From Parvularcula sp. (GTDB lineage: Bacteria > Pseudomonadota > Alphaproteobacteria > Caulobacterales > Parvularculaceae), in NCBI GenBank assembly GCA_002704915.1, contig PAIP01000006.1, forward strand, positions 1 to 53,276: 53,276 nucleotides of DNA, read 5' to 3'. Numbering within the stretch: the stretch's first letter is position 1; every line of letters starts with the position of its first letter. Of this stretch, positions 1 to 53,276 are shown piece after piece. A model generated the notes under the pieces. It made no database searches. It saw only the letters and a list, made by a program, of their open reading frames with translations, and was not told the DNA's origin. The position numbers and the translations under genes are program-made.

Positions 1-199
1 CCGCCTTCCCGTTCATCAGGTAGGTATAGGTCGCGCCGGTGATGTCGGCGATGTCGGTCGGGTCCATCCGCATCCGATCCCAGGCGTAATCGAATGGTTT
101 GTCGAGGGGCAGCGGAAAGAGCACGCTCACCCGGCCCGCGCCGGAGGCCTCCGCATCCTCGGATTTGCGGGGTTCTTGTGTGAGTGTCCCTTGATTCAT
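1..199 (-). pseudogene. 5' end of a priA-like frame fused to CopA-like sequence (partial)
   Basis: An ATG at 199 on the reverse strand opens a frame that runs off the window edge after 66 codons. Residues 23-39 (GRVSVLFPLPLDKPFDY) look like the extreme N-terminus of primosomal helicase PriA, which begins with a similar short strand followed by FDY. From about residue 42 the frame reads RMRMDPTDIADITGATYTY, a pattern typical of domain 2 of CopA-type periplasmic multicopper oxidases and not of PriA. The switch falls near positions 70-85. The hybrid is either an assembly chimera at a contig end or a real rearrangement. Neither half can be functional in this form as far as it can be seen. Family identities rest on short motifs, so they are moderately sure only. 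Confidence 0.45.
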
Positions 200-291
200 T
201 CTTGCGCGCTTGATCCTGCGGTCAGTTTCGGCTGAATTACGCGCCATTCCAAGCGTTACTTTGGCCGCGCGCCAAATGTGGCGCGTTCGTC

Positions 292-1329
292 ATGTTTGGA
301 CCCCGTGCAATGCGTCTTATCCTCTTGTCGATCCTGTTATTCGCTCTCAGCGCCGGCGGCGCATCCGCCAAATACAGCTTCTGCAACAAATCGAGCTACG
401 CGCTGTCCGCGGCGATCGGCTATGTGGACGGCGACCGCCTCGCAACAAGAGGCTGGTGGCGATTAAGGCCCGGCCAGTGCAAGGTCGTTCTGACAGAACA
501 GGCGAAACCCGGCCGCTATTTCGTCTATGCGGAAGCCATTCCCGGACACAAAGGGCCCTTGCGCACCTGGTCGGGCGATACGGCGCTGTGCGTGGAAAAC
601 AATGGCTTCTTCAATCTGCGCAATCAGGATGTGTGCCGCGACGATCCCATGCGCCAGCGCAAATTTTTCAATGTGGAAGTCACTGAAGAAGCAAACGGCA
701 ACTGGCAGACCGATTTCACCGAAGCCTCAACCTACACGGTTTATTCCGCTGAGGTCGCGGGCGTGCAGCGGCTATTGTCCGATGTGGGCAAGAACACCGG
801 CGAAGTGGACGGCGCCATGGGCCGCGAAACCCAGCGCGCGCTCGCCAATTACCGCCGCGAAAAAGGCCTCGCTGAAGGCTACAACATCGATGATGAACTC
901 ATCGACGCCCTGATCGAGGAAGCCAATGCGCTCGAGGCCAAGCTCGGTCTTTTTTATTGCAACAAGACGAACAACGCCGTCTGGTCCGCCGTCGCCGAAC
1001 CGCAGGATCAGGAACGGTATCGCTCAAAAGGCTGGTGGAAAATCGAGCCCGGCGACTGCGCCAAGATCATCAAGGGCGCGCTCGAAAAAGATCACTATTA
1101 TGTTTACGGCCTCATTGAGGACCCGGCTGGCGACCGGCCCATCGCAGGCGGCGACAAAGCGTTCTGCACCAATCTCGTGATGTTCAACAGCGCGAACGAC
1201 CTCTCCTGCGAAGACCAGGATCTTGATGAAGCGAGCTTCCGGCGCGTTGAGATTGGCGGCGCAGACTCGGCGACTTTCGATTTCACGCCGGACATGTTCG
1301 CCGCGCCCTCCGGGTCCGGCATGGAATGA
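292..1329 (+). CDS. secreted protein with two DUF1036 domains around a peptidoglycan-binding-like segment
   Basis: The 345-residue product starts with a hydrophobic export signal (MRLILLSILLFALSAGGASA, cleavage after ASA). The in-frame ATG at 310 gives a more ordinary signal peptide than 292, so the true start may be 310. Two copies of a DUF1036-like module are visible, near residues 28-130 and 217-325. Each has a CNK motif, a GWW motif, an FVY/YVY strand and paired cysteines. Between them, residues about 153-190 (VQRLL, GEVDGAMGRETQRALANY) resemble a peptidoglycan-binding repeat, which suggests a periplasmic, wall-proximal protein. DUF1036 has no established biochemical role that I can cite. 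The gene is followed closely by the HAD nucleotidase gene on the same strand. Confidence 0.8.
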   Translation: MFGPRAMRLILLSILLFALSAGGASAKYSFCNKSSYALSAAIGYVDGDRLATRGWWRLRPGQCKVVLTEQAKPGRYFVYAEAIPGHKGPLRTWSGDTALCVENNGFFNLRNQDVCRDDPMRQRKFFNVEVTEEANGNWQTDFTEASTYTVYSAEVAGVQRLLSDVGKNTGEVDGAMGRETQRALANYRREKGLAEGYNIDDELIDALIEEANALEAKLGLFYCNKTNNAVWSAVAEPQDQERYRSKGWWKIEPGDCAKIIKGALEKDHYYVYGLIEDPAGDRPIAGGDKAFCTNLVMFNSANDLSCEDQDLDEASFRRVEIGGADSATFDFTPDMFAAPSGSGME

Positions 1330-1388
1330 CGACACGCCGCATGACGCGGCAATACGCCGGAAAACAAGGCCAAAAAACAAAGGCGCCC

Positions 1389-2099
1389 ATGAGCCCCGAT
1401 CTCACACATGTGGAAAGCTGGGTCTTCGACCTCGACAACACGCTTTATTCGGCTGAATGCAAGCTGTTCGCGCAAATCGACGCGCGCATGACCGCGTTTA
1501 TTCGCGACCGCCTGGCCATGGGTCATTGGGAGGCGCGGCGCCTGCAAAAAGCCTATTACGTGGAATACGGCACAACCATGAGCGGGCTCATGGAAAAACA
1601 CGATGTCTGTCCGGACGAGTTTCTGGAATATGTGCATGACATCGATGTGAGCGCGATCAAGGAAAACCATTCACTCAGCGGCGCGCTCGCCGCGCTTCCC
1701 GGACGGAAATTCATTTTCACCAATGGTTCGGTTCGCCACGCGGAAAATGTCGCCGGCGCGCTCGGCATCGTTCATCACTTCGACGAAATTTTCGACATCA
1801 AGGCGGCGGGTTACGCACCCAAGCCGAAGCGCGAGCCCTATGAGAAGTTCCTTTCCTCGCATGGCATTGACCCTTCCGGCGCGGTGATGTTCGAGGATAT
1901 CGTCCAGAATCTCGAAGCGCCCCACGCGCTCGGCATGACCACTGTGCTGGTTCATTCCGACGCCGCCTGGCTCGAGGACGAGCCTCATGAAAAAAGGCCG
2001 GCGCGAAAAGGAGACATCGCGCCCCATGTCCATTATGTGACCGATGACATCGCCGCTTTTTTAAAAACCGCCACCATCACGACCGAAAACGCCGGATAA
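1389..2099 (+). CDS. HAD-superfamily pyrimidine 5'-nucleotidase
   Basis: The product is a cytosolic HAD-family phosphatase of about 236 residues. It has the catalytic motif I DLDNTLY near its N-terminus, motif II in IFTNGS, and motif IV in VMFEDIVQN. Family members of this type (yeast SDT1/PHM8-like) dephosphorylate pyrimidine nucleoside monophosphates, and that substrate is assigned by family only. An upstream ATG at 1326 exists, but it would overlap the previous gene and add a basic, unconserved leader. The ATG at 1389 is preceded by AAAGG at a normal distance and places motif I at the usual position. The gene lies 6 bases upstream of dapD on the same strand, so the two are probably cotranscribed. 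Confidence 0.85.
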   Translation: MSPDLTHVESWVFDLDNTLYSAECKLFAQIDARMTAFIRDRLAMGHWEARRLQKAYYVEYGTTMSGLMEKHDVCPDEFLEYVHDIDVSAIKENHSLSGALAALPGRKFIFTNGSVRHAENVAGALGIVHHFDEIFDIKAAGYAPKPKREPYEKFLSSHGIDPSGAVMFEDIVQNLEAPHALGMTTVLVHSDAAWLEDEPHEKRPARKGDIAPHVHYVTDDIAAFLKTATITTENAG

Positions 2100-2105
2100 A
2101 ACACC

Positions 2106-2942
2106 ATGACCGATCTCGCCTCGCTTCAAACCGTTATCGACGCCGCCTGGGACGACCGCGCATCCGTGTCGCCGAAAACCAAAGGCAATGTGCGCGACGC
2201 CGTGAATGAAGCGCTCGCCCTCCTCGACAGCGGCGCAGCGCGCGTCGCCGAGCCCCATTCAGGCGGCAACGCGATCGACTGGCGGGTCAATCAATGGCTG
2301 AAAAAAGCGGTGCTTTTATCGTTCCGCCTCAATGACAACGACCTCATCCATGGGGCCAACGGACCGTGGTGGGACAAGGTCGCAACGAAATTCGAAGGCT
2401 GGAGCGAAGAGGATTTCAGGAAGGGCGGCTTTCGCGTGGTGCCGCCCGCGACTGTGCGGCGCGGATCGTTCATTGCAAAGAATGCCGTGCTGATGCCCTC
2501 TTATGTCAACATCGGCGCCTATGTCGATGAAGGCGCGATGATCGACACCTGGGCGACGGTGGGCTCCTGCGCTCAGATCGGCAAGAACTGCCACATTTCC
2601 GGCGGGGCTGGCATTGGCGGCGTTCTGGAGCCCTTGCAGGCGAACCCGGTCATCATCGAAGACAATTGCTTCATCGGCGCGCGTTCGGAAGTCGCCGAAG
2701 GCGTCATCGTGCGCGAAGGTTCGGTTCTGTCCATGGGCGTTTATCTCGGCGCCTCGACGAAGATCTTCAATCGCGAAACCGGCGCCGTCACCTATGGCGA
2801 AGTGCCGCCCTATTCCGTCGTGGTCGCCGGCTCCATGCCGTCGGACAAGGGCGGGCCCAATCTTTATTGCGCGGTCATCGTCAAGCAGGTGGATGAAAAG
2901 ACCCGTTCGAAAACATCCGTAAACGAACTCTTGCGGGACTAG
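2106..2942 (+). CDS. dapD: 2,3,4,5-tetrahydropyridine-2,6-dicarboxylate N-succinyltransferase
   Basis: DapD transfers succinyl from succinyl-CoA to tetrahydrodipicolinate in the succinylase branch of lysine and diaminopimelate synthesis. The 278-residue length is typical. The C-terminal half shows left-handed beta-helix hexapeptide repeats ([40 protein letters not shown]) and the conserved [11 protein letters not shown] segment. dapE, which acts two steps later on the succinylated intermediate, lies about 1.5 kb downstream on the same strand, separated by two reverse-strand genes. The stop region overlaps the end of the convergent deacetylase-like gene by 4 bases. Confidence 0.97.
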
Positions 2943-3892
2943 GCCGTCGCGAGGCTGATATAGTCGGCAGGCGCGCAGAATTTGAGCGGCCGCTCTTTTG
3001 CGATTTCCATGAGCACGTCAAGAAACTGCTCTATCTGTGCGGCGTCGCCGAAATTGCGAATTGCGAAACAAAAGCCCGGCTGTTCGCCCTCCGCGAGCGC
3101 CGCCTCGATCCACGCCTTGCGCGTTTCGCGCGGATAATAATCCTGCGGCCGCAACATCTGCCGCGCCCGCCGGCGGCGAAATCCCGTTGCGACGCCCGAA
3201 TAAGCCGAAAGCAGCAACATGCGCGGATTATGAAAATCGCTGCGTGGATAGGAGGCGAGCGGCGCAACCCAGAAGCCGGGCATGTCTTTGCGATCCGGCT
3301 GATATGGCGCCAGCGGCGCGCCAACCATGGAAGGCCGCCATCCCTTCGAGCCGGTGCCGGGATAGACGGAGGCGAAGCTCCGGGGCCGGCGACCGCTTTC
3401 CAGTGTCAGGTCGTATAACGCGCCGCATTCATAGAGCCGGCGCAGGCAGGCCTTGCTCGTCCACATATCGCCCATGCGCACCGAACGGCATGTTCGGCCG
3501 AAAACCTCCTGGAAACTGGCGAAGGCGTCATCCACATTGCGCAAAACGGCCTCTTCGTCAGCGTAATTCGCGCGCCAGCGCCCGTCCGGGCCGCGTTCAT
3601 TGGCGTGGATATGCAACCCGATCTCATCGCCAGCCTGCGCCGCCTCATCCAGCAAAGACTTGTATCTGACGGCGATGACGCCAGCGTCTCCGTAAAGGCC
3701 GGTCACATGCCGGTCCATGCGGATATACCAGCCAAAGGCCGCGGGAAAACCGGTCGCCGCCTCGATCTCGCTGCGCAGTGAAAGCATTCTTTCAAGCGCA
3801 ACGCCGGCGCTATCGAACGACTTGTTCGCCTCATCGGGAAGGCGTTCGTCCGGCTCCAGATCAATGGCGAAATGTATCGGAAAGGGCTTCAT
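2939..3892 (-). CDS. polysaccharide deacetylase-like protein
   Basis: This 317-residue protein has no signal peptide. It opens with a strand followed by an acidic motif (FAIDLEPDE), then has [11 protein letters not shown] near residue 92, which resembles the metal-binding H-x-H region of NodB-type carbohydrate esterases, and further on SVRMGDMW. These features suggest a (beta/alpha)7 polysaccharide-deacetylase-like fold. The exact substrate cannot be told, and the classic NodB motif TFDDG is not obvious, so it may be a divergent or catalytically different member. It converges on dapD with a 4-base overlap. The cupin gene on the same strand lies upstream, with 62 bases between them. Confidence 0.6.
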
Positions 3893-3954
3893 GGGAGGCG
3901 GCGCTGCAAAAACTTAACCAAAAGACCCAATCTCGCTGCAAAGCATGAACTTTC

Positions 3955-4422
3955 TCAATATTTTTCGCCGTTCTTGCGCAGAACAGTCCAGGCGCCGCCT
4001 TGCTTAACCACTTTCACGTCGACAGCGGGATCGGTGTAGCTTGCCACTTCGTCCTGCGACCGGGTTCCGATTTCGAGAAAAACGGCGTCCGCCTCGGAGC
4101 GATTGACCAGCATGTGGCCGTTTTCCACCCCCGCCTTAAAGGCCGCAACATCGCCCGCCCGGAGCACCGTTTCGCCGTCATCCTCAACCAGCACCGCCTC
4201 GCCCTCGATCATATAGACAAGCTCGTCTTCTTTGAGATGCCAGTGCTGATGCGCGGACGCCGCGCCCGGCGCGAGGCTGGTAAGATTGACCCCGAACTGG
4301 TCGAGCCCGCCGAGGTCGCCCAGCGCGATTTTCGACCGGCCCCTGCAGTGGTCGGCGAGCTTGCCGGGATAAAGACAGCTAGTCCGGACTGTTGCTTTGG
4401 AAAGATCGAGTTTCGGCATCAA
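3955..4422 (-). CDS. cupin-domain protein
   Basis: A 155-residue single-domain cupin. The first cupin motif is visible as HQHWHLKEDELVYMIEGE, with two histidines and a glutamate suited to metal binding. The second follows as DVAAFKAGVENGHMLVN with a later histidine. Cupins of this size are metal-dependent isomerases, dioxygenases or sensors, and no specific reaction can be assigned. Two adjacent ATG codons make the start ambiguous by one residue. It is divergent from dapE and probably shares the short intergenic region with it. It may form a transcription unit with the deacetylase-like gene downstream. Confidence 0.8.
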   Translation of the reverse strand: MMPKLDLSKATVRTSCLYPGKLADHCRGRSKIALGDLGGLDQFGVNLTSLAPGAASAHQHWHLKEDELVYMIEGEAVLVEDDGETVLRAGDVAAFKAGVENGHMLVNRSEADAVFLEIGTRSQDEVASYTDPAVDVKVVKQGGAWTVLRKNGEKY

Positions 4423-4486
4423 CGGCTCCCGGCGGTTGGCGGCGACGCCGCTTGTTTCAACTTCGCGCCTAGTCTACCTCAGCGCC

Positions 4487-5653
4487 ATGAGTGAAATCGA
4501 GACGCCCCTGCACGATCCGGTGGAGATCGCCCGCGCGCTGATCCGGCGCCCTTCCGTCACGCCCGCCGATGAAGGCGCGCTCGATATATTGCAAGAAGCG
4601 TTGAGCGCGCTCGGCTTTCGGGCAACACGCCTGCCCTTTGAAGATGTCGACAATCTTTATGCGGAGATTGGCGCGGGTGCGCCGCATTTCTGTTTCGCCG
4701 GTCACACGGATGTGGTTCCGCCGGGCGAGGCCGATGAGTGGACGTCCCCCCCCTTCGACGCCGCGGTGAAAGACGGCAAGCTATGGGGCCGCGGCGCCTC
4801 GGACATGAAAGGCGCCATCGCCGCCTTCGCCGCCGCCGCCTCGCGCGCCGTCAGAAATGGCAAGGTGAAAGGCACGCTCTCCTTTCTCATCACCGGCGAC
4901 GAGGAAGGAAAGGCCGTCAACGGCACGGTGAAAATGCTGCAATGGCTGCGCGAACAGGAAATCAAGATCGATCATTGCCTGGTCGGCGAGCCGTCCAATC
5001 CCGACGCCATGGGCGACATGATCAAGGTGGGCCGCAGAGGCTCGATCAATTGCTGGCTCACCGTGAGGGGAAAACAGGGCCATGTCGCCTATCCCCATCG
5101 CGCGCAAAACCCGATCCCTTCCCTCATGCGCAAGCTGTTGCATCTTAGCGAAACGCCGCTCGATGAAGGCTATGAACGCTTTCAGCCTTCAAGTCTTCAG
5201 GTCACGGACATTCACATCGGCAATCCCGCGCACAACGTCATTCCCGGAAAGGCGACAGCGCGCTTCAACATCCGCTTCAATCCCAACTGGACGGGCGCCA
5301 GCATTCAGGACTGGCTGAAAGATCAGCTCGATCCCATCGCGAAGGAAATCAACGCAACCTATACGCTGGACTGCGTCGTTTCCGGCGAGGCGTTTCTGAC
5401 GACGGACATGGCCTTTCTCGGCCTCCTGTCGGAATGCGTTGAAGAAAAGACCGGGCGCAAACCGGAATATTCAACTTCAGGCGGCACCTCCGACGCACGC
5501 TTCATCAAGGACCATGCGCCGGTGGCGGAGTTCGGTCTTGTGGGCGCGACCATGCATCAGGTGGACGAGCATGTGGATGTGGGAGACGTGGCGCTCCTCG
5601 CCGATATCTACGAGGCGGTCATTGAGCGTTATTTTGAGACCTTCGCAAAGTAG
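4487..5653 (+). CDS. dapE: succinyl-diaminopimelate desuccinylase
   Basis: DapE hydrolyses N-succinyl-LL-diaminopimelate to LL-diaminopimelate and succinate in lysine and cell-wall synthesis. It is a dizinc M20-family enzyme. The 388-residue product has the metal-site motifs FAGHTDVVPPGE, GRGASDMKG and TGDEEG, and the dimerisation-domain signature around KVGRRGSINCWLTVRGKQGH. The late histidine motif is near its C-terminus (MHQVDEHV). A longer frame begins at 4397, but the ATG at 4487 (MSEIETPLHDPVEIA) matches the usual family start and avoids overlapping the divergent cupin gene. Confidence 0.96.
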   Translation: MSEIETPLHDPVEIARALIRRPSVTPADEGALDILQEALSALGFRATRLPFEDVDNLYAEIGAGAPHFCFAGHTDVVPPGEADEWTSPPFDAAVKDGKLWGRGASDMKGAIAAFAAAASRAVRNGKVKGTLSFLITGDEEGKAVNGTVKMLQWLREQEIKIDHCLVGEPSNPDAMGDMIKVGRRGSINCWLTVRGKQGHVAYPHRAQNPIPSLMRKLLHLSETPLDEGYERFQPSSLQVTDIHIGNPAHNVIPGKATARFNIRFNPNWTGASIQDWLKDQLDPIAKEINATYTLDCVVSGEAFLTTDMAFLGLLSECVEEKTGRKPEYSTSGGTSDARFIKDHAPVAEFGLVGATMHQVDEHVDVGDVALLADIYEAVIERYFETFAK

Positions 5654-5656
5654 CGC

Positions 5657-6394
5657 TCAGTAGTCCGCCCTTACGAAATAAAGCCCTTCGGCGGGCGCAA
5701 CCTGCCCGCAGCGGGTGCGGTCGGCGGCTTTAAGCGCCTCATTCAAATCCCTTGCGCGCCATTTTCCCCTTCCGACTTCGACGAGCGAGCCCGTCATGGA
5801 CCGCACCTGATGGTGAAGGAAGGACCGCGCAGCGCAGCGGATGAAAATGTCTTCACCAACACGCGACACCGAGATTTCATCGAGCGTTTTTACAGGACTG
5901 TCCGACTGGCAGGCGCTCGCGCGGAATGTCGTGAAATCGTGCTTGCCCACAAGACATTGCGCCGCCTCATGCATCGCGTCGGCGTCTAGTGTCTGCGGCA
6001 CGCGCCAGGCGCGGCCCGCGTCCAGCGCCAGGGGCGCGCGGCGATTGACGATGCGGTATTCATAAGCTCGACGCACGCAGGAAAAGCGCGCATGAAAATC
6101 CTCACTCACTTCCTCTGCGGACAAGATCGCAACCGGATGCGGCCGCATATGCTGGTTGATCGCGTCCTTGACCTTGTCGGCGCTGACATCCTTTTCAATG
6201 TCCATATGTACGGCCATGGCGAGGGCGTGGACACCGGCGTCAGTGCGGCCCGCCGCGAAAGCCGTCACCGTTTCGCCGCAGAAGGCCTTCGCTGCATCCT
6301 CCAGCACCACCTGTACCGACAAGCCGTTCTCCTGACGCTGCCAGCCGACGAAATCCGTCCCGTCATATTCGAGGATAAGCTTATAGCGCGCCAT
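5657..6394 (-). CDS. truA: tRNA pseudouridine(38-40) synthase
   Basis: TruA isomerises uridines at positions 38-40 of the tRNA anticodon stem. The 245-residue length is normal. The N-terminus ([18 protein letters not shown]) and the catalytic-aspartate motif GRTDAGVHA near residue 50 are diagnostic. The ATG overlaps the last base of the fmt stop codon, which indicates translational coupling with fmt upstream. The 3' end lies 3 bases from the convergent dapE stop. Confidence 0.97.
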
Positions 6395-7314
6395 CAGGAC
6401 ACATGCGCGCCTTTCTCAAGAGGAAACCCGCGCAAAAAGTCCTCGGCGCCCTGCGCTTTCTTTCCGGCGCGTTGCAGCGTCACAAGCTCGATTGCGCCAT
6501 CGCCACAAGCGACGACCAGCTTTCCGTCCGTATCGAGAATTTTTCCAACCACGCCCTCTCCCTGCGCCGGTTTCGACATCAGCGCCTTAACCCGTTCACC
6601 CTCAACCTCGAACCATGCCCCCGGGAAGGGCGAGAGGCCGCGAATATGGCAATCGACTTCGCTTGCGGGCCGCGCCCAATCGATGCGCGCTTCGGCGGAG
6701 CTGATCTTGTTGGCGTAAGTGACGCCGTTTTCCGATTGCGGGGTCGCAATCAGGCCGCCGCGCTCCAGCGCCGCGAGCGCGCGGGGACCAAGCTGCGCCG
6801 CCACCGCCGACAGTTTGTCGTGAAGGCTTCCCGCCGTATCGTCTCCCGCTATGGGCACGGTCTCGGAGAGGAGGATCGGCCCGGTATCGAGCCCGGCCTC
6901 CATCTGCATCACCTGAACGCCCGTGACCTTGTCGCCCGCCATGATCGCGCGCTGGATTGGCGCGGCCCCGCGCCAGCGCGGCAGCAGCGAGGCGTGCAGG
7001 TTGAGGCACCCATGGCGCGGCGCGTCGAGCACGGCCTCAGGCAGGATCATCCCGTACGCAACGACGATCGCCGCATCGAGATCGAGCGCGGCGAAGGCGT
7101 CAATCTCCTCCTGTGATTTGAAATTCGCAGGCGTGCGCGCCTCTATCCCGCTCGCCTCCGCGAAGGCATGCACGGGCGAGGGTTTGAGCTTGTGCCCGCG
7201 GCCCGACGGCGCCGGCGCACGGGCATAGACCGCCGCAATATCGTGACCCGCCGCGATCAGTTCGGCGAGCACCGGCACGGAAAAATCGGGCGTTCCCATG
7301 AAGGCGAGACGCAT
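6394..7314 (-). CDS. fmt: methionyl-tRNA formyltransferase
   Basis: Fmt formylates initiator Met-tRNA with 10-formyltetrahydrofolate before translation starts. The 306-residue product has the family start [16 protein letters not shown], the active-site segment [19 protein letters not shown], and the conserved [17 protein letters not shown], followed by a C-terminal OB-like tRNA-binding domain. It lies between def (upstream) and truA (downstream), a common grouping in alphaproteobacteria that links addition and removal of the formyl group. Confidence 0.98.
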
Positions 7315-7360
7315 GGGGGTCGGCTCCTTCGCGCAATAGGATTATCCGGGCGCGCCGCCG

Positions 7361-7885
7361 TTACAGCGCGGCGGCGAGACGCTGTTCTTTCTTGAGCTTT
7401 TTCAACACCCTGTCTCGCTTCAGCCGAGAGAGATGATCGATAAACAGCACCCCTTCGAGGTGATCCATCTCATGCTGGATGCAAGTGGCGAGAAGCCCTT
7501 CCGCCTCAAGGATCTGTTCTTTCCCGTCATAGTCGAGATATTTCACCCGGCATTTGGCGGGACGCTCCACCTCGTCGAAAAATTCGGGAACGGACAGACA
7601 GCCTTCCTCATAGACGCTCATCTCTTCAGAGGGATCGAGAATTTCCGGATTGACGAAATAGCGCGGCTCGGGCTCCTCGTCCTTGCCGGCGAGGTCCATC
7701 ACGATGACCCGCTTCGGGACGCCGATCTGGATCGCGGCAAGCCCGATGCCGGGCGCGTCATACATCGTCTCCAGCATGTCATCCATCAGCGCGCGCAACG
7801 CATCATCCACCTCGGCGACGGGTTTCGAGACCTCTCGCAGGCGCGGATCCGGCGCGGTCAGGATTTCTTTAATAGCCATGCGCAT
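7361..7885 (-). CDS. def: peptide deformylase
   Basis: Def is a metalloenzyme that removes the N-formyl group from nascent proteins. The three diagnostic motifs are present: [19 protein letters not shown] (metal cysteine), and QHEMDHLEG (two metal histidines and the catalytic glutamate). The length of 174 residues is usual. A second ATG two codons downstream (7879, MAIKEIL) fits the family start at least as well. It is upstream of fmt by 46 bases on the same strand and probably in one operon with fmt and truA. Confidence 0.97.
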
Positions 7886-8046
7886 CAGTTATGGCCGGCG
7901 CCTTTCTCCGTCAAGGCGCCCGCTGAAAGGCCCAGGGGCGAGCCCACGCAACTGTCGGGCGAAACTTGCCCACGCCTAAACCCTCGCTTTTGATGGGATT
8001 TTCCCATAAGCTCGGATCGGTTGTGTTCCTTGTTGGGGGTTCGACG

Positions 8047-9816
8047 ATGCAGACGCTCTCGCCATCGGTCCAGACGGAGGCCGGCGGCGCCGACAGCGTG
8101 GGAGAAACTGCGCAGCTGGAAACCCAGAGCCCCGAGCCGCTCATCAGCGGCCCGGCCCCTGCCCTTTGGGCCGGCGTAGGCGCCTTTTTGCTGATCTTTC
8201 TTCTCGGCATGATGCTGATCATTCGGGGCCGTGTCACAAAGCCCGCCAAACGCCGCGCAGAGGCCGCGGGCAAAACCTATTTCGAACCGGCCGGCGAAGA
8301 CGCCGACATCACCTTCGATGAAGATCAGCAGCGCGAACAGGAAACCGGCAGCCAACCGCGGCGCGACGAGGAAGCCGGCGAAGCGGAAGTGGTCATCGAC
8401 CGTGGCGGCGAAGAGGACAACGAGGAACCGGAACCCATGTTCGACGAGCCGCTTTCAACGCCTGAAAAAAAGAAATCCGCCTTCGCCGGGCTGTTCTCCA
8501 AAAAACCAAAAGCGGAAAAGCCGGAACCCGCGCCTTTCGATAACAACGCGCTCGAAAGCGACGACGGCTTTTTTGCGGTTGAGCCGCAAGGCGAGGACGA
8601 CCGCCTGGAGACCCAAACCCATTGGCGCGAAGACCCTGTATCGCCGGCGCCGCGTCAGGACCCCTCTCCATCTTCAGAGGCGTATGCGGAACAAGAGCGC
8701 CGCCTTGAAGAAGCGGAAGAGGCCGCGCGCGCCGCGATGAAGCGCGCCGAAGAGGCCGAAGCGCTTGCGCGCGATTTAAAGCGCGCCAATGAAGACGCGA
8801 AAAACGTCATGGATGTGGGGCTGCGCAAGCGGGAAGCCGCCCTCGACGAGCGCGCTAACGAACTGCTCGCCATGGAAAAGCGCCTCGCCGATCTCTCGCA
8901 CGAATTTCAGGAGCGCGCCGAAGCGCTTCAGGCTGCAACGCCTGCGCCCCACGCGGCGAGTTCAAGCGACATCGGTCATGGCGTTTCCGAAGCCCATTTT
9001 GAAGAATTCGCAGATTTGATGGGCGAGCGTTTCGACGCCCTGCGCGGCGCCGTGAACGGCGCCATCGAAAAGCTGTCGCGCCGGGTCGACGCCATGCCGT
9101 CGGCGCAATCGGGCGCCGCGACCGCGACGGCGGCGCGCGTCCAGCTTTCCGATCTCCTGGGAGACGCGCTCGCCCCCGGACGGTTCAAGCTCGCGCAAAA
9201 ACTCTCAACAGGCCGCACGGTCGACGCCCTGATCATCATGCCCGGCCCTATGGCGCCCATCGCTATCGATGCACGGTTTCCGGTCGAAGCCTTCGACGCA
9301 TGGCAATTGTCGCGCAACGCCGGCACGGAAACGGAATTGCGGCGCGCCATTCTTCGGCACATCGCGGACGGCGCCGAGAAGCTGATCTCGCCGGAGGAAA
9401 CCGCTGATTGCGCCATGATGTTCGTCCCGTCGGAAAACATTCTCTCCGAGCTGCATGCGCATTTTTCCGATCTTGTGCAGGAAAGCTATCGCGCACGGGT
9501 CTGGATGGTTTCGCCCACATCCCTCATGGCGACGCTTCACACCATCAGCGCCGTCATGGCCGGCGCCGGCATCAAGGAAATGAGCGCCGTTAATGTGATC
9601 GACGAGCTTCACGCCCTGCGCGGACGCGTAGCGGCGCTGGAAGGCGGCCGCAAAAATAATAACGGCGCCGATCATACGCCGAGCAAGAGAGCCGCCCCTG
9701 AAGACGCGCAGGAGCGGTCATACGAGCCGGCTCAATATACCGATGTGTTTGAGAGCATCTCACCAGCCTCAGAGCGCTCCTCCAGCGAAGACAAGCCGCC
9801 CTTCCCCTTGCGCTAG
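8047..9816 (+). CDS. membrane-anchored RmuC-family protein with degraded nuclease motif
   Basis: The product of about 589 residues has a short N-terminal tail, one transmembrane segment (about residues 39-59), a long acidic linker, a coiled coil (about 210-300, rich in EEAEEAARAAMKRAEEAE) and a C-terminal RmuC-like domain (about 325-520; FVPSENILSELHAHFSDL, ARVWMVSPTSLMATLHTI). In true RmuC the PD-(D/E)xK-like core has G-x-W-G-E and D-S-K. Here the corresponding positions read AARVQLSDLL and IDAR, so the glutamate and the lysine appear to be lost. The ATG at 8047 follows a GGGGG ribosome site, whereas earlier in-frame ATGs (7966, 7993) lack one. It converges on canonical rmuC with a 4-base overlap, which suggests an old paralogous pair. 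Confidence 0.75.
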   Translation: MQTLSPSVQTEAGGADSVGETAQLETQSPEPLISGPAPALWAGVGAFLLIFLLGMMLIIRGRVTKPAKRRAEAAGKTYFEPAGEDADITFDEDQQREQETGSQPRRDEEAGEAEVVIDRGGEEDNEEPEPMFDEPLSTPEKKKSAFAGLFSKKPKAEKPEPAPFDNNALESDDGFFAVEPQGEDDRLETQTHWREDPVSPAPRQDPSPSSEAYAEQERRLEEAEEAARAAMKRAEEAEALARDLKRANEDAKNVMDVGLRKREAALDERANELLAMEKRLADLSHEFQERAEALQAATPAPHAASSSDIGHGVSEAHFEEFADLMGERFDALRGAVNGAIEKLSRRVDAMPSAQSGAATATAARVQLSDLLGDALAPGRFKLAQKLSTGRTVDALIIMPGPMAPIAIDARFPVEAFDAWQLSRNAGTETELRRAILRHIADGAEKLISPEETADCAMMFVPSENILSELHAHFSDLVQESYRARVWMVSPTSLMATLHTISAVMAGAGIKEMSAVNVIDELHALRGRVAALEGGRKNNNGADHTPSKRAAPEDAQERSYEPAQYTDVFESISPASERSSSEDKPPFPLR

Positions 9817-11255
9817 GCCGCGTCCTGGGAATCGTCATCATCCGGAAAAAGGTCGCCGCTCGCGTCCCGCAACAGGCGCGGCGTTTCCTCGACTTGCCCC
9901 ATCTCCTGAATGCCGGACTCGACGCCCGGAATTTCATAGTCGGCGAACTTGCGCGCACGGGACAGCACGCGGGATTCATAGCCGCCCACTGTGGCGTTGT
10001 ATTTCTTCACCGCCGAGGCCAGCGCCTTGCCAACGCCGCCGAGATTATCGCCCATGACGCGCAGACTGTCGTAAAGATCCTTCGCCATGCCCGCGACGGC
10101 CTGCGCATGTTCTGTCATCTTTTCCTGACGCCAGTTGAGCGCGGCCGATTTCAGCATGGCGATCAGGATCGTCGGCGACGCAATGAGAATTTTCCGGTCG
10201 AAGGCGTCCTGATAAAGTTGCGGCCGCGCCTCCAGCGCCGCTGAGAAATAGTTTTCTCCGGGCACGAACATGACAACGTAATCGAGCGAGTCGCGCAAAG
10301 ACGCTGCGTATTCTTTCTTGGACAAACTCTGCACATGTTTCCAGAGATCGTCCGCATGGCGCGCCAGATGCGCCATGCGCTGATCTTCGGTTTCGGCTTC
10401 AATGGCGTCGAGATAGGCGCCGAGAGAAACCTTGGAATCGACGGCCACGACGCGGGCGCCGGGCAGGCGCACCACCATGTCCGGCTGCTTGCGTCGCTCG
10501 CCATCGTCATGGCTCGCCTGCTCGACGAAATCCACATAAGCGCTCATGCCTGCGATCTCGACCACATTGCGGAGCTGTTCCTCGCCCCAGCGCCCGCGTG
10601 TTTTCGGCCCGGCGCGCAAGGCGGTCGCGAGCTTCTGCGCTTCGGAACGCACATCATGGGTCTGCTTCGCCAACTCGCCGATCTGGCTCGCCAGCGCGCC
10701 GCGGGATTCCGTCTGTTCCTTGCGAAGTTCGTCGAGACCTTTCTGGTAACGCGCCAGGGTTTCGCTGACAGGCTTTAGAAGATCGTCGAGCGCTTTCTGG
10801 CGCTTTTCGCCGTCGCTTCGGGCATTCTCGCTGTAACGCTGAAAAGTTTCCGCCGCGCGTTTCAGAAAGGCCTCATTGGCGCCTTCGAGCAATTGCGCCG
10901 TCGTCGCCTTGAACTCCGTCTCCATGCGCGTTTTGAGTTCAGCGAGAGCGCGTTCGCGCTCCGCAATGGTTGCGCGGCTTACCGCGAGATCGCTGTGCAA
11001 TTGTTCTCGCTGGCGCTTTTCATGCGCAAGCTCATCGCGCACACTGTCAAAGGCGGCGAGTTGTTCTTGGGCCTTGGCGAGGGAAAGCCGCATTTCTTCA
11101 AGCTCGCTGCGATGGGCGTTCGCCCGCCTCGCTGCACGGCGCGCCTGCAAAATGAAAAAAACGGCGGCGATAAACAGAAAGACGATAAGCCAGAAGGCGA
11201 GACCGTCCGGCGGCAATCCTGCATCATTGAGAAGATCGTAGATCATCGCGCACAA
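9813..11255 (-). CDS. rmuC: DNA recombination protein RmuC
   Basis: RmuC is a predicted membrane-anchored nuclease that limits recombination between short inverted repeats. Its role is known mainly from genetics. This 480-residue protein has an N-terminal transmembrane helix (about residues 18-38), a coiled-coil region, and the full core: GRWGEEQLRNVVE, DMVVRLPG, VVAVDSKVSLGAYLDA, then YVVMFVPGENYFSAAL and ILIASPTILIAMLK. All predicted catalytic positions (E, D, D-x-K) are present, unlike the convergent neighbour. An acidic tail (DLFPDDDD) closes the protein. Confidence 0.93.
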   Translation of the reverse strand: MCAMIYDLLNDAGLPPDGLAFWLIVFLFIAAVFFILQARRAARRANAHRSELEEMRLSLAKAQEQLAAFDSVRDELAHEKRQREQLHSDLAVSRATIAERERALAELKTRMETEFKATTAQLLEGANEAFLKRAAETFQRYSENARSDGEKRQKALDDLLKPVSETLARYQKGLDELRKEQTESRGALASQIGELAKQTHDVRSEAQKLATALRAGPKTRGRWGEEQLRNVVEIAGMSAYVDFVEQASHDDGERRKQPDMVVRLPGARVVAVDSKVSLGAYLDAIEAETEDQRMAHLARHADDLWKHVQSLSKKEYAASLRDSLDYVVMFVPGENYFSAALEARPQLYQDAFDRKILIASPTILIAMLKSAALNWRQEKMTEHAQAVAGMAKDLYDSLRVMGDNLGGVGKALASAVKKYNATVGGYESRVLSRARKFADYEIPGVESGIQEMGQVEETPRLLRDASGDLFPDDDDSQDAA

Positions 11256-11329
11256 GTAAGGCGATTCGGCAGGTTTTACCGCAGCGGGGGTGGGAAAAGA
11301 CCGGTAATGTCTGCACAGATTCGGGTCCG

Positions 11330-11776
11330 TTACGACCCCGCCTCAGTCTTTTCCCCAGCCTTGAAGACTAGAAGGGCGCTTGCAAAATAATTGATGAACA
11401 CCGTCACCGCGATGGCGAGCGCCTTGGCGAGAAACGGGCCGATCACAGGCGCGAGCCAGAACACCAGCCCTGTGGAAATCGCCAGCGACAAAAGATGCGC
11501 GGCCAGAAACTTGCCATAGCCGCGAAAGGACAGCGCCGCCGGGCCCGCCTCACTGCGGAAGGTGACGCGGGAATTCGCTACATAGCTGAACGGATTGGTG
11601 GCGGCGAAGGCGATAATATTGGCGAGCGCCGGGGCGACGCCCAGCAACACGCCCACACTGTAAACGCCGAAATCGAAAGTCGTGTTGGCGACGCCAACAA
11701 GCCCAAAGAGAAAGAGGCCGCGACCATGTTTATGCAAATGGTCCCGCACGGGGTTACGCCACGCTTCGTGAGGCAA
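11330..11776 (-). CDS. GtrA-family membrane protein
   Basis: A 148-residue protein with four predicted transmembrane helices in the GtrA pattern (FLFGLVGVANTTFDFGVY, IAFAATNPFSYVANSRVTF, then two more). GtrA-like proteins are thought to flip undecaprenyl-linked sugars across the inner membrane. The gene overlaps the 3' end of the GT2 gene upstream by 23 bases, so the two are almost certainly cotranscribed and translationally coupled. Together with the GT2 enzyme it would supply a lipid-linked sugar donor to the periplasm. Confidence 0.88.
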   Translation of the reverse strand: MPHEAWRNPVRDHLHKHGRGLFLFGLVGVANTTFDFGVYSVGVLLGVAPALANIIAFAATNPFSYVANSRVTFRSEAGPAALSFRGYGKFLAAHLLSLAISTGLVFWLAPVIGPFLAKALAIAVTVFINYFASALLVFKAGEKTEAGS

Positions 11777-12812
11777 GCGCGGCCCTTTGCGCCTCCTCGC
11801 CCGTCCTTAACGGCGCCTCGACATCGGACGCCTCAATCGCGTTGGTGAAATACAAGGGGCGCTGCTTGGTTTCGTTGAAAATCCGTCCGAGATATTCGCC
11901 GATCACGCCCAGCACCATCAATTGCACGCCGCCGAGGAACAGGATCAGCGCCGCAAGCGTTGGAAACCCCTGCACAGGGTCGCCGTAAACGAGTTTTTTC
12001 ATAATGAAAAAAGCGCCGAGAAGAAAGGCGAAGCCGGCGACGGCGAAACCGAAATAGGTCGACAGTTTCAACGGCGCGAGCGTCGAGGAGGTCAGCCCTT
12101 CAAGCGACAGGTTCCACAACTTCCAGTAGTTCCACTTGGTCGCGCCCGCCGCGCGCGGCGCCCGGTCATATTGAATGACCTTCGCCGGAAAGCCGACCCA
12201 GGCGAAAACGCCCTTCATGAAGCGGTGCCGTTCGCGCAGGGCGCAGACCGCATCCACGGTCTTGCGGCTCATCAGCCGAAAATCGCCGACATTTTCCGGC
12301 AGGGGCGCCGGCCCGACGCTGCGCATCATCTTGTAAAAGGCGGCGGCCGTCGCTTTTTTGAGCCAGCTTTCGCCATGACGCGCGCGGCGCTGCGCATAAA
12401 CGACATCGTAGCCCTCACGCCATCCGGCGATGAAATCTCCGATCACCTCCGGCGGGTCCTGAAGATCCGCATCGATCACGACGACGGCGTCGCCCCGCGC
12501 CTGATCGAGCCCGGCGGTGAGCGCGATTTCCTTTCCGAAATTGCGGCTCAGATCGACAATCGCCGTGTTCGGATGAACGCTGCGCAACTCGCGCATTTTC
12601 AGCAACGTTTCATCGCGGCTCCCGTCATTAACGAAGACAATTTCAAAAGGCTGCGCAAGACGGCGCATCGCCTTCGAGACCGCCTTGTGAAACGGGATGA
12701 TGTTGTCGGCCTCATTATAGGCCGGACACACGATCGACAGGAGCGCCGGCGCCGTTTCGGGGCGGGGCGTAAGACCCGGCGGGGATGCGTTTTCTGAAGG
12801 CGGTGAGGCCAT
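11754..12812 (-). CDS. GtrB-like family 2 glycosyltransferase (polyprenyl-phosphate sugar transferase)
   Basis: The 352-residue product has an N-terminal GT-A catalytic domain with LLSIVCPAYNEADNI, VNDGSRD and the donor/metal motif DADLQDPPE. Two C-terminal transmembrane helices follow (about residues 258-320), separated by a short loop, and then GEYLGRIFNETK. This is the arrangement of bactoprenol glucosyltransferase GtrB and of dolichol-phosphate mannose synthase-like enzymes, which load a hexose on undecaprenyl phosphate. The exact sugar is not predictable. It overlaps the GtrA gene downstream and is divergent from the GT87 gene, with 83 bases between starts. Confidence 0.9.
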   Translation of the reverse strand: MASPPSENASPPGLTPRPETAPALLSIVCPAYNEADNIIPFHKAVSKAMRRLAQPFEIVFVNDGSRDETLLKMRELRSVHPNTAIVDLSRNFGKEIALTAGLDQARGDAVVVIDADLQDPPEVIGDFIAGWREGYDVVYAQRRARHGESWLKKATAAAFYKMMRSVGPAPLPENVGDFRLMSRKTVDAVCALRERHRFMKGVFAWVGFPAKVIQYDRAPRAAGATKWNYWKLWNLSLEGLTSSTLAPLKLSTYFGFAVAGFAFLLGAFFIMKKLVYGDPVQGFPTLAALILFLGGVQLMVLGVIGEYLGRIFNETKQRPLYFTNAIEASDVEAPLRTGEEAQRAALASRSVA

Positions 12813-12895
12813 GCGGACGGGCGTTCTTCAATCCAGGGATTAACCACTTTCAAACTAAACCGGTCTTTATTTCCCATAGGTAAACAGGACCCGTC

Positions 12896-14149
12896 ATGAC
12901 CGCCGAGGCCGCCAGCACCGCCGCGCCAAATGCAGGCTTCGCCGACCGCTATCCCCTGCTCCACGCCGTTTTCATCGACCCGTCGCGGCGCACCATGGCG
13001 ACGGCGTCGTTCACGGCGCTGGGACTTTATGCGTTGATCCTCATTCACTCGGTGCTGACATCGGAAGGCTATGTGCGGCCCGACGGCTCCATGATCGGCG
13101 GCGATTTCACGGTGTTCTGGACCGCCGCAAAAACGCTCTTCGCCGAGGGCGCGGGCGCGCTATACCAGCCGGGCGTGTTGAATGAACGCCTCAACGCCGC
13201 CTTTCCCGCGCGCGGCGAATTCTTTCTCTACTGGCAATATCCGCCCACATATTATTTTGTCGTCGCGCCGCTGGCCGCGCTTTCCTATCCCACTGCTTTC
13301 TGGAGCTGGGCCGTGGTGACGACCGGCGCCGCACTCGCCGCCTTGCGCAGCCTCTGGAATGCATGGCTGCCCCTGCTGGTTGTCTTCGCGTCTGGCGCCG
13401 CATGGCAGGGATTGATCACGGGACAGACCGGGTTTTTGACGGCGGCGCTGATCGCCGTCGCAGGCGGCTGGGCGGACCGGCGCCCGCTGGTCGCCGGCAT
13501 CGCGGCGGGGCTTTTGACCGTAAAACCGCAGCTTGGACTGTTGATCCCTATCGCCTATGCGGCGGCGGGTTGCTGGCGCGCCTTTGGCGCGGCCGCCGTA
13601 ACGGGTGTCGCCCTTGCGGGCTTAAGCGCCGGTGTGTTCGGCGCCGAGACATGGATCGGCTTTTTCGACGCCATGAGCGCCCAGGGCGCAAGGATGGGCG
13701 CCGATATCTTTCCCTATCACAAGCTCATCTCGCCTTACGGTTTCGCGATGACCCTCGGCGCGCCAGCCTCACTCGCGCTGGCGATGCAGATCATGGCGAG
13801 CCTTTCGCTCGCGGCGTTCGTTTTCATGGTCTGGCGAAAGAGTGCCTCATGGGAGGCGCGTTTGATAGCGCTTGCAGCCGCGGCGCCCCTCGCCTCGCCT
13901 TATGCGTTTTACTACGAGGCGCCGATTTTCTTCGCGGCGCTGTTACTGCTGGCGCAACGCGGAACGGAGCGCGGCTGGCTCGCCTATGAAAAGCACGCGC
14001 TGATGGGATTGTGGTTCCTGCCGGTCTTTGCGCCCGGCCCGGAGAATTTTCCGGTTCCGGCTTTGCTCGCCTTTGCAGCCTTCGCCTTGTGCGCGCGGCG
14101 CGTTGTGCATGAGTGCGGGTGGCGAATGCCGAAACTGAAAACGGCTTAG
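12896..14149 (+). CDS. GT87/DUF2029-family membrane glycosyltransferase
   Basis: A 417-residue polytopic membrane protein with about ten hydrophobic helices. The first periplasmic loop carries an acidic pair in GGDFTVFWTAAK, and YWQYPPTYYFVVAPLA follows. Both are characteristic of GT-C-type GT87 enzymes, which use polyprenyl-phosphate sugars as donors (PimE-like mannosyltransferases). It is divergent from the GtrB/GtrA-like pair. A reasonable inference is that those two genes make and flip the donor that this enzyme uses on an envelope glycan or lipid. The acceptor is unknown. A ribosome site (AGGA) precedes the ATG. Confidence 0.82.
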   Translation: MTAEAASTAAPNAGFADRYPLLHAVFIDPSRRTMATASFTALGLYALILIHSVLTSEGYVRPDGSMIGGDFTVFWTAAKTLFAEGAGALYQPGVLNERLNAAFPARGEFFLYWQYPPTYYFVVAPLAALSYPTAFWSWAVVTTGAALAALRSLWNAWLPLLVVFASGAAWQGLITGQTGFLTAALIAVAGGWADRRPLVAGIAAGLLTVKPQLGLLIPIAYAAAGCWRAFGAAAVTGVALAGLSAGVFGAETWIGFFDAMSAQGARMGADIFPYHKLISPYGFAMTLGAPASLALAMQIMASLSLAAFVFMVWRKSASWEARLIALAAAAPLASPYAFYYEAPIFFAALLLLAQRGTERGWLAYEKHALMGLWFLPVFAPGPENFPVPALLAFAAFALCARRVVHECGWRMPKLKTA

Positions 14150-14176
14150 GCTTACCGAAAATCAAAATTGTTTTTG

Positions 14177-14284
14177 TGTCATCCCGGAAAACGCTGAAGG
14201 CGTTTATCCGGGATCTCTTCAGTTACTAAAAACGGGGTCCCGGCTCTTCGCCCGGATCAAATCCGGGCTACGGCCGGGATGACA
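14177..14284. repeat. compound palindromic element (REP-like)
   Basis: The ends TGTCATCCCGG (14177-14187) and CCGGGATGACA (14274-14284) are perfect inverted repeats. Inside lie two smaller hairpins: ATCCCGGA/TCCGGGAT (14181-14188 and 14207-14214, with AAACGC/GCGTTT inside) and CCCGGAT/ATCCGGG (14251-14257 and 14261-14267). It fills the gap between the convergent GT87 and recR genes. Similar GTCATCCCGG palindromes are widespread intergenic repeats in proteobacteria. It may also end transcription in both directions. No second copy was seen in this window. Confidence 0.75.
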
Positions 14285-14295
14285 GAGATAGAGTT

Positions 14296-14901
14296 CTAAA
14301 ACGCTCTTCGCGACTTCATCGCGGCGGCGAGCGTTCCCTCATCCAGATAGTCAAGCTCGCCACCGACCGGCACGCCTTGACTGAGCCGGGTGATGCTGAC
14401 GCCGGAACTTTCGAGATGTTCGGTGAGGTAATGCGCCGTGGTCTGACCGTCGACCGTGGCGGGGAGCGCCAGAATGATCTCGCTGATGAGCCCGTCCTTC
14501 GCCCGGGCGATGAGCGCGCCGAGATTGAGATCGTCAGGACCGATGCCGTCCAGCGGCGAAAGCAAGCCGCCGAGGACGTGATAGCGGCCTTTATGCGCTC
14601 CGGCGCGTTCCAGCGCCCAGAGATCACCCACATCCTGAACGACGCAGAGAACCGATGAATCGCGGTCAGTGTCGGCGCAGACGGCGCAGGGATCGATCGA
14701 ATCCCAGTTGCCGCAGACCGAACACGCTTTCACCTTGTTCGCCGCATCATCGAGGGCGAAGGCGAGCGGGCGCATCACCGGATCGCGTTTTTTCAGAAGA
14801 TAAAGCGCCGCGCGCTTGGCCGAGCGCGGCCCCAACCCCGGCATCTTGGCGAGGAGGTCAATCAAGCGCTGTAACTCGGGACCGATGGTTGCGGCGGGCA
14901 T
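14296..14901 (-). CDS. recR: recombination protein RecR
   Basis: RecR works with RecO and RecF to load RecA on gapped DNA. The 201-residue protein has the N-terminal helix-hairpin-helix region ([13 protein letters not shown] in similar form as [17 protein letters not shown]), the four-cysteine zinc motif [16 protein letters not shown], and a Toprim domain ([15 protein letters not shown]) ending in [15 protein letters not shown]. In most bacteria recR directly follows ybaB. Here an unrelated AT-rich gene on the opposite strand separates them. Confidence 0.97.
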
Positions 14902-14995
14902 AAGCTAAAGTTCTCTAGTACATAAGCGGTTGCTGGAAATATATCGGCTTCCCATATGAGCGGAAATTTTTAGAAACTCAATTCAGGACGCTACG

Positions 14996-15802
14996 ATGGG
15001 AGAAAAAAAACGCCGACTGACGCTCTCGAAGCAATTTATACGTGACAACCCGATCTGCTGTTACTGTGGGGCACCCTCAGAAACGGTCGACGAGATGCCG
15101 CCAAGAGCCATGTTCTTAGGTCGACAATGGCCAGAAGGGATGCAGTTTCCAGCATGCATCAAATGTAACAAAGGTCGGGGCGCAATCGACGCAATTGTGT
15201 CTCTGCATGTAAAGGGAGGTGAAGTGCGAGACGAATATCTCGACACTGAAGGTTTCAAGAAATTATGGCGCGACATCCATAAACGGTACCCCGACGCAAC
15301 CCCAAAGCTGGCCGAATCCCGTGAGGAACAACAAAAAGTTTGGGAGTCCGCAGGATTTCCTGCGGCGAGCAGATTGGTGTTGCCGAACTTAGCTTCAATG
15401 ATTTCATCCAAAAAAACTGTCGATCTTTTGCAGGTATTCCTGCTCCGTTTGCTACAGGCCATATATTATCGCGAACAAAGTGCCATCTTACCCTTAAACC
15501 ATCTTGCCTGCGTTTCATTTAGAACTAACGCAACCTTCATGAAAGCGGGCTCGTTCGACGATCTCGCAAGCACAATGGTGCAAGGCCTGCCTATGTCCCG
15601 CCCAACTAAGCGAGGCAATACCGACCTAACCGAGCAATTCCACTACCGGTGGGGCCGAATGCCGGACGAATCCGTATTTTGCTACTGCGCAAAATTCGGA
15701 ACTGCATTTGTTGCATTTGCATTTAGCGCGCCCGAAGAGTTTTTTTATCGTCACAGTTTAAAGCCGACGATAAAGATGGATGGTACCTTCATCCAAGCCT
15801 AA
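14996..15802 (+). CDS. HNH-endonuclease-like zinc protein in an AT-rich insertion
   Basis: A 268-residue protein whose first 60 residues hold two CxxC pairs (CCYCG near residue 22 and CIKCN near residue 54) around DEMPPRAMF. This is the pattern of a subset of HNH proteins that read EHVPPRAMF, but here the usual catalytic histidine position appears to be glutamate, so nuclease activity is doubtful. The remainder is not recognised. Base composition and codon choice are visibly more AT-rich than the neighbours, and the gene is read against recR and ybaB, overlapping the ybaB stop by 4 bases. This suggests horizontal acquisition into a conserved gene pair. A defence or mobile-element origin is possible but not shown. 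Confidence 0.6.
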   Translation: MGEKKRRLTLSKQFIRDNPICCYCGAPSETVDEMPPRAMFLGRQWPEGMQFPACIKCNKGRGAIDAIVSLHVKGGEVRDEYLDTEGFKKLWRDIHKRYPDATPKLAESREEQQKVWESAGFPAASRLVLPNLASMISSKKTVDLLQVFLLRLLQAIYYREQSAILPLNHLACVSFRTNATFMKAGSFDDLASTMVQGLPMSRPTKRGNTDLTEQFHYRWGRMPDESVFCYCAKFGTAFVAFAFSAPEEFFYRHSLKPTIKMDGTFIQA

Positions 15803-16119
15803 AACGGCAGCTTCATGCCCGGCGGCAGGGGCAGGCCCGCCGTCATTTTTTTCATCTGCTCTTCGGTTTCTTTTTCGAGCTTTGATTTCGCGTCGTTGAT
15901 CGCCGCGGCGATGAGGTCTTCGAGGATTTCGGCCTCGTCTTCCTTCATCAGCGAACGCTCGATGGCGACGGCCTTGGCGTAGCCCTTGCCGTTCAGCACC
16001 ACTTTCACCATGCCGGCGCCGGCCTCGCCCGTCGCCTCGATATCGGCGAGCTTTTCCTGCATCTCTTTCATCTTGGCCTGCATTTCGCCAGCCTGTTTCA
16101 TGATCTCGTTCAAATCCAT
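15799..16119 (-). CDS. ybaB: YbaB/EbfC nucleoid-associated protein
   Basis: A 106-residue DNA-binding protein of the YbaB/EbfC family, which forms tweezer-like dimers and coats the nucleoid. Visible signatures are MDLNEIMKQAGEMQAKMKEM, the VVLNGKGYAKAVAI strand and the end MTAGLPLPPGMKLPF. It is translationally coupled to dnaX, since the start overlaps the dnaX stop by one base, as in many bacteria. The expected next gene, recR, is displaced by the AT-rich HNH-like gene. Confidence 0.96.
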   Translation of the reverse strand: MDLNEIMKQAGEMQAKMKEMQEKLADIEATGEAGAGMVKVVLNGKGYAKAVAIERSLMKEDEAEILEDLIAAAINDAKSKLEKETEEQMKKMTAGLPLPPGMKLPF

Positions 16120-17912
16120 TATGCTTTTCCTGTCTCTTTCCGCGCCGCAACTGTCTCCGCGACAGCGTCGTCATCGGGGTCGATGGGCGCGTCTTCTTCC
16201 AATTCGTCCGGCGCGGGGGCGATCTCGTCCTGGGTGTCGCGGATTGCGGTGACCTTCGCATCCGGGAACAACTCCAGCGCTTTTTGCACCATGGGGTGCT
16301 CCATCACCTCGCGCGTCCTGACATCGCGCAGGGTGTCCTCCCCCTCATGCTCCGACGTCACCAACACGAGCCAGGCTTTTCCGGTCCACTCTTTCAGGCG
16401 TTGCGTCAGGCGGTTCGCAAGATCGCCGGGCGCATCGTCATGGAGCCGGAGTTCGATCCTGCCTTCGCGGAAGGACACCACATGAACGTAAGACTCGAGT
16501 TCGGTGCGCAGTTTCGCATCGCGCTTTTCGCCGGCGAGCCGCGCCACGTCGTTGAAGGAGCGCAGCCACACCTTCGCATCCGCCGGCCGCTGAGACATGG
16601 GCGGATGAATATCGATCACTTGCGCGGAAGGACGCTCCGACGCTGAGGCGTGAACAGGCGCGCGCTCGGATTGAGCCGCTGACGGCGATCCTACTCCGTC
16701 GCTACTACTCTTTTTTTTTAAGGCTTTGAGAGCTTCGTCGGGCGTCGGCAGGTCCGCCGCGAAGCAAAGGCGGATCAGCGCCATTTCGCCCGCCGCCGCC
16801 GCGTCCGGCGCCATTTGCGTTTCCGTGAGGCCCTTCATCAACAACGACCAGAGGCGGGTCAGCGCGTTCATTTCAAGCCCGTCGGCCATGGCCTTCGCCC
16901 GCTCCGCATCGGCCTCGCCCGCGGGACCGTGAGAGGCCGCTTCGGCGCCCGCCGCCTTGATCCGGGTCAGAAGATGGGTGAGGTCGAGAAGATCGCGCAA
17001 AATCTGCGCGGGCTCGGCGCCGGCATCATATTGCGAGCGGAAATTTTCGAGCGCCGTCTTCGCGTCGCCCTTCATCGCAGCTTCGAGCAGCGCCCAGACG
17101 GACGACCGGTCGGCGAGACCTAGCATGTCGCGGATCATCTCTGCACTGACGATATCGTCGCCCTGCGCCGCGTGCTGCACCATCGCCTGATCCAGGATCG
17201 ACAGCGCATCCCTGACGGAGCCCTCCGCCGCGCGCGCGATCATCCACAACCCGTCGCGGTCGACCTTGACGTTTTCTTTTTCAGCGATGGCGGCGAGGTG
17301 ATCGGTCAGCACTTCCGGATCGATGCGGCGCAAATCGAAACGCTGACAGCGAGACAGCACCGTCACCGGCAGTTTGCGGATCTCCGTCGTCGCAAAGATG
17401 AATTTCACATGGGGCGGCGGTTCTTCGAGCGTTTTGAGCAGCGCGTTGAACGCCGCCGTCGAGAGCATGTGGACTTCGTCGATGATGTAGACTTTGTAGC
17501 GCGCCTCGACCGGCGCATAGCGCACGCCCTCGATCAGTTCGCGAATGTCGCCGACCCCGGTGCGCGAGGCGGCGTCCATCTCCATCACATCCGGATGGCG
17601 GCTTTCGGCGATGGCGCGGCAGTGAAGCCCCTCCTCCGCCATATCGATCTGGGGACCGTTATCCTCGCCATTGGGGCCCACATAATTGAGGGCGCGGGCG
17701 AGAATGCGCGCTGTAGTGGTTTTCCCCACCCCGCGCACGCCGGTCAGGATATAGGCATGGGCGATGCGGTTCGCGGCGAAGGCGTTTTTCAGCGTCTTCA
17801 CCATGGGCCCGTGGCCGATCAGATCGTCGAAATTCTGCGGACGGTATTTGCGCGCGAGCACCTGATAGGCGCCGCCGCTCTTGCCCTGTTCCTTGTCCTG
17901 ATCCGCCATCAC
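16119..17912 (-). CDS. dnaX: DNA polymerase III clamp-loader subunit tau (and predicted gamma)
   Basis: DnaX drives loading of the sliding clamp, and tau also couples polymerase to helicase. The 597-residue product has Walker A GVRGVGKTT (58-66), Walker B IIDEVHML (143-150) and the SRC motif (187-189) in AAA+ domains I-III, then a linker and a C-terminal tau domain. As is common in alphaproteobacteria, only one cysteine remains in the region of the zinc module (GLHCRAI). Codons 398-401 read TTA AAA AAA AAG AGT, containing an E. coli-type slippery heptamer. A -1 shift gives Glu then TAG, ending a 402-residue gamma-like form after domain III. The gene is followed by ybaB and preceded by the 4.5S RNA gene. 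Two adjacent ATGs make the start uncertain by one codon. Confidence 0.96.
   Translation of the reverse strand: MMADQDKEQGKSGGAYQVLARKYRPQNFDDLIGHGPMVKTLKNAFAANRIAHAYILTGVRGVGKTTTARILARALNYVGPNGEDNGPQIDMAEEGLHCRAIAESRHPDVMEMDAASRTGVGDIRELIEGVRYAPVEARYKVYIIDEVHMLSTAAFNALLKTLEEPPPHVKFIFATTEIRKLPVTVLSRCQRFDLRRIDPEVLTDHLAAIAEKENVKVDRDGLWMIARAAEGSVRDALSILDQAMVQHAAQGDDIVSAEMIRDMLGLADRSSVWALLEAAMKGDAKTALENFRSQYDAGAEPAQILRDLLDLTHLLTRIKAAGAEAASHGPAGEADAERAKAMADGLEMNALTRLWSLLMKGLTETQMAPDAAAAGEMALIRLCFAADLPTPDEALKALKKKSSSDGVGSPSAAQSERAPVHASASERPSAQVIDIHPPMSQRPADAKVWLRSFNDVARLAGEKRDAKLRTELESYVHVVSFREGRIELRLHDDAPGDLANRLTQRLKEWTGKAWLVLVTSEHEGEDTLRDVRTREVMEHPMVQKALELFPDAKVTAIRDTQDEIAPAPDELEEDAPIDPDDDAVAETVAARKETGKA
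16681..16721 (-). other. putative programmed -1 frameshift site in dnaX
   Basis: On the coding (reverse) strand the sequence is TTAAAAAAAAAGAGTAGTAG: nine A residues then G, in frame TTA AAA AAA AAG AGT AGT. It contains A AAA AAG, the heptamer used by E. coli dnaX. After a -1 slip the next codons are GAG TAG, so the short product ends in Glu, exactly as in E. coli gamma. A small hairpin (GACGG at 16700-16696 with CCGTC at 16685-16681) starts 9 bases downstream. No convincing upstream Shine-Dalgarno stimulator is visible. The nine-A run could also allow transcriptional slippage, as in Thermus dnaX. Confidence 0.6.
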
Positions 17913-18043
17913 ATTCCACCAGCCCCCGCGCCGAATATGGCGGGGCGGGCCGCGCTTCTCAACCGTCCTTTTTCAACGGTTGGGCGATCGGTCCAGTCTC
18001 AGGAGATTGGCTGCCCAACAGCACCGAAATAGCAGGAAATAAA

Positions 18044-18145
18044 GGGTGGAAGGCTGAAACGACCCGCGACGGAAACTCGTTGTGGCTGCTTCCTTCCGGA
18101 CCTGACCAGGTTGGCGAGAGCCGCGTCCGCCAGCCTTCCGGGGGG
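18044..18145 (-). ncRNA. ffs: signal recognition particle 4.5S RNA
   Basis: Read on the reverse strand, the segment contains the nearly invariant SRP tetraloop region CAGGTCCGGAAGGAAGCAGC together with its partner strand CCAACCTGG, which form the Ffh-binding hairpin. The two ends, GGAAGGCTG and CAGCCTTCC, pair perfectly, closing a hairpin of about 100 bases as in bacterial small SRP RNA. It lies just upstream of dnaX on the same strand, a frequent arrangement. The exact ends are estimated from the terminal helix. Confidence 0.93.
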
Positions 18146-18146
18146 T

Positions 18147-18175
18147 TATATCGACGCTCGGCTTCGTGAATGCAA
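18147..18175 (-). promoter_or_regulatory. sigma70-type promoter of the 4.5S RNA gene
   Basis: On the reverse strand TTGCAT (18175-18170) and GATATA (18152-18147) are spaced by 17 bases, close to the -35 and -10 consensus. The -10 box ends 2 bases before the estimated 5' end of the 4.5S RNA, so initiation a few bases into the C-rich run is expected. Confidence 0.65.
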
Positions 18176-18248
18176 GGGGGCGCTTCGTGATGCCCCGTGA
18201 CCGTTCGCCCGTGCTATTTCCCACAACGGGTAAATAAAGGGCGATCCC

Positions 18249-18764
18249 ATGAAAAAGCTTATCTCCTTATTCCCCAATTTACTTACTTGGGCGGGGGGAG
18301 TGTTCATCTCGGCGATTTTCCTCGACTCCCTGCGCTTCAAATTCACCGGCCATCCAACGCCGCAGCATATTTTTTCGACCCTCAAAGACTGGTCCGGCAT
18401 TGGTCTTTTCTATCCGGCGGGACCGTGGATCATCGGGCTCGGAGAATTGCTGGCGTCGCTGTTGCTGGTCGGTTTGCCCGCCCTGTTCCTCCTCATGAAC
18501 CGCAAGACGCTCATTCCCCCGTCGCAGTTCCTCGGCGCGCTTGTCGCGCTCGGGATCATGAGCGGCGCCATTTTCTTTCACCTGTTCACGCCGCTGGGGA
18601 TCGAAACACCGACGGAATGGGCCAATGGCGAGCCGGTGACCTTTTCCCCGGCGCTGTTCTACGCCGCCTGCGCAAGCTGGCTTTTTGCGCTGATCATTTT
18701 ATTCATACACCGCAAGGCCCTGGGCTTTTTCACAGGCGCGGCCCTGACGACCAGCAGCGCGTGA
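18249..18764 (+). CDS. DoxX-like four-helix membrane protein
   Basis: A 171-residue integral membrane protein with four predicted helices (around residues 7-27, 59-82, 95-113 and 131-152). The FKFTGHPTPQHIF segment and the PWIIGLGELLASLLLV helix resemble DoxX-like proteins, whose biochemical role is not settled. The assignment is by pattern only. It is transcribed toward nudC, whose start lies 38 bases beyond its stop, so the two may form an operon. Confidence 0.65.
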   Translation: MKKLISLFPNLLTWAGGVFISAIFLDSLRFKFTGHPTPQHIFSTLKDWSGIGLFYPAGPWIIGLGELLASLLLVGLPALFLLMNRKTLIPPSQFLGALVALGIMSGAIFFHLFTPLGIETPTEWANGEPVTFSPALFYAACASWLFALIILFIHRKALGFFTGAALTTSSA

Positions 18765-18802
18765 CGCTTGCACAAGGCGCTCGCGCTTGCGACAAAGCTG
18801 TC

Positions 18803-19708
18803 ATGCTCCACGGGACGAATCCGAACTGGTTTGCGAACAGCCCCCTGTCGCGCGTCAATATCGAAAAGGATCAGGAGGCGTTTTTCAAAGCGCGCCTCGC
18901 CGAGCCCAAAAGCCTTCTCATTCCGCTCTGGCGCGGCGACCCGCTGATAGCGGATGGCAAGCCCGCCTTTCTCTCGATTGAGGCGCTGTCCCAGTTTCCA
19001 AAAAACGCCGACGTCATATTGCTCGGTCTTAAAGAAGGCCGCGCCTATTTCGCTGTCGACGTCTCCGCAGCGGCAAGCGCGGAAACGGCGCCCTTCGCAG
19101 AGATCGGCGAGTATCTGCAACTGCGCATGGCCGCCGGCGTTCTGTCGCCTGACGATCTCGCCATCATCGGTCAGGCGCGGTGGTTTTTCGAATGGCGCCG
19201 GAAACACCGTTTTTGCGCGGCCTGCGGCGGGGAAACCCGGCTCGAAGCCGGCGGCGCCAAAAGCCGCTGCCTTGCTTGCGAAGAAGAACATTTCCCGCGC
19301 ATCAACCCGGTCGCCATCGTCCTCGCCATTCATGACGGCGCCTGTCTTTTAGGCCGCGGACATCAATTTCCGCCGGGCTTTGTGTCGGCGCTCGCCGGTT
19401 TCGTCGAGGCGGGCGAGACGCCGGAAGAGTGCGCGCGCCGGGAACTGTTCGAGGAGGCCGGCGTCGTTATCGACGATGTCCGTTATCAGTTTTCGCAGCC
19501 CTGGCCTTTCACCTGCTCCCTGATGATGGGCTTTCTCGCCGAGGCAGAAGGGCGCGACCTTACGGTGGATACGGAGGAACTCGCCGAGGCGCGATGGTTC
19601 GACAAGACGGATGTTCAGGCGGTGCTCAATGGCGAAACGCGCGACTTCAATGTGCCGCCGAAATTCACCATCGCCCGGCAATTGCTGGAAAGATGGGCAA
19701 GGCCATAA
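18803..19708 (+). CDS. nudC: NAD(+) diphosphatase / NAD-capped RNA decapping enzyme
   Basis: NudC cleaves NAD(H) to NMN(H) and AMP and removes NAD caps from RNA. The 301-residue product has a variable N-terminal domain, a zinc ribbon (FCAACGGE and CLACEEEHFPR), a Nudix domain with the box GETPEECARRELFEEAG, and the NudC-specific SQPWPF motif that shapes the NAD pocket. The frame stays open upstream to 18197, but this overlaps the DoxX-like gene in another frame. The ATG at 18803 (MLHGTNPNWFANSPL) is the only start consistent with family length. Confidence 0.95.
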   Translation: MLHGTNPNWFANSPLSRVNIEKDQEAFFKARLAEPKSLLIPLWRGDPLIADGKPAFLSIEALSQFPKNADVILLGLKEGRAYFAVDVSAAASAETAPFAEIGEYLQLRMAAGVLSPDDLAIIGQARWFFEWRRKHRFCAACGGETRLEAGGAKSRCLACEEEHFPRINPVAIVLAIHDGACLLGRGHQFPPGFVSALAGFVEAGETPEECARRELFEEAGVVIDDVRYQFSQPWPFTCSLMMGFLAEAEGRDLTVDTEELAEARWFDKTDVQAVLNGETRDFNVPPKFTIARQLLERWARP

Positions 19709-19771
19709 TACCTCTACATATTGAGAGAATTTTATGATTTTGCAATGAAACAACTAAATATAGGGGCGTTG

Positions 19772-19798
19772 CAGAATGTCACAAAACGCCACATTCTG
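19772..19798. repeat. inverted repeat CAGAATGT...ACATTCTG
   Basis: CAGAATGT (19772-19779) and ACATTCTG (19791-19798) form perfect 8-base arms with an 11-base spacer, in the AT-rich gap upstream of the small ribbon-helix-helix-like gene. The same arms occur in the opposite order at 40548-40567. It could be a hairpin terminator for nudC or an operator for the small gene. Neither is proven. Confidence 0.4.
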
Positions 19799-19875
19799 AG
19801 GCATTTTATTATCAGATTGCCACATTATACTTTAGGGCTTATTCTTCCCCAGGGTCTTGGGTTTTGGTGGGTTGA

Positions 19876-20100
19876 ATGCCTGCAAAGAAAGCAAATCAAA
19901 ACGAACCGCCTAGGGTGCAAATCACATTGGATCCATGGGTGGCAATGATGCTTTCAGGTATAGAAAACCGAAAACTATACGGCGAAACAAAAAAAGAAGT
20001 TGCGAATGACATTTTACGCGAGTGGCTGCGGAATTTCATGAAGCAAGAGAACATCAAGCCCGAAGACGCCAGACGATGGAGTGAAGAGTTCATCAGCTGA
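19876..20100 (+). CDS. small ribbon-helix-helix-like protein
   Basis: A 74-residue basic protein in a markedly AT-rich islet. After a polar leader the strand PPRVQITLDPWVAMML is followed by two helices (GETKKEVANDILREWLRNFM). This matches the size and strand-helix-helix order of ribbon-helix-helix DNA-binding proteins, but the assignment is by shape only. It begins after GGTGGG, a plausible ribosome site. The next gene starts 12 bases downstream, so the two are probably cotranscribed. Autoregulation through the inverted repeat at 19772-19798 is possible. Confidence 0.55.
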   Translation: MPAKKANQNEPPRVQITLDPWVAMMLSGIENRKLYGETKKEVANDILREWLRNFMKQENIKPEDARRWSEEFIS

Positions 20101-20112
20101 CGGAGGGCTTCC

Positions 20113-20376
20113 ATGGATGGGAAACACAGCGTTCTTCATTACGCTCTTTTTGCCGTAGCCCTAGTTTTCTTTTTTGCGTTTCCGGCATCAATTTTAGCAA
20201 CTGCTTTTGGATATAAAGCAACCACAATAGATAACCCCTACCCAATATTTTTTGCCGGATGGGCCATTTCAACGACTACTGTTTGTGCAATTGCCAAACC
20301 TGAAGGCGGCATAATTACTACTTTAGTCGAGTTTCTAAAATTTGTTATCGGGAATGGCTCCGATAACCAAGGGTGA
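20113..20376 (+). CDS. small two-helix membrane protein
   Basis: An 87-residue protein with two predicted transmembrane segments (about residues 8-31 and 43-61) and a short soluble tail. No family is recognised. GGAGG seven bases before the ATG is a strong ribosome site. It follows the ribbon-helix-helix-like gene in the same AT-rich islet between nudC and pheA, and its composition differs from both. Its stop is 2 bases from the convergent pheA stop. The pair could be a remnant of a mobile or toxin-antitoxin-like unit, but nothing specific shows this. Confidence 0.5.
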   Translation: MDGKHSVLHYALFAVALVFFFAFPASILATAFGYKATTIDNPYPIFFAGWAISTTTVCAIAKPEGGIITTLVEFLKFVIGNGSDNQG

Positions 20377-20378
20377 CT

Positions 20379-21236
20379 TTACTCACCCCGCTCGCGGCCC
20401 TTTTTGTAGACGCCGAGAATCTTCAGCGACGAAGAAAAGAAGCTGAGTTCTTCCAGCGCAAGCCGCATAGGCTCTTCGGCGGGATGACCTTCCGCATCGG
20501 CGTAAAACATGGTCGCGGAGAACGATCCGCCGAGCTGATAGCTTTCAAGCTTCGTCATGTTGACGCCATTCGTGGCGAAGCCTCCCAGCGCTTTGTAGAG
20601 CGCGGCGGGAATGTTGCGCACCTGAAAGATAAAGCTCGTCACCACCGGGCCGTCGTCGGGCGAGGCGTCCATGGGCTCATGAGCCATCTCGAGAAAACGG
20701 GTGGTGTTGTGAGGCGCATCCTCGATATTGTTTTTCAGGATATTCAGGCCATAGAGCTCCGCCGCAAGCACCGAGGCGACCACCGCTTCGTTCATGTTGC
20801 TCGACTCGGAGAGCCGCCGCGCCGCGCCCGCCGTGTCGCCCGCCGTTTCGGGACGGATGTTGTGGGCGTGAAGAAAATCGCGCACCTGGGCGAGCGCCAC
20901 CGGATGCGACCGTGCGACCTTGATGTCCTCGAACTTGGCCCCCGGTTTCGCCATCAGATGGTGCTCAACGGGCAGGAAGTGCTCGGCGATGATGTGGAGA
21001 CCGGCCTTGGGCAACAGGTGATGGATATCGCCGACCCGGCCGGCAAGGGAATTCTCCACGGGGAGCATGGCGCGTTCCGCCCGGCCCTCGGTCACAGCCT
21101 CCACCGCCTCATCGAAGGCGCCGCAGGGCAAGGGCTCGAAATCCGGCGCATAGCGGCGGCAGGCAAGCTCCGAAAACGCACCCGGCTCGCCCTGATAGGC
21201 AATGCGCTTTTTCTTGTCCGCTGTAGCGTCGGTCAT
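20379..21236 (-). CDS. pheA: prephenate dehydratase
   Basis: This enzyme converts prephenate to phenylpyruvate in phenylalanine synthesis. The 285-residue protein has the catalytic domain opening KRIAYQGEPGAFSE, the MLPVENSLAGRV loop, and the TTRFLEM catalytic threonine region. A C-terminal ACT regulatory domain contains NMTKLESYQ, the site of phenylalanine feedback binding in relatives. A longer frame begins at 21317, but the ATG at 21236 (MTDATADKKK) has an AGGACC ribosome site and gives the normal length. It is divergent from the cytochrome c gene. Confidence 0.95.
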   Translation of the reverse strand: MTDATADKKKRIAYQGEPGAFSELACRRYAPDFEPLPCGAFDEAVEAVTEGRAERAMLPVENSLAGRVGDIHHLLPKAGLHIIAEHFLPVEHHLMAKPGAKFEDIKVARSHPVALAQVRDFLHAHNIRPETAGDTAGAARRLSESSNMNEAVVASVLAAELYGLNILKNNIEDAPHNTTRFLEMAHEPMDASPDDGPVVTSFIFQVRNIPAALYKALGGFATNGVNMTKLESYQLGGSFSATMFYADAEGHPAEEPMRLALEELSFFSSSLKILGVYKKGRERGE

Positions 21237-21465
21237 GACGAAGGTCCTGTTTTCCCTAAAAATCAGGGCCCGGATCGGGCCGACCGCGCTTATGCACAAC
21301 TGAGACGACAAGGGCAATTCGCAGAGCCCGCCCCCGCGCGAAAAAGCCGCGCGGCAGGCGCGCCAAGCCGCATTGCGCCCCCCGCAGAAGACCGTTAGAA
21401 CCCGCCCGGCTTTATTCAGGCTTTCCCGCCCGCTTTGCGCCGGGCCAACCTACCGGAACGACACG

Positions 21466-22119
21466 ATGCAAGATCCGCTTTTTGGAAACAAAGTCGCAGC
21501 CGCGATTTTGACCGCGCTTTTGTTGATCTTCGGCCTTCCCCAGCTCACCAAGGCGCTGATGGGCGGCGGACATCATAGCGACGGCGAGTTGCATCTCGCA
21601 TATGGCGGCGATCTGGAGCTTGATACCGGCGGCGCCGCGGCGGAGCCGGAGCCGGAGGTCGATCTCGGCACGCTGCTCGCCAATGCGAGCGCGGCGTCGG
21701 GCGAGCGCCGGGCGGCCCTGTGCAAGTCCTGCCACACTTTCGAAGAAGGCGGCGCCAACGGCACCGGCCCCAATTTGTGGAATATTGTCGGCCGCCAGGT
21801 CGCGGGCCATGCGGGTTTCAATTATACAAGCGCGCTGAAAGACGCCGGCGGCGCGTGGACCTATGAGCGTCTCGACCATTATCTCGAGAACTCCCAGGAA
21901 TATATCCCCGGCACCGCCATGGTGCAGCGCTTCCCGAGAGACGAACAGCGCGCGGACCTTCTCGCCTTCCTTCAGACGCTGTCAAACGATCCAGTTCCCT
22001 TCCCCGCGCCGACGCCAGCCGCCGCCGAGGAAGACGCTGAACTCGACACTGCCGAAGAGGCCCTTGAAAACGAGCCCGTTGAAGAGGCCGGCGACGCCGA
22101 TCCTGAAGTTGAAGAATAA
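21466..22119 (+). CDS. membrane-anchored class I cytochrome c
   Basis: The 217-residue protein has an N-terminal uncleaved signal-anchor (about residues 9-27), a linker with an acidic stretch, the haem-attachment site CKSCH, and a later PGTAM motif whose methionine is the probable distal ligand, followed by an acidic tail. The arrangement resembles CycM/cytochrome c552-type carriers between the bc1 complex and terminal oxidase. It sits divergently to pheA, as in many alphaproteobacteria. The ATG at 21466 starts just before the anchor. An upstream start at 21373 would overlap no other gene but lacks a ribosome site. Confidence 0.9.
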   Translation: MQDPLFGNKVAAAILTALLLIFGLPQLTKALMGGGHHSDGELHLAYGGDLELDTGGAAAEPEPEVDLGTLLANASAASGERRAALCKSCHTFEEGGANGTGPNLWNIVGRQVAGHAGFNYTSALKDAGGAWTYERLDHYLENSQEYIPGTAMVQRFPRDEQRADLLAFLQTLSNDPVPFPAPTPAAAEEDAELDTAEEALENEPVEEAGDADPEVEE

Positions 22120-22134
22120 GCTTTTCAAAGCCGT

Positions 22135-22458
22135 TTAGCGAAGCTTGACCGCCGTGCCGTTGCACGAAACGAGCAGCATGGCGCCCTTCTGCGTGTCCAC
22201 CGCTTCATAATCGATATCGACGCCAATCACGGCGTCGGCGCCGAGACGCATGGCCTCTTCCTCCATGTCGTGCATGGCGTGATCGCGCGCTTCGCGCAGG
22301 GCTTTTTGATAACCGCCCGACCGGCCGCCGATGATGTCGCGAATGCCGGCGAACAGATCCCGGAAAATATTGACGCCCAATATCGCCTCGCCCGCGACGA
22401 CCCCAAGGCTTTCATAGACCTCGCGGCCTGGCGCGGAATCGGTGGTGGTTACGATCAT
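22135..22458 (-). CDS. YbjQ/UPF0145-family protein
   Basis: A 107-residue protein of the YbjQ family (heavy-metal-binding-like fold, pentameric in known structures, function unsettled). Diagnostic parts are [33 protein letters not shown] and [12 protein letters not shown]. The in-frame ATG at 22512 would add a leader foreign to the family, whereas the ATG at 22458 follows a GGGAG ribosome site. It converges with the cytochrome c gene. It lies downstream of the Ntn-hydrolase unit on the same strand, with an 87-base gap. Confidence 0.9.
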
Positions 22459-22545
22459 CTGTGGTCTCCCTGCTTGCTTGGGAGACATGGGGGAATGCGC
22501 GCTGGTCTTCAACTGAGGGCGGGATAAGCCGCCGGGAACGCGCGA

Positions 22546-22986
22546 CTAAAAGATGCCGAGAAACTTCTTGCGCTTGTGCTTTTTAAAATGCGCCTTGCCT
22601 TCTTTGGAAGAAAGAAAAACGTTGTAATCAAGCTCCGGGCGTTCGGTCCTTAGCGCCGTGGCGCGCAAGCCCCGAATGAGATCGTCTCCCGCCGCGGAGA
22701 AGGCGGTGGCGGCGACGAAATCCTCCGCCTCGTTGGGGAGCGCTGCGTCGGCCTTGACGTTCTTCTTCTTGCCGGAAAACAGCCTTTCCTTTTTGGCGAG
22801 ATTATCGCGCAGGGACGAAAAGGCCGCCTGAGCCGGCGTCGAAAACCCCTCGGGCAGGGACGCCTCATCCACCGGGGAGTAATCCGTCCGGTGTGGCACA
22901 GGGACGTTTTCAACGCCCTTGCCGGTGAGGTGGCGCTCGGTCGTTTCGGAAAATCCCGACCAGATCTGTTTCAAACGATCGCTCAT
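22546..22986 (-). CDS. conserved-context protein of unknown function, partner of the Ntn hydrolase gene
   Basis: A 146-residue soluble protein with no signal peptide, membrane segment or recognised domain. It has a lysine-rich middle (FSGKKKNVKAD) and a very basic C-terminus (KAHFKKHKRKKFLGIF). It begins 13 bases after the stop of the proteasome-like gene, with AGGAGA as ribosome site, so both are made from one transcript. An upstream ATG at 23040 would overlap that gene and is less likely. A role as substrate, regulator or adaptor of the hydrolase is inference from position only. Confidence 0.7.
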   Translation of the reverse strand: MSDRLKQIWSGFSETTERHLTGKGVENVPVPHRTDYSPVDEASLPEGFSTPAQAAFSSLRDNLAKKERLFSGKKKNVKADAALPNEAEDFVAATAFSAAGDDLIRGLRATALRTERPELDYNVFLSSKEGKAHFKKHKRKKFLGIF

Positions 22987-22999
22987 GGATCTTCTTCTC

Positions 23000-24283
23000 C
23001 TAAAGCTCTGGCTTCTCGCGCTTCCACTCAAGCCCGCCATTGCGCGTGATCACGGCGACATCGATGGGCCCGCCCACCGTCTCAACCGAATGCATGACCT
23101 TTTGCTGGAAGGAGTTGAGCTTGATGAGCGAGGCAGCCGTCTCCCCAAGCTCTTTCTTGGGCAGCGTATTGATGGCGCGCAGGATCGGCCGCGTGTGAAC
23201 CGCATACTGATAATTGTCCACGGACCGGAAAAATTCGTTTATGGCGGCGGCGAGATTATTGTTCGAATAATCTCGGAAGATCGCATTCTTCTGCGCGTCA
23301 TTGAGATTGGGCGTGCGTCCGACAATATCGGCGACAAGCCCGCGAGACAGTTTCAACGTTTCGGAATAGACGAACATTCGCAAATGCTGGTCCATCCCCG
23401 TCAGAAACGTGCGGATCATGCGGTCCTGGGCGAAGGGCTGGAAGACGGGGCCTGAATCCGCGCCGATATCGGCCTTGCGGTCCTGCTTGCGCTTCAGGAT
23501 GCCGAGCACCACCGAGGAAGCGAGATAGGAGCGCATGGACGGAAACTTTTCCTTCGCGCCGAAACCGGCGAACACCACGCCCGTATAATGCTCGAAAAAA
23601 GCGTCCTTGGTGACGGCGAAAACAGCGATCTCGCGCAGGCGGTCGCGGGTTTCATCCGTCACGGAAAGGCCGGGATACTCGTTTTTCAATGAGCCCAGAA
23701 GACTCATGATGAGCTGATCGATCTCGCCGCCATAGCGCCGGCGCACCTGCTCGCCCATCCCCTTGGGAAAACAGGGAAGATCGCCGCGCGGTGAGTCATC
23801 GGGGCAGCGCTGGTAGTCGGCGTGCATCTCTCCGACCACGAATTCGAAAATCGACGAGATATGATCGCGCACGCCCGCCGCATGGGACTGCTGGAACTTC
23901 TGGACCTGGTAATCGAATTCCTCGGCGAGCACGGTGTAAACGACCGCCACTACCTTGAAGAATTCTGTATCCTGATGGTCGGCGGGGAACAGGTCGGGGT
24001 TGCCCGACAAAAACTCCATGAAATCTTCTGCGTAAGCCGCAATGGTGTCGAGCGTGCGTCCGCGCGCTTGTTCGCGATAGAGGGAAATCACCGTCTCCCA
24101 TGGCGTCGACATGATTTCGGCGTTGTTATAGATCATCACCGCAACCGGCTGGTTCTCCACCAGCGGGAACAGCTTGTCCGCAGAATTGTAGGTTTTGAGA
24201 TACCGGTCGCCGGAGATGGTCACGGCGCTGTCCGCCGCCATCGCCACCGCCTGGCGGTTCATCAACACGACTTCGGACGTCAT
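23000..24283 (-). CDS. proteasome-beta/HslV-like Ntn hydrolase with long C-terminal extension
   Basis: The 427-residue protein begins Met-Thr-Ser. Removal of Met would expose Thr1, as in HslV. Counting from that Thr, an aspartate falls exactly at position 17 (AMAADSAVTI), and a lysine lies at position 36 (SADKLFPL), three residues beyond the Lys33 of proteasome beta subunits. The sequence around them also matches the beta-sandwich pattern (AVAMAADSAVTI against HslV VVIGGDGQ). This strongly suggests an N-terminal nucleophile hydrolase. The family is far longer than HslV (about 175 residues), and its C-terminal half is not recognised. True hslV is present at 48023, so this is a separate enzyme. 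Substrate and ATPase partner are unknown. Confidence 0.7.
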   Translation of the reverse strand: MTSEVVLMNRQAVAMAADSAVTISGDRYLKTYNSADKLFPLVENQPVAVMIYNNAEIMSTPWETVISLYREQARGRTLDTIAAYAEDFMEFLSGNPDLFPADHQDTEFFKVVAVVYTVLAEEFDYQVQKFQQSHAAGVRDHISSIFEFVVGEMHADYQRCPDDSPRGDLPCFPKGMGEQVRRRYGGEIDQLIMSLLGSLKNEYPGLSVTDETRDRLREIAVFAVTKDAFFEHYTGVVFAGFGAKEKFPSMRSYLASSVVLGILKRKQDRKADIGADSGPVFQPFAQDRMIRTFLTGMDQHLRMFVYSETLKLSRGLVADIVGRTPNLNDAQKNAIFRDYSNNNLAAAINEFFRSVDNYQYAVHTRPILRAINTLPKKELGETAASLIKLNSFQQKVMHSVETVGGPIDVAVITRNGGLEWKREKPEL

Positions 24284-24563
24284 CGACCCCTCACGTTCCC
24301 CAACGGGCCCCTGAAGCAGACCCCAAACCGGACATTCTCATCCGAAATAGCCCGGGCGAGCCCCTCCCGGCCCGGCAATAAAGGGGATGTTAACTGGAAA
24401 ATTAGGGTTTGGGAACAAGCGAGAGACGCCTCAAACCACCAAAGGAACGCGAAATCAGGCTCTTGAGCGGTTACCGCGCATTAGCCAAGAGCCCTGAAAA
24501 ACTAGGGAAAATTTTCATTTCTTTTGATGAAACTTTGTCCATGTCAGGGAAGGGAGAGCCCCC
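24284..24563. other. non-coding stretch with nested hairpins between divergent genes
   Basis: No gene is seen in these 280 bases. A nested structure is visible: GGCTCTTG (24458-24465) pairs with CAAGAGCC (24486-24493), and inside it GCGGT pairs with ACCGC (24467-24471 with 24473-24477). About 20 bases on, TTTCAT and ATGAAA form a second hairpin. The strand facing the 50-residue gene could carry this as a structured leader. Promoters for the divergent Ntn hydrolase unit must also lie here, but none is clear. Confidence 0.4.
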
Positions 24564-24716
24564 ATGGACCTCAACATTGTGACCGACTATCTCGCCGGCC
24601 TCAGCCTCGTTGAATGGATGATCTTCGGCTTTATCGGCGCCAACGCCCTGATCACGGGCGTTTGCATCGTCGAGCGCAGCCTCCTTCGCACTGAGGAAGC
24701 CCGTTTCAAGGACTGA
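24564..24716 (+). CDS. 50-residue single-helix membrane protein
   Basis: An ATG preceded by AGGGAG at a 7-base distance opens a 50-codon frame. The product has a polar start (MDLNIVTDYLAGLSLVEW), one hydrophobic helix (about residues 18-36) and a charged C-terminus (ERSLLRTEEARFKD), as expected for a small inner-membrane protein. No family is recognised. Its stop overlaps the convergent selO 3' end by 11 bases. The strong ribosome site and the structured upstream region support expression. Conservation would decide. Confidence 0.5.
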   Translation: MDLNIVTDYLAGLSLVEWMIFGFIGANALITGVCIVERSLLRTEEARFKD

Positions 24717-26142
24717 ACCGGCTCGCAGCAAAATCATGCGCCTCGCGCATGGCGGCGATAGCCTCCAATTTCTTTTCAAAAATCGACCAGTCGTCTTTTT
24801 CGGCGATCGGCGCCCAGATCGCCTCCACCTCATCGATCAGCATTGTGCAGGGTTTTGGGGCGTTAAAATACTCGTGAGCGAGCCGCTCCGGCTTTTCCGG
24901 AGTTGCGGCGGTCAACGCGCTGCGGATTTCTGAAAACTTGTCCTGCCCGTAAAGCTCTGCGACCGGGCTTTTGGCGGCGCGCTCTTCCGAGGCCGAACCG
25001 CAGAACCAGTCGAAAAACACCTGTTCGTAAGGCGCGCCGGTTTCGGTCATCCATTTGAGGAAATTGGCGACGAAGGCGAAGTCGCCTTCGCCTTTTCTCT
25101 CTATGCCGAGACGGCGGAGGAACGCCTCCGCCATCGCCTCTTCATAGGCGCCGGAAAAGCTTTGCAGCGCCTCGTTCAAGGCGTCGGCCGAGGCCAGCAG
25201 CGATAAAGCGCCGCCGAGCTGGGCTAGATTCCATGCCCCCGCCTCCGCCTGCCGACCAAAGGCGTAAAGCCCCGTCTGGTCGAAATAAGCGGCGGTGAAA
25301 GAGGGGTCCGCCACCGGCGCAAAACGCCACGGGCCATAGTCGAAACTCTCCCCCGTCACATTCATATTGTCGGTATTGAGGACGCCATGGACGAACCCGG
25401 CCGCCATCCACTGCGCCACCAGTTGCGCCGTATGCTGAACGACTTTTCCAAAGAAAGCGGCGACGCGCGCTTCACCCGATTTGCTGTTTAGCGCCGGGTA
25501 AAACTGCGCGATGCAATAATCGACCAGCGCGGCGATCGCCTCATCGTTCTTTTCATAGGCGAGCCGCTGAAAGGCGCCGAACCGCACATGGGAATGCGAC
25601 AGCCGCACCATCACTGCGGACCGTGTCGGCGAGGGTTCGTCCTCGCGGTAAAGCTGTTCGCCGGTCTCGATGAGGCTGAAGGTTTTCGAGGTATAGACGC
25701 CAAGGGCTTCTAGCATTTCCGTCGCCAGGACTTCGCGCACGCCGCCCTTAAGGGTCAGCCGCCCGTCGCCGAAACGCGAATAAGGCGTCTTGCCGGAGCC
25801 CTTGGTGCCGAGATCCAGGAGCCGGTTCCGGTCGTCGCGCAATTGGGCGAACAAAAACCCGCGTCCGTCGCCGATATCGGGATTATAAGTGCGGAACTGA
25901 TGGCCGTGATAGCGGATGGCGACCGGCGCGGAGAGATTGTCCGGCAAGGGCTCGAACCGCCCGAAATGCGCAATCCATTCCGCCTCCGTGAGCCCGCCGA
26001 GGCCCACCTTCTCCGCCCAACGCTGGTTCCGGTACCGGACATGATGTTCCGGGAAGGCCGCCGCCGTCACCGGATCGTAGAAGGGCGCGCCCTTTTCGCG
26101 CCCTAAGCTCTCAAAAACGGGGTCTGGCTTATAATTTTCCAC
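24706..26142 (-). CDS. selO: SelO-family protein adenylyltransferase (YdiU/UPF0061)
   Basis: SelO is a pseudokinase-fold enzyme that transfers AMP to hydroxyl side chains of proteins, with a role in redox stress. Visible signatures are DLGTKGSGKTPYSRFGDGR, VRLSHSHVRFGAF, and HGVLNTDNMNVTGESFDYGP with the metal-binding residues. Reading from the GTG at 26142 (MENYKPDPVFESLG) gives 478 residues, the typical length. The frame stays open upstream, but this runs past the start of the divergent threonine ammonia-lyase gene and has no family similarity. AAGAAGG precedes the GTG at a slightly long distance. Confidence 0.93.
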   Translation of the reverse strand: MENYKPDPVFESLGREKGAPFYDPVTAAAFPEHHVRYRNQRWAEKVGLGGLTEAEWIAHFGRFEPLPDNLSAPVAIRYHGHQFRTYNPDIGDGRGFLFAQLRDDRNRLLDLGTKGSGKTPYSRFGDGRLTLKGGVREVLATEMLEALGVYTSKTFSLIETGEQLYREDEPSPTRSAVMVRLSHSHVRFGAFQRLAYEKNDEAIAALVDYCIAQFYPALNSKSGEARVAAFFGKVVQHTAQLVAQWMAAGFVHGVLNTDNMNVTGESFDYGPWRFAPVADPSFTAAYFDQTGLYAFGRQAEAGAWNLAQLGGALSLLASADALNEALQSFSGAYEEAMAEAFLRRLGIERKGEGDFAFVANFLKWMTETGAPYEQVFFDWFCGSASEERAAKSPVAELYGQDKFSEIRSALTAATPEKPERLAHEYFNAPKPCTMLIDEVEAIWAPIAEKDDWSIFEKKLEAIAAMREAHDFAASRFSP

Positions 26143-26249
26143 TGCAAATATGGACCTTCTTGACCTTTTGCGCCAAAAGTCGGCGCTTGCTGCGGTCGCG
26201 AAATATCGCGCCCGCCCCACCTCTAACACGTAGACACAGAGAATCGACC

Positions 26250-27470
26250 ATGGACCCCGCACGCCTGCCCGCCGCTGAAGATGTTCGCGCCGCCGCCGAA
26301 CGGATCGCAGGCCGGATTAAGCGCACGCCGCTGGTCCATGCGCGCAAACTCTCGGCGATCACTGGCGCCGACATCTATTTGAAGCTTGAGAATCTTCAAT
26401 ATACCGGCGCCTTTAAGGAGCGCGGCGCGCTGAACAAGCTGATGTTGCTTTCGGACGCCGACAAGAAACGCGGCGTCATTGCGGCCTCCGCCGGCAATCA
26501 CGCCCAGGGGCTCGCCCGCAACGCGTCGGCGCTCGGCATCCCCGCCGTCATTGTCATGCCGGTGACGACCCCCGATGTGAAAGTCCGCCAGACCCGCGAA
26601 CTCGGCGCCGAAGTCGTTCTGACCGGACATGATTTTGACGAGGCGAAAGCCGCCGCCGCAAAGATCCAACAGGAGCGGGATCTCGTTTTCGTTCACCCCT
26701 TCGACGACGCCGACGTCATCGCCGGGCAAGGAACGGTGGCGCTGGAAATGATCGAGGACGGGCCGAAATTCGACGCCATGATCGTGCCCATCGGCGGGGG
26801 CGGGCTGATCGCCGGCATGGCGCTCGCCATCAGGGATCTGTCGCCGAAAACCGAGATTATCGGCGTGCAGGCGGGACTTTTTCCCTCCATGGCCAACGCC
26901 ATTGACGGCGGCAAGCGCGAGACCGGCGGCAACACCCTCGCCGAAGGCATCGCGGTGAAGGAAGCCGGCGCCCTGACGCGGCAAATCGTGCGCGACAAAG
27001 TCGACGATATCGTGCTTGTCGACGAACGCATTCTGGAGCGCGCTCTTTCCATGCTGATGATGGAACAGAAACTTCTCGTCGAGGGCGCCGGCGCAGCCGG
27101 CCTCGCCGCCATCCTCGCCGATCCTGAACGGTTCCGCGGCAAGACGGTTGGCCTCGTTCTGTGCGGCGGCAATATCGATGCGCGGCTTTTGTCCATGATC
27201 ATCATGCGCGATCTCGCCCGCTCGGGCCGGCTTGCCCGCCTCAGGGTGCAGCTTCTCGACATGCCAGGCCAACTCGTCCGTGTAGCAACGATCATCGCCA
27301 GCCAGGACGGCAATGTCATCGATGTGGGCCACCACCGCACCTATTCGGACCTGCCCGCCAAGATGACCTGCATGGACGTCACTATCGACACGCAAGGCCA
27401 GGATCACCTCAACCGCATCATCGAAAATCTCCGCAAGGAAGGCTACGAGGTGGAAATCGCGGCGTACTAG
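26250..27470 (+). CDS. ilvA: threonine ammonia-lyase (threonine dehydratase)
   Basis: A PLP enzyme that deaminates threonine to 2-oxobutanoate, the first step toward isoleucine. The 406-residue product has the PLP-lysine motif TGAFKERGALN, the phosphate or substrate loop SAGNHAQGLA, the glycine-rich GGGGLIAGM, and a C-terminal ACT-like domain (about residues 330-406; VRVATIIASQDGNVIDV). This is the short form with one ACT domain, shared by some IlvA and TdcB enzymes, so whether it is biosynthetic or catabolic cannot be told with certainty. It is divergent from selO with 107 bases between starts. Confidence 0.92.
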   Translation: MDPARLPAAEDVRAAAERIAGRIKRTPLVHARKLSAITGADIYLKLENLQYTGAFKERGALNKLMLLSDADKKRGVIAASAGNHAQGLARNASALGIPAVIVMPVTTPDVKVRQTRELGAEVVLTGHDFDEAKAAAAKIQQERDLVFVHPFDDADVIAGQGTVALEMIEDGPKFDAMIVPIGGGGLIAGMALAIRDLSPKTEIIGVQAGLFPSMANAIDGGKRETGGNTLAEGIAVKEAGALTRQIVRDKVDDIVLVDERILERALSMLMMEQKLLVEGAGAAGLAAILADPERFRGKTVGLVLCGGNIDARLLSMIIMRDLARSGRLARLRVQLLDMPGQLVRVATIIASQDGNVIDVGHHRTYSDLPAKMTCMDVTIDTQGQDHLNRIIENLRKEGYEVEIAAY

Positions 27471-27584
27471 GCGCGCCCCTTCCATTTTGGCGTATCGTTC
27501 TGAAACAGCGAGAAAAGTTCTTTTCCGTTGAATCTCTCCCGCGCGAGCTTACATTTATGTCTGCACGTCAGGGGCGAGGGCGAG

Positions 27585-29081
27585 ATGACGCGACAAATGA
27601 GACTTTGGGGGTTTTCCGGACTTTTCCTTCTTGCAGCGGCGATGCTTGGCCTCAGCGCCCTCGCCCAGCCGGCGGAAACATCGGGGCGCAGCGGCGTCAT
27701 CCTCACGCTTAATGGGGCGGTAACCCCGCCCGCCGCGCAATATCTCGAACGCGAGATCATGGCCGCCTCCAATGCGGGCCGCGAAATCGTCATCATCGAA
27801 ATCGACACGCCCGGCGGCCTGATGGATTCCATGAAGACCATCATCAAGGCGATCCTCGCTTCCGACACGCCGGTGGCGACTTACGTCTCGCCGCAGGGCG
27901 CGCGCTCGGCAAGCGCCGGGCTCTACATCATGTATTCGGCTCATGTCTCCGCCATGGCGCCCGCCACGAATACGGGCGCGGCGACCCCGGTGGAGCTTGG
28001 CGGCGCGCCGTCGAGGGACGATCCGCTGGAAGAAAACCCGCTGGACAACACCGACGAAACCACCAGCCCCGATGAAAGCGAAGGCGGCGCCGACGCCGAA
28101 GAACCGGAAGAAACCAGCGAAGCCGCGCCCGAGCCCGCAAGCGAAAATCCGCGCACCCTTTCCAATGACGATGCGCTGCGCTCGAAAGCCATCAATGACG
28201 CCGTCGCCTATATCCGCGCCCTTGCGGAGGAACGCGGGCGCAACGCCGACTGGGCGGAAAGCGCTGTGCGCGACGCCGCCTCCGTCACGGCCAACCGGGC
28301 GCTGGAACTCGGCGTCGTCGACATCATCGCCACGGATATCGACGATCTCCTGACCCAGATGAACGGCCGCACGGTTCAGGTCGCCTCTGGCGAGAAAACA
28401 CTGAACACCGAAGATGTGCGGCTCGAACGCATCGAGCCGAGCCTCATTGAACGCATTCTCAATTTCGTCGCCGACCCCAATGTGGCGGTGATCCTGATGT
28501 CGCTGGCGACCACCGGCATCATCATAGAAATGTGGAATCCGGGCTCTATCTTTCCGGGCGTCGTTGGCGTTCTCTGCCTCATTCTCGGCTTCTACGCCTT
28601 TCAGGTCCTGCCCTTTAACTGGCTCGGCCTGGCGCTGATGGGGGTCGGCGCCGTCATGATCATCATCGAAGCCTACACCCCGACGCTTGGGCTTGTGGGG
28701 CTTGCAGGGCTCGCCGTCTTCGGCTTCGGTCTGTTTGTCGTTTTCCCCGAAGGCTTCCGGGTCTCGGGAAGCGTCATCGGGACGATCCTCGCCATCGCCG
28801 GGGCGTTTCTCGGCCTCATTCTTTTCGCCATTGTCGGCTCGCGCAGCCACGGCCCCCTGATCGGCTCTGAAGCCATTCGCAAGCGCGAAGGCGTCGTCGA
28901 CGAGTGGGACGGCAAGGACGGCTGGGTCATTGTCGAAGGCGAGCGTTGGCGGGCGCGCGCGGACAAACCCCTCGCCCCCGGCGACAAAGTGCGCGTAATC
29001 GAAGTGGACGGCCTTGTCCTCGTCGTCAAACAGGCCAAGGCTGCCGGCCTGTTAGGGGCGATACAGCCGAAAGAGGCGTAA
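27585..29081 (+). CDS. NfeD-family membrane serine protease, long form
   Basis: The 498-residue protein has a signal peptide (ending SALAQ), an N-terminal ClpP-like protease domain with IEIDTPGGLMDSM and the serine region ARSASAGLYIM, a low-complexity acidic insert (about residues 145-195), several transmembrane helices (about 300-425) and a C-terminal OB-fold (REGVVDEWDGKDGWVIVEGE). Long NfeD proteins cleave stomatin-like proteins in archaeal examples. The stomatin-like gene is two positions downstream, which agrees. GAGGGCGAG before the ATG at 27585 supports that start over an upstream one at 27528. Confidence 0.92.
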   Translation: MTRQMRLWGFSGLFLLAAAMLGLSALAQPAETSGRSGVILTLNGAVTPPAAQYLEREIMAASNAGREIVIIEIDTPGGLMDSMKTIIKAILASDTPVATYVSPQGARSASAGLYIMYSAHVSAMAPATNTGAATPVELGGAPSRDDPLEENPLDNTDETTSPDESEGGADAEEPEETSEAAPEPASENPRTLSNDDALRSKAINDAVAYIRALAEERGRNADWAESAVRDAASVTANRALELGVVDIIATDIDDLLTQMNGRTVQVASGEKTLNTEDVRLERIEPSLIERILNFVADPNVAVILMSLATTGIIIEMWNPGSIFPGVVGVLCLILGFYAFQVLPFNWLGLALMGVGAVMIIIEAYTPTLGLVGLAGLAVFGFGLFVVFPEGFRVSGSVIGTILAIAGAFLGLILFAIVGSRSHGPLIGSEAIRKREGVVDEWDGKDGWVIVEGERWRARADKPLAPGDKVRVIEVDGLVLVVKQAKAAGLLGAIQPKEA

Positions 29082-29085
29082 GCGG

Positions 29086-29400
29086 ATGATCGAGGTCACG
29101 GGGCTTCCCGACGATCCGGTGACATTCTTCATCATCATGTTCGTCGCCGGCCTCGCCGCCGTCGCCGCCGCGAAACTTTACGGGCTTTTCTTCATGCGCT
29201 GGAAAACGCCCTTCCGGGTTGGCGACGCCATGAATGTTCAGCACGCAAAGGTGGTGGAATGGGCTGACGGACAGGGATATGTGTCCGCCGGCGGGGAGCT
29301 GTGGCGCGCAACATCGAAAGACGCTCTCACACCCGGCGATCCGGTCGCCATTCTTTCCGTCGACGGATTGTTGCTGAAAGTCAAAAAAGATGCGCGCTAG
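29086..29400 (+). CDS. small NfeD-like OB-fold membrane protein
   Basis: A 104-residue protein with one N-terminal transmembrane helix (about residues 13-36) and a C-terminal OB-like domain (NVQHAKVVEWADGQGYVSAG, LWRATSKDALTPGDPVAIL) similar to the OB domain that ends the neighbouring long NfeD. It starts 4 bases after the nfeD stop and is followed by the slipin gene, so it is part of one operon. It looks like a freestanding extra OB subunit, perhaps adapting the protease to its SPFH partner. That role is inference. Confidence 0.75.
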   Translation: MIEVTGLPDDPVTFFIIMFVAGLAAVAAAKLYGLFFMRWKTPFRVGDAMNVQHAKVVEWADGQGYVSAGGELWRATSKDALTPGDPVAILSVDGLLLKVKKDAR

Positions 29401-29457
29401 CGCAACAAGAGGCGCAAGATGCGCCGGAAATAGATAGCAGATACAAGGAGAGGCCCC

Positions 29458-30207
29458 ATGGGCGGAATAGGCTTGCTGATCCCGTTGCTGGCGTTTGCAT
29501 TCGTCATCATCACCAGCATCATCAAAATCCTGAAGGAGTATGAGCGCGGCGTGATCTTCACCCTTGGCCGCGTCGGCCGCAAAGCCGCCGGGCCCGGCCT
29601 CATCCTCCTCGTTCCGGTCATCCAGACCATCCGCAAGGTGGATATGCGCACGCTCGTCCACGACGTGCCGACCCAGGACGTTATCTCCCGTGATAACGTT
29701 TCGGTGAAGGTGAACGCCGTCATCTACTATCGCGTTGTCGACGCCGTGCGCGCCGTGGTTCAGGTGGAAAACTATATGGCCGCGACGAGCCAGCTCGCCC
29801 AGACGACCCTTCGTTCGGTCCTCGGCAAGCACGATCTCGACGAGATGCTGCAGGAACGCGACAAGCTCAACAAGGATATTCAGGAGATCCTCGACACCCA
29901 GACAGAAGCCTGGGGCATCAAGGTTTCCAATGTGGAGATCAAGCATGTGGACGTCGATCAGTCGATGATCCGGGCGATTGCGCGCCAGGCCGAGGCCGAG
30001 CGGGAACGGCGCTCCAAGGTCATTCTCGCCGAAGGCGAATATCAAGCCGCCGCCAAGCTCACCGAAGCCGCACAGGTGCTCGCCGAATCTCCGGGGGCGA
30101 TGCAGTTACGTTATCTCAACTCCCTGCAGGACATCGCCGGCGACCGCACCAACACGATCGTCTTTCCCTTCTCCATCAACGAGGTGCTTGATCGCTTCCG
30201 CTCCTAG
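29458..30207 (+). CDS. slipin (stomatin-like SPFH-domain protein)
   Basis: A 249-residue membrane scaffold protein: N-terminal hydrophobic hairpin (about residues 4-22), SPFH/band-7 domain (YERGVIFTLGRVGRKAAGPG, DVPTQDVISRDNVSVKVNAV), a helical coiled region (ARQAEAERERRSKVILAEGE) and a conserved C-terminus (NTIVFPFSINEV). Slipins are routinely encoded beside NfeD genes and are their likely partner in membrane microdomains. AAGGAGAGG is a strong ribosome site. A clear terminator follows. Confidence 0.94.
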   Translation: MGGIGLLIPLLAFAFVIITSIIKILKEYERGVIFTLGRVGRKAAGPGLILLVPVIQTIRKVDMRTLVHDVPTQDVISRDNVSVKVNAVIYYRVVDAVRAVVQVENYMAATSQLAQTTLRSVLGKHDLDEMLQERDKLNKDIQEILDTQTEAWGIKVSNVEIKHVDVDQSMIRAIARQAEAERERRSKVILAEGEYQAAAKLTEAAQVLAESPGAMQLRYLNSLQDIAGDRTNTIVFPFSINEVLDRFRS

Positions 30208-30226
30208 GAGAACATAACCATCCGCC

Positions 30227-30258
30227 AAAAGGGATGCGTTTCACGGCGCATCCCTTTT
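30227..30258 (+). terminator. terminator after the nfeD-slipin operon
   Basis: AAAAGGGATGCG (30227-30238) pairs with CGCATCCCTTTT (30247-30258) around an 8-base loop, ending in four T residues. The A-rich 5' arm means it could work on both strands. Confidence 0.85.
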
Positions 30259-30443
30259 GCATGTGCGAGCGTTGTGTTGAATTATAGCAACAGCCGCGCC
30301 GATCCTCACATCCACTGCATGAACTCCTGTTTCCGGGGCCCCTTCCGCGTTAGGGTGGCGCCGGGAGCAACAGGATCAGGGCCCGTTCTCCCGCTTTAAG
30401 CATGACGCCGGAAAACCGGCGCAACGCTATCAGGGAGGAAACC

Positions 30444-32837
30444 ATGAAACTTGGCCTAGCCGCCAGAACGTCAGCACTTGCGCTCGCCGCCAGCATGGCC
30501 GCAGCGTCCGCCGCATCCGCTCAAACATCCGTCGAAACATTACGCGACACGATCCTCGTGACCGGCACCAAAAAGGCCAACGCCGAAGATGTGCAGGATG
30601 TGCCGCTCGCCATTACGGCCTATGGCGAAGACCAGATCGACGCGCTGAAGGTCCGCGATCTGCAAAGCCTTTCCTATTCCATTCCGAACGTGTCTTTCGA
30701 CGATGTGGGAACGACGCGCGGCGTTGCGAACTTCTCCATCCGAGGACTTGGAATCAACTCATCCATCCCGTCCATCGATCCGACCGTGGGCGTTTTCGTC
30801 GACGGCGTTTACCTCGGCATCAATGGCGGCGTCGTGCTGGACATCTTCGATCTTGAATCGATCGAAGTGCTGCGCGGACCGCAGGGCATTCTCTTCGGCC
30901 GCAACGTCACCGGCGGCGCCGTGCTGCTCAATTCCAAAAAGCCAAGTGACGAATTCGAAGCCTCGTTCAAAGGCGCCGCAGAAAGCGGCCTCAACAGCGG
31001 CGGCCCGAACTTTTACGCCATGGCCGGCGTTGGCGGCCCGATTATCGAGGATGTGCTAAAGGCCCGCGTCTCCGTCTATTACAACAAGGACGAGGGGTAT
31101 TTCCGCCGCTATCTCGGCGGCCCGGTTCCCAATCTCATTGCCGCCGGCGCTTTCGGCGCGGCGGCGCCGTTGGTCGCGACGTCCGGTCCCAATGAATTCG
31201 AGGATTTCGGCGCGGCCGAGACCTGGATGGTGCGCCCGTCCATCTCCTTCACGCCGACCGACGATTTCGAGTTGCTGCTTCGCTACGAGCATTTCGACAG
31301 CAATGGCGACGGGCCGGCCGGGCAGAACCACACCAACGGCGCCGGCGTGACAAACCCGTTTTTCAGCGCCTCCCGCGACAGCTTCGATTTCTCCATCGAC
31401 GAGCCGGGATTTTACGACACCAAGCGTGACGCCGTGACGGCAGAGGTCAATTGGAACGTGCCTTTCGGGGACGGCGTCATCACCAACATTTTCGGCTGGC
31501 GTCAGGGCGAAAGCGAAACGCGCAGCGATATCGACGCAACGCCTTTGTTCCTGTTCCACGCCAATTCAACCACCGACCAGGACCAGCTTTCGAACGAGTT
31601 GCGCTATGCGGGCCGGTTTTTTGACCGGATCGACCTGACGGTCGGCGGCTACTGGTTCACGCAGGACCTTCTGTACAATGAACAACGGGAAATCCCGCTT
31701 GCGGTCATCAGTTCAGGCTCACCCTATTTCAGCGGCGGCGGCGTGCAGGATCAGGTCACCTATGCTGCTTTCGGGCAGGCGGATATCGACCTGAATGAAC
31801 AATTCACGCTGATCCTTGGCGGTCGCTGGACCTATGAGAAAAAGGAAGTGGTGGTTTCCAACCTTCTCGCCAACAGGGCCTTCCCGTTCTGCGACGTGCG
31901 CATTCCGGGCGACTGTTCTGAAGATTTCGTCGACGAAGATAGCTGGAAAAACTTTACGGCCAAAGTCGGCTTTGAATGGCGCCCTCGCGAAGACCTGAAC
32001 GTCTATGGGCATTTCACCCAGGGCGTGCGCTCCGGCGGTTATAACTTCCGGAACACATCGGCGGCGTCCCTGCCCTTCGTGGCCAATCCCGCGCCGCCGC
32101 CGGCGGTCGTTCCGAACCCGGCTTTCGATCCCATGTTCCTGCCGGGCCCGTTCGATGAAGAAACGGTCGACGCTTATGAGATCGGCTTCAAGGCTCAGCC
32201 CGCCGATGGAAAAGCGGTCGTAAACGCCTCTTTCTTCTATAACGACATCTCGGACATGCAGCGCGAGCTCAACCTCTCTGACCCGCTCGCCGGCGTCGTT
32301 CAGGTCATCACCAACACCGCCGATGCGACGATCTGGGGTTTTGAAATCGAGACACAGATCGCCTTCACGGACAACTTCCTCTTCCAGGGATCGCTCGGAC
32401 GCACCCAAGGCAGTTATGACGAGCTTCTGTTCGACATCGGCGCGCCGGCGGTGAGCCCGGGGGTGGTCGATGACGCCGATCTCAATCTGGAGATCCCGCG
32501 CCTTGCCCCATGGACCTATGGCGCAGGCTTTATCTACTCTTGGGATCTTGGCGAGATGGGCTCTCTGGACGCTAGGGCGCGCTATTTCCACCGGGATGCG
32601 TCTTTCTATACGGACAACAATCTCGGCACGCTCAACGAGTATGACGCCATCGATGCGAGCATCAGCCTCACCACATTCGACAACCGGGCGACCATCTCGC
32701 TTTACGGCAAAAACCTCTTGAACGAGGTCCAGTTTGGCGGCGACACTCAGCTTCCAGGCTCTCTTGGCGGCGGCAGCTTCGCGCCGCTTCAAAAAGGCCG
32801 GATCGTGGGCATAGAGCTGCAGCTCGCCACAAACTGA
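30444..32837 (+). CDS. TonB-dependent outer-membrane receptor
   Basis: The 797-residue protein has a signal peptide (ending ASAASAQ), a TonB-box-like start (DTILVTGTKK), a plug domain (VPLAITAYGEDQI, GRNVTGGAVLLNSKKP) and a 22-strand-type barrel. The closing region GRIVGIELQLATN lacks the usual final aromatic residue. The pattern resembles receptors of the Caulobacterales type that import complex carbohydrates, steroids or other ligands, but no substrate can be named. GGGAGG precedes the ATG at 30444. An earlier ATG at 30402 has no ribosome site. It is a single-gene unit with its own terminator. Confidence 0.93.
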   Translation: MKLGLAARTSALALAASMAAASAASAQTSVETLRDTILVTGTKKANAEDVQDVPLAITAYGEDQIDALKVRDLQSLSYSIPNVSFDDVGTTRGVANFSIRGLGINSSIPSIDPTVGVFVDGVYLGINGGVVLDIFDLESIEVLRGPQGILFGRNVTGGAVLLNSKKPSDEFEASFKGAAESGLNSGGPNFYAMAGVGGPIIEDVLKARVSVYYNKDEGYFRRYLGGPVPNLIAAGAFGAAAPLVATSGPNEFEDFGAAETWMVRPSISFTPTDDFELLLRYEHFDSNGDGPAGQNHTNGAGVTNPFFSASRDSFDFSIDEPGFYDTKRDAVTAEVNWNVPFGDGVITNIFGWRQGESETRSDIDATPLFLFHANSTTDQDQLSNELRYAGRFFDRIDLTVGGYWFTQDLLYNEQREIPLAVISSGSPYFSGGGVQDQVTYAAFGQADIDLNEQFTLILGGRWTYEKKEVVVSNLLANRAFPFCDVRIPGDCSEDFVDEDSWKNFTAKVGFEWRPREDLNVYGHFTQGVRSGGYNFRNTSAASLPFVANPAPPPAVVPNPAFDPMFLPGPFDEETVDAYEIGFKAQPADGKAVVNASFFYNDISDMQRELNLSDPLAGVVQVITNTADATIWGFEIETQIAFTDNFLFQGSLGRTQGSYDELLFDIGAPAVSPGVVDDADLNLEIPRLAPWTYGAGFIYSWDLGEMGSLDARARYFHRDASFYTDNNLGTLNEYDAIDASISLTTFDNRATISLYGKNLLNEVQFGGDTQLPGSLGGGSFAPLQKGRIVGIELQLATN

Positions 32838-32858
32838 TCGCGGCTGGACGATTTGAAG

Positions 32859-32895
32859 AGGGCTCCGCGCCGGGAAGCGCGGGGCCCTTTTCTTT
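32859..32895 (+). terminator. terminator after the TonB receptor gene
   Basis: GGGCTCCGCGC (32860-32870) pairs with GCGCGGGGCCC (32877-32887) with one mismatch, followed by TTTTCTTTT. It lies 22 bases beyond the receptor stop. Confidence 0.85.
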
Positions 32896-32977
32896 TGCAT
32901 CTTCGCGCCTTGCTGAAGCGCTCCGGCTGAGCCATTCTAGGCTTCTGTTTTTTCTGGTCTTTTCAGGAGTTTCCGCT

Positions 32978-33229
32978 TTGAGCGACGGGATGTGTCTTGA
33001 CGTTACCGGCTATCGATGCCCCCTGCCGGTGATCCGCATGGAGGCCGCGCTTCGGAAAATGACGCCGGGCCAGAGCCTGACCGTCCGGGCCGACGATCCG
33101 GTGGCGGCCGTCGATATTCCCCATTTCTGCCGCGAAGCGGGCCATGAGGCCCGCCGCCAGCCTGATGAGGAAGAGGCCGGACGGCCGGTTTGCGTCTTTC
33201 TGGTCACGCGCGGGCCAAATCAGGCCTGA
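32978..33229 (+). CDS. tusA: TusA-family sulfurtransferase
   Basis: An 83-residue protein of the TusA/SirA fold, which passes sulfur as a persulfide on the cysteine of GYRCPLPVIRME. The rest also fits (LRKMTPGQSLTVRADDPVAAVDIPHFC). The start is taken as TTG at 32978, because CAGGAG lies 8 bases before it. The first ATG (32990) is too far from that site and would remove only four residues. Which sulfur pathway it serves (thiouridine, molybdenum cofactor or other) is not shown by neighbours. Confidence 0.88.
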   Translation: MSDGMCLDVTGYRCPLPVIRMEAALRKMTPGQSLTVRADDPVAAVDIPHFCREAGHEARRQPDEEEAGRPVCVFLVTRGPNQA

Positions 33230-33400
33230 ATCCGGCCCCTGCCCGCCACCCTGACGGGTCCGGGGGCGCCCTTTTGCTTTCATGAATGGTAAAGGTTAAT
33301 GTGGAGAGACGCGCCGGGCCGTGCTTTAATGCGGGTCTTGGCGGCGGTCGTGTGAAGCGCCGGCCGGTTGGGCCAGGGGTCTGTGAGGGGAAGCGGGGAT

Positions 33401-34708
33401 ATGAAGAGAGATCCAAAAATGCTGTTTGGAAAAGCGCGCCGTTTGATCGGCGGGATGGCGGCGGCGTCCATGCTGGCGCTGGCTGCGGTCAGTCCGGCTC
33501 ACGCCACTTATGAGGCGGGCCTTGAGGCATACAAGAACGGCCAGTATTCGCAGGCGCTGGACATTTGGCGGCGCTTTGCTTTCGCCGGCGATATTCGGTC
33601 CAAGAAAATTCTTGGCGATGTTTATTCCGGCAAGCCCCTGGAGGCCGCGCGCAGCGCCGCGGCGCCGCTTGAAGAGATCCCCGTGGACAATGTCCAGGCT
33701 CTGCTCTGGTACACGCTTGCCGCCTATCACGACTTCTCCGCATACCAACTTCCCACTGCCGACGAAGTAAACGCACAGATCCTCGCTGAATCGCGCCTCA
33801 CCGACATTCGCTTCCGCATGAGCTCTTCGGACGTGAGCAAAGCGGAAAAACTCGTTGCGCAGACATTCGAAGCCGGCAGCGCCTATGACATTTACCGCCT
33901 CGGCGAGATGTATCAGAAAGGCGCCGGCGTCGAAAAAAGCAACACCAAAGCCCTGCAGATGTACGCGCTGGCGAAAGAGCGCGGCGTCGGCGAGGCGAGC
34001 GCGGCTTATGAATTCCTTGAGCCCTTGATGACCTCCAAGGAAGTTAAAACCGCCAAGGAAGCCGTGGTCGACTGGCAGCCGCCGCTGCCGCCGGAACACA
34101 CGGGCAAGACCCGCCAGCAGGAAGAGCTCGAGCGCCTCAAGAAAGAGCTCGAAGAAATCCGCATGGCCGACGCGCTTGAAGCGGTTTCAGATATCGACGT
34201 GGAACTTGTGCAACGCGCGCTCAACGCTCTCGGCTTCCGCGCCGGTGTCGTTGACAACAAGCTCGGGCCGTCGACCCGCGACGCCATTCGCCGCTTTCAA
34301 TATTCACAGGTCGCCCGCGACTACGACATGACCGAGGATGAAAAGCAGTCGGTCGTGACCGGCGTTCTGACGCCGCGCCAGACGGTCGACCTCTTCGCCG
34401 ACGCGGCGAAGGCGAAACATCCGATGTCTCAATATGTCTATGGCATCATGCATGTGCGCGGGATCGGCGTTGAGCAGGATGGTCAGCAGGCTGTGAAGTG
34501 GCTTGCCGACGCCGCGGAGCAGAATCTCGCCATTGCCCATTTCGCCCTCGGCGTCGTTTATCGCGACGGCACCACAGGCCTTAACGAGGTTTCGCCGGAT
34601 GAGCGTAAATCCGCTTTCCACTTTGCGCGCGCCTCGGCGCTCGGCTACCGGCCGGCCAATGACGCATTGCGCCGCCTAAGCTTCGAATCAACACGTGACG
34701 TTCAGTAA
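33401..34708 (+). CDS. secreted Sel1-repeat protein with peptidoglycan-binding domain
   Basis: The 435-residue product has a signal peptide (ending SPAHA). Sel1-like TPR repeats occur near residues 35-75, 160-205 (YRLGEMYQKGAGVEKSNTKA) and 335-420 (YGIMHVRGIGVEQDGQQAVK), and a peptidoglycan-binding repeat lies in the middle (about 265-305; VQRALNALGFRAGVVDNKLG, STRDAIRRFQ). It is expected to be periplasmic and wall-associated, possibly a scaffold. ATG 33401 follows GCGGGG and opens the signal peptide. An upstream ATG at 33368 is less likely. The beta-helix gene begins 12 bases downstream, forming an apparent two-gene operon. Confidence 0.82.
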   Translation: MKRDPKMLFGKARRLIGGMAAASMLALAAVSPAHATYEAGLEAYKNGQYSQALDIWRRFAFAGDIRSKKILGDVYSGKPLEAARSAAAPLEEIPVDNVQALLWYTLAAYHDFSAYQLPTADEVNAQILAESRLTDIRFRMSSSDVSKAEKLVAQTFEAGSAYDIYRLGEMYQKGAGVEKSNTKALQMYALAKERGVGEASAAYEFLEPLMTSKEVKTAKEAVVDWQPPLPPEHTGKTRQQEELERLKKELEEIRMADALEAVSDIDVELVQRALNALGFRAGVVDNKLGPSTRDAIRRFQYSQVARDYDMTEDEKQSVVTGVLTPRQTVDLFADAAKAKHPMSQYVYGIMHVRGIGVEQDGQQAVKWLADAAEQNLAIAHFALGVVYRDGTTGLNEVSPDERKSAFHFARASALGYRPANDALRRLSFESTRDVQ

Positions 34709-34720
34709 GGGGGTTTTGAG

Positions 34721-35800
34721 ATGAAACACGTGACACTGTCCCAATTCGCCCCGGTCCTCGGAAAAACCCTGGCCGCCGGCCTCATCGCGGGAAGCCTGAT
34801 CGCGACGAGCGCGCATGCGCAGTCGCTGGGCGGTTTTCCCATCCGCGAGCCCGGCGCCGGATCGCAAGGCTCGAGCGGCTCCACCGGCAAAGGCGGCAAA
34901 AAAGGCCCGATGCAGATTATCGTCGACGCCAACGGACCGGGTCCCTACAAGACGATCTCCTCGGCGATTGACGATGTCGCCGAAGGCGGCGTCGTTTACG
35001 TCATGCACGGCGTCTATAACGAATCCATTTCACTCGATAAATCGGTGTTCATCCAGGGCGATCGCGGCCCAGGCTCCGGCGTTGAAATTTCGGCGCCGAT
35101 GAATGCGCCATGCCTGAAATTTACGCCGAAAGAGGGCACCGCCCATGCGGTGGTCGCCAATGTGCATTTTGCGGCGAAAATCAATTCCGGCGCCGACGCC
35201 TGCATCGACGTGCAGCAGGGCGTTTTCACCCTGAAGGAAAGCGACGTTCTGGGCTCTGGCGTGCGTCCCGCCGTGCGCATCAATGGCGGCACGGTGATGC
35301 TGGAGAAAAACCGCATCTCCGCCGGCTCCGAGGGCGTTTACGTCGCACAGCAGCACTCCCTGTCGCAAAGCTTCATCATCGACAACAAGATCCTGCAGAA
35401 CAAGGTCGGCGTCGACATCGCCAACGGCGCCCGCGCCGATGTTGTGATCGCGGGCAATGAGATTTTCGACAATCTCGAATCCGGCGTCAAATCCTCCGGC
35501 TACGGATCGACGAGCCTGATCGGCAACAAGATCCGCAACAACAAGGGCTCCGGCGTTATTCTCGACAAATACGCCAAACTCTCTTTGGTGCGCTATAACG
35601 AGATCGCCAAGAACAGCCGCGACGGCGTCGCCATTCCATTCGGCGTCAACGGCGTGATTGAAGACAATGAAATCATCGGCAATGGCGGTCTCTCCATCTT
35701 TCTGCGCGAAGGACTTGAGCCGAAGATCACCAACAACACGATCGACAACAATGCGGGCGACCGCTGCTCGAAAAAGGATCGTCGCAAAGGCCGCTGTTAA
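34721..35800 (+). CDS. secreted right-handed beta-helix protein
   Basis: A 359-residue protein with a signal peptide (ending TSAHAQ), a glycine/serine-rich linker, and from about residue 70 a series of beta-helix turns with repeated asparagine and glycine ladders (IIDNKILQNKVGVDIANGAR, NEIFDNLESGVKSSGYGS, IEDNEIIGNGG), ending in a basic tail (KKDRRKGRC). The family includes pectate-lyase-like and carbohydrate-binding proteins. No catalytic residues can be assigned. It is cotranscribed with the Sel1/peptidoglycan-binding gene, so both probably act in the envelope. Confidence 0.85.
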   Translation: MKHVTLSQFAPVLGKTLAAGLIAGSLIATSAHAQSLGGFPIREPGAGSQGSSGSTGKGGKKGPMQIIVDANGPGPYKTISSAIDDVAEGGVVYVMHGVYNESISLDKSVFIQGDRGPGSGVEISAPMNAPCLKFTPKEGTAHAVVANVHFAAKINSGADACIDVQQGVFTLKESDVLGSGVRPAVRINGGTVMLEKNRISAGSEGVYVAQQHSLSQSFIIDNKILQNKVGVDIANGARADVVIAGNEIFDNLESGVKSSGYGSTSLIGNKIRNNKGSGVILDKYAKLSLVRYNEIAKNSRDGVAIPFGVNGVIEDNEIIGNGGLSIFLREGLEPKITNNTIDNNAGDRCSKKDRRKGRC

Positions 35801-35829
35801 CGGCCCCGCTTCATAAAGAACACGGAATG

Positions 35830-35851
35830 GCCCCGCTTCGGCGGGGCTTTT
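35830..35851 (+). terminator. terminator after the beta-helix gene
   Basis: GCCCCGC (35830-35836) and GCGGGGC (35841-35847) form a perfect stem with a TTCG loop followed by TTTT. Confidence 0.85.
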
Positions 35852-35882
35852 CATTTCCCACCGTCTCCGGCAAGGATAAAAC

Positions 35883-36227
35883 ATGAGCGATCTTCCACCC
35901 TGCCCGCAATGCGGCTCGACCCTGACCTATGAAGACGCAAGCATGCTGGTCTGTCCCGAATGCGCCCATGAGTGGGCTCCCGGCGCGGCCGCGGAAGAGA
36001 ACGAAGCAGAAGCAGCCAGGATCGTCGACGCCAATGGCGCCCCGCTGGTTGACGGCGACACCGTCACCGTCATCAAGGACCTGAAGATCAAAGGCGCTTC
36101 GAAGGTCGTGAAAGTCGGCACGAAAGTGAAGAACATTCGTCTGGTCGGCGGCGATCACGATATCGACTGCCGGATTGAGGGCATTGGCGCCATGAAGCTG
36201 AAATCGCTATTCGTGAAAAAGAGTTAG
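35883..36227 (+). CDS. YjdM/PhnA-like zinc-ribbon protein
   Basis: A 114-residue protein with an N-terminal zinc ribbon ([13 protein letters not shown] and VCPECAHEW) and a C-terminal SH3-like beta domain ([20 protein letters not shown]). This is the YjdM family, historically called PhnA but not shown to be required for phosphonate use. The cellular role is unsettled. It stands alone between a terminator and tRNA-Leu. Confidence 0.92.
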
Positions 36228-36332
36228 ACAGACAAGATCGCTGGTTCCGGCAAGGCAGAAACCCTGATGATCTCGCCGGACTGCGTTTGCCTCGCGAACG
36301 GTTCCACGCCCCTGCCGGGGCATTCTCCGTCT

Positions 36333-36372
36333 AATTTTGATTCACTGGATCAAAATTTTCGCCTTCGGCGAA
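36333..36372 (-). terminator. terminator of tRNA-Leu with adjoining palindrome
   Basis: Downstream of the tRNA on the reverse strand, TTCGCC/GGCGAA (arms 36372-36367 and 36363-36358, GAA loop) is followed by AAAATTTT, a plausible Rho-independent stop. Next to it AATTTTGAT (36333-36341) and ATCAAAATT (36349-36357) form perfect 9-base arms around a 7-base loop. The second palindrome may be a back-up terminator or an intergenic repeat. Confidence 0.55.
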
Positions 36373-36383
36373 CCGCCTGCGAA

Positions 36384-36468
36384 TGGTGCCCCCCGCCGGA
36401 ATCGAACCGGCACTCCCGAAGGAACTGGATTTTGAATCCAGCGCGTCTACCAGTTCCGCCAGAGGGGC
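36384..36468 (-). tRNA. tRNA-Leu (anticodon CAA)
   Basis: Read on the reverse strand, the 85 bases form a class II tRNA. The acceptor stem GCCCCTC pairs with GGGGGGC (one T-G pair), the D arm contains GGTAGACG, and the anticodon stem is CTGGA/TCCAG with loop TTCAAAA, giving anticodon CAA. A long variable arm and the GGTTCGATTCC T-arm follow. The 3' CCA is encoded. It decodes UUG leucine codons. Confidence 0.95.
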
Positions 36469-36495
36469 ATCGATCATGGGCGACGTGAGGGCGGC

Positions 36496-36523
36496 ATATT
36501 AGGCGGCGAACTATGCCGGTCAA
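36496..36523 (-). promoter_or_regulatory. sigma70-type promoter of tRNA-Leu
   Basis: On the reverse strand TTGACC (36523-36518) and TAATAT (36501-36496) are near consensus with a 16-base spacer. The -10 box lies 27 bases before the mature tRNA 5' end. Confidence 0.65.
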
Positions 36524-36608
36524 GCAGGGCGGAAAGATTTGTTAAACAGGGCTATGTAGCCTCATGCAAATCGCCTACATGACGGCGCAAGCTTGAGCCC
36601 GGCCCTCC

Positions 36609-37283
36609 ATGACCGCAAACGCTGAAACGACAAAACCAATGCGCGGCGCGACCCGCGTGCTTCACGATATTCTCGACGATCTGAAACGCGCGGCGCCGGA
36701 AAATTCGGGCGGGAACGAAGCGGCCGCAGCCGCCCCTACGGCGGCGTTGGGCGATGTGGTCGACCGGCTCGATGAGCGCGCCTTCGGATTTCTTCTGCTT
36801 CTCCTCGCCTTGCCATGCTGCCTGCCTTTTATCTATGTGCTGCCCCAGATCGTCGCCCTGCCCATGCTGTTTTTGGCCGGGCAGATGGCGATCGGCGGGC
36901 GCCATCCGTGGCTGCCCAAAAAACTTCACGACCGTCGCTTCGCCATACCGGCTTTTTCAAATGTGCTTGCGCGCGCGGAAAAATATGTCGGCTGGATCGA
37001 ACGCATCGCCTCACCCCGCTTGCCGCCGGTCACCAGCCATCTCGCTTTGCGCATTATTGGCGGGCTGATGCTGATCCCCATCGCTTCGATTCTGACGCCC
37101 TTCCCTCTCACCAACACCATTCCGGGCATCGGCGTCGCCATCATCGCGCTAGGCCTCATTGAGCGCGACGGCCTGCTGGTGATCGGCGGCTTGCTGATCG
37201 GTTTTATCTGGGTGTTTCTCCTGATCTTCGTCGGCGCTGAAACCTTGAGCCTTGTTAAAGCGTGGCTTTTGTCGCGCGGCTAA
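36609..37283 (+). CDS. ExoD-family membrane protein
   Basis: A 224-residue protein of the ExoD family (named for exopolysaccharide-defective rhizobial mutants, mechanism unknown). After a soluble N-terminal region, four or five hydrophobic helices follow, with the typical FGFLLLLLALPCCLPF, GRHPWLPKKLHDR, and TPFPLTNTIPGIGVAIIALG. It is not linked here to an exopolysaccharide cluster. It precedes dsbB by about 60 bases on the same strand. Confidence 0.9.
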   Translation: MTANAETTKPMRGATRVLHDILDDLKRAAPENSGGNEAAAAAPTAALGDVVDRLDERAFGFLLLLLALPCCLPFIYVLPQIVALPMLFLAGQMAIGGRHPWLPKKLHDRRFAIPAFSNVLARAEKYVGWIERIASPRLPPVTSHLALRIIGGLMLIPIASILTPFPLTNTIPGIGVAIIALGLIERDGLLVIGGLLIGFIWVFLLIFVGAETLSLVKAWLLSRG

Positions 37284-37341
37284 GATCCGCTCCGCAACAT
37301 GTGACGATCCGCCAGAGGCGTCGGGGGCGCATAAACGCTAT

Positions 37342-37902
37342 ATGTCTGGCATGACCGGTTTTGTGCAAAGCCTCTCTTTGACAGAGCGCGCGCTCGGCCT
37401 CTCACTGGCCGCGAGCGGCGCCATGCTGGCGGGCGCCCATCTATTCGAAAAGGTCGGCGGTCTGGTCCCCTGCGTTCTGTGTCTTGATCAGCGGGAGGCG
37501 CATTGGACGGCGCTCGGCCTTTCTATAGCCGGGCTTGCAGCCTTGCGTCTTTTCAAATCGAAGCTTGCAGCGACGGCTGCGGTCGGCGCCGTCGCGCTTG
37601 TTTACGCCGTCAGCGCCGGTCTCGCTTTTTATCATACGGGCGTTGAATATGGGTATTGGCCGGGGCCGGCGATCTGTTCCGGCGGCGGCGGACTTGGGGA
37701 CATCGACATCAACAATCTGGGACAATCCCTGACGGAAAAGACCGACGCCCCCTCCTGTGAAGATGTGCAGTGGCGTTTTCTCGGCGTTTCCATGGCGGGC
37801 TACAATCTGCTCGCCTCGGCCGGGCTGTTCGCCCTCACGCTCTTCGCTGCGCTGTCGGAAACACGAAACACGCGCCATGGGCGCAGGACGGCCTCCGCAT
37901 GA
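37342..37902 (+). CDS. dsbB: disulfide bond formation protein B family
   Basis: DsbB is an inner-membrane enzyme that reoxidises periplasmic DsbA and passes electrons to quinone. The 186-residue protein has four predicted helices, the first redox pair PCVLC followed by DQREAHW, and a second pair of periplasmic cysteines (AICSGGG and APSCEDVQW). The ATG at 37342 lies just before the first helix, and a later ATG at 37351 is also possible. Its stop overlaps the coq7 start (ATGA), so the two are translationally coupled. Both relate to quinones. No dsbA is in the window. Confidence 0.9.
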   Translation: MSGMTGFVQSLSLTERALGLSLAASGAMLAGAHLFEKVGGLVPCVLCLDQREAHWTALGLSIAGLAALRLFKSKLAATAAVGAVALVYAVSAGLAFYHTGVEYGYWPGPAICSGGGGLGDIDINNLGQSLTEKTDAPSCEDVQWRFLGVSMAGYNLLASAGLFALTLFAALSETRNTRHGRRTASA

Positions 37903-38477
37903 GCACGCATTCGAAAACCGCTCTCAAAAAACCCCTGCCCCAAAAACCAGGACCAAGAGCGGCGCGCATTGGCGACATGCTGCGCGTCGATCATGCGGGC
38001 GAATATGGCGCCGTCGCCATCTATCGCGGCCAGCGGGCCGTCTTTGACCGCCTGCCCCACAAAGCCCGCATAGCGGGCTTGCTGAAAGAGATGGAAGCGG
38101 GCGAAGCCCATCACCTTGAGACATTCGACCGGCTGCTCGCCGAGCGCAAAGTGCGCCCCACCTTGCTCTCGCCTTTCTGGAACGCCGCCGGGTTCGGGCT
38201 CGGCGCGGCGACGGCGTTGATGGGCGAGAAAGCCGCCATGGCTTGCACCGAGGCGGTCGAGGACGTGATCGAGAAACATTACGCCGAACAGATCGAGGAG
38301 CTTGGCGAGACGGAGCCGGAATTGAAGAAAACCGTGCGCCAGTTCCGCGAAGACGAGCTTGAACACAAAAACACGGCCGAAGACGAGGGCGCGCGCGAGG
38401 CGCCCGGCTATCGGCTCTTGTCCGCCGCAATCCGCCTGGGGTGCCGCGCCGCCATCCGGGTCGCCGAAAAGGTCTGA
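37899..38477 (+). CDS. coq7: demethoxyubiquinone hydroxylase
   Basis: Coq7 is a membrane-bound di-iron monooxygenase that hydroxylates the ubiquinone ring in the penultimate step of synthesis. The 192-residue protein contains the iron-ligand motifs DHAGEYGA, MEAGEAHHLETF, EAVEDVIEKHY and EDELEHKNTAEDEG in the expected order across two repeats. The start at 37899 is fixed by the ATGA overlap with dsbB. Earlier in-frame codons lie within dsbB. Confidence 0.96.
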   Translation: MSTHSKTALKKPLPQKPGPRAARIGDMLRVDHAGEYGAVAIYRGQRAVFDRLPHKARIAGLLKEMEAGEAHHLETFDRLLAERKVRPTLLSPFWNAAGFGLGAATALMGEKAAMACTEAVEDVIEKHYAEQIEELGETEPELKKTVRQFREDELEHKNTAEDEGAREAPGYRLLSAAIRLGCRAAIRVAEKV

Positions 38478-38561
38478 TGCCGATTTTGCGACAGGGCGTT
38501 TTGCTTCCCTCAGGCCGCCCCGCTATGATGACGGCAACCAAAATGTCCTGAGGGAGTTTTC

Positions 38562-40460
38562 ATGAAATACAGACATATCGCGCGCCCTTTCGGCGCGCTC
38601 GCCGCCGTTTCCGTTCTGGCGCTTAGCGCCGCCTGCGACCGGGATGCTGCGGACACGGAGACGCCCACATCGGCGCCCGCCAGCGAGATGCAAGAAGCGG
38701 AGGCGGAAGATGCGGCGCCGACGCAAGCGGACACCGCCGACTTCATCAAAGAGGTGGAGCAATGGACCCGCGACTTCGGCGAATATTACAGCCGCATCGC
38801 TTGGGTTCAGGCGACCTATATCAATTACGACACCAACTGGCTCATCACCAAGGTCGACACGGAATTCACCGAAAAAGGCGTCGAATTCGCCAATGAAGCC
38901 AAGCGCTTCAACGATCTTGAGCTCCCCGAAGAGATGCGCCGCAAACTTGAGGCGATCAAGCTGGGCGTCAACCTGCCGGCGCCGGCGCGGCCGGGCGCGG
39001 CCGCCGAGCTCGCCGAAATCAACACCCGCATGGGCGCGGCCTACGAGACCGGCAAGATCGAACTCGACGGCAAACAGGTCCCGCGCTCAGAGCTAGAAGT
39101 GATGATGGGCGAGATCCGCGACCCGGCGAAGCTTCAGGAAATCTGGACGAAATGGCGAGAAGTGCCGGTCGCCGGCGACGATGACGGCAACACCATTAAA
39201 TCCGACTACGCCAAGATGGTGACGCTCGCCAATGATGGCGCGCGCGAGCTCGGTTACGCCGACGCCGGCGCCATGTGGCGCTCGCGCTATGACATGGACC
39301 CGGACGAATTCGCCGCGGAAATGGACCGCCTCTGGGGCCAGGTGAAGCCGCTTTATGACGAGCTTCACTGCTATGTGCGCGCCGAATTGAACGAAGAGTA
39401 TGGCGATGATGTCGTGCCGCTGGATCAACCGATCCGCGCCGACCTTCTCGGCAATATGTGGGCGCAGACCTGGGGCAATCTGAACGATCTCGCCGCGCCC
39501 GAAGGCGCCTCGCCGTCCTACGACCTCACCGAACAGCTTGTCTCCAAGGGCTATGACGCCAAAAAGATCGTCGAAACCGGCGAGGGCTTCTTCTCCTCGC
39601 TCGGGTTCGAGCCGCTCCCCGAAACCTTCTGGGAGCGCTCCATGATCACCAAGCCCGAGGACCGCGAAGTCGCGTGTCACGCTTCCGCCTGGAATCTCGA
39701 CTGGCATGACGACATCCGCATCAAGATGTGTACCCAGGTGAACGCCGACGATTTCCGCACGGTTCATCACGAGCTTGGGCACAATTATTATCAGCGCGCC
39801 TATCAGGACAAATCGGTCCTGTTCCAGACCGGCGCCAATGGCGGCTTTCACGAAGCCATCGGCGACATGATTTCGCTCTCCATCACGCCGGAGTACCTCA
39901 AGGAAATCGATCTGATCGACGAGGTTCCGGACGCCTCGAAAGATCTCGGCCTGCTCATGAACGAGGCGCTCGAGGGCGTGGCGTTTCTGCCCTTCGGCCT
40001 CCTCATGGATAAATGGCGTTGGCAGGTGTTCTCCGGCGAGCTGACGCCGGAAACCTACAATGAAGGCTGGTGGAAACTGCGCGAGGAATATCAGGGCATC
40101 CGCCCGCCCGTGGAGCGCGGCAGCCAGTATTTCGATCCGGGTGGAAAATATCACATCCCGGGCAATGTTTCTTACGAGCGTTACTTTCTCGCCCGCATCC
40201 TGCAGTTCCAGTTCCATCAGGCGGCTTGCGAAATCGCCGGCTGGGAGGGGCCCCTCCACCGCTGCTCCGTCTACGGATCGAAAGCCGTTGGCGCACGCTT
40301 TAACGCCATGCTCGAAATGGGCGCCTCCGAACCTTGGCCTGAAGCTTTGGCCGCCTTCACGGGCAGCCGAGAAATGGACGGCTCGGCCATGGTCGCCTAT
40401 TTCCAGCCGCTTCTCGACTGGCTTCAGGAACAAAATGAAGGCCGCTCCTGCGGCTGGTGA
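38562..40460 (+). CDS. peptidase M2 (ACE-like dipeptidyl carboxypeptidase) lipoprotein
   Basis: The 632-residue protein has a lipoprotein signal ending in LSAAC, an acidic linker, and a peptidase M2 domain with the zinc site HHELGHNYY and the downstream glutamate ligand in GFHEAIGD. Further family markers are WNLDWHDDIRIKMC and YFLARILQFQFHQA. Bacterial M2 enzymes cleave dipeptides from peptide C-termini, as animal angiotensin-converting enzyme does. Its place is predicted to be the periplasmic face of a membrane. It is a single-gene unit with its own terminator. Confidence 0.93.
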   Translation: MKYRHIARPFGALAAVSVLALSAACDRDAADTETPTSAPASEMQEAEAEDAAPTQADTADFIKEVEQWTRDFGEYYSRIAWVQATYINYDTNWLITKVDTEFTEKGVEFANEAKRFNDLELPEEMRRKLEAIKLGVNLPAPARPGAAAELAEINTRMGAAYETGKIELDGKQVPRSELEVMMGEIRDPAKLQEIWTKWREVPVAGDDDGNTIKSDYAKMVTLANDGARELGYADAGAMWRSRYDMDPDEFAAEMDRLWGQVKPLYDELHCYVRAELNEEYGDDVVPLDQPIRADLLGNMWAQTWGNLNDLAAPEGASPSYDLTEQLVSKGYDAKKIVETGEGFFSSLGFEPLPETFWERSMITKPEDREVACHASAWNLDWHDDIRIKMCTQVNADDFRTVHHELGHNYYQRAYQDKSVLFQTGANGGFHEAIGDMISLSITPEYLKEIDLIDEVPDASKDLGLLMNEALEGVAFLPFGLLMDKWRWQVFSGELTPETYNEGWWKLREEYQGIRPPVERGSQYFDPGGKYHIPGNVSYERYFLARILQFQFHQAACEIAGWEGPLHRCSVYGSKAVGARFNAMLEMGASEPWPEALAAFTGSREMDGSAMVAYFQPLLDWLQEQNEGRSCGW

Positions 40461-40480
40461 TCCGCTCAGCAAAACAGCAA

Positions 40481-40509
40481 AAAGCCCCGGTTTTCCGGGG
40501 CTTTTTTTT
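40481..40509 (+). terminator. terminator after the peptidase M2 gene
   Basis: AAAGCCCCGG (40481-40490), TTTT loop, CCGGGGCTTT (40495-40504), then a T run. The core of about 30 bases is identical to the terminator at 41314-41344. Confidence 0.9.
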
Positions 40510-40547
40510 GAAGCCGCCACACAACTCAGAGCTGCGACGGCGCCGCA

Positions 40548-40567
40548 ACATTCTGCTTGCAGAATGT
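40548..40567. promoter_or_regulatory. perfect palindrome upstream of a VPLPA-CTERM gene
   Basis: ACATTCTGC (40548-40556) and GCAGAATGT (40559-40567) are 9-base arms separated by TT. It ends 48 bases before the gene start, where a promoter would lie, and could be an operator for a dimeric regulator or an RNA hairpin. The same arm sequence occurs in the opposite order at 19772-19798. Confidence 0.4.
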
Positions 40568-40615
40568 TTTTGTCGTGTCATACGTATTTAGAGAATTAGC
40601 AAGGGGGCATCCAAA

Positions 40616-41290
40616 ATGCGTATAGGCATCTCAATCATCAGTCTTGCACTGACTTTCGTCGCGACCACTGCTTCAGCCGGCGTTATTACTTCGGGCACGG
40701 TCTATAACAATACGGGCGGCGTTTATGGCGCCGGTTACGAAGTCGAAAACATCTCAAATCAATCCGGCTTGTCAGCCGGCTATACCGACGGCGTTACAGA
40801 CTTCGACGCTTATATTGCGGTCACTCCTACTCACGCTACGGAGGAGAGCGATGGCGGTTCCTGGCTAAGCGCAGGCGTTCAGGGCCTTCCTTACATTTTG
40901 GACTTTGATTTGGGCTCGTCCCAGCTCGTATCGACGCTCGCTTTGTGGAACGGCGCCGCCGGCAACAACGCATCCATTCAGAGTTTTTCAGTTTTTGGCT
41001 CCGATGTGTCGGATTTTTCCGTGTCCAGCCTGATGGGCGACTTTGTCAACCCTATTGGCGTCAGCGGCTTGGAGCCTGTGAATGTTTTCGATCTTACCGA
41101 TCTGACCGCGCGCTATTTGCGCATCGTTATTAACAGCAATTACGGCAACGGTTGCTGCGTCGTCATTGGCGAGGTTGCGTGGAATGTTGGCGGCGCCGCT
41201 TCCGAAGTGCCGCTGCCTGCCGCGCTGCCGCTCTTCCTTGGCGGCTTGGCGAGCATGAGTTTATTCAACCGCAAGCGCAAACGCGCCTGA
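40616..41290 (+). CDS. VPLPA-CTERM surface protein with discoidin-like domain
   Basis: A 224-residue protein with a signal peptide (ending TTASA), a beta-rich domain (about residues 25-190) whose pattern of LDFDLGSSQLVSTLALWNG and ARYLRIVINSN, GEVAWN resembles F5/8 type C (discoidin) jelly rolls, and a C-terminal sorting signal: VPLPAALPLFLGGLA, hydrophobic helix, then RKRKRA. This tripartite tail is the VPLPA-CTERM signal processed by an exosortase-type enzyme, which is not encoded in the window. AAGGGGG precedes the ATG. The gene is bracketed by two identical terminators. A second VPLPA-CTERM gene lies at 48880. Confidence 0.85.
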   Translation: MRIGISIISLALTFVATTASAGVITSGTVYNNTGGVYGAGYEVENISNQSGLSAGYTDGVTDFDAYIAVTPTHATEESDGGSWLSAGVQGLPYILDFDLGSSQLVSTLALWNGAAGNNASIQSFSVFGSDVSDFSVSSLMGDFVNPIGVSGLEPVNVFDLTDLTARYLRIVINSNYGNGCCVVIGEVAWNVGGAASEVPLPAALPLFLGGLASMSLFNRKRKRA

Positions 41291-41313
41291 CGGCGGGTTG
41301 GAGATCAACTTTG

Positions 41314-41344
41314 AAAAAGCCCCGGTTTTCCGGGGCTTTTTTTA
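41314..41344 (+). terminator. terminator after the first VPLPA-CTERM gene
   Basis: AAAAAGCCCCGG, TTTT loop, CCGGGGC and a T run, the same sequence as at 40481-40509. Confidence 0.9.
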
Positions 41345-41443
41345 TCTCGCGCAAGGTGACCGCGTCATATCGCCAACCGCGACGAACAAGGGGCGCATCA
41401 TGTGTGTTCTGGAATGTATCACGCGAAGATTCATAGGAGCAAC

Positions 41444-42010
41444 ATGCATAGCGACTTATATAAAACAGTATTGATGTCTGGCGCGGCTCTCTGTCTTGCT
41501 CTGTCGGCCTCTTGCGCCAGCAATGGCGAAAGCAGTTTTGCGGAAACCGTCGGTGATGAAGGCGCCGAGGAAAGCGTTCTCGCCGAGCGCTGGTCCGACG
41601 GCAAGGAATTGCAGGAAGACGGTTCCGAGCTCGCCAAGGAAGCGGATAAGCTTCAGCGCGAAGGCAGAAAAGACATTCGCAAAGGCGAGAATCTGATCGC
41701 CAGCGGCGAGGCCGCGGTGGCGACTCAAAAGGAACGCTATCGGGAAACGGTCAGAGGGTTCGGACTGGCCATCACGCCGGCGCAACTCAAGTCGGAGATC
41801 GACACGCTTCAATCCATTCAGGAGAAATGGAAAAAGGGGCGCGAGCAGATCGCAAACGGTGAAGAGCTTATCCAGGAAGGCGAAGACCAACTGGCGGAAG
41901 GCCGTGATAAATCACAGCGCGCCGAAACCCTGATCGACCGCGGCACACAGCAGATGCGCGCCGCCGAAGCCCGCTATAATCCGGGTTCAAGCGTCGACAC
42001 GGGCGAATAG
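41444..42010 (+). CDS. helical repeat lipoprotein-like protein of unknown function
   Basis: A 188-residue protein with an export signal that ends in a lipobox-like ALSASC, followed by a highly charged helical region. Short motifs of the form G-x-x-L-x-x-x-G or G-x-x-x-I-x-x-G recur (GKELQEDGSELAKE, GENLIASGE, GREQIANGEELIQEGEDQLA), which suggests a long amphipathic coil. No family is recognised. AGGAGCAAC precedes the ATG at 41444, and an upstream ATG at 41402 lacks one. It stands alone between a terminator and the convergent hisE. Confidence 0.65.
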   Translation: MHSDLYKTVLMSGAALCLALSASCASNGESSFAETVGDEGAEESVLAERWSDGKELQEDGSELAKEADKLQREGRKDIRKGENLIASGEAAVATQKERYRETVRGFGLAITPAQLKSEIDTLQSIQEKWKKGREQIANGEELIQEGEDQLAEGRDKSQRAETLIDRGTQQMRAAEARYNPGSSVDTGE

Positions 42011-42020
42011 GCAGCGACGA

Positions 42021-42359
42021 TCATGCCTTGGGGCGCGCGGCTTTTTCCTCGTGCCCTGACGTTCCTTCTCGCGCGGTGAGCGCTGCGGCGACTTCGTCGA
42101 GCGAGACGCCCTGATCGGCCAGCATGACAAGCAAGTGATAGAGAACATCCGCGGCCTCGGCCGTCAGGTGTTTTTTATCACCCGAGACCGCCGCGAGCGC
42201 GGCTTCCACCGCTTCCTCGCCGAATTTTTTGGCGCATTTTAGCGCCCCGCCGGAAAGAAGGGAGGCAGTGTAAGAGGTATTTGCATCGGCGCCCTTGCGC
42301 GCGGCAATGGTCGCCTCAAGCCGCTGCAAAACCGAGCCGATATTGTTTTCGCCGGACAT
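42021..42359 (-). CDS. hisE: phosphoribosyl-ATP diphosphatase
   Basis: HisE hydrolyses phosphoribosyl-ATP to phosphoribosyl-AMP in the second step of histidine synthesis. The 112-residue protein has the MazG-like motifs KKFGEEAVEAALAA and EAADVLYHLLVML. The ATG at 42359 gives the usual length. A longer frame to 42518 would overlap hisF. It is the last gene of the his cluster, and hisI, which would complete the step, is not in the window. Confidence 0.95.
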   Translation of the reverse strand: MSGENNIGSVLQRLEATIAARKGADANTSYTASLLSGGALKCAKKFGEEAVEAALAAVSGDKKHLTAEAADVLYHLLVMLADQGVSLDEVAAALTAREGTSGHEEKAARPKA

Positions 42360-42369
42360 GGGTCTCTCC

Positions 42370-43137
42370 TTACGCCGCCTTAGCCGCTCGCACGGGCAGA
42401 CCGGCCGCCGCCATAGCCGCTTTCGCCTCGGTAATGGAAATCTCGCCGAAGTGAAAAATGGAAGCGGCGAGCACCGCCGACGCTTTTCCTTCAGTCGCCG
42501 CTTCAACGAGATGGGCAACGGCCCCGGCGCCGCCCGATGCGATCACGGGAACGTCCACCGCCTCAGCGACCGCGCGCGTCAAGGCAATGTCATAACCGTT
42601 TTTGACGCCGTCCCGATCCATGGAGGTCAAGAGAATTTCTCCCGCGCCACGTTTGACGACGTCTTTGGCAAACTCCACGGCATCAATCCCGGTTGCGTTT
42701 CGGCCGCCATGGGTGAAAATCTCCCAGTGATCATCGACGCGCTTTGCATCAATGGCGACGACGACGCATTGGGCGCCAAAGCGGTGCGCCGCTTCGCCGA
42801 TAAGAGCTGGATCTTTCACCGCCGCCGTATTGATCGCCACCTTGTCGGCGCCGGCGAGCAAAAGCCGGCGGAAATCATCGACAGAGGCGACCCCGCCTCC
42901 CACGGTGAGCGGCATGAAACAACGCTCCGCCACGGTGGAGACTTTGTCGAGCAAGATCCCCCTGCCCTCATGGCTCGCGGAAATATCGAGGAAACAAAGC
43001 TCATCGGCGCCAGCCGCATCATAAGCTTGCGCCGCCGCGGCCGGGTCGCCGGCGTCGCGCAGATTGACGAAATTGACGCCTTTGACGACGCGGCCGTCTT
43101 TTACGTCGAGACAGGGAATGATCCGTATCTTGAGCAT
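42370..43137 (-). CDS. hisF: imidazole glycerol phosphate synthase cyclase subunit
   Basis: HisF uses ammonia from HisH to close the imidazole ring and release AICAR. The 255-residue (beta/alpha)8 barrel shows [18 protein letters not shown] with the first catalytic aspartate, the LTVGGGV phosphate loop and LLTSMDRDG with the second. hisE follows with a 10-base gap, and a CYTH-CHAD gene lies upstream between hisF and hisA. Confidence 0.98.
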
Positions 43138-43172
43138 TGCTTATCTTTTTCACGCGCTTTCCGTTGAAAACG

Positions 43173-44723
43173 CTAATCGTCCCGCCAGAAGGGCGTCATC
43201 TTTTCAAACGCAGCAAAGGCTGCGTCAATCTTTTTGGCCGCTTCGCGCGCCTCGGCCGCCTTATAACCGGCGATGAACCCTGCGGCGCGCATGGCGCCTT
43301 CGCCGTCGCCTTTCCCGGCCTCGTCAGCGAGATGTTGCGCCACCACCGCGTCATTAACGGCGCCGAAGGCGTCCTGAAGCTCCGACAAGGCTGACATATA
43401 GGGCTTGCGGCGGTCCTTCGGATACAAATCCCGGAAAAGCTGCACCGGATAGCGCAGTTTTTTAAGCGCGATGCGCAGAGGGTGGCGAGCGGCGAGATCG
43501 GCGGAGCCTTTCACCTCGTCGCCCACACGGAACGCCTTCTTCAACAACCGGTCGAGCACCACAGGCGCAAATGCGCGAACCGGCATCTCAAGCTTTGCCT
43601 TGGCCCCCCCGCGCCAGCGCTGAAGCGAACCGGCTGCCAGAAGGTCGATGAGAAACCGCGTGAAATCCGGTGAAGAGATGACTTTCACAGCCTGCGCCCA
43701 GCCTTCGGCCCGCAGTCGTTCCGCCTGCGCCTTCAACGCGCGCAACGACTGCGGGGCGTAATCGGCCTCCAGCGCAGCCGGCACGGTTTCTTCAAGAAAG
43801 ACATCCCAGTCCCGTGCTGGACCAAGCGCGCTGGCGATGGCCTTGGCCCGTCCGGCGAGCTCGGCGATTTCACCCGACTGGAGATAGCGCCTGTAGATCC
43901 GCTCGATTGCGCGCAGGCGGCGCAGCGCCACCCGCATCTGATGCACGCCTTCCGGTTTTCTCAGCTCGATCACCGCCCGCTGCAAACCTGCGATGCGGTC
44001 GGCGATGCCCGATAGCTGCCTCGCCAACACCTCGCCAGCAGTCATTTCGGGATCGAGATCAAGGCGCGCCGCTTTCCCCACGGGGTCGGCGCCGGGAAGC
44101 TGAGCCAGCGCCTCGTCAAGCTTCGTCCCGGTCGAAAGACGAAGCGGCGCATTCGCGGTAAGAAGCCGGGCGAAGTCGAACACAGCGGCGGGTTCGCCGG
44201 AAAGAAGCTCCAGCTCCACTTCCGCGAGCGGCCCGGCAAAGCTGCGCCCCTCCCCGTCCAGCGCTTCCGCCGATCCGAGATCGACGGCGAGCTCGATTTC
44301 GGCGCCTTTGAACCGGATGATCGCCGCCCAACGGTCCACGGTCGTCTTCGCCAACGGCAGAAGGCGGTCTCCATAATCGGAGATCAGACGGTCGATCTCC
44401 TCATCTCCGGTGGTCTTCGGAAACTCTGAATGACGGTTAAGAGGCGTTTCTAGTTCGATCCGGCTCGCGGCATTATCGCCTTTTGTCTTCACAGCCTGAA
44501 CGAAGTCGGCGCCCTCCTCCCGAAGGCGCAAGCTGAAACCCCTCGCCGCCAGCGCGCCGTCATTCGTGTCGTAATAGCTGGAGGAAAGACGCTCCCATGC
44601 GCCGCCCCCACCGTCACCGGCAGAGGGCGCCACCGCCGCAAAGAAGTCGCTGGCGGGCAGCGCCGCTACATCGGCGGGCGCCCCGGTGAATTTCAGCTCA
44701 AATTCGATGCGGCTCTCAGTCAT
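43173..44723 (-). CDS. CYTH-CHAD domain protein
   Basis: The 516-residue protein has an N-terminal CYTH domain beginning with the ExExK motif (IEFELKF), arginines and acidic residues of the triphosphate tunnel (LRLREEG, VDRW, ELAVDLG), and a C-terminal CHAD helical domain (from about 225; EGVHQMRVALRRLRAIERIY, HPLRIALKKLRYPVQLF) rich in basic residues and conserved histidines. CYTH proteins hydrolyse triphosphates, and CHAD domains bind polyphosphate, so a polyphosphate-linked role is likely. It lies within the his cluster between hisA and hisF on the same strand, with gaps of 74 and 35 bases, so it is probably cotranscribed. Confidence 0.92.
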   Translation of the reverse strand: MTESRIEFELKFTGAPADVAALPASDFFAAVAPSAGDGGGGAWERLSSSYYDTNDGALAARGFSLRLREEGADFVQAVKTKGDNAASRIELETPLNRHSEFPKTTGDEEIDRLISDYGDRLLPLAKTTVDRWAAIIRFKGAEIELAVDLGSAEALDGEGRSFAGPLAEVELELLSGEPAAVFDFARLLTANAPLRLSTGTKLDEALAQLPGADPVGKAARLDLDPEMTAGEVLARQLSGIADRIAGLQRAVIELRKPEGVHQMRVALRRLRAIERIYRRYLQSGEIAELAGRAKAIASALGPARDWDVFLEETVPAALEADYAPQSLRALKAQAERLRAEGWAQAVKVISSPDFTRFLIDLLAAGSLQRWRGGAKAKLEMPVRAFAPVVLDRLLKKAFRVGDEVKGSADLAARHPLRIALKKLRYPVQLFRDLYPKDRRKPYMSALSELQDAFGAVNDAVVAQHLADEAGKGDGEGAMRAAGFIAGYKAAEAREAAKKIDAAFAAFEKMTPFWRDD

Positions 44724-44797
44724 GACCCGCGCTCGCCCCCACTATACGCAACAAAGGTCAACTTAGCGGACCCAGCGGCGCTTGACCAATGACGGCC

Positions 44798-45529
44798 CTA
44801 CCCGGCCGCCGCAAGCGCCGCCGCCGGATCAATACGCCCGTCATAAAGGGCGCGGCCGATAATGACGCCCTCAATATTCGCGTGAGCCGCTTTCAAAGAC
44901 TTTATGTCCTCCAGGGACGCAACGCCGCCGGATGCAATCACCGGTATGGCCGCCACATCGGCCAAGGCCGCCGTCGCCTCTACATTGACGCCGGCAAGCG
45001 CGCCATCGCGGCTGATATCGGTATAGACGACCGCCGCAACGCCCTGATCTGCATAGCGTCTCACGAGATCCGCCGGGCTGGTTTCGGTATCGCCATCCCA
45101 ACCGTCGGTCTTCACCCGACCGTCGCGCGCGTCGACGCCAAGGACGATCCGGCCCGGATAGCGCTTACAGGCCTGCGAAACGAAATCCGGGTCGTTGACC
45201 GCGGCCGTACCGAGGATCACGCGGGTCATACCAGCCTCGAGCCAGCGTTCCACCGCCGCCATATTGCGGACGCCGCCGCCGAGCTGGGCCTTCAGAGAGA
45301 TGCGGTTGAGAATCCCGTCCACCGCGTCGCCATTTACCGCCTCGCCAGCGAACGCTCCGTCCAGGTCCACAATATGGACCCAATCGAAACCTGCTGACTC
45401 GAAGGCGGCGGCCTGCGAGGCTGGGTCTGAATTATAGACGGTGGAATCCTCCATTCGGCCGTGAAGGAGGCGCACGCACTCGCCGCCTTTGAGATCGATG
45501 GCGGGGTACAGGGTCAGCTTCCGCGTCAT
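44798..45529 (-). CDS. hisA: ProFAR isomerase
   Basis: HisA opens the ribose ring of ProFAR to give PRFAR, the substrate of HisFH. The 243-residue barrel opens YPAIDLKGGECVRL and carries QLGGGVRN and VYTDISRDG with the two catalytic aspartates. The ATG at 45529 overlaps the hisH stop (ATGA), which supports it over an ATG four codons earlier at 45541. Confidence 0.97.
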   Translation of the reverse strand: MTRKLTLYPAIDLKGGECVRLLHGRMEDSTVYNSDPASQAAAFESAGFDWVHIVDLDGAFAGEAVNGDAVDGILNRISLKAQLGGGVRNMAAVERWLEAGMTRVILGTAAVNDPDFVSQACKRYPGRIVLGVDARDGRVKTDGWDGDTETSPADLVRRYADQGVAAVVYTDISRDGALAGVNVEATAALADVAAIPVIASGGVASLEDIKSLKAAHANIEGVIIGRALYDGRIDPAAALAAAG

Positions 45530-46170
45530 GACGGCGACCATGAAAGGAAGCGGCCGAGGAAGGCCAATCCCGCGGCTTGAGACTTCTCCGGGTGGAATTG
45601 CGCGCCCAAGAGATTGTCCCGCCCGATCAGCGCCGCGACATCTTCAGCGTGGCGGGTAACGCCATAAAGATGGGCGTCATTTTCTGGGGCGAAATGAAAG
45701 GAATGGGCGAAGTAGAAGGCCTCGCCATCAAGCTCTTCGAACACCGGATGGGGCGCCGTCAATCGCACCTCGTTCCAGCCCATATGGGGCGAGCGGTATT
45801 CCTCGGAATGTGGCAGAGGGACGACTTCCCCGGGAATCCAGCCGAGCCCGTCGGAACCCTCGAACTCTAGCCCCCGCGACGCGAGAAGCTGCATACCGAC
45901 GCATATGCCAAGAAACGGCCGGGCTTCCACAAGAGCCACATGCTCGATCGCCTCAAGGACGCCGTCCCGGGCGGCGAGACCGCTCATGCAGGCGGCGAAG
46001 GCGCCGACGCCGGGCAGGATGATGCGGTCCGCCTTACAGATGATGTCCGGCTCATCGGTGACGCTGACATGGCGGGCGAGGCCCGCCTCACGCGCAGCCC
46101 GCTCCACCGCTTTTTCGACGGAGCGCAGATTGCCGGAGCCGTAATCGATGATCGCCAGCGTTTCAGCCAT
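45526..46170 (-). CDS. hisH: imidazole glycerol phosphate synthase glutaminase subunit
   Basis: HisH hydrolyses glutamine to supply ammonia to HisF. The 214-residue class I amidotransferase has the nucleophile motif FLGICVGMQLL and the catalytic pair in GAQFHPEKSQ. It overlaps hisA by 4 bases. Upstream, two tiny secreted-protein genes separate it from hisB. Confidence 0.97.
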   Translation of the reverse strand: MAETLAIIDYGSGNLRSVEKAVERAAREAGLARHVSVTDEPDIICKADRIILPGVGAFAACMSGLAARDGVLEAIEHVALVEARPFLGICVGMQLLASRGLEFEGSDGLGWIPGEVVPLPHSEEYRSPHMGWNEVRLTAPHPVFEELDGEAFYFAHSFHFAPENDAHLYGVTRHAEDVAALIGRDNLLGAQFHPEKSQAAGLAFLGRFLSWSPS

Positions 46171-46273
46171 GGCCGAGGCTTGTACTCACGCGGCGCGCTG
46201 GAGCAAGGGGAGGGCGCAAAAGAAAACCGCGCCCCGAAAGGCGCGGTTGTGATATTGGCGGCCGGCCGGCGCT

Positions 46274-46531
46274 TTAAGCGTCCGGGAAACAGGCCTCGAT
46301 AGCGCCCCTCGCATTGTCGCTCAGGGATTCAATATCTTCCGGGCCTTCGACGGACATCAGCTCCGCCGTTGCGTCGGCGTCTGCTGTTTCGGCAAGGCAC
46401 GCGCACCCGGAGGCGTCGCTGCCATTCTCAGCCGCATAGGCTTCGCAATGACCTTCAAGTTCACTGGCCATGGCTGGCGCGAAAGCGAGCGCGAGCCCGG
46501 AGGCGGCGGCAGCGATAATCAGTTTTTTCAT
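46274..46531 (-). CDS. small secreted cysteine protein, tandem paralogue 2
   Basis: An 85-residue protein with a signal peptide (MKKLIIAAAASGLALAFAPA, cleavage near AMA). The mature part of about 63 residues is acidic and has four cysteines. The first is followed after exactly 13 residues by CAC in SDASGCACLAE, and the last is 5 residues from the end (CFPDA). The neighbour just upstream has the same first spacing and the same SGCACL motif, so the two are tandem paralogues. No family is recognised. Oxidation of the four cysteines into two disulfides in the periplasm is inferred. It lies inside the his cluster, on the same strand. Confidence 0.7.
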   Translation of the reverse strand: MKKLIIAAAASGLALAFAPAMASELEGHCEAYAAENGSDASGCACLAETADADATAELMSVEGPEDIESLSDNARGAIEACFPDA

Positions 46532-46564
46532 AAGACGTTTCCTTTCATGTCTTTTTCAGAGCTT

Positions 46565-46831
46565 TTAGCGGGTGCATTTATCCATCGCGGCCTGCGCTTC
46601 AGCCGATGCTGAATCGTACCGCTCCGCCGGATCTTCGATCTCGGCGAGCGCCAGGAATTCATCCGCAAGATCATTCGCCTCGATTTCAGCCTCGAGACAG
46701 GCGCAGCCCGACGAATCGCGCCCGTCCGCCTCAAGCGTCGCCACACACGCGTCTGCCCATTCGCCGGCCAGGGCGACAGACAGCATCGCGCCCGCCATTG
46801 CGGCGGCGGGCAAGCCCAATTTTACAAGCAT
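46565..46831 (-). CDS. small secreted cysteine protein, tandem paralogue 1
   Basis: An 88-residue protein with a signal peptide (ending SVALA) and an acidic mature region with four cysteines: one, then 13 residues, then SGCACLEAE, and a last one near the end (KCTR). It matches the downstream gene in signal, cysteine spacing and the D-x-SGCACL motif but differs elsewhere, as expected for an old duplication. The gap to its paralogue is 33 bases. A plausible promoter lies upstream at 46919-46947. Function unknown. Confidence 0.7.
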   Translation of the reverse strand: MLVKLGLPAAAMAGAMLSVALAGEWADACVATLEADGRDSSGCACLEAEIEANDLADEFLALAEIEDPAERYDSASAEAQAAMDKCTR

Positions 46832-46918
46832 TTTCAGCTCCTTCGTTGCATCGCGCTCTGGGACCCTTTTCAGGTTTTACGCAACGAGAGCGCCTGATTT
46901 CCTCCCAGTCCGCGGCGG

Positions 46919-46947
46919 ATGTCACCCGAAAGCGGCCAAAGCGTCAA
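46919..46947 (-). promoter_or_regulatory. candidate promoter of the secreted cysteine protein pair
   Basis: On the reverse strand TTGACG (46947-46942) and TGACAT (46924-46919) are 17 bases apart. The -35 box is good and the -10 box is weak. It would leave a leader of about 80 bases before the first small gene and could also feed hisH. Confidence 0.35.
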
Positions 46948-47013
46948 CGGATTTGAGCTGCACCGAGGCGCGGAGGGGAGGGAACAATTCGGAGAAGCGA
47001 CTGTTTTTACAGT

Positions 47014-47271
47014 ATGATGTCACAAAATACTGGATATAAACCCGAGCCGACACCCGCGGAAAAGACGGCGTCTACACCCGAAGAAGCCGAAAATACAGAC
47101 GACACATTACGCGTTTCTGAAGAAGAAACGGCTGCGCCCGTTCCAGAAAAGAAGACGACGGAAGAGGTCCGTCAGGGCCACACAGGCGACCATGTCCGCT
47201 ATATTCTGATGTTTTCCACCGTGGGCATCCTGGCGGTTTTTGCGGTCCTGCTGGCGCTTTATCTCTTCTAG
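47014..47271 (+). CDS. small tail-anchored membrane protein
   Basis: An 85-residue protein with an acidic, proline-rich N-terminal half (KPEPTPAEKTASTPEEAE) and one hydrophobic helix at the C-terminus (about residues 63-84, ending ALYLF). Two adjacent ATG codons (47014, 47017) make the start uncertain, and the ribosome site is weak. It is read on the opposite strand to the his genes and sits between hisB (convergent, 26 bases away) and the secreted cysteine protein pair (divergent). No family is recognised. Confidence 0.55.
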   Translation: MMSQNTGYKPEPTPAEKTASTPEEAENTDDTLRVSEEETAAPVPEKKTTEEVRQGHTGDHVRYILMFSTVGILAVFAVLLALYLF

Positions 47272-47297
47272 GCCAGATCTCTTCTAGGCTTGGGCCC

Positions 47298-47885
47298 TTA
47301 AAGCGACCCTTTCGTTGAAGGCGCGCCGCCATCGCTGCGCGGATCTATTTCCAGCGCCTGACGGAACGCGCGCGCCGTAGCCTTGAAACAGCTTTCAATG
47401 ATGTGGTGAGTGTTCTCGCCATACAGGTTTTCCACATGCAGGGTGAGGCCCGCATTCATCGCGAAAGCGTGAAACCATTCTTTGAAAAGCTCTGTGTCCA
47501 TGTCGCCGACCTTGGGGCGCGCAAAGTTCACCCGCCACACAAGATAAGGCCGCTTCGATATGTCGATCGCCGCGCGGGATAGCGTTTCATCCATGGGAAT
47601 ATATGAAGCCCCGAAGCGGCGGATGCCGGCGCAGTCGTCCAGCGCTTTCGCAGCCGCCTGGCCCATGACAATGCCTACATCTTCGACGGTGTGATGCATG
47701 TCGATATGGAGATCGCCTTCAGCGCGCACTTTGAGATCGATCATGGAGTGCTTGGCGAAGGCCTCGAGCATATGGTCGAAAAAGCCGATGCCGGTTTCAA
47801 TGTCGTAGTCGCCCGAACCATCCAGTTCGAGCGCAACGAAAATCTCGGTCTCCCGTGTTTTCCGTTCAACTGTCGCCGCGCGCAT
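47298..47885 (-). CDS. hisB: imidazoleglycerol-phosphate dehydratase
   Basis: HisB dehydrates imidazoleglycerol phosphate to imidazole-acetol phosphate using manganese. The 195-residue protein has the metal-site motifs [24 protein letters not shown] in the form [11 protein letters not shown], and the second repeat [13 protein letters not shown]. The ATG at 47885 follows AGGCGG and gives the normal length. It is divergent from hslV, as in many alphaproteobacteria. It is the first his gene of the cluster and is separated from hisH by inserted small genes. Confidence 0.96.
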
Positions 47886-48022
47886 GAGTCCGCCTCCTTT
47901 GACGCCGTCTTGCGAGGGTGGCATTGAACCCCTCAATATCGGCGTCGATCTCCAGTCATTAGGAAAAAAACCCGCCGCCGTCCATGAAAAGCCAGTCCGC
48001 TTAAGAGTTTAAGGGCAAAGTG

Positions 48023-48568
48023 ATGAGCAAGACGTCAATGCACGCAACAACCATTCTGGCGGTCCGCAAGGGCGGAACCGTCGCCGTGGGCGGGGACGGT
48101 CAGGTCAGCCTCGGCCAGACAGTCGTTAAAGGCGACGCCCGAAAGGTGCGACGGCTCTCGGGCGGCAAGGTGATTGCCGGATTTGCCGGCGCGACCGCCG
48201 ACGCGTTCACGCTCTTGGAGCGCCTTGAAGGCAAACTTGAACAATATCCCGACCAGCTCATGAGGGCCTGCGTGGAACTTGCCAAGGACTGGCGAACGGA
48301 CCGTTATTTAAGACGGCTTGAGGCGATGATGATCGTTGCGGACAAGTCTGTGACGCTGACGCTGTCCGGCGCCGGAGATGTTCTCGAACCGCAATTCGGC
48401 GTGACCGGCATCGGCTCTGGCGGGGATTACGCGCGCTCTGCGGCGCGGGCGCTGATCGAGGAAACGGATCTTCCCGCGGATGAAATCGTGAAAAAAGCAA
48501 TGGCGATCGCGGCCTCGATTTGCGTTTACACGAACGACTCTTTGACGCTTGAAACCATATCCGACTAG
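48023..48568 (+). CDS. hslV: ATP-dependent protease HslUV, peptidase subunit
   Basis: HslV forms the double-hexamer proteolytic core of the HslUV protease. The 181-residue protein has an 8-residue propeptide before Thr1 (MHA, then [10 protein letters not shown]). Counted from Thr1, Asp17 is in VGGDGQ and Lys33 in DARKVRRL, so the catalytic set is complete. The ATG at 48023 is preferred to a GTG three bases earlier. In most bacteria hslU follows directly. Here a VPLPA-CTERM gene and long gaps lie between them. Confidence 0.97.
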
Positions 48569-48879
48569 CGCCTCCGCAGCCCTATTTCGTTAAGTATCTT
48601 TTTCACAACACCGGCCCCAAATAATACAGCAAAGCCTCTGCGCCGCGAATAACGTTAACTGTAAGGCTGCGGCTTTGGCGTCCGCCGTTTACCGACAAAA
48701 TGCTTGTTTTCATTCGCGCTGGACACACGCGCCGGGGGCGCTCATTAATCCGTGTGGAAATTAACCATAGATTTCGCACCCGCCGGTTGCGTTGGCCCGC
48801 AACGATACATGATTGACGGCTGGGTAAATAAGGCGTTGGGAATAATCCCGAATTCCACTGTTGCGTATAGGGGTCTCCC
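48569..48879 (+). promoter_or_regulatory. 311-base intergenic leader before the second VPLPA-CTERM gene
   Basis: No gene is seen. Two short hairpins are visible: GCGCC/GGCGC (48729-48733 with 48737-48741) and GTTGC/GCAAC (48786-48790 with 48799-48803). Two TTAA tetramers (48745-48748 and 48761-48764) are 12 bases apart, not the 7 needed for a full CtrA-type site. The length and the AT-richer stretches suggest a regulated promoter for the surface-protein gene. Confidence 0.35.
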
Positions 48880-49584
48880 ATGAAGTCTATTATCGGCATT
48901 TCTGCCGCGGCGGCGCTTAGCTTTTCTGCTGCGCACGCCACGTCGATCTACACCACGTCCGGCAGCAGCGACCTGGTGACGAATACCGGCAGCTCCCAGA
49001 TCTACGAAGATGACGGCGTCACGATGACGCTCAGCGCAGGCCTTTTCACCGACACGCCCGTGACCGGCGACGCGGTGGTCACGCCCGGCCAGTATGGCGC
49101 GCGTCCCATCGCCTACAGCTATGGCACGGGCATCCGTCACAATGACAATGACGGCCAGCACACAATCGACGGTTATTATCCGGAAGTGGCGATCCTCAGC
49201 TTCGATACGAATGTGCAGCTCACGGGCGCGCTGTTTTCTTACGTGGACACCTACGACACGTTCGATCTTTTCGTAGACACCAATAATGACGGCATTCTTG
49301 AGCGCATTTACGAAAATCTCGGCATGCCGAACAGCTCCATCGCCTTTGTCGACCTTCTGTCCCTCAATCTCGTCGGCAAGCTTTTTGGCATTGGCGCCAG
49401 CGAATACGCCTATAACTGCCGCCAAACGATGTGGGGCCAGAAATGCGACAAGTACTCGCCATCCTGGAAACTGAAAGCGATCAAGTTCGAAGAAGTTCCG
49501 GACGTGCCGCTGCCGGCTGCGCTGCCGCTCTTTATGGCGGGCCTTGCCGGCTTCTGCTTTGCGAGCCGCAAGAAAAAAGTCTGA
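48880..49584 (+). CDS. VPLPA-CTERM surface protein inserted between hslV and hslU
   Basis: A 234-residue protein with a signal peptide (ending SAAHA), a beta-rich body containing repeated aspartate/asparagine turns (RHNDNDGQHTIDGYY, FVDTNNDGILERIYENLG, the latter like a calcium-binding or thrombospondin type 3-like turn), two cysteines in NCRQTMWGQKCDKY, and a C-terminal sorting tail: VPLPAALPLFMAGLAG, hydrophobic helix, SRKKKV. The tail marks it for exosortase-type processing at the cell surface. AGGGGT precedes the ATG. A strong terminator follows, which would isolate hslU from hslV transcription. Confidence 0.85.
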   Translation: MKSIIGISAAAALSFSAAHATSIYTTSGSSDLVTNTGSSQIYEDDGVTMTLSAGLFTDTPVTGDAVVTPGQYGARPIAYSYGTGIRHNDNDGQHTIDGYYPEVAILSFDTNVQLTGALFSYVDTYDTFDLFVDTNNDGILERIYENLGMPNSSIAFVDLLSLNLVGKLFGIGASEYAYNCRQTMWGQKCDKYSPSWKLKAIKFEEVPDVPLPAALPLFMAGLAGFCFASRKKKV

Positions 49585-49620
49585 TCGCTCTTCGCCGGGG
49601 TTTCGCGAAGAGGGGATAAT

Positions 49621-49647
49621 GGCGCGCCGTGAAGGCGCGCCTTTTTT
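49621..49647 (+). terminator. terminator after the second VPLPA-CTERM gene
   Basis: GGCGCGCC (49621-49628), GTGAA loop, GGCGCGCC (49634-49641), then six T residues. A second hairpin, CTCTTCGC/GCGAAGAG (49588-49595 with 49605-49612), lies just before it. Confidence 0.88.
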
Positions 49648-49728
49648 CTGTGGAAAACTCGCGCCGCCATTGCGATTTGCGGCGAGGGGCCTATGTCAGG
49701 GCGATGTTCTTTAAGGCCCCCGTAACGC

Positions 49729-51036
49729 ATGACTGATTATTCCCCCCGCGAGATCGTATCCGAACTGGACCGCTTCATTGTCGGCCAGAAAGCCGCCAAA
49801 CGCGCTGTCGCCATTGCCCTGCGCAATCGCTGGCGCCGCCGCCGCGTCGACGGCGCGTTGCAGGACGAAATCACGCCGAAGAACATTTTGATGATCGGGC
49901 CCACCGGCGTCGGCAAGACCGAGATATCCCGGCGCCTCGCCAAGCTGGCCGGCGCGCCGTTCCTCAAGGTCGAGGCGACGAAATTCACTGAAGTCGGTTA
50001 TGTGGGCCGCGACGTCGATTCCATCATTCGCGACCTGGTGGAAATCGCCATTGGCATGGTGCGCGACAAGAAGCGGGAAGACGTCAAGGCCGCCGCGCAG
50101 GAAGCCGCCGAAGAGCGGGTGCTCGATGCCCTGGTGGGCCAGCATGGCGGAGAGGCGACCCGCGAGGCGTTCCGAAAAAAGCTCCGCGCTGGCGAGCTCG
50201 ATGATCGCGAAGTGGACCTTGAACTGCGCGAAAATCAGAGCGGTGCGCCGATGTTCGAGGTCCCGGGCATGCCCGGCGCGCAGATGGGCATGATCAATCT
50301 GTCCGACATGCTCGGCAAAGCGTTTCAGGGCCCGAAGACCACGAAACGCATCAAGATTCGCGACGCTTATGAACCCCTATTATCGGAGGAAGCCGACCAG
50401 CTCATGGATGAGGACGCCATTGGCCGCGAGGCGGTGGATCTCGTCCAGAATGACGGGATTGTCTTTCTCGATGAGATTGACAAGATCGCCCGGTCCTCGG
50501 ATCGCGCCTCCGCCGACATATCGCGGGAAGGCGTGCAGCGCGATCTCCTGCCGCTTATCGAAGGGGCGACCGTCGCCACCAAGCACGGGCCGGTTAAGAC
50601 CGACCATATTCTCTTCGTCGCCTCCGGCGCCTTTCATTTGTCGAAACCCTCGGACCTGTTGCCCGAGCTTCAGGGCCGCCTGCCGATCCGTGTGGAGCTC
50701 GACGCCCTGTCCCGCGACGACCTGCGGCGCATCCTCACGGAGCCCGAGGCGAGCCTCATCAAGCAATATTCGGCGCTGCTCTCGACGGAGGGGGTGACGC
50801 TGGACTTCACCGAGGAGGCGATCGACGCGCTCGCCGACGCCGCGGCGGAAGTAAACTCCGGCGTCGAGAATATCGGCGCCCGCCGCCTCGCCACCATCAT
50901 GGAGACGGTGCTGGACGACATCTCGTTCACGGCCCCGGACAAAACCGGCGAGACCATCTCCATCGACAGAGATTATGTCACCGAACGCCTCGGCGAAATC
51001 ACCAAAAACGCCGATTTGTCCAAATATATCCTATAA
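49729..51036 (+). CDS. hslU: ATP-dependent protease HslUV, ATPase subunit
   Basis: HslU unfolds substrates and feeds them to HslV. The 435-residue AAA+ protein has Walker [10 protein letters not shown], the pore loop GYVGRD, the intermediate I-domain (about residues 110-235), Walker [11 protein letters not shown], the sensor region and the conserved C-terminus ending DLSKYIL that inserts into HslV. It is 83 bases beyond a terminator, so it probably has its own promoter rather than sharing the hslV transcript. Confidence 0.98.
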
Positions 51037-51182
51037 TTAGAAAGCTTACTTTCGGAGCCGCAACAACCCGGTCGTGAGGCGTTTCGGCGTCACCTGCCGA
51101 AAATCCGGGCCAAAAAGCCCCGATCCCGGCGCTCAGAGGCTCATATCCGCTGTTTCCCGCCATTTGCGGGCTTTCACGATCC

Positions 51183-51197
51183 TTAATGACAGGTTAA
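51183..51197 (+). promoter_or_regulatory. perfect CtrA-type binding site TTAA-N7-TTAA
   Basis: TTAA (51183-51186), seven bases (TGACAGG) and TTAA (51194-51197) match the full CtrA recognition consensus of alphaproteobacteria. It lies 38 bases upstream of the ATG of the large membrane-protein gene, where a CtrA-controlled promoter is expected. The match is exact, but no experimental support is available. Confidence 0.6.
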
Positions 51198-51235
51198 TCT
51201 ATCAAGTCTTGAGGGAGTAGGAGCGGGGATTGGTC

Positions 51236-53122
51236 ATGGCTGACGGCGCATCGCGGCCTTGGAAGCGGCGAACCATGATGGCCTTTGCCGAGGATGCAGA
51301 TCCCCGGTTTTCGGAAAAACGCCAGGACGCGGATGAGAAGCCGGCGAAATTCGCCGACAAGGAGAAGAAGCGCGCGCGCATCGCCTTCACCGGCGAGGAG
51401 TGGGGCTTCGGCTATCAGGCAACCAAGAAATTCCTCGAACTCGCGCGCGAGCGGCGCACTGTGCCCGACGCCGGCTTTGGCGCCATGGAGCTCAAGGTCG
51501 AGCGCGAATTCGACGAGGCGAGCAAGAACAACCGCTTCGACTATCAAAACCCCGACACACAGCCTTTGCGCACCAAAGAACAGGCGCTCATGGCGGTGCA
51601 GCAGAACATCGCCGACTTCGCCATCGTGCCGTTCTACAATCCTTATTCGGGTTACGATTATGAATCGCTGCGCGCGGTGGCGAGCCTGTCGCGCCTGCGC
51701 GGCGTGCAGCAGATAGAGGCCAGCGATCACTACTGTCTCGCTGTGCATGAGTCGCAGCTTTACGACATCGTGCAGTCATCGCACCCCGGCACCGGTTTCT
51801 CCGCGCTGCAACGGCGGATGAGAAAATCTTGGGGACTCGTCGACACGGGCAGCGGCAACACGCCCTCAGGCGAAGCGGGCTATGACGGGGAGATGCCCCG
51901 CGCAGGCCTGCCCATCGACATGGCGGACCAGAAATTGATCCGTGACCGGATCGATGTGGTGTTCGCCGGCCCGGACGCATCGCGCCGCTGCAAGGCCAAA
52001 CTTGACGGCATGCGCGCGATCGGCGTCGATGTGCAGGAAACCGCACAGATGGTCGAACCCCATCGCGAGCTTGCGCGCATGGCCCGGTCGGCGGTTTCAA
52101 ACACGCGTCAGACAAACACCTTTTTCGATCCGATTTCCGGCGAAACCCGGCACTTCTCCACACTGGGCGCGGAAGCCCAGAACGGCAGGCTGTTCGCCAT
52201 GGTGCTGCCTTACGAAGTCGCCATGCGTTCCTCGGACTACATGATCATCGATCACAATTTCGAGCAGGGCGACCCAATGAAGACCCGCTTCATGGTGGTG
52301 GAAAACAATCCCGACCACACGCTCTATGAGGACCGCTACCGCACCACCGACGCCAAGACCGGCTACTGGACGCGCCGCCTCGCCACCATCGCCAATCCGC
52401 ATCTCGGCGATGCGGTGCCCGCCGGCCTTATGCGCATGTTAGGGATGGGCGTCGGCGCGCTGGCGATCCTGCTGCTGGTTCTTGGCGCCTATGGCATGAG
52501 CGCCTCTATGACCGCGCTCAGCCTGCCCCAGGGGCTTGAATGGATTTCATCGCTGACGGCGACCGGCGCGCTCGGCCTCGGGCTCGCAGCCGCCGCAGCG
52601 TCCTTCGTCATGCTGTCGTCGCAGGCGACCGGGTCTCGCGGCGTGCGCGCCATGTTCCTGTTCCGGCGCGACAAGACGGCGGCCTCTATCGGCGATATCG
52701 AAAACTATCTGCGCAATTACGGCGTGCGCCACACCGTTGTGCGCATCGATGAAGACAGCAACCGCGACGCGCCCGCCTCAATGGTGCTCGATGTGGAATT
52801 CGATCCGGAAGATTTCAAATACGGTCCTTTCGCCATGCTGTTCCGGCGCGCGCGCGGATCGGTCGTCAATGGCGCGGTCAAGAAAGCCTTCGCACGGTGG
52901 AAGAACCGCGGCGTCACCCTTCTGGCCGCGATGCCTATTGAAGCCGGTCAGGCGCAACTGCCGAAACATACGCCCCGCCGCTGGTGGAGCGAGGCGGTCA
53001 GCGACTGGCTTGCCGACGCCACGGAAACCTGGTTCATCCGCCTGTCGCGCATTCTGTTCTTCTATGTGCTGCCGGCGGCGCTGGTGCTCGCCATCGTTCT
53101 TAAATTTCTCAACGCCTGGTAA
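51236..53122 (+). CDS. large membrane protein with prephenate-dehydratase-like N-terminal domain
   Basis: The product of about 628 residues has a basic N-terminus and a domain (about residues 46-365) patterned like the prephenate dehydratase fold: ARIAFTGEEWGFGYQATKKF against pheA RIAYQGEPGAFSE, ADFAIVPFYNPYSG against the MLPVENSLAG loop, and MKTRFMVVENNPD (Thr350) against TTRFLEM. Two transmembrane helices (about 400-422 and 440-462), a soluble region and a C-terminal helix (about 603-625) follow. Genuine pheA is at 20379, so this is more likely a ligand-sensing or repurposed paralogue than an enzyme of phenylalanine synthesis. GGAGCGGGG precedes the start. A TTG at 51230 is an alternative. 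Confidence 0.65.
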   Translation: MADGASRPWKRRTMMAFAEDADPRFSEKRQDADEKPAKFADKEKKRARIAFTGEEWGFGYQATKKFLELARERRTVPDAGFGAMELKVEREFDEASKNNRFDYQNPDTQPLRTKEQALMAVQQNIADFAIVPFYNPYSGYDYESLRAVASLSRLRGVQQIEASDHYCLAVHESQLYDIVQSSHPGTGFSALQRRMRKSWGLVDTGSGNTPSGEAGYDGEMPRAGLPIDMADQKLIRDRIDVVFAGPDASRRCKAKLDGMRAIGVDVQETAQMVEPHRELARMARSAVSNTRQTNTFFDPISGETRHFSTLGAEAQNGRLFAMVLPYEVAMRSSDYMIIDHNFEQGDPMKTRFMVVENNPDHTLYEDRYRTTDAKTGYWTRRLATIANPHLGDAVPAGLMRMLGMGVGALAILLLVLGAYGMSASMTALSLPQGLEWISSLTATGALGLGLAAAAASFVMLSSQATGSRGVRAMFLFRRDKTAASIGDIENYLRNYGVRHTVVRIDEDSNRDAPASMVLDVEFDPEDFKYGPFAMLFRRARGSVVNGAVKKAFARWKNRGVTLLAAMPIEAGQAQLPKHTPRRWWSEAVSDWLADATETWFIRLSRILFFYVLPAALVLAIVLKFLNAW

Positions 53123-53193
53123 GGGACGCACTGACACCGGCTTCTTTGGTCCGGCAAGGGGCGCCTCGCTGGAAGACAGAGATCCCTCCGCGC

Positions 53194-53276
53194 TCAGCGC
53201 TTCAGGAAAAGATAGAACGCCCCGCCGCCGCCATGGCGCGGATGGGCGGGGGCCGCCCGGGAAACGAGCCCGCGCA
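53194..53276 (-). CDS. 3' end of an Smr-domain protein (partial)
   Basis: The last 26 codons of a reverse-strand gene read HPRHGGGGAFYLFLKR before a TGA at 53196-53194. The histidine, glycine run and terminal AFYLFLKR resemble the end of Smr-domain proteins (MutS2 C-terminal nuclease-like), which typically finish G-G-x-G-A-x-Y-V-x-L-R. The rest lies outside the window, so the assignment is tentative. Confidence 0.5.
   Translation of the reverse strand, partial: RGLVSRAAPAHPRHGGGGAFYLFLKR

Follow-up and report, generated by a model that had tools for sequence, protein, structure and literature searches.

The dnaX locus

The window (the whole 53,276 nt stretch of Parvularcula sp. DNA that was analyzed) carries a dnaX gene on its minus strand, and the features of this gene and of the site studied here are collected in Table 1. 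The length given for the product is counted from the first GTG, and the actual start may sit a few codons later. Pfam matches on the window DnaX follow the order ATPase and lid domains, PF12169 (domain III) and PF12362. The adjoining gene is ybaB (15799-16119), and recR (14296-14901) is found nearby. Between recR and ybaB, on the opposite strand, is an ORF of 268 aa (14996-15802, plus strand) that has two CxxC-type pairs, gave no Pfam match at E ≤ 0.01, and may have entered the dnaX-ybaB-recR cluster by insertion. A small SRP RNA (Rfam RF00169; 18043-18141, minus strand) is located just upstream of dnaX.

Table 1. Features of dnaX and of its A-run site in the window.
Feature	Position	Strand	Remarks
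dnaX, tau	16119..17912	minus	NF006585 equivalog, 795 bits; 597 aa from first GTG
DnaX domain III (PF12169)	16719..17150	minus	residues 255-398; last codon, 398, is Leu and supplies the first A of the run
Tau C-terminal domain (PF12362)	16242..16565	minus	residues 450-557; missing from the predicted short product
A9 run	16711..16719	minus	last base of TTA (398), AAA (399), AAA (400), AA of AAG (401)
A_AAA_AAG heptamer (E. coli-type shift site), in slippery phase	16710..16716	minus	AAG in the window species alone of the genus
TAG, -1 frame	16705..16707	minus	also reached with one added A; predicted product 402 aa, ending LKKKE
TAG, +1 frame	16691..16693	minus	reached with one A lost; predicted product 406 aa

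Where domain III ends, the sequence of the coding strand is TTA AAA AAA AAG AGT AGT AGC GAC GGA GTA GGA, and given the extent of the PF12169 match, the end of the domain coincides exactly with the run of nine A (A9). Read from codon 401, the -1 frame gives AAA GAG TAG, i.e., a stop after two codons, while the +1 frame reaches a stop after six. The preliminary description of this DNA had pointed to the TTA AAA AAA AAG AGT sequence at codons 398-402 with A_AAA_AAG in the slippery phase, to a -1 slip into GAG TAG that would end a 402-residue product in Glu right after domain III, and to the likeness of this arrangement to that of E. coli; all of these were confirmed, the short product being a predicted one. 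The +1-frame stop at 16691-16693, for which the genus likewise retains an equivalent, had not been mentioned in that description.

Runs of at least nine A are scarce in the 4.5 Mb genome (85 contigs), with eight in total, that of dnaX included. The other seven are distributed over contigs C2, C19, C36 (two), C57, C68 and C78 of the genome (G000; runs L065 and L068-L073), and six of them lie inside open frames that are 100 codons or longer, where they are translated as successive lysine codons. Because of these further runs, A9 by itself is not decisive.

Conservation of the run within the genus

The nearest named relatives of the window's genome are Marinicaulis/Hyphococcus, including Marinicaulis flavus SY-3-19 (L061). 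The genus is Hyphococcus in NCBI and is placed in the Parvularculaceae, Alphaproteobacteria. A search of 62 genomes of this family provided dnaX from 56 of them, made up of 26 of the 28 genomes of the genus and 30 of the 34 from eight other genera. The genus genomes G005 and G018 gave no dnaX match, one of the other genera (g8) yielded none, and two additional fragments from G027 were left out of the set.

The A9 run is conserved in the genus far beyond synonymous expectation. Exactly nine A are present in all 26 genus dnaX genes, in the pattern YTA AAA AAA AAN, where codon 398 is TTA in 20 cases and CTA in six, and codon 401 is AAT in 14, AAC in 11 and AAG in one, that of the window. The DNA identity of these genes outside the linker is 68–93% (median 74%), so that descent alone is unlikely to have preserved the run. 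When the amino acids of each species were fixed and the codons were redrawn from that species' own usage (2000 draws, phylogeny ignored), A9 appeared in a mean of 0.6 and a maximum of 4 of the 26 genes, against the 26 observed. On the genus tree, the 271 columns in which a degenerate amino acid is invariant show a median of six third-base changes, and the third base is unchanged in only five of them, which are residues 20, 22, 398, 399 and 400. Among the 34 invariant leucine columns, a single third base throughout is found at 398 only, and leucine codons ending in A make up 7.4% of the leucine codons in genus dnaX, even with the 398 site counted.

In the 30 dnaX genes from the other genera of the family, no run of seven or more A or T was found in the frame read. 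The gene L034 (genus g9), which lacks the run and has a long branch, is placed inside the genus on unstarred tree branches, so either a loss of the run or a misplacement in the tree is possible. The preliminary description had held that a programmed site would be refuted if close relatives used AAG/AGA synonyms or no longer had the -1 stop. Within the genus neither was seen, whereas the other genera of the family, with their 30 genes devoid of any A run of seven or more, do present this picture.

Stop codons in the other two frames

A stop codon follows the run within three codons in the -1 frame of all 26 genus genes, and within 15 codons in the +1 frame of 25, a +1 threshold that was picked after the data had been seen. 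The exception is L030, in which the +1 stop comes only after 28 codons. Under a null in which the amino acids and codon 401 were fixed and the remainder was drawn from linker codons (1000 draws, phylogeny ignored), the corresponding counts were a mean of 10.1 and a maximum of 16 for the -1 frame, and a mean of 8.8 and a maximum of 17 for the +1 frame. With each gene's own codon usage (2000 draws, phylogeny again ignored) the maxima were 13 and 12, respectively. The mean log distance to the +1 stop, which requires no threshold, was below all 1000 null draws.

Counting from positions further downstream changed these numbers. From 5 codons on, -1 stops were found in 5 and +1 stops in 25 of the 26 genes, the latter count being maintained because the +1 stops are mostly 5-15 codons on, and from 10-30 codons on they dropped to 0-3 and 8-11 of 26. 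The fall in the counts with shifted starts indicates that the -1 stops belong with the run proper, and the +1 stops with the short stretch of codons after it. Many different sequences provide these stops, with 21 different 21-base strings among the 26 genes, and on the genus tree at least 8 changes of identity or position are counted for the -1 stop and at least 15 for the +1 stop, a stop being retained throughout. As judged from these sequences, the conserved unit is the length-nine A run together with stops in both other frames, which is the signature of Thermus dnaX.

Comparison with the E. coli frameshift element

The window species and E. coli dnaX (RF00382) share the gene and the region within it, the A_AAA_AAG AGT sequence, and a -1 GAG stop that gives a product ending in Glu. 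E. coli K-12 reads gca aaa aag agt gaa, and has agggagc upstream. The E. coli gene, however, has a run of only six A, a Shine-Dalgarno-like sequence (the agggagc) and an element that is scored by Rfam, whereas in the window there are nine A, no RF00382 match, and an AAG codon that is not conserved. The RF00382 covariance model gave no match at E ≤ 10 between positions 16550 and 16850 of the window, while the E. coli K-12 control scored 96.8 bits. The 26 nt that precede the run of the window dnaX contain none of the motifs GAGG, AGGA, GGAG and AGGG. In 16 of the 26 genus genes (the window's is not among them) a GAGG precedes the run by 13 nt, and Shine-Dalgarno-like 4-mers are found at the equivalent place also in 14 of the 30 genes that lack the run.

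The five-base-pair hairpin that had been described 9 bases downstream of the site (GACGG/CCGTC with a 10-base loop, beginning 9 bases past AAG) does form in the minimum-energy fold predicted for the 65 downstream bases, but the stability of this fold is ordinary (z = 0.35), and the linkers of relatives differ. Across the 26 genus genes the mean z relative to mononucleotide shuffles is -0.29, with a range of -3.35 to 1.48, and the stable downstream fold at the lower end is that of L006. A hairpin acting as a conserved stimulator is not supported by these folds, which are ordinary on average, or by Rfam, which gave no match, and the E. coli heptamer was rejected as the conserved unit, AAG being present in 1 of the 26 genes.

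The preliminary description had interpreted the site as one where DnaX is truncated in a programmed manner, right after domain III, by E. coli-style -1 frameshifting. The first part of this interpretation is supported; the second is not, in view of the rarity of AAG, the missing RF00382 match and the missing Shine-Dalgarno-like 4-mer. The alignment of related dnaX genes that it had proposed gives the same division, with the A run and the -1 stop beyond synonymous expectation (26 of 26 each) and the AAG codon confined to a single gene. Of the features that distinguish known dnaX systems, the -1 stop directly after the site, as in E. coli, is present throughout the genus. The Thermus-type features are likewise present, namely a coding-strand run of nine or more A and nearby stops in both non-zero frames. 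The reversed, two-ORF layout, with gamma in frame and tau produced by a shift, is absent, as tau is encoded in the window by a single frame of 597 aa.

Proposed mechanism and alternatives

The strictly conserved A9 run and its off-frame stops very probably allow a second, short protein to be produced from dnaX by slippage. We consider it probable that A9 at the boundary between domain III and the linker is a selected slippage site that would provide a gamma-like DnaX beside tau, most likely by way of RNA polymerase slippage. A Thermus-like transcriptional slippage had been the last option listed in the preliminary description and is now the favored one. What can be read directly from the genus genes is the invariant A9, the stops kept in both frames, the position at the edge of a domain, and a conservation greater than synonymous codon choice would produce.

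In this mechanism RNA polymerase would slip on the A9 run, as it does in Thermus thermophilus dnaX. Transcripts with nine A (or 9 + 3n) would be translated into full-length tau, those with one extra A would end at the near -1-frame stop, and in those short of one A translation would continue for a few more codons, to the +1-frame stop. With stops in both off frames, each out-of-frame transcript would encode domains I-III, the clamp-loader ATPase, but lack the C-terminal domain of tau. Two-way slippage of the polymerase predicts a run of about nine A and stops in both frames, with no stem or fixed last codon, and this is the pattern seen. Nine is also the run length at which selection against slippage is described as becoming evident in a large share of genomes (PMC1088944). 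We infer from the sequences the occurrence of slippage, its transcriptional rather than ribosomal nature, the gamma:tau ratio and the function.

Ribosomal -1 frameshifting of the E. coli kind is a rather unlikely alternative, in which tRNA-Lys would slip on A_AAA_AAA (in all genes) or A_AAA_AAG (in the window) and translation would end at the near -1 stop to give gamma. The -1 stop is indeed the nearest and the most strictly kept, and in the window species the E. coli heptamer is complete, AGT comes next, the -1 frame gives GAG and a stop, and the predicted fold includes a 5-bp hairpin. In addition, A_AAA_AAA (codons 399-400) is itself invariant, so a -1 slippage of ribosomes there would keep most of the same bases. 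The other 25 genus genes, however, have A_AAA_AAC or A_AAA_AAT instead of A_AAA_AAG, the window lacks both a Shine-Dalgarno-like 4-mer before the run and an RF00382 match, and the downstream folds are on average no stabler than shuffles. Such frameshifting also leaves unexplained the kept +1 stops and the constancy at nine A where seven would suffice.

The tRNA complement does not separate the mechanisms. There were 48 tRNA matches in the genome, of which 46 could be typed, the other two being contig-end fragments; tRNA-Lys(UUU) was found twice and tRNA-Lys(CUU) was absent among those typed. In a review it is suggested that the presence of two tRNA-Lys may favor polymerase slippage in Thermus (PMC5009743), and as tRNA-Lys(UUU) is the only tRNA-Lys typed here, as in E. 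coli, this suggestion is inapplicable. The observation is neutral to slightly in favor of the ribosomal route.

A point against a polymerase-specific reading is that a +1 stop is expected from any two-way slippage. The stops in both frames would also be accounted for if ribosomes, needing no classical heptamer, slid backwards and forwards over the successive AAA codons and both sets of stops caught the strays. Ribosomes of E. coli are described as sliding on homopolymeric A and ending at out-of-frame stops (PMC4363877), but in the same report, in purified translation with E. coli components (not the ribosomes of this genus), robust truncation was obtained with A11 and little truncated product with A9 or A10, which speaks against plain ribosome sliding, an explanation that we consider highly improbable.

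Scarcely credible is the absence of any programmed event, with the run being either a lysine-rich segment or a fortuitous string of A that has simply been inherited, and any short DnaX arising from proteolysis like that which makes gamma1 and gamma2 in Caulobacter through ClpXP (PMC5422525): the lysine residues are conserved as well as their codons, and A9 is present in other genes of the genome, but selection on amino acids does not fix AAA over AAG, leucine codons ending in A, or off-frame stops. Two further candidates were rejected: chance or shared descent as the source of the run, on the synonymous and stop nulls, the turnover of stops on the tree and the third-base invariance, and a protein-level need for the lysines alone, on the conservation of the codons and of the off-frame stops.

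Returning to slippage at A9, the fact that genes sharing as little as 68% DNA identity have retained the run, and a stop in each of the other frames, argues that the short form is under selection in the genus, where it would be made before or during translation and not by ClpXP alone. A synonymous change from AAA to AAG should abolish the short form and leave tau untouched. The need of bacteria for a short DnaX is described as long controversial (PMC5009743).

Comparison with other dnaX systems

Slippage in dnaX is already known from Thermus, from E. coli and from the GeneTack set, while the documented alphaproteobacterial route to a short form is that of Caulobacter, via ClpXP. The window dnaX would represent a known kind of slippage in a group that has another solution on record. 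Among the top-ranked titles and abstract openings of a literature search that had subscription journals, preprints and supplements outside its scope, no report of a slippage site in an alphaproteobacterial dnaX was found, and the GeneTack supplement may name some.

The dnaX gene of Thermus, a bacterium of hot springs, undergoes transcriptional slippage at an A run (PMC1088944, PMC5009743), and that of Thermus thermophilus is described as having nine sense-strand A, tau in one frame, close stops in both other frames and a gamma product, an arrangement shared by the window, where the gamma product is predicted. The two differ in the position of the run, which is two-thirds of the way through the gene and exactly at the domain III boundary in the window, and seven-eighths through the coding sequence in Thermus (PMC1088944). 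They also belong to different phyla, and slippage has been demonstrated experimentally in Thermus, whereas in the window it is a prediction.

A cluster of 17 two-ORF dnaX genes was reported by GeneTack, with three species named (a Chloroherpeton and two Chlorobium), in which a poly-A tract, mostly A10, is found at a -1 frame transition and tau needs the shift (PMC3711429). All 15 genes read from the alphaproteobacterial family f9 (see below) have this layout, and the GeneTack cluster may include members of f9. The window and its genus are different in having tau in a single frame.

In Caulobacter, gamma-like forms of DnaX are produced by partial proteolysis via ClpXP (PMC5422525), and C. crescentus is said to be without a frameshifting site (PMC7566177). 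Caulobacter and the window's genus are both Alphaproteobacteria with gamma-like forms from one gene (predicted in the case of the genus), the Caulobacter route being post-translational. They are presumably members of the same order in GTDB, and provide a natural comparison between related bacteria. Glycine-rich tracts may matter for the stopping of ClpXP on DnaX. Counted over 25 residues starting where domain III ends, the mean number of glycines is 2.1 in the genus, 4.6 in the other genera of the family (n = 30) and 6.25 in the order (n = 24). The word glycine has no occurrence in PMC5422525 or PMC7566177, so a connection between these counts and ClpXP is a lead only.

Occurrence in other Alphaproteobacteria

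In a sample of 134 genomes of the class, 133 had a domain III match, and the junction, defined as the stretch reaching from 30 nt upstream to 150 nt downstream of the domain III end, was read in 110 of these; the junctions of the window and of G037, also among the 133, were read separately. These 110 junctions (19.4 kb) contain 13 runs of at least nine A, in 12 genomes, versus one such run in 127 kb from elsewhere in the same loci, a comparison sequence 6.6 times as long as the junctions. Runs of seven or eight A are not enriched (3 at the junctions vs 21 in the other sequence), and no run of nine or more was found at 98 of the 110 junctions read.

Genes were also read in the families f42 (33 genomes searched, 31 matched, 30 read), f9 (17, 15 and 15) and f98 (16, 14 and 14), and in the first two, A9 or A10 was present in every gene read (30/30 and 15/15). 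The f42 genes (L268-L297) have A9 in 24 cases and A10 in six, near the end of domain III. Many of the class genomes are richer in AT, which makes chance runs and stops commoner in them, and a matched null applies to f42 only: there, stops in both frames within five codons are found in 30/30 genes, against a null mean of 7.1 and maximum of 15 in 500 draws (6.9 and 12 with a repeat seed). Several f42 genes show a second A9-A10 run deeper in the linker. In f9 (L253-L267), the 15 genes have A9 or A10 with an in-frame stop 1-3 codons on, and the -1 frame is open for 64-186 codons; the tau domain PF12362 was found in this frame in all four of the 15 genes tested. In f98 the run is A9 in 6 of 14 genes, and so appears to come and go in that family.

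Programmed slippage at A9 or A10 runs bordering domain III of DnaX might be a recurrent, perhaps old, alphaproteobacterial route to gamma that has both polarities, with either gamma or tau as the slippage product, and has been gained and lost many times, slippage (as in the window's genus) and proteolysis (as in Caulobacter) being interchangeable within the wider group to which Caulobacter belongs; we put this forward tentatively, as an idea that is plausible but somewhat doubtful. The recurrence in the class may be a larger point than the window's own gene, and the finding of the same length-nine-to-ten signature in other families of the class suggests that gamma is made more widely than a search aimed at the E. 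coli element would reveal.

In two further genes, L191 (G174) and L201 (G132), dnaX is seemingly split into two frames past domain III, at AAAAAGGGGG and near CCCCCA, with no pure A run, and either a programmed event or a sequencing error could be responsible. Among 24 dnaX genes from four other families of the order, an A10 run was found only in L055 (G042). It lies 43 nt beyond the junction, the two other frames reach stops after 0 and 1 codons, and this gene is possibly a further case of slippage within the order.
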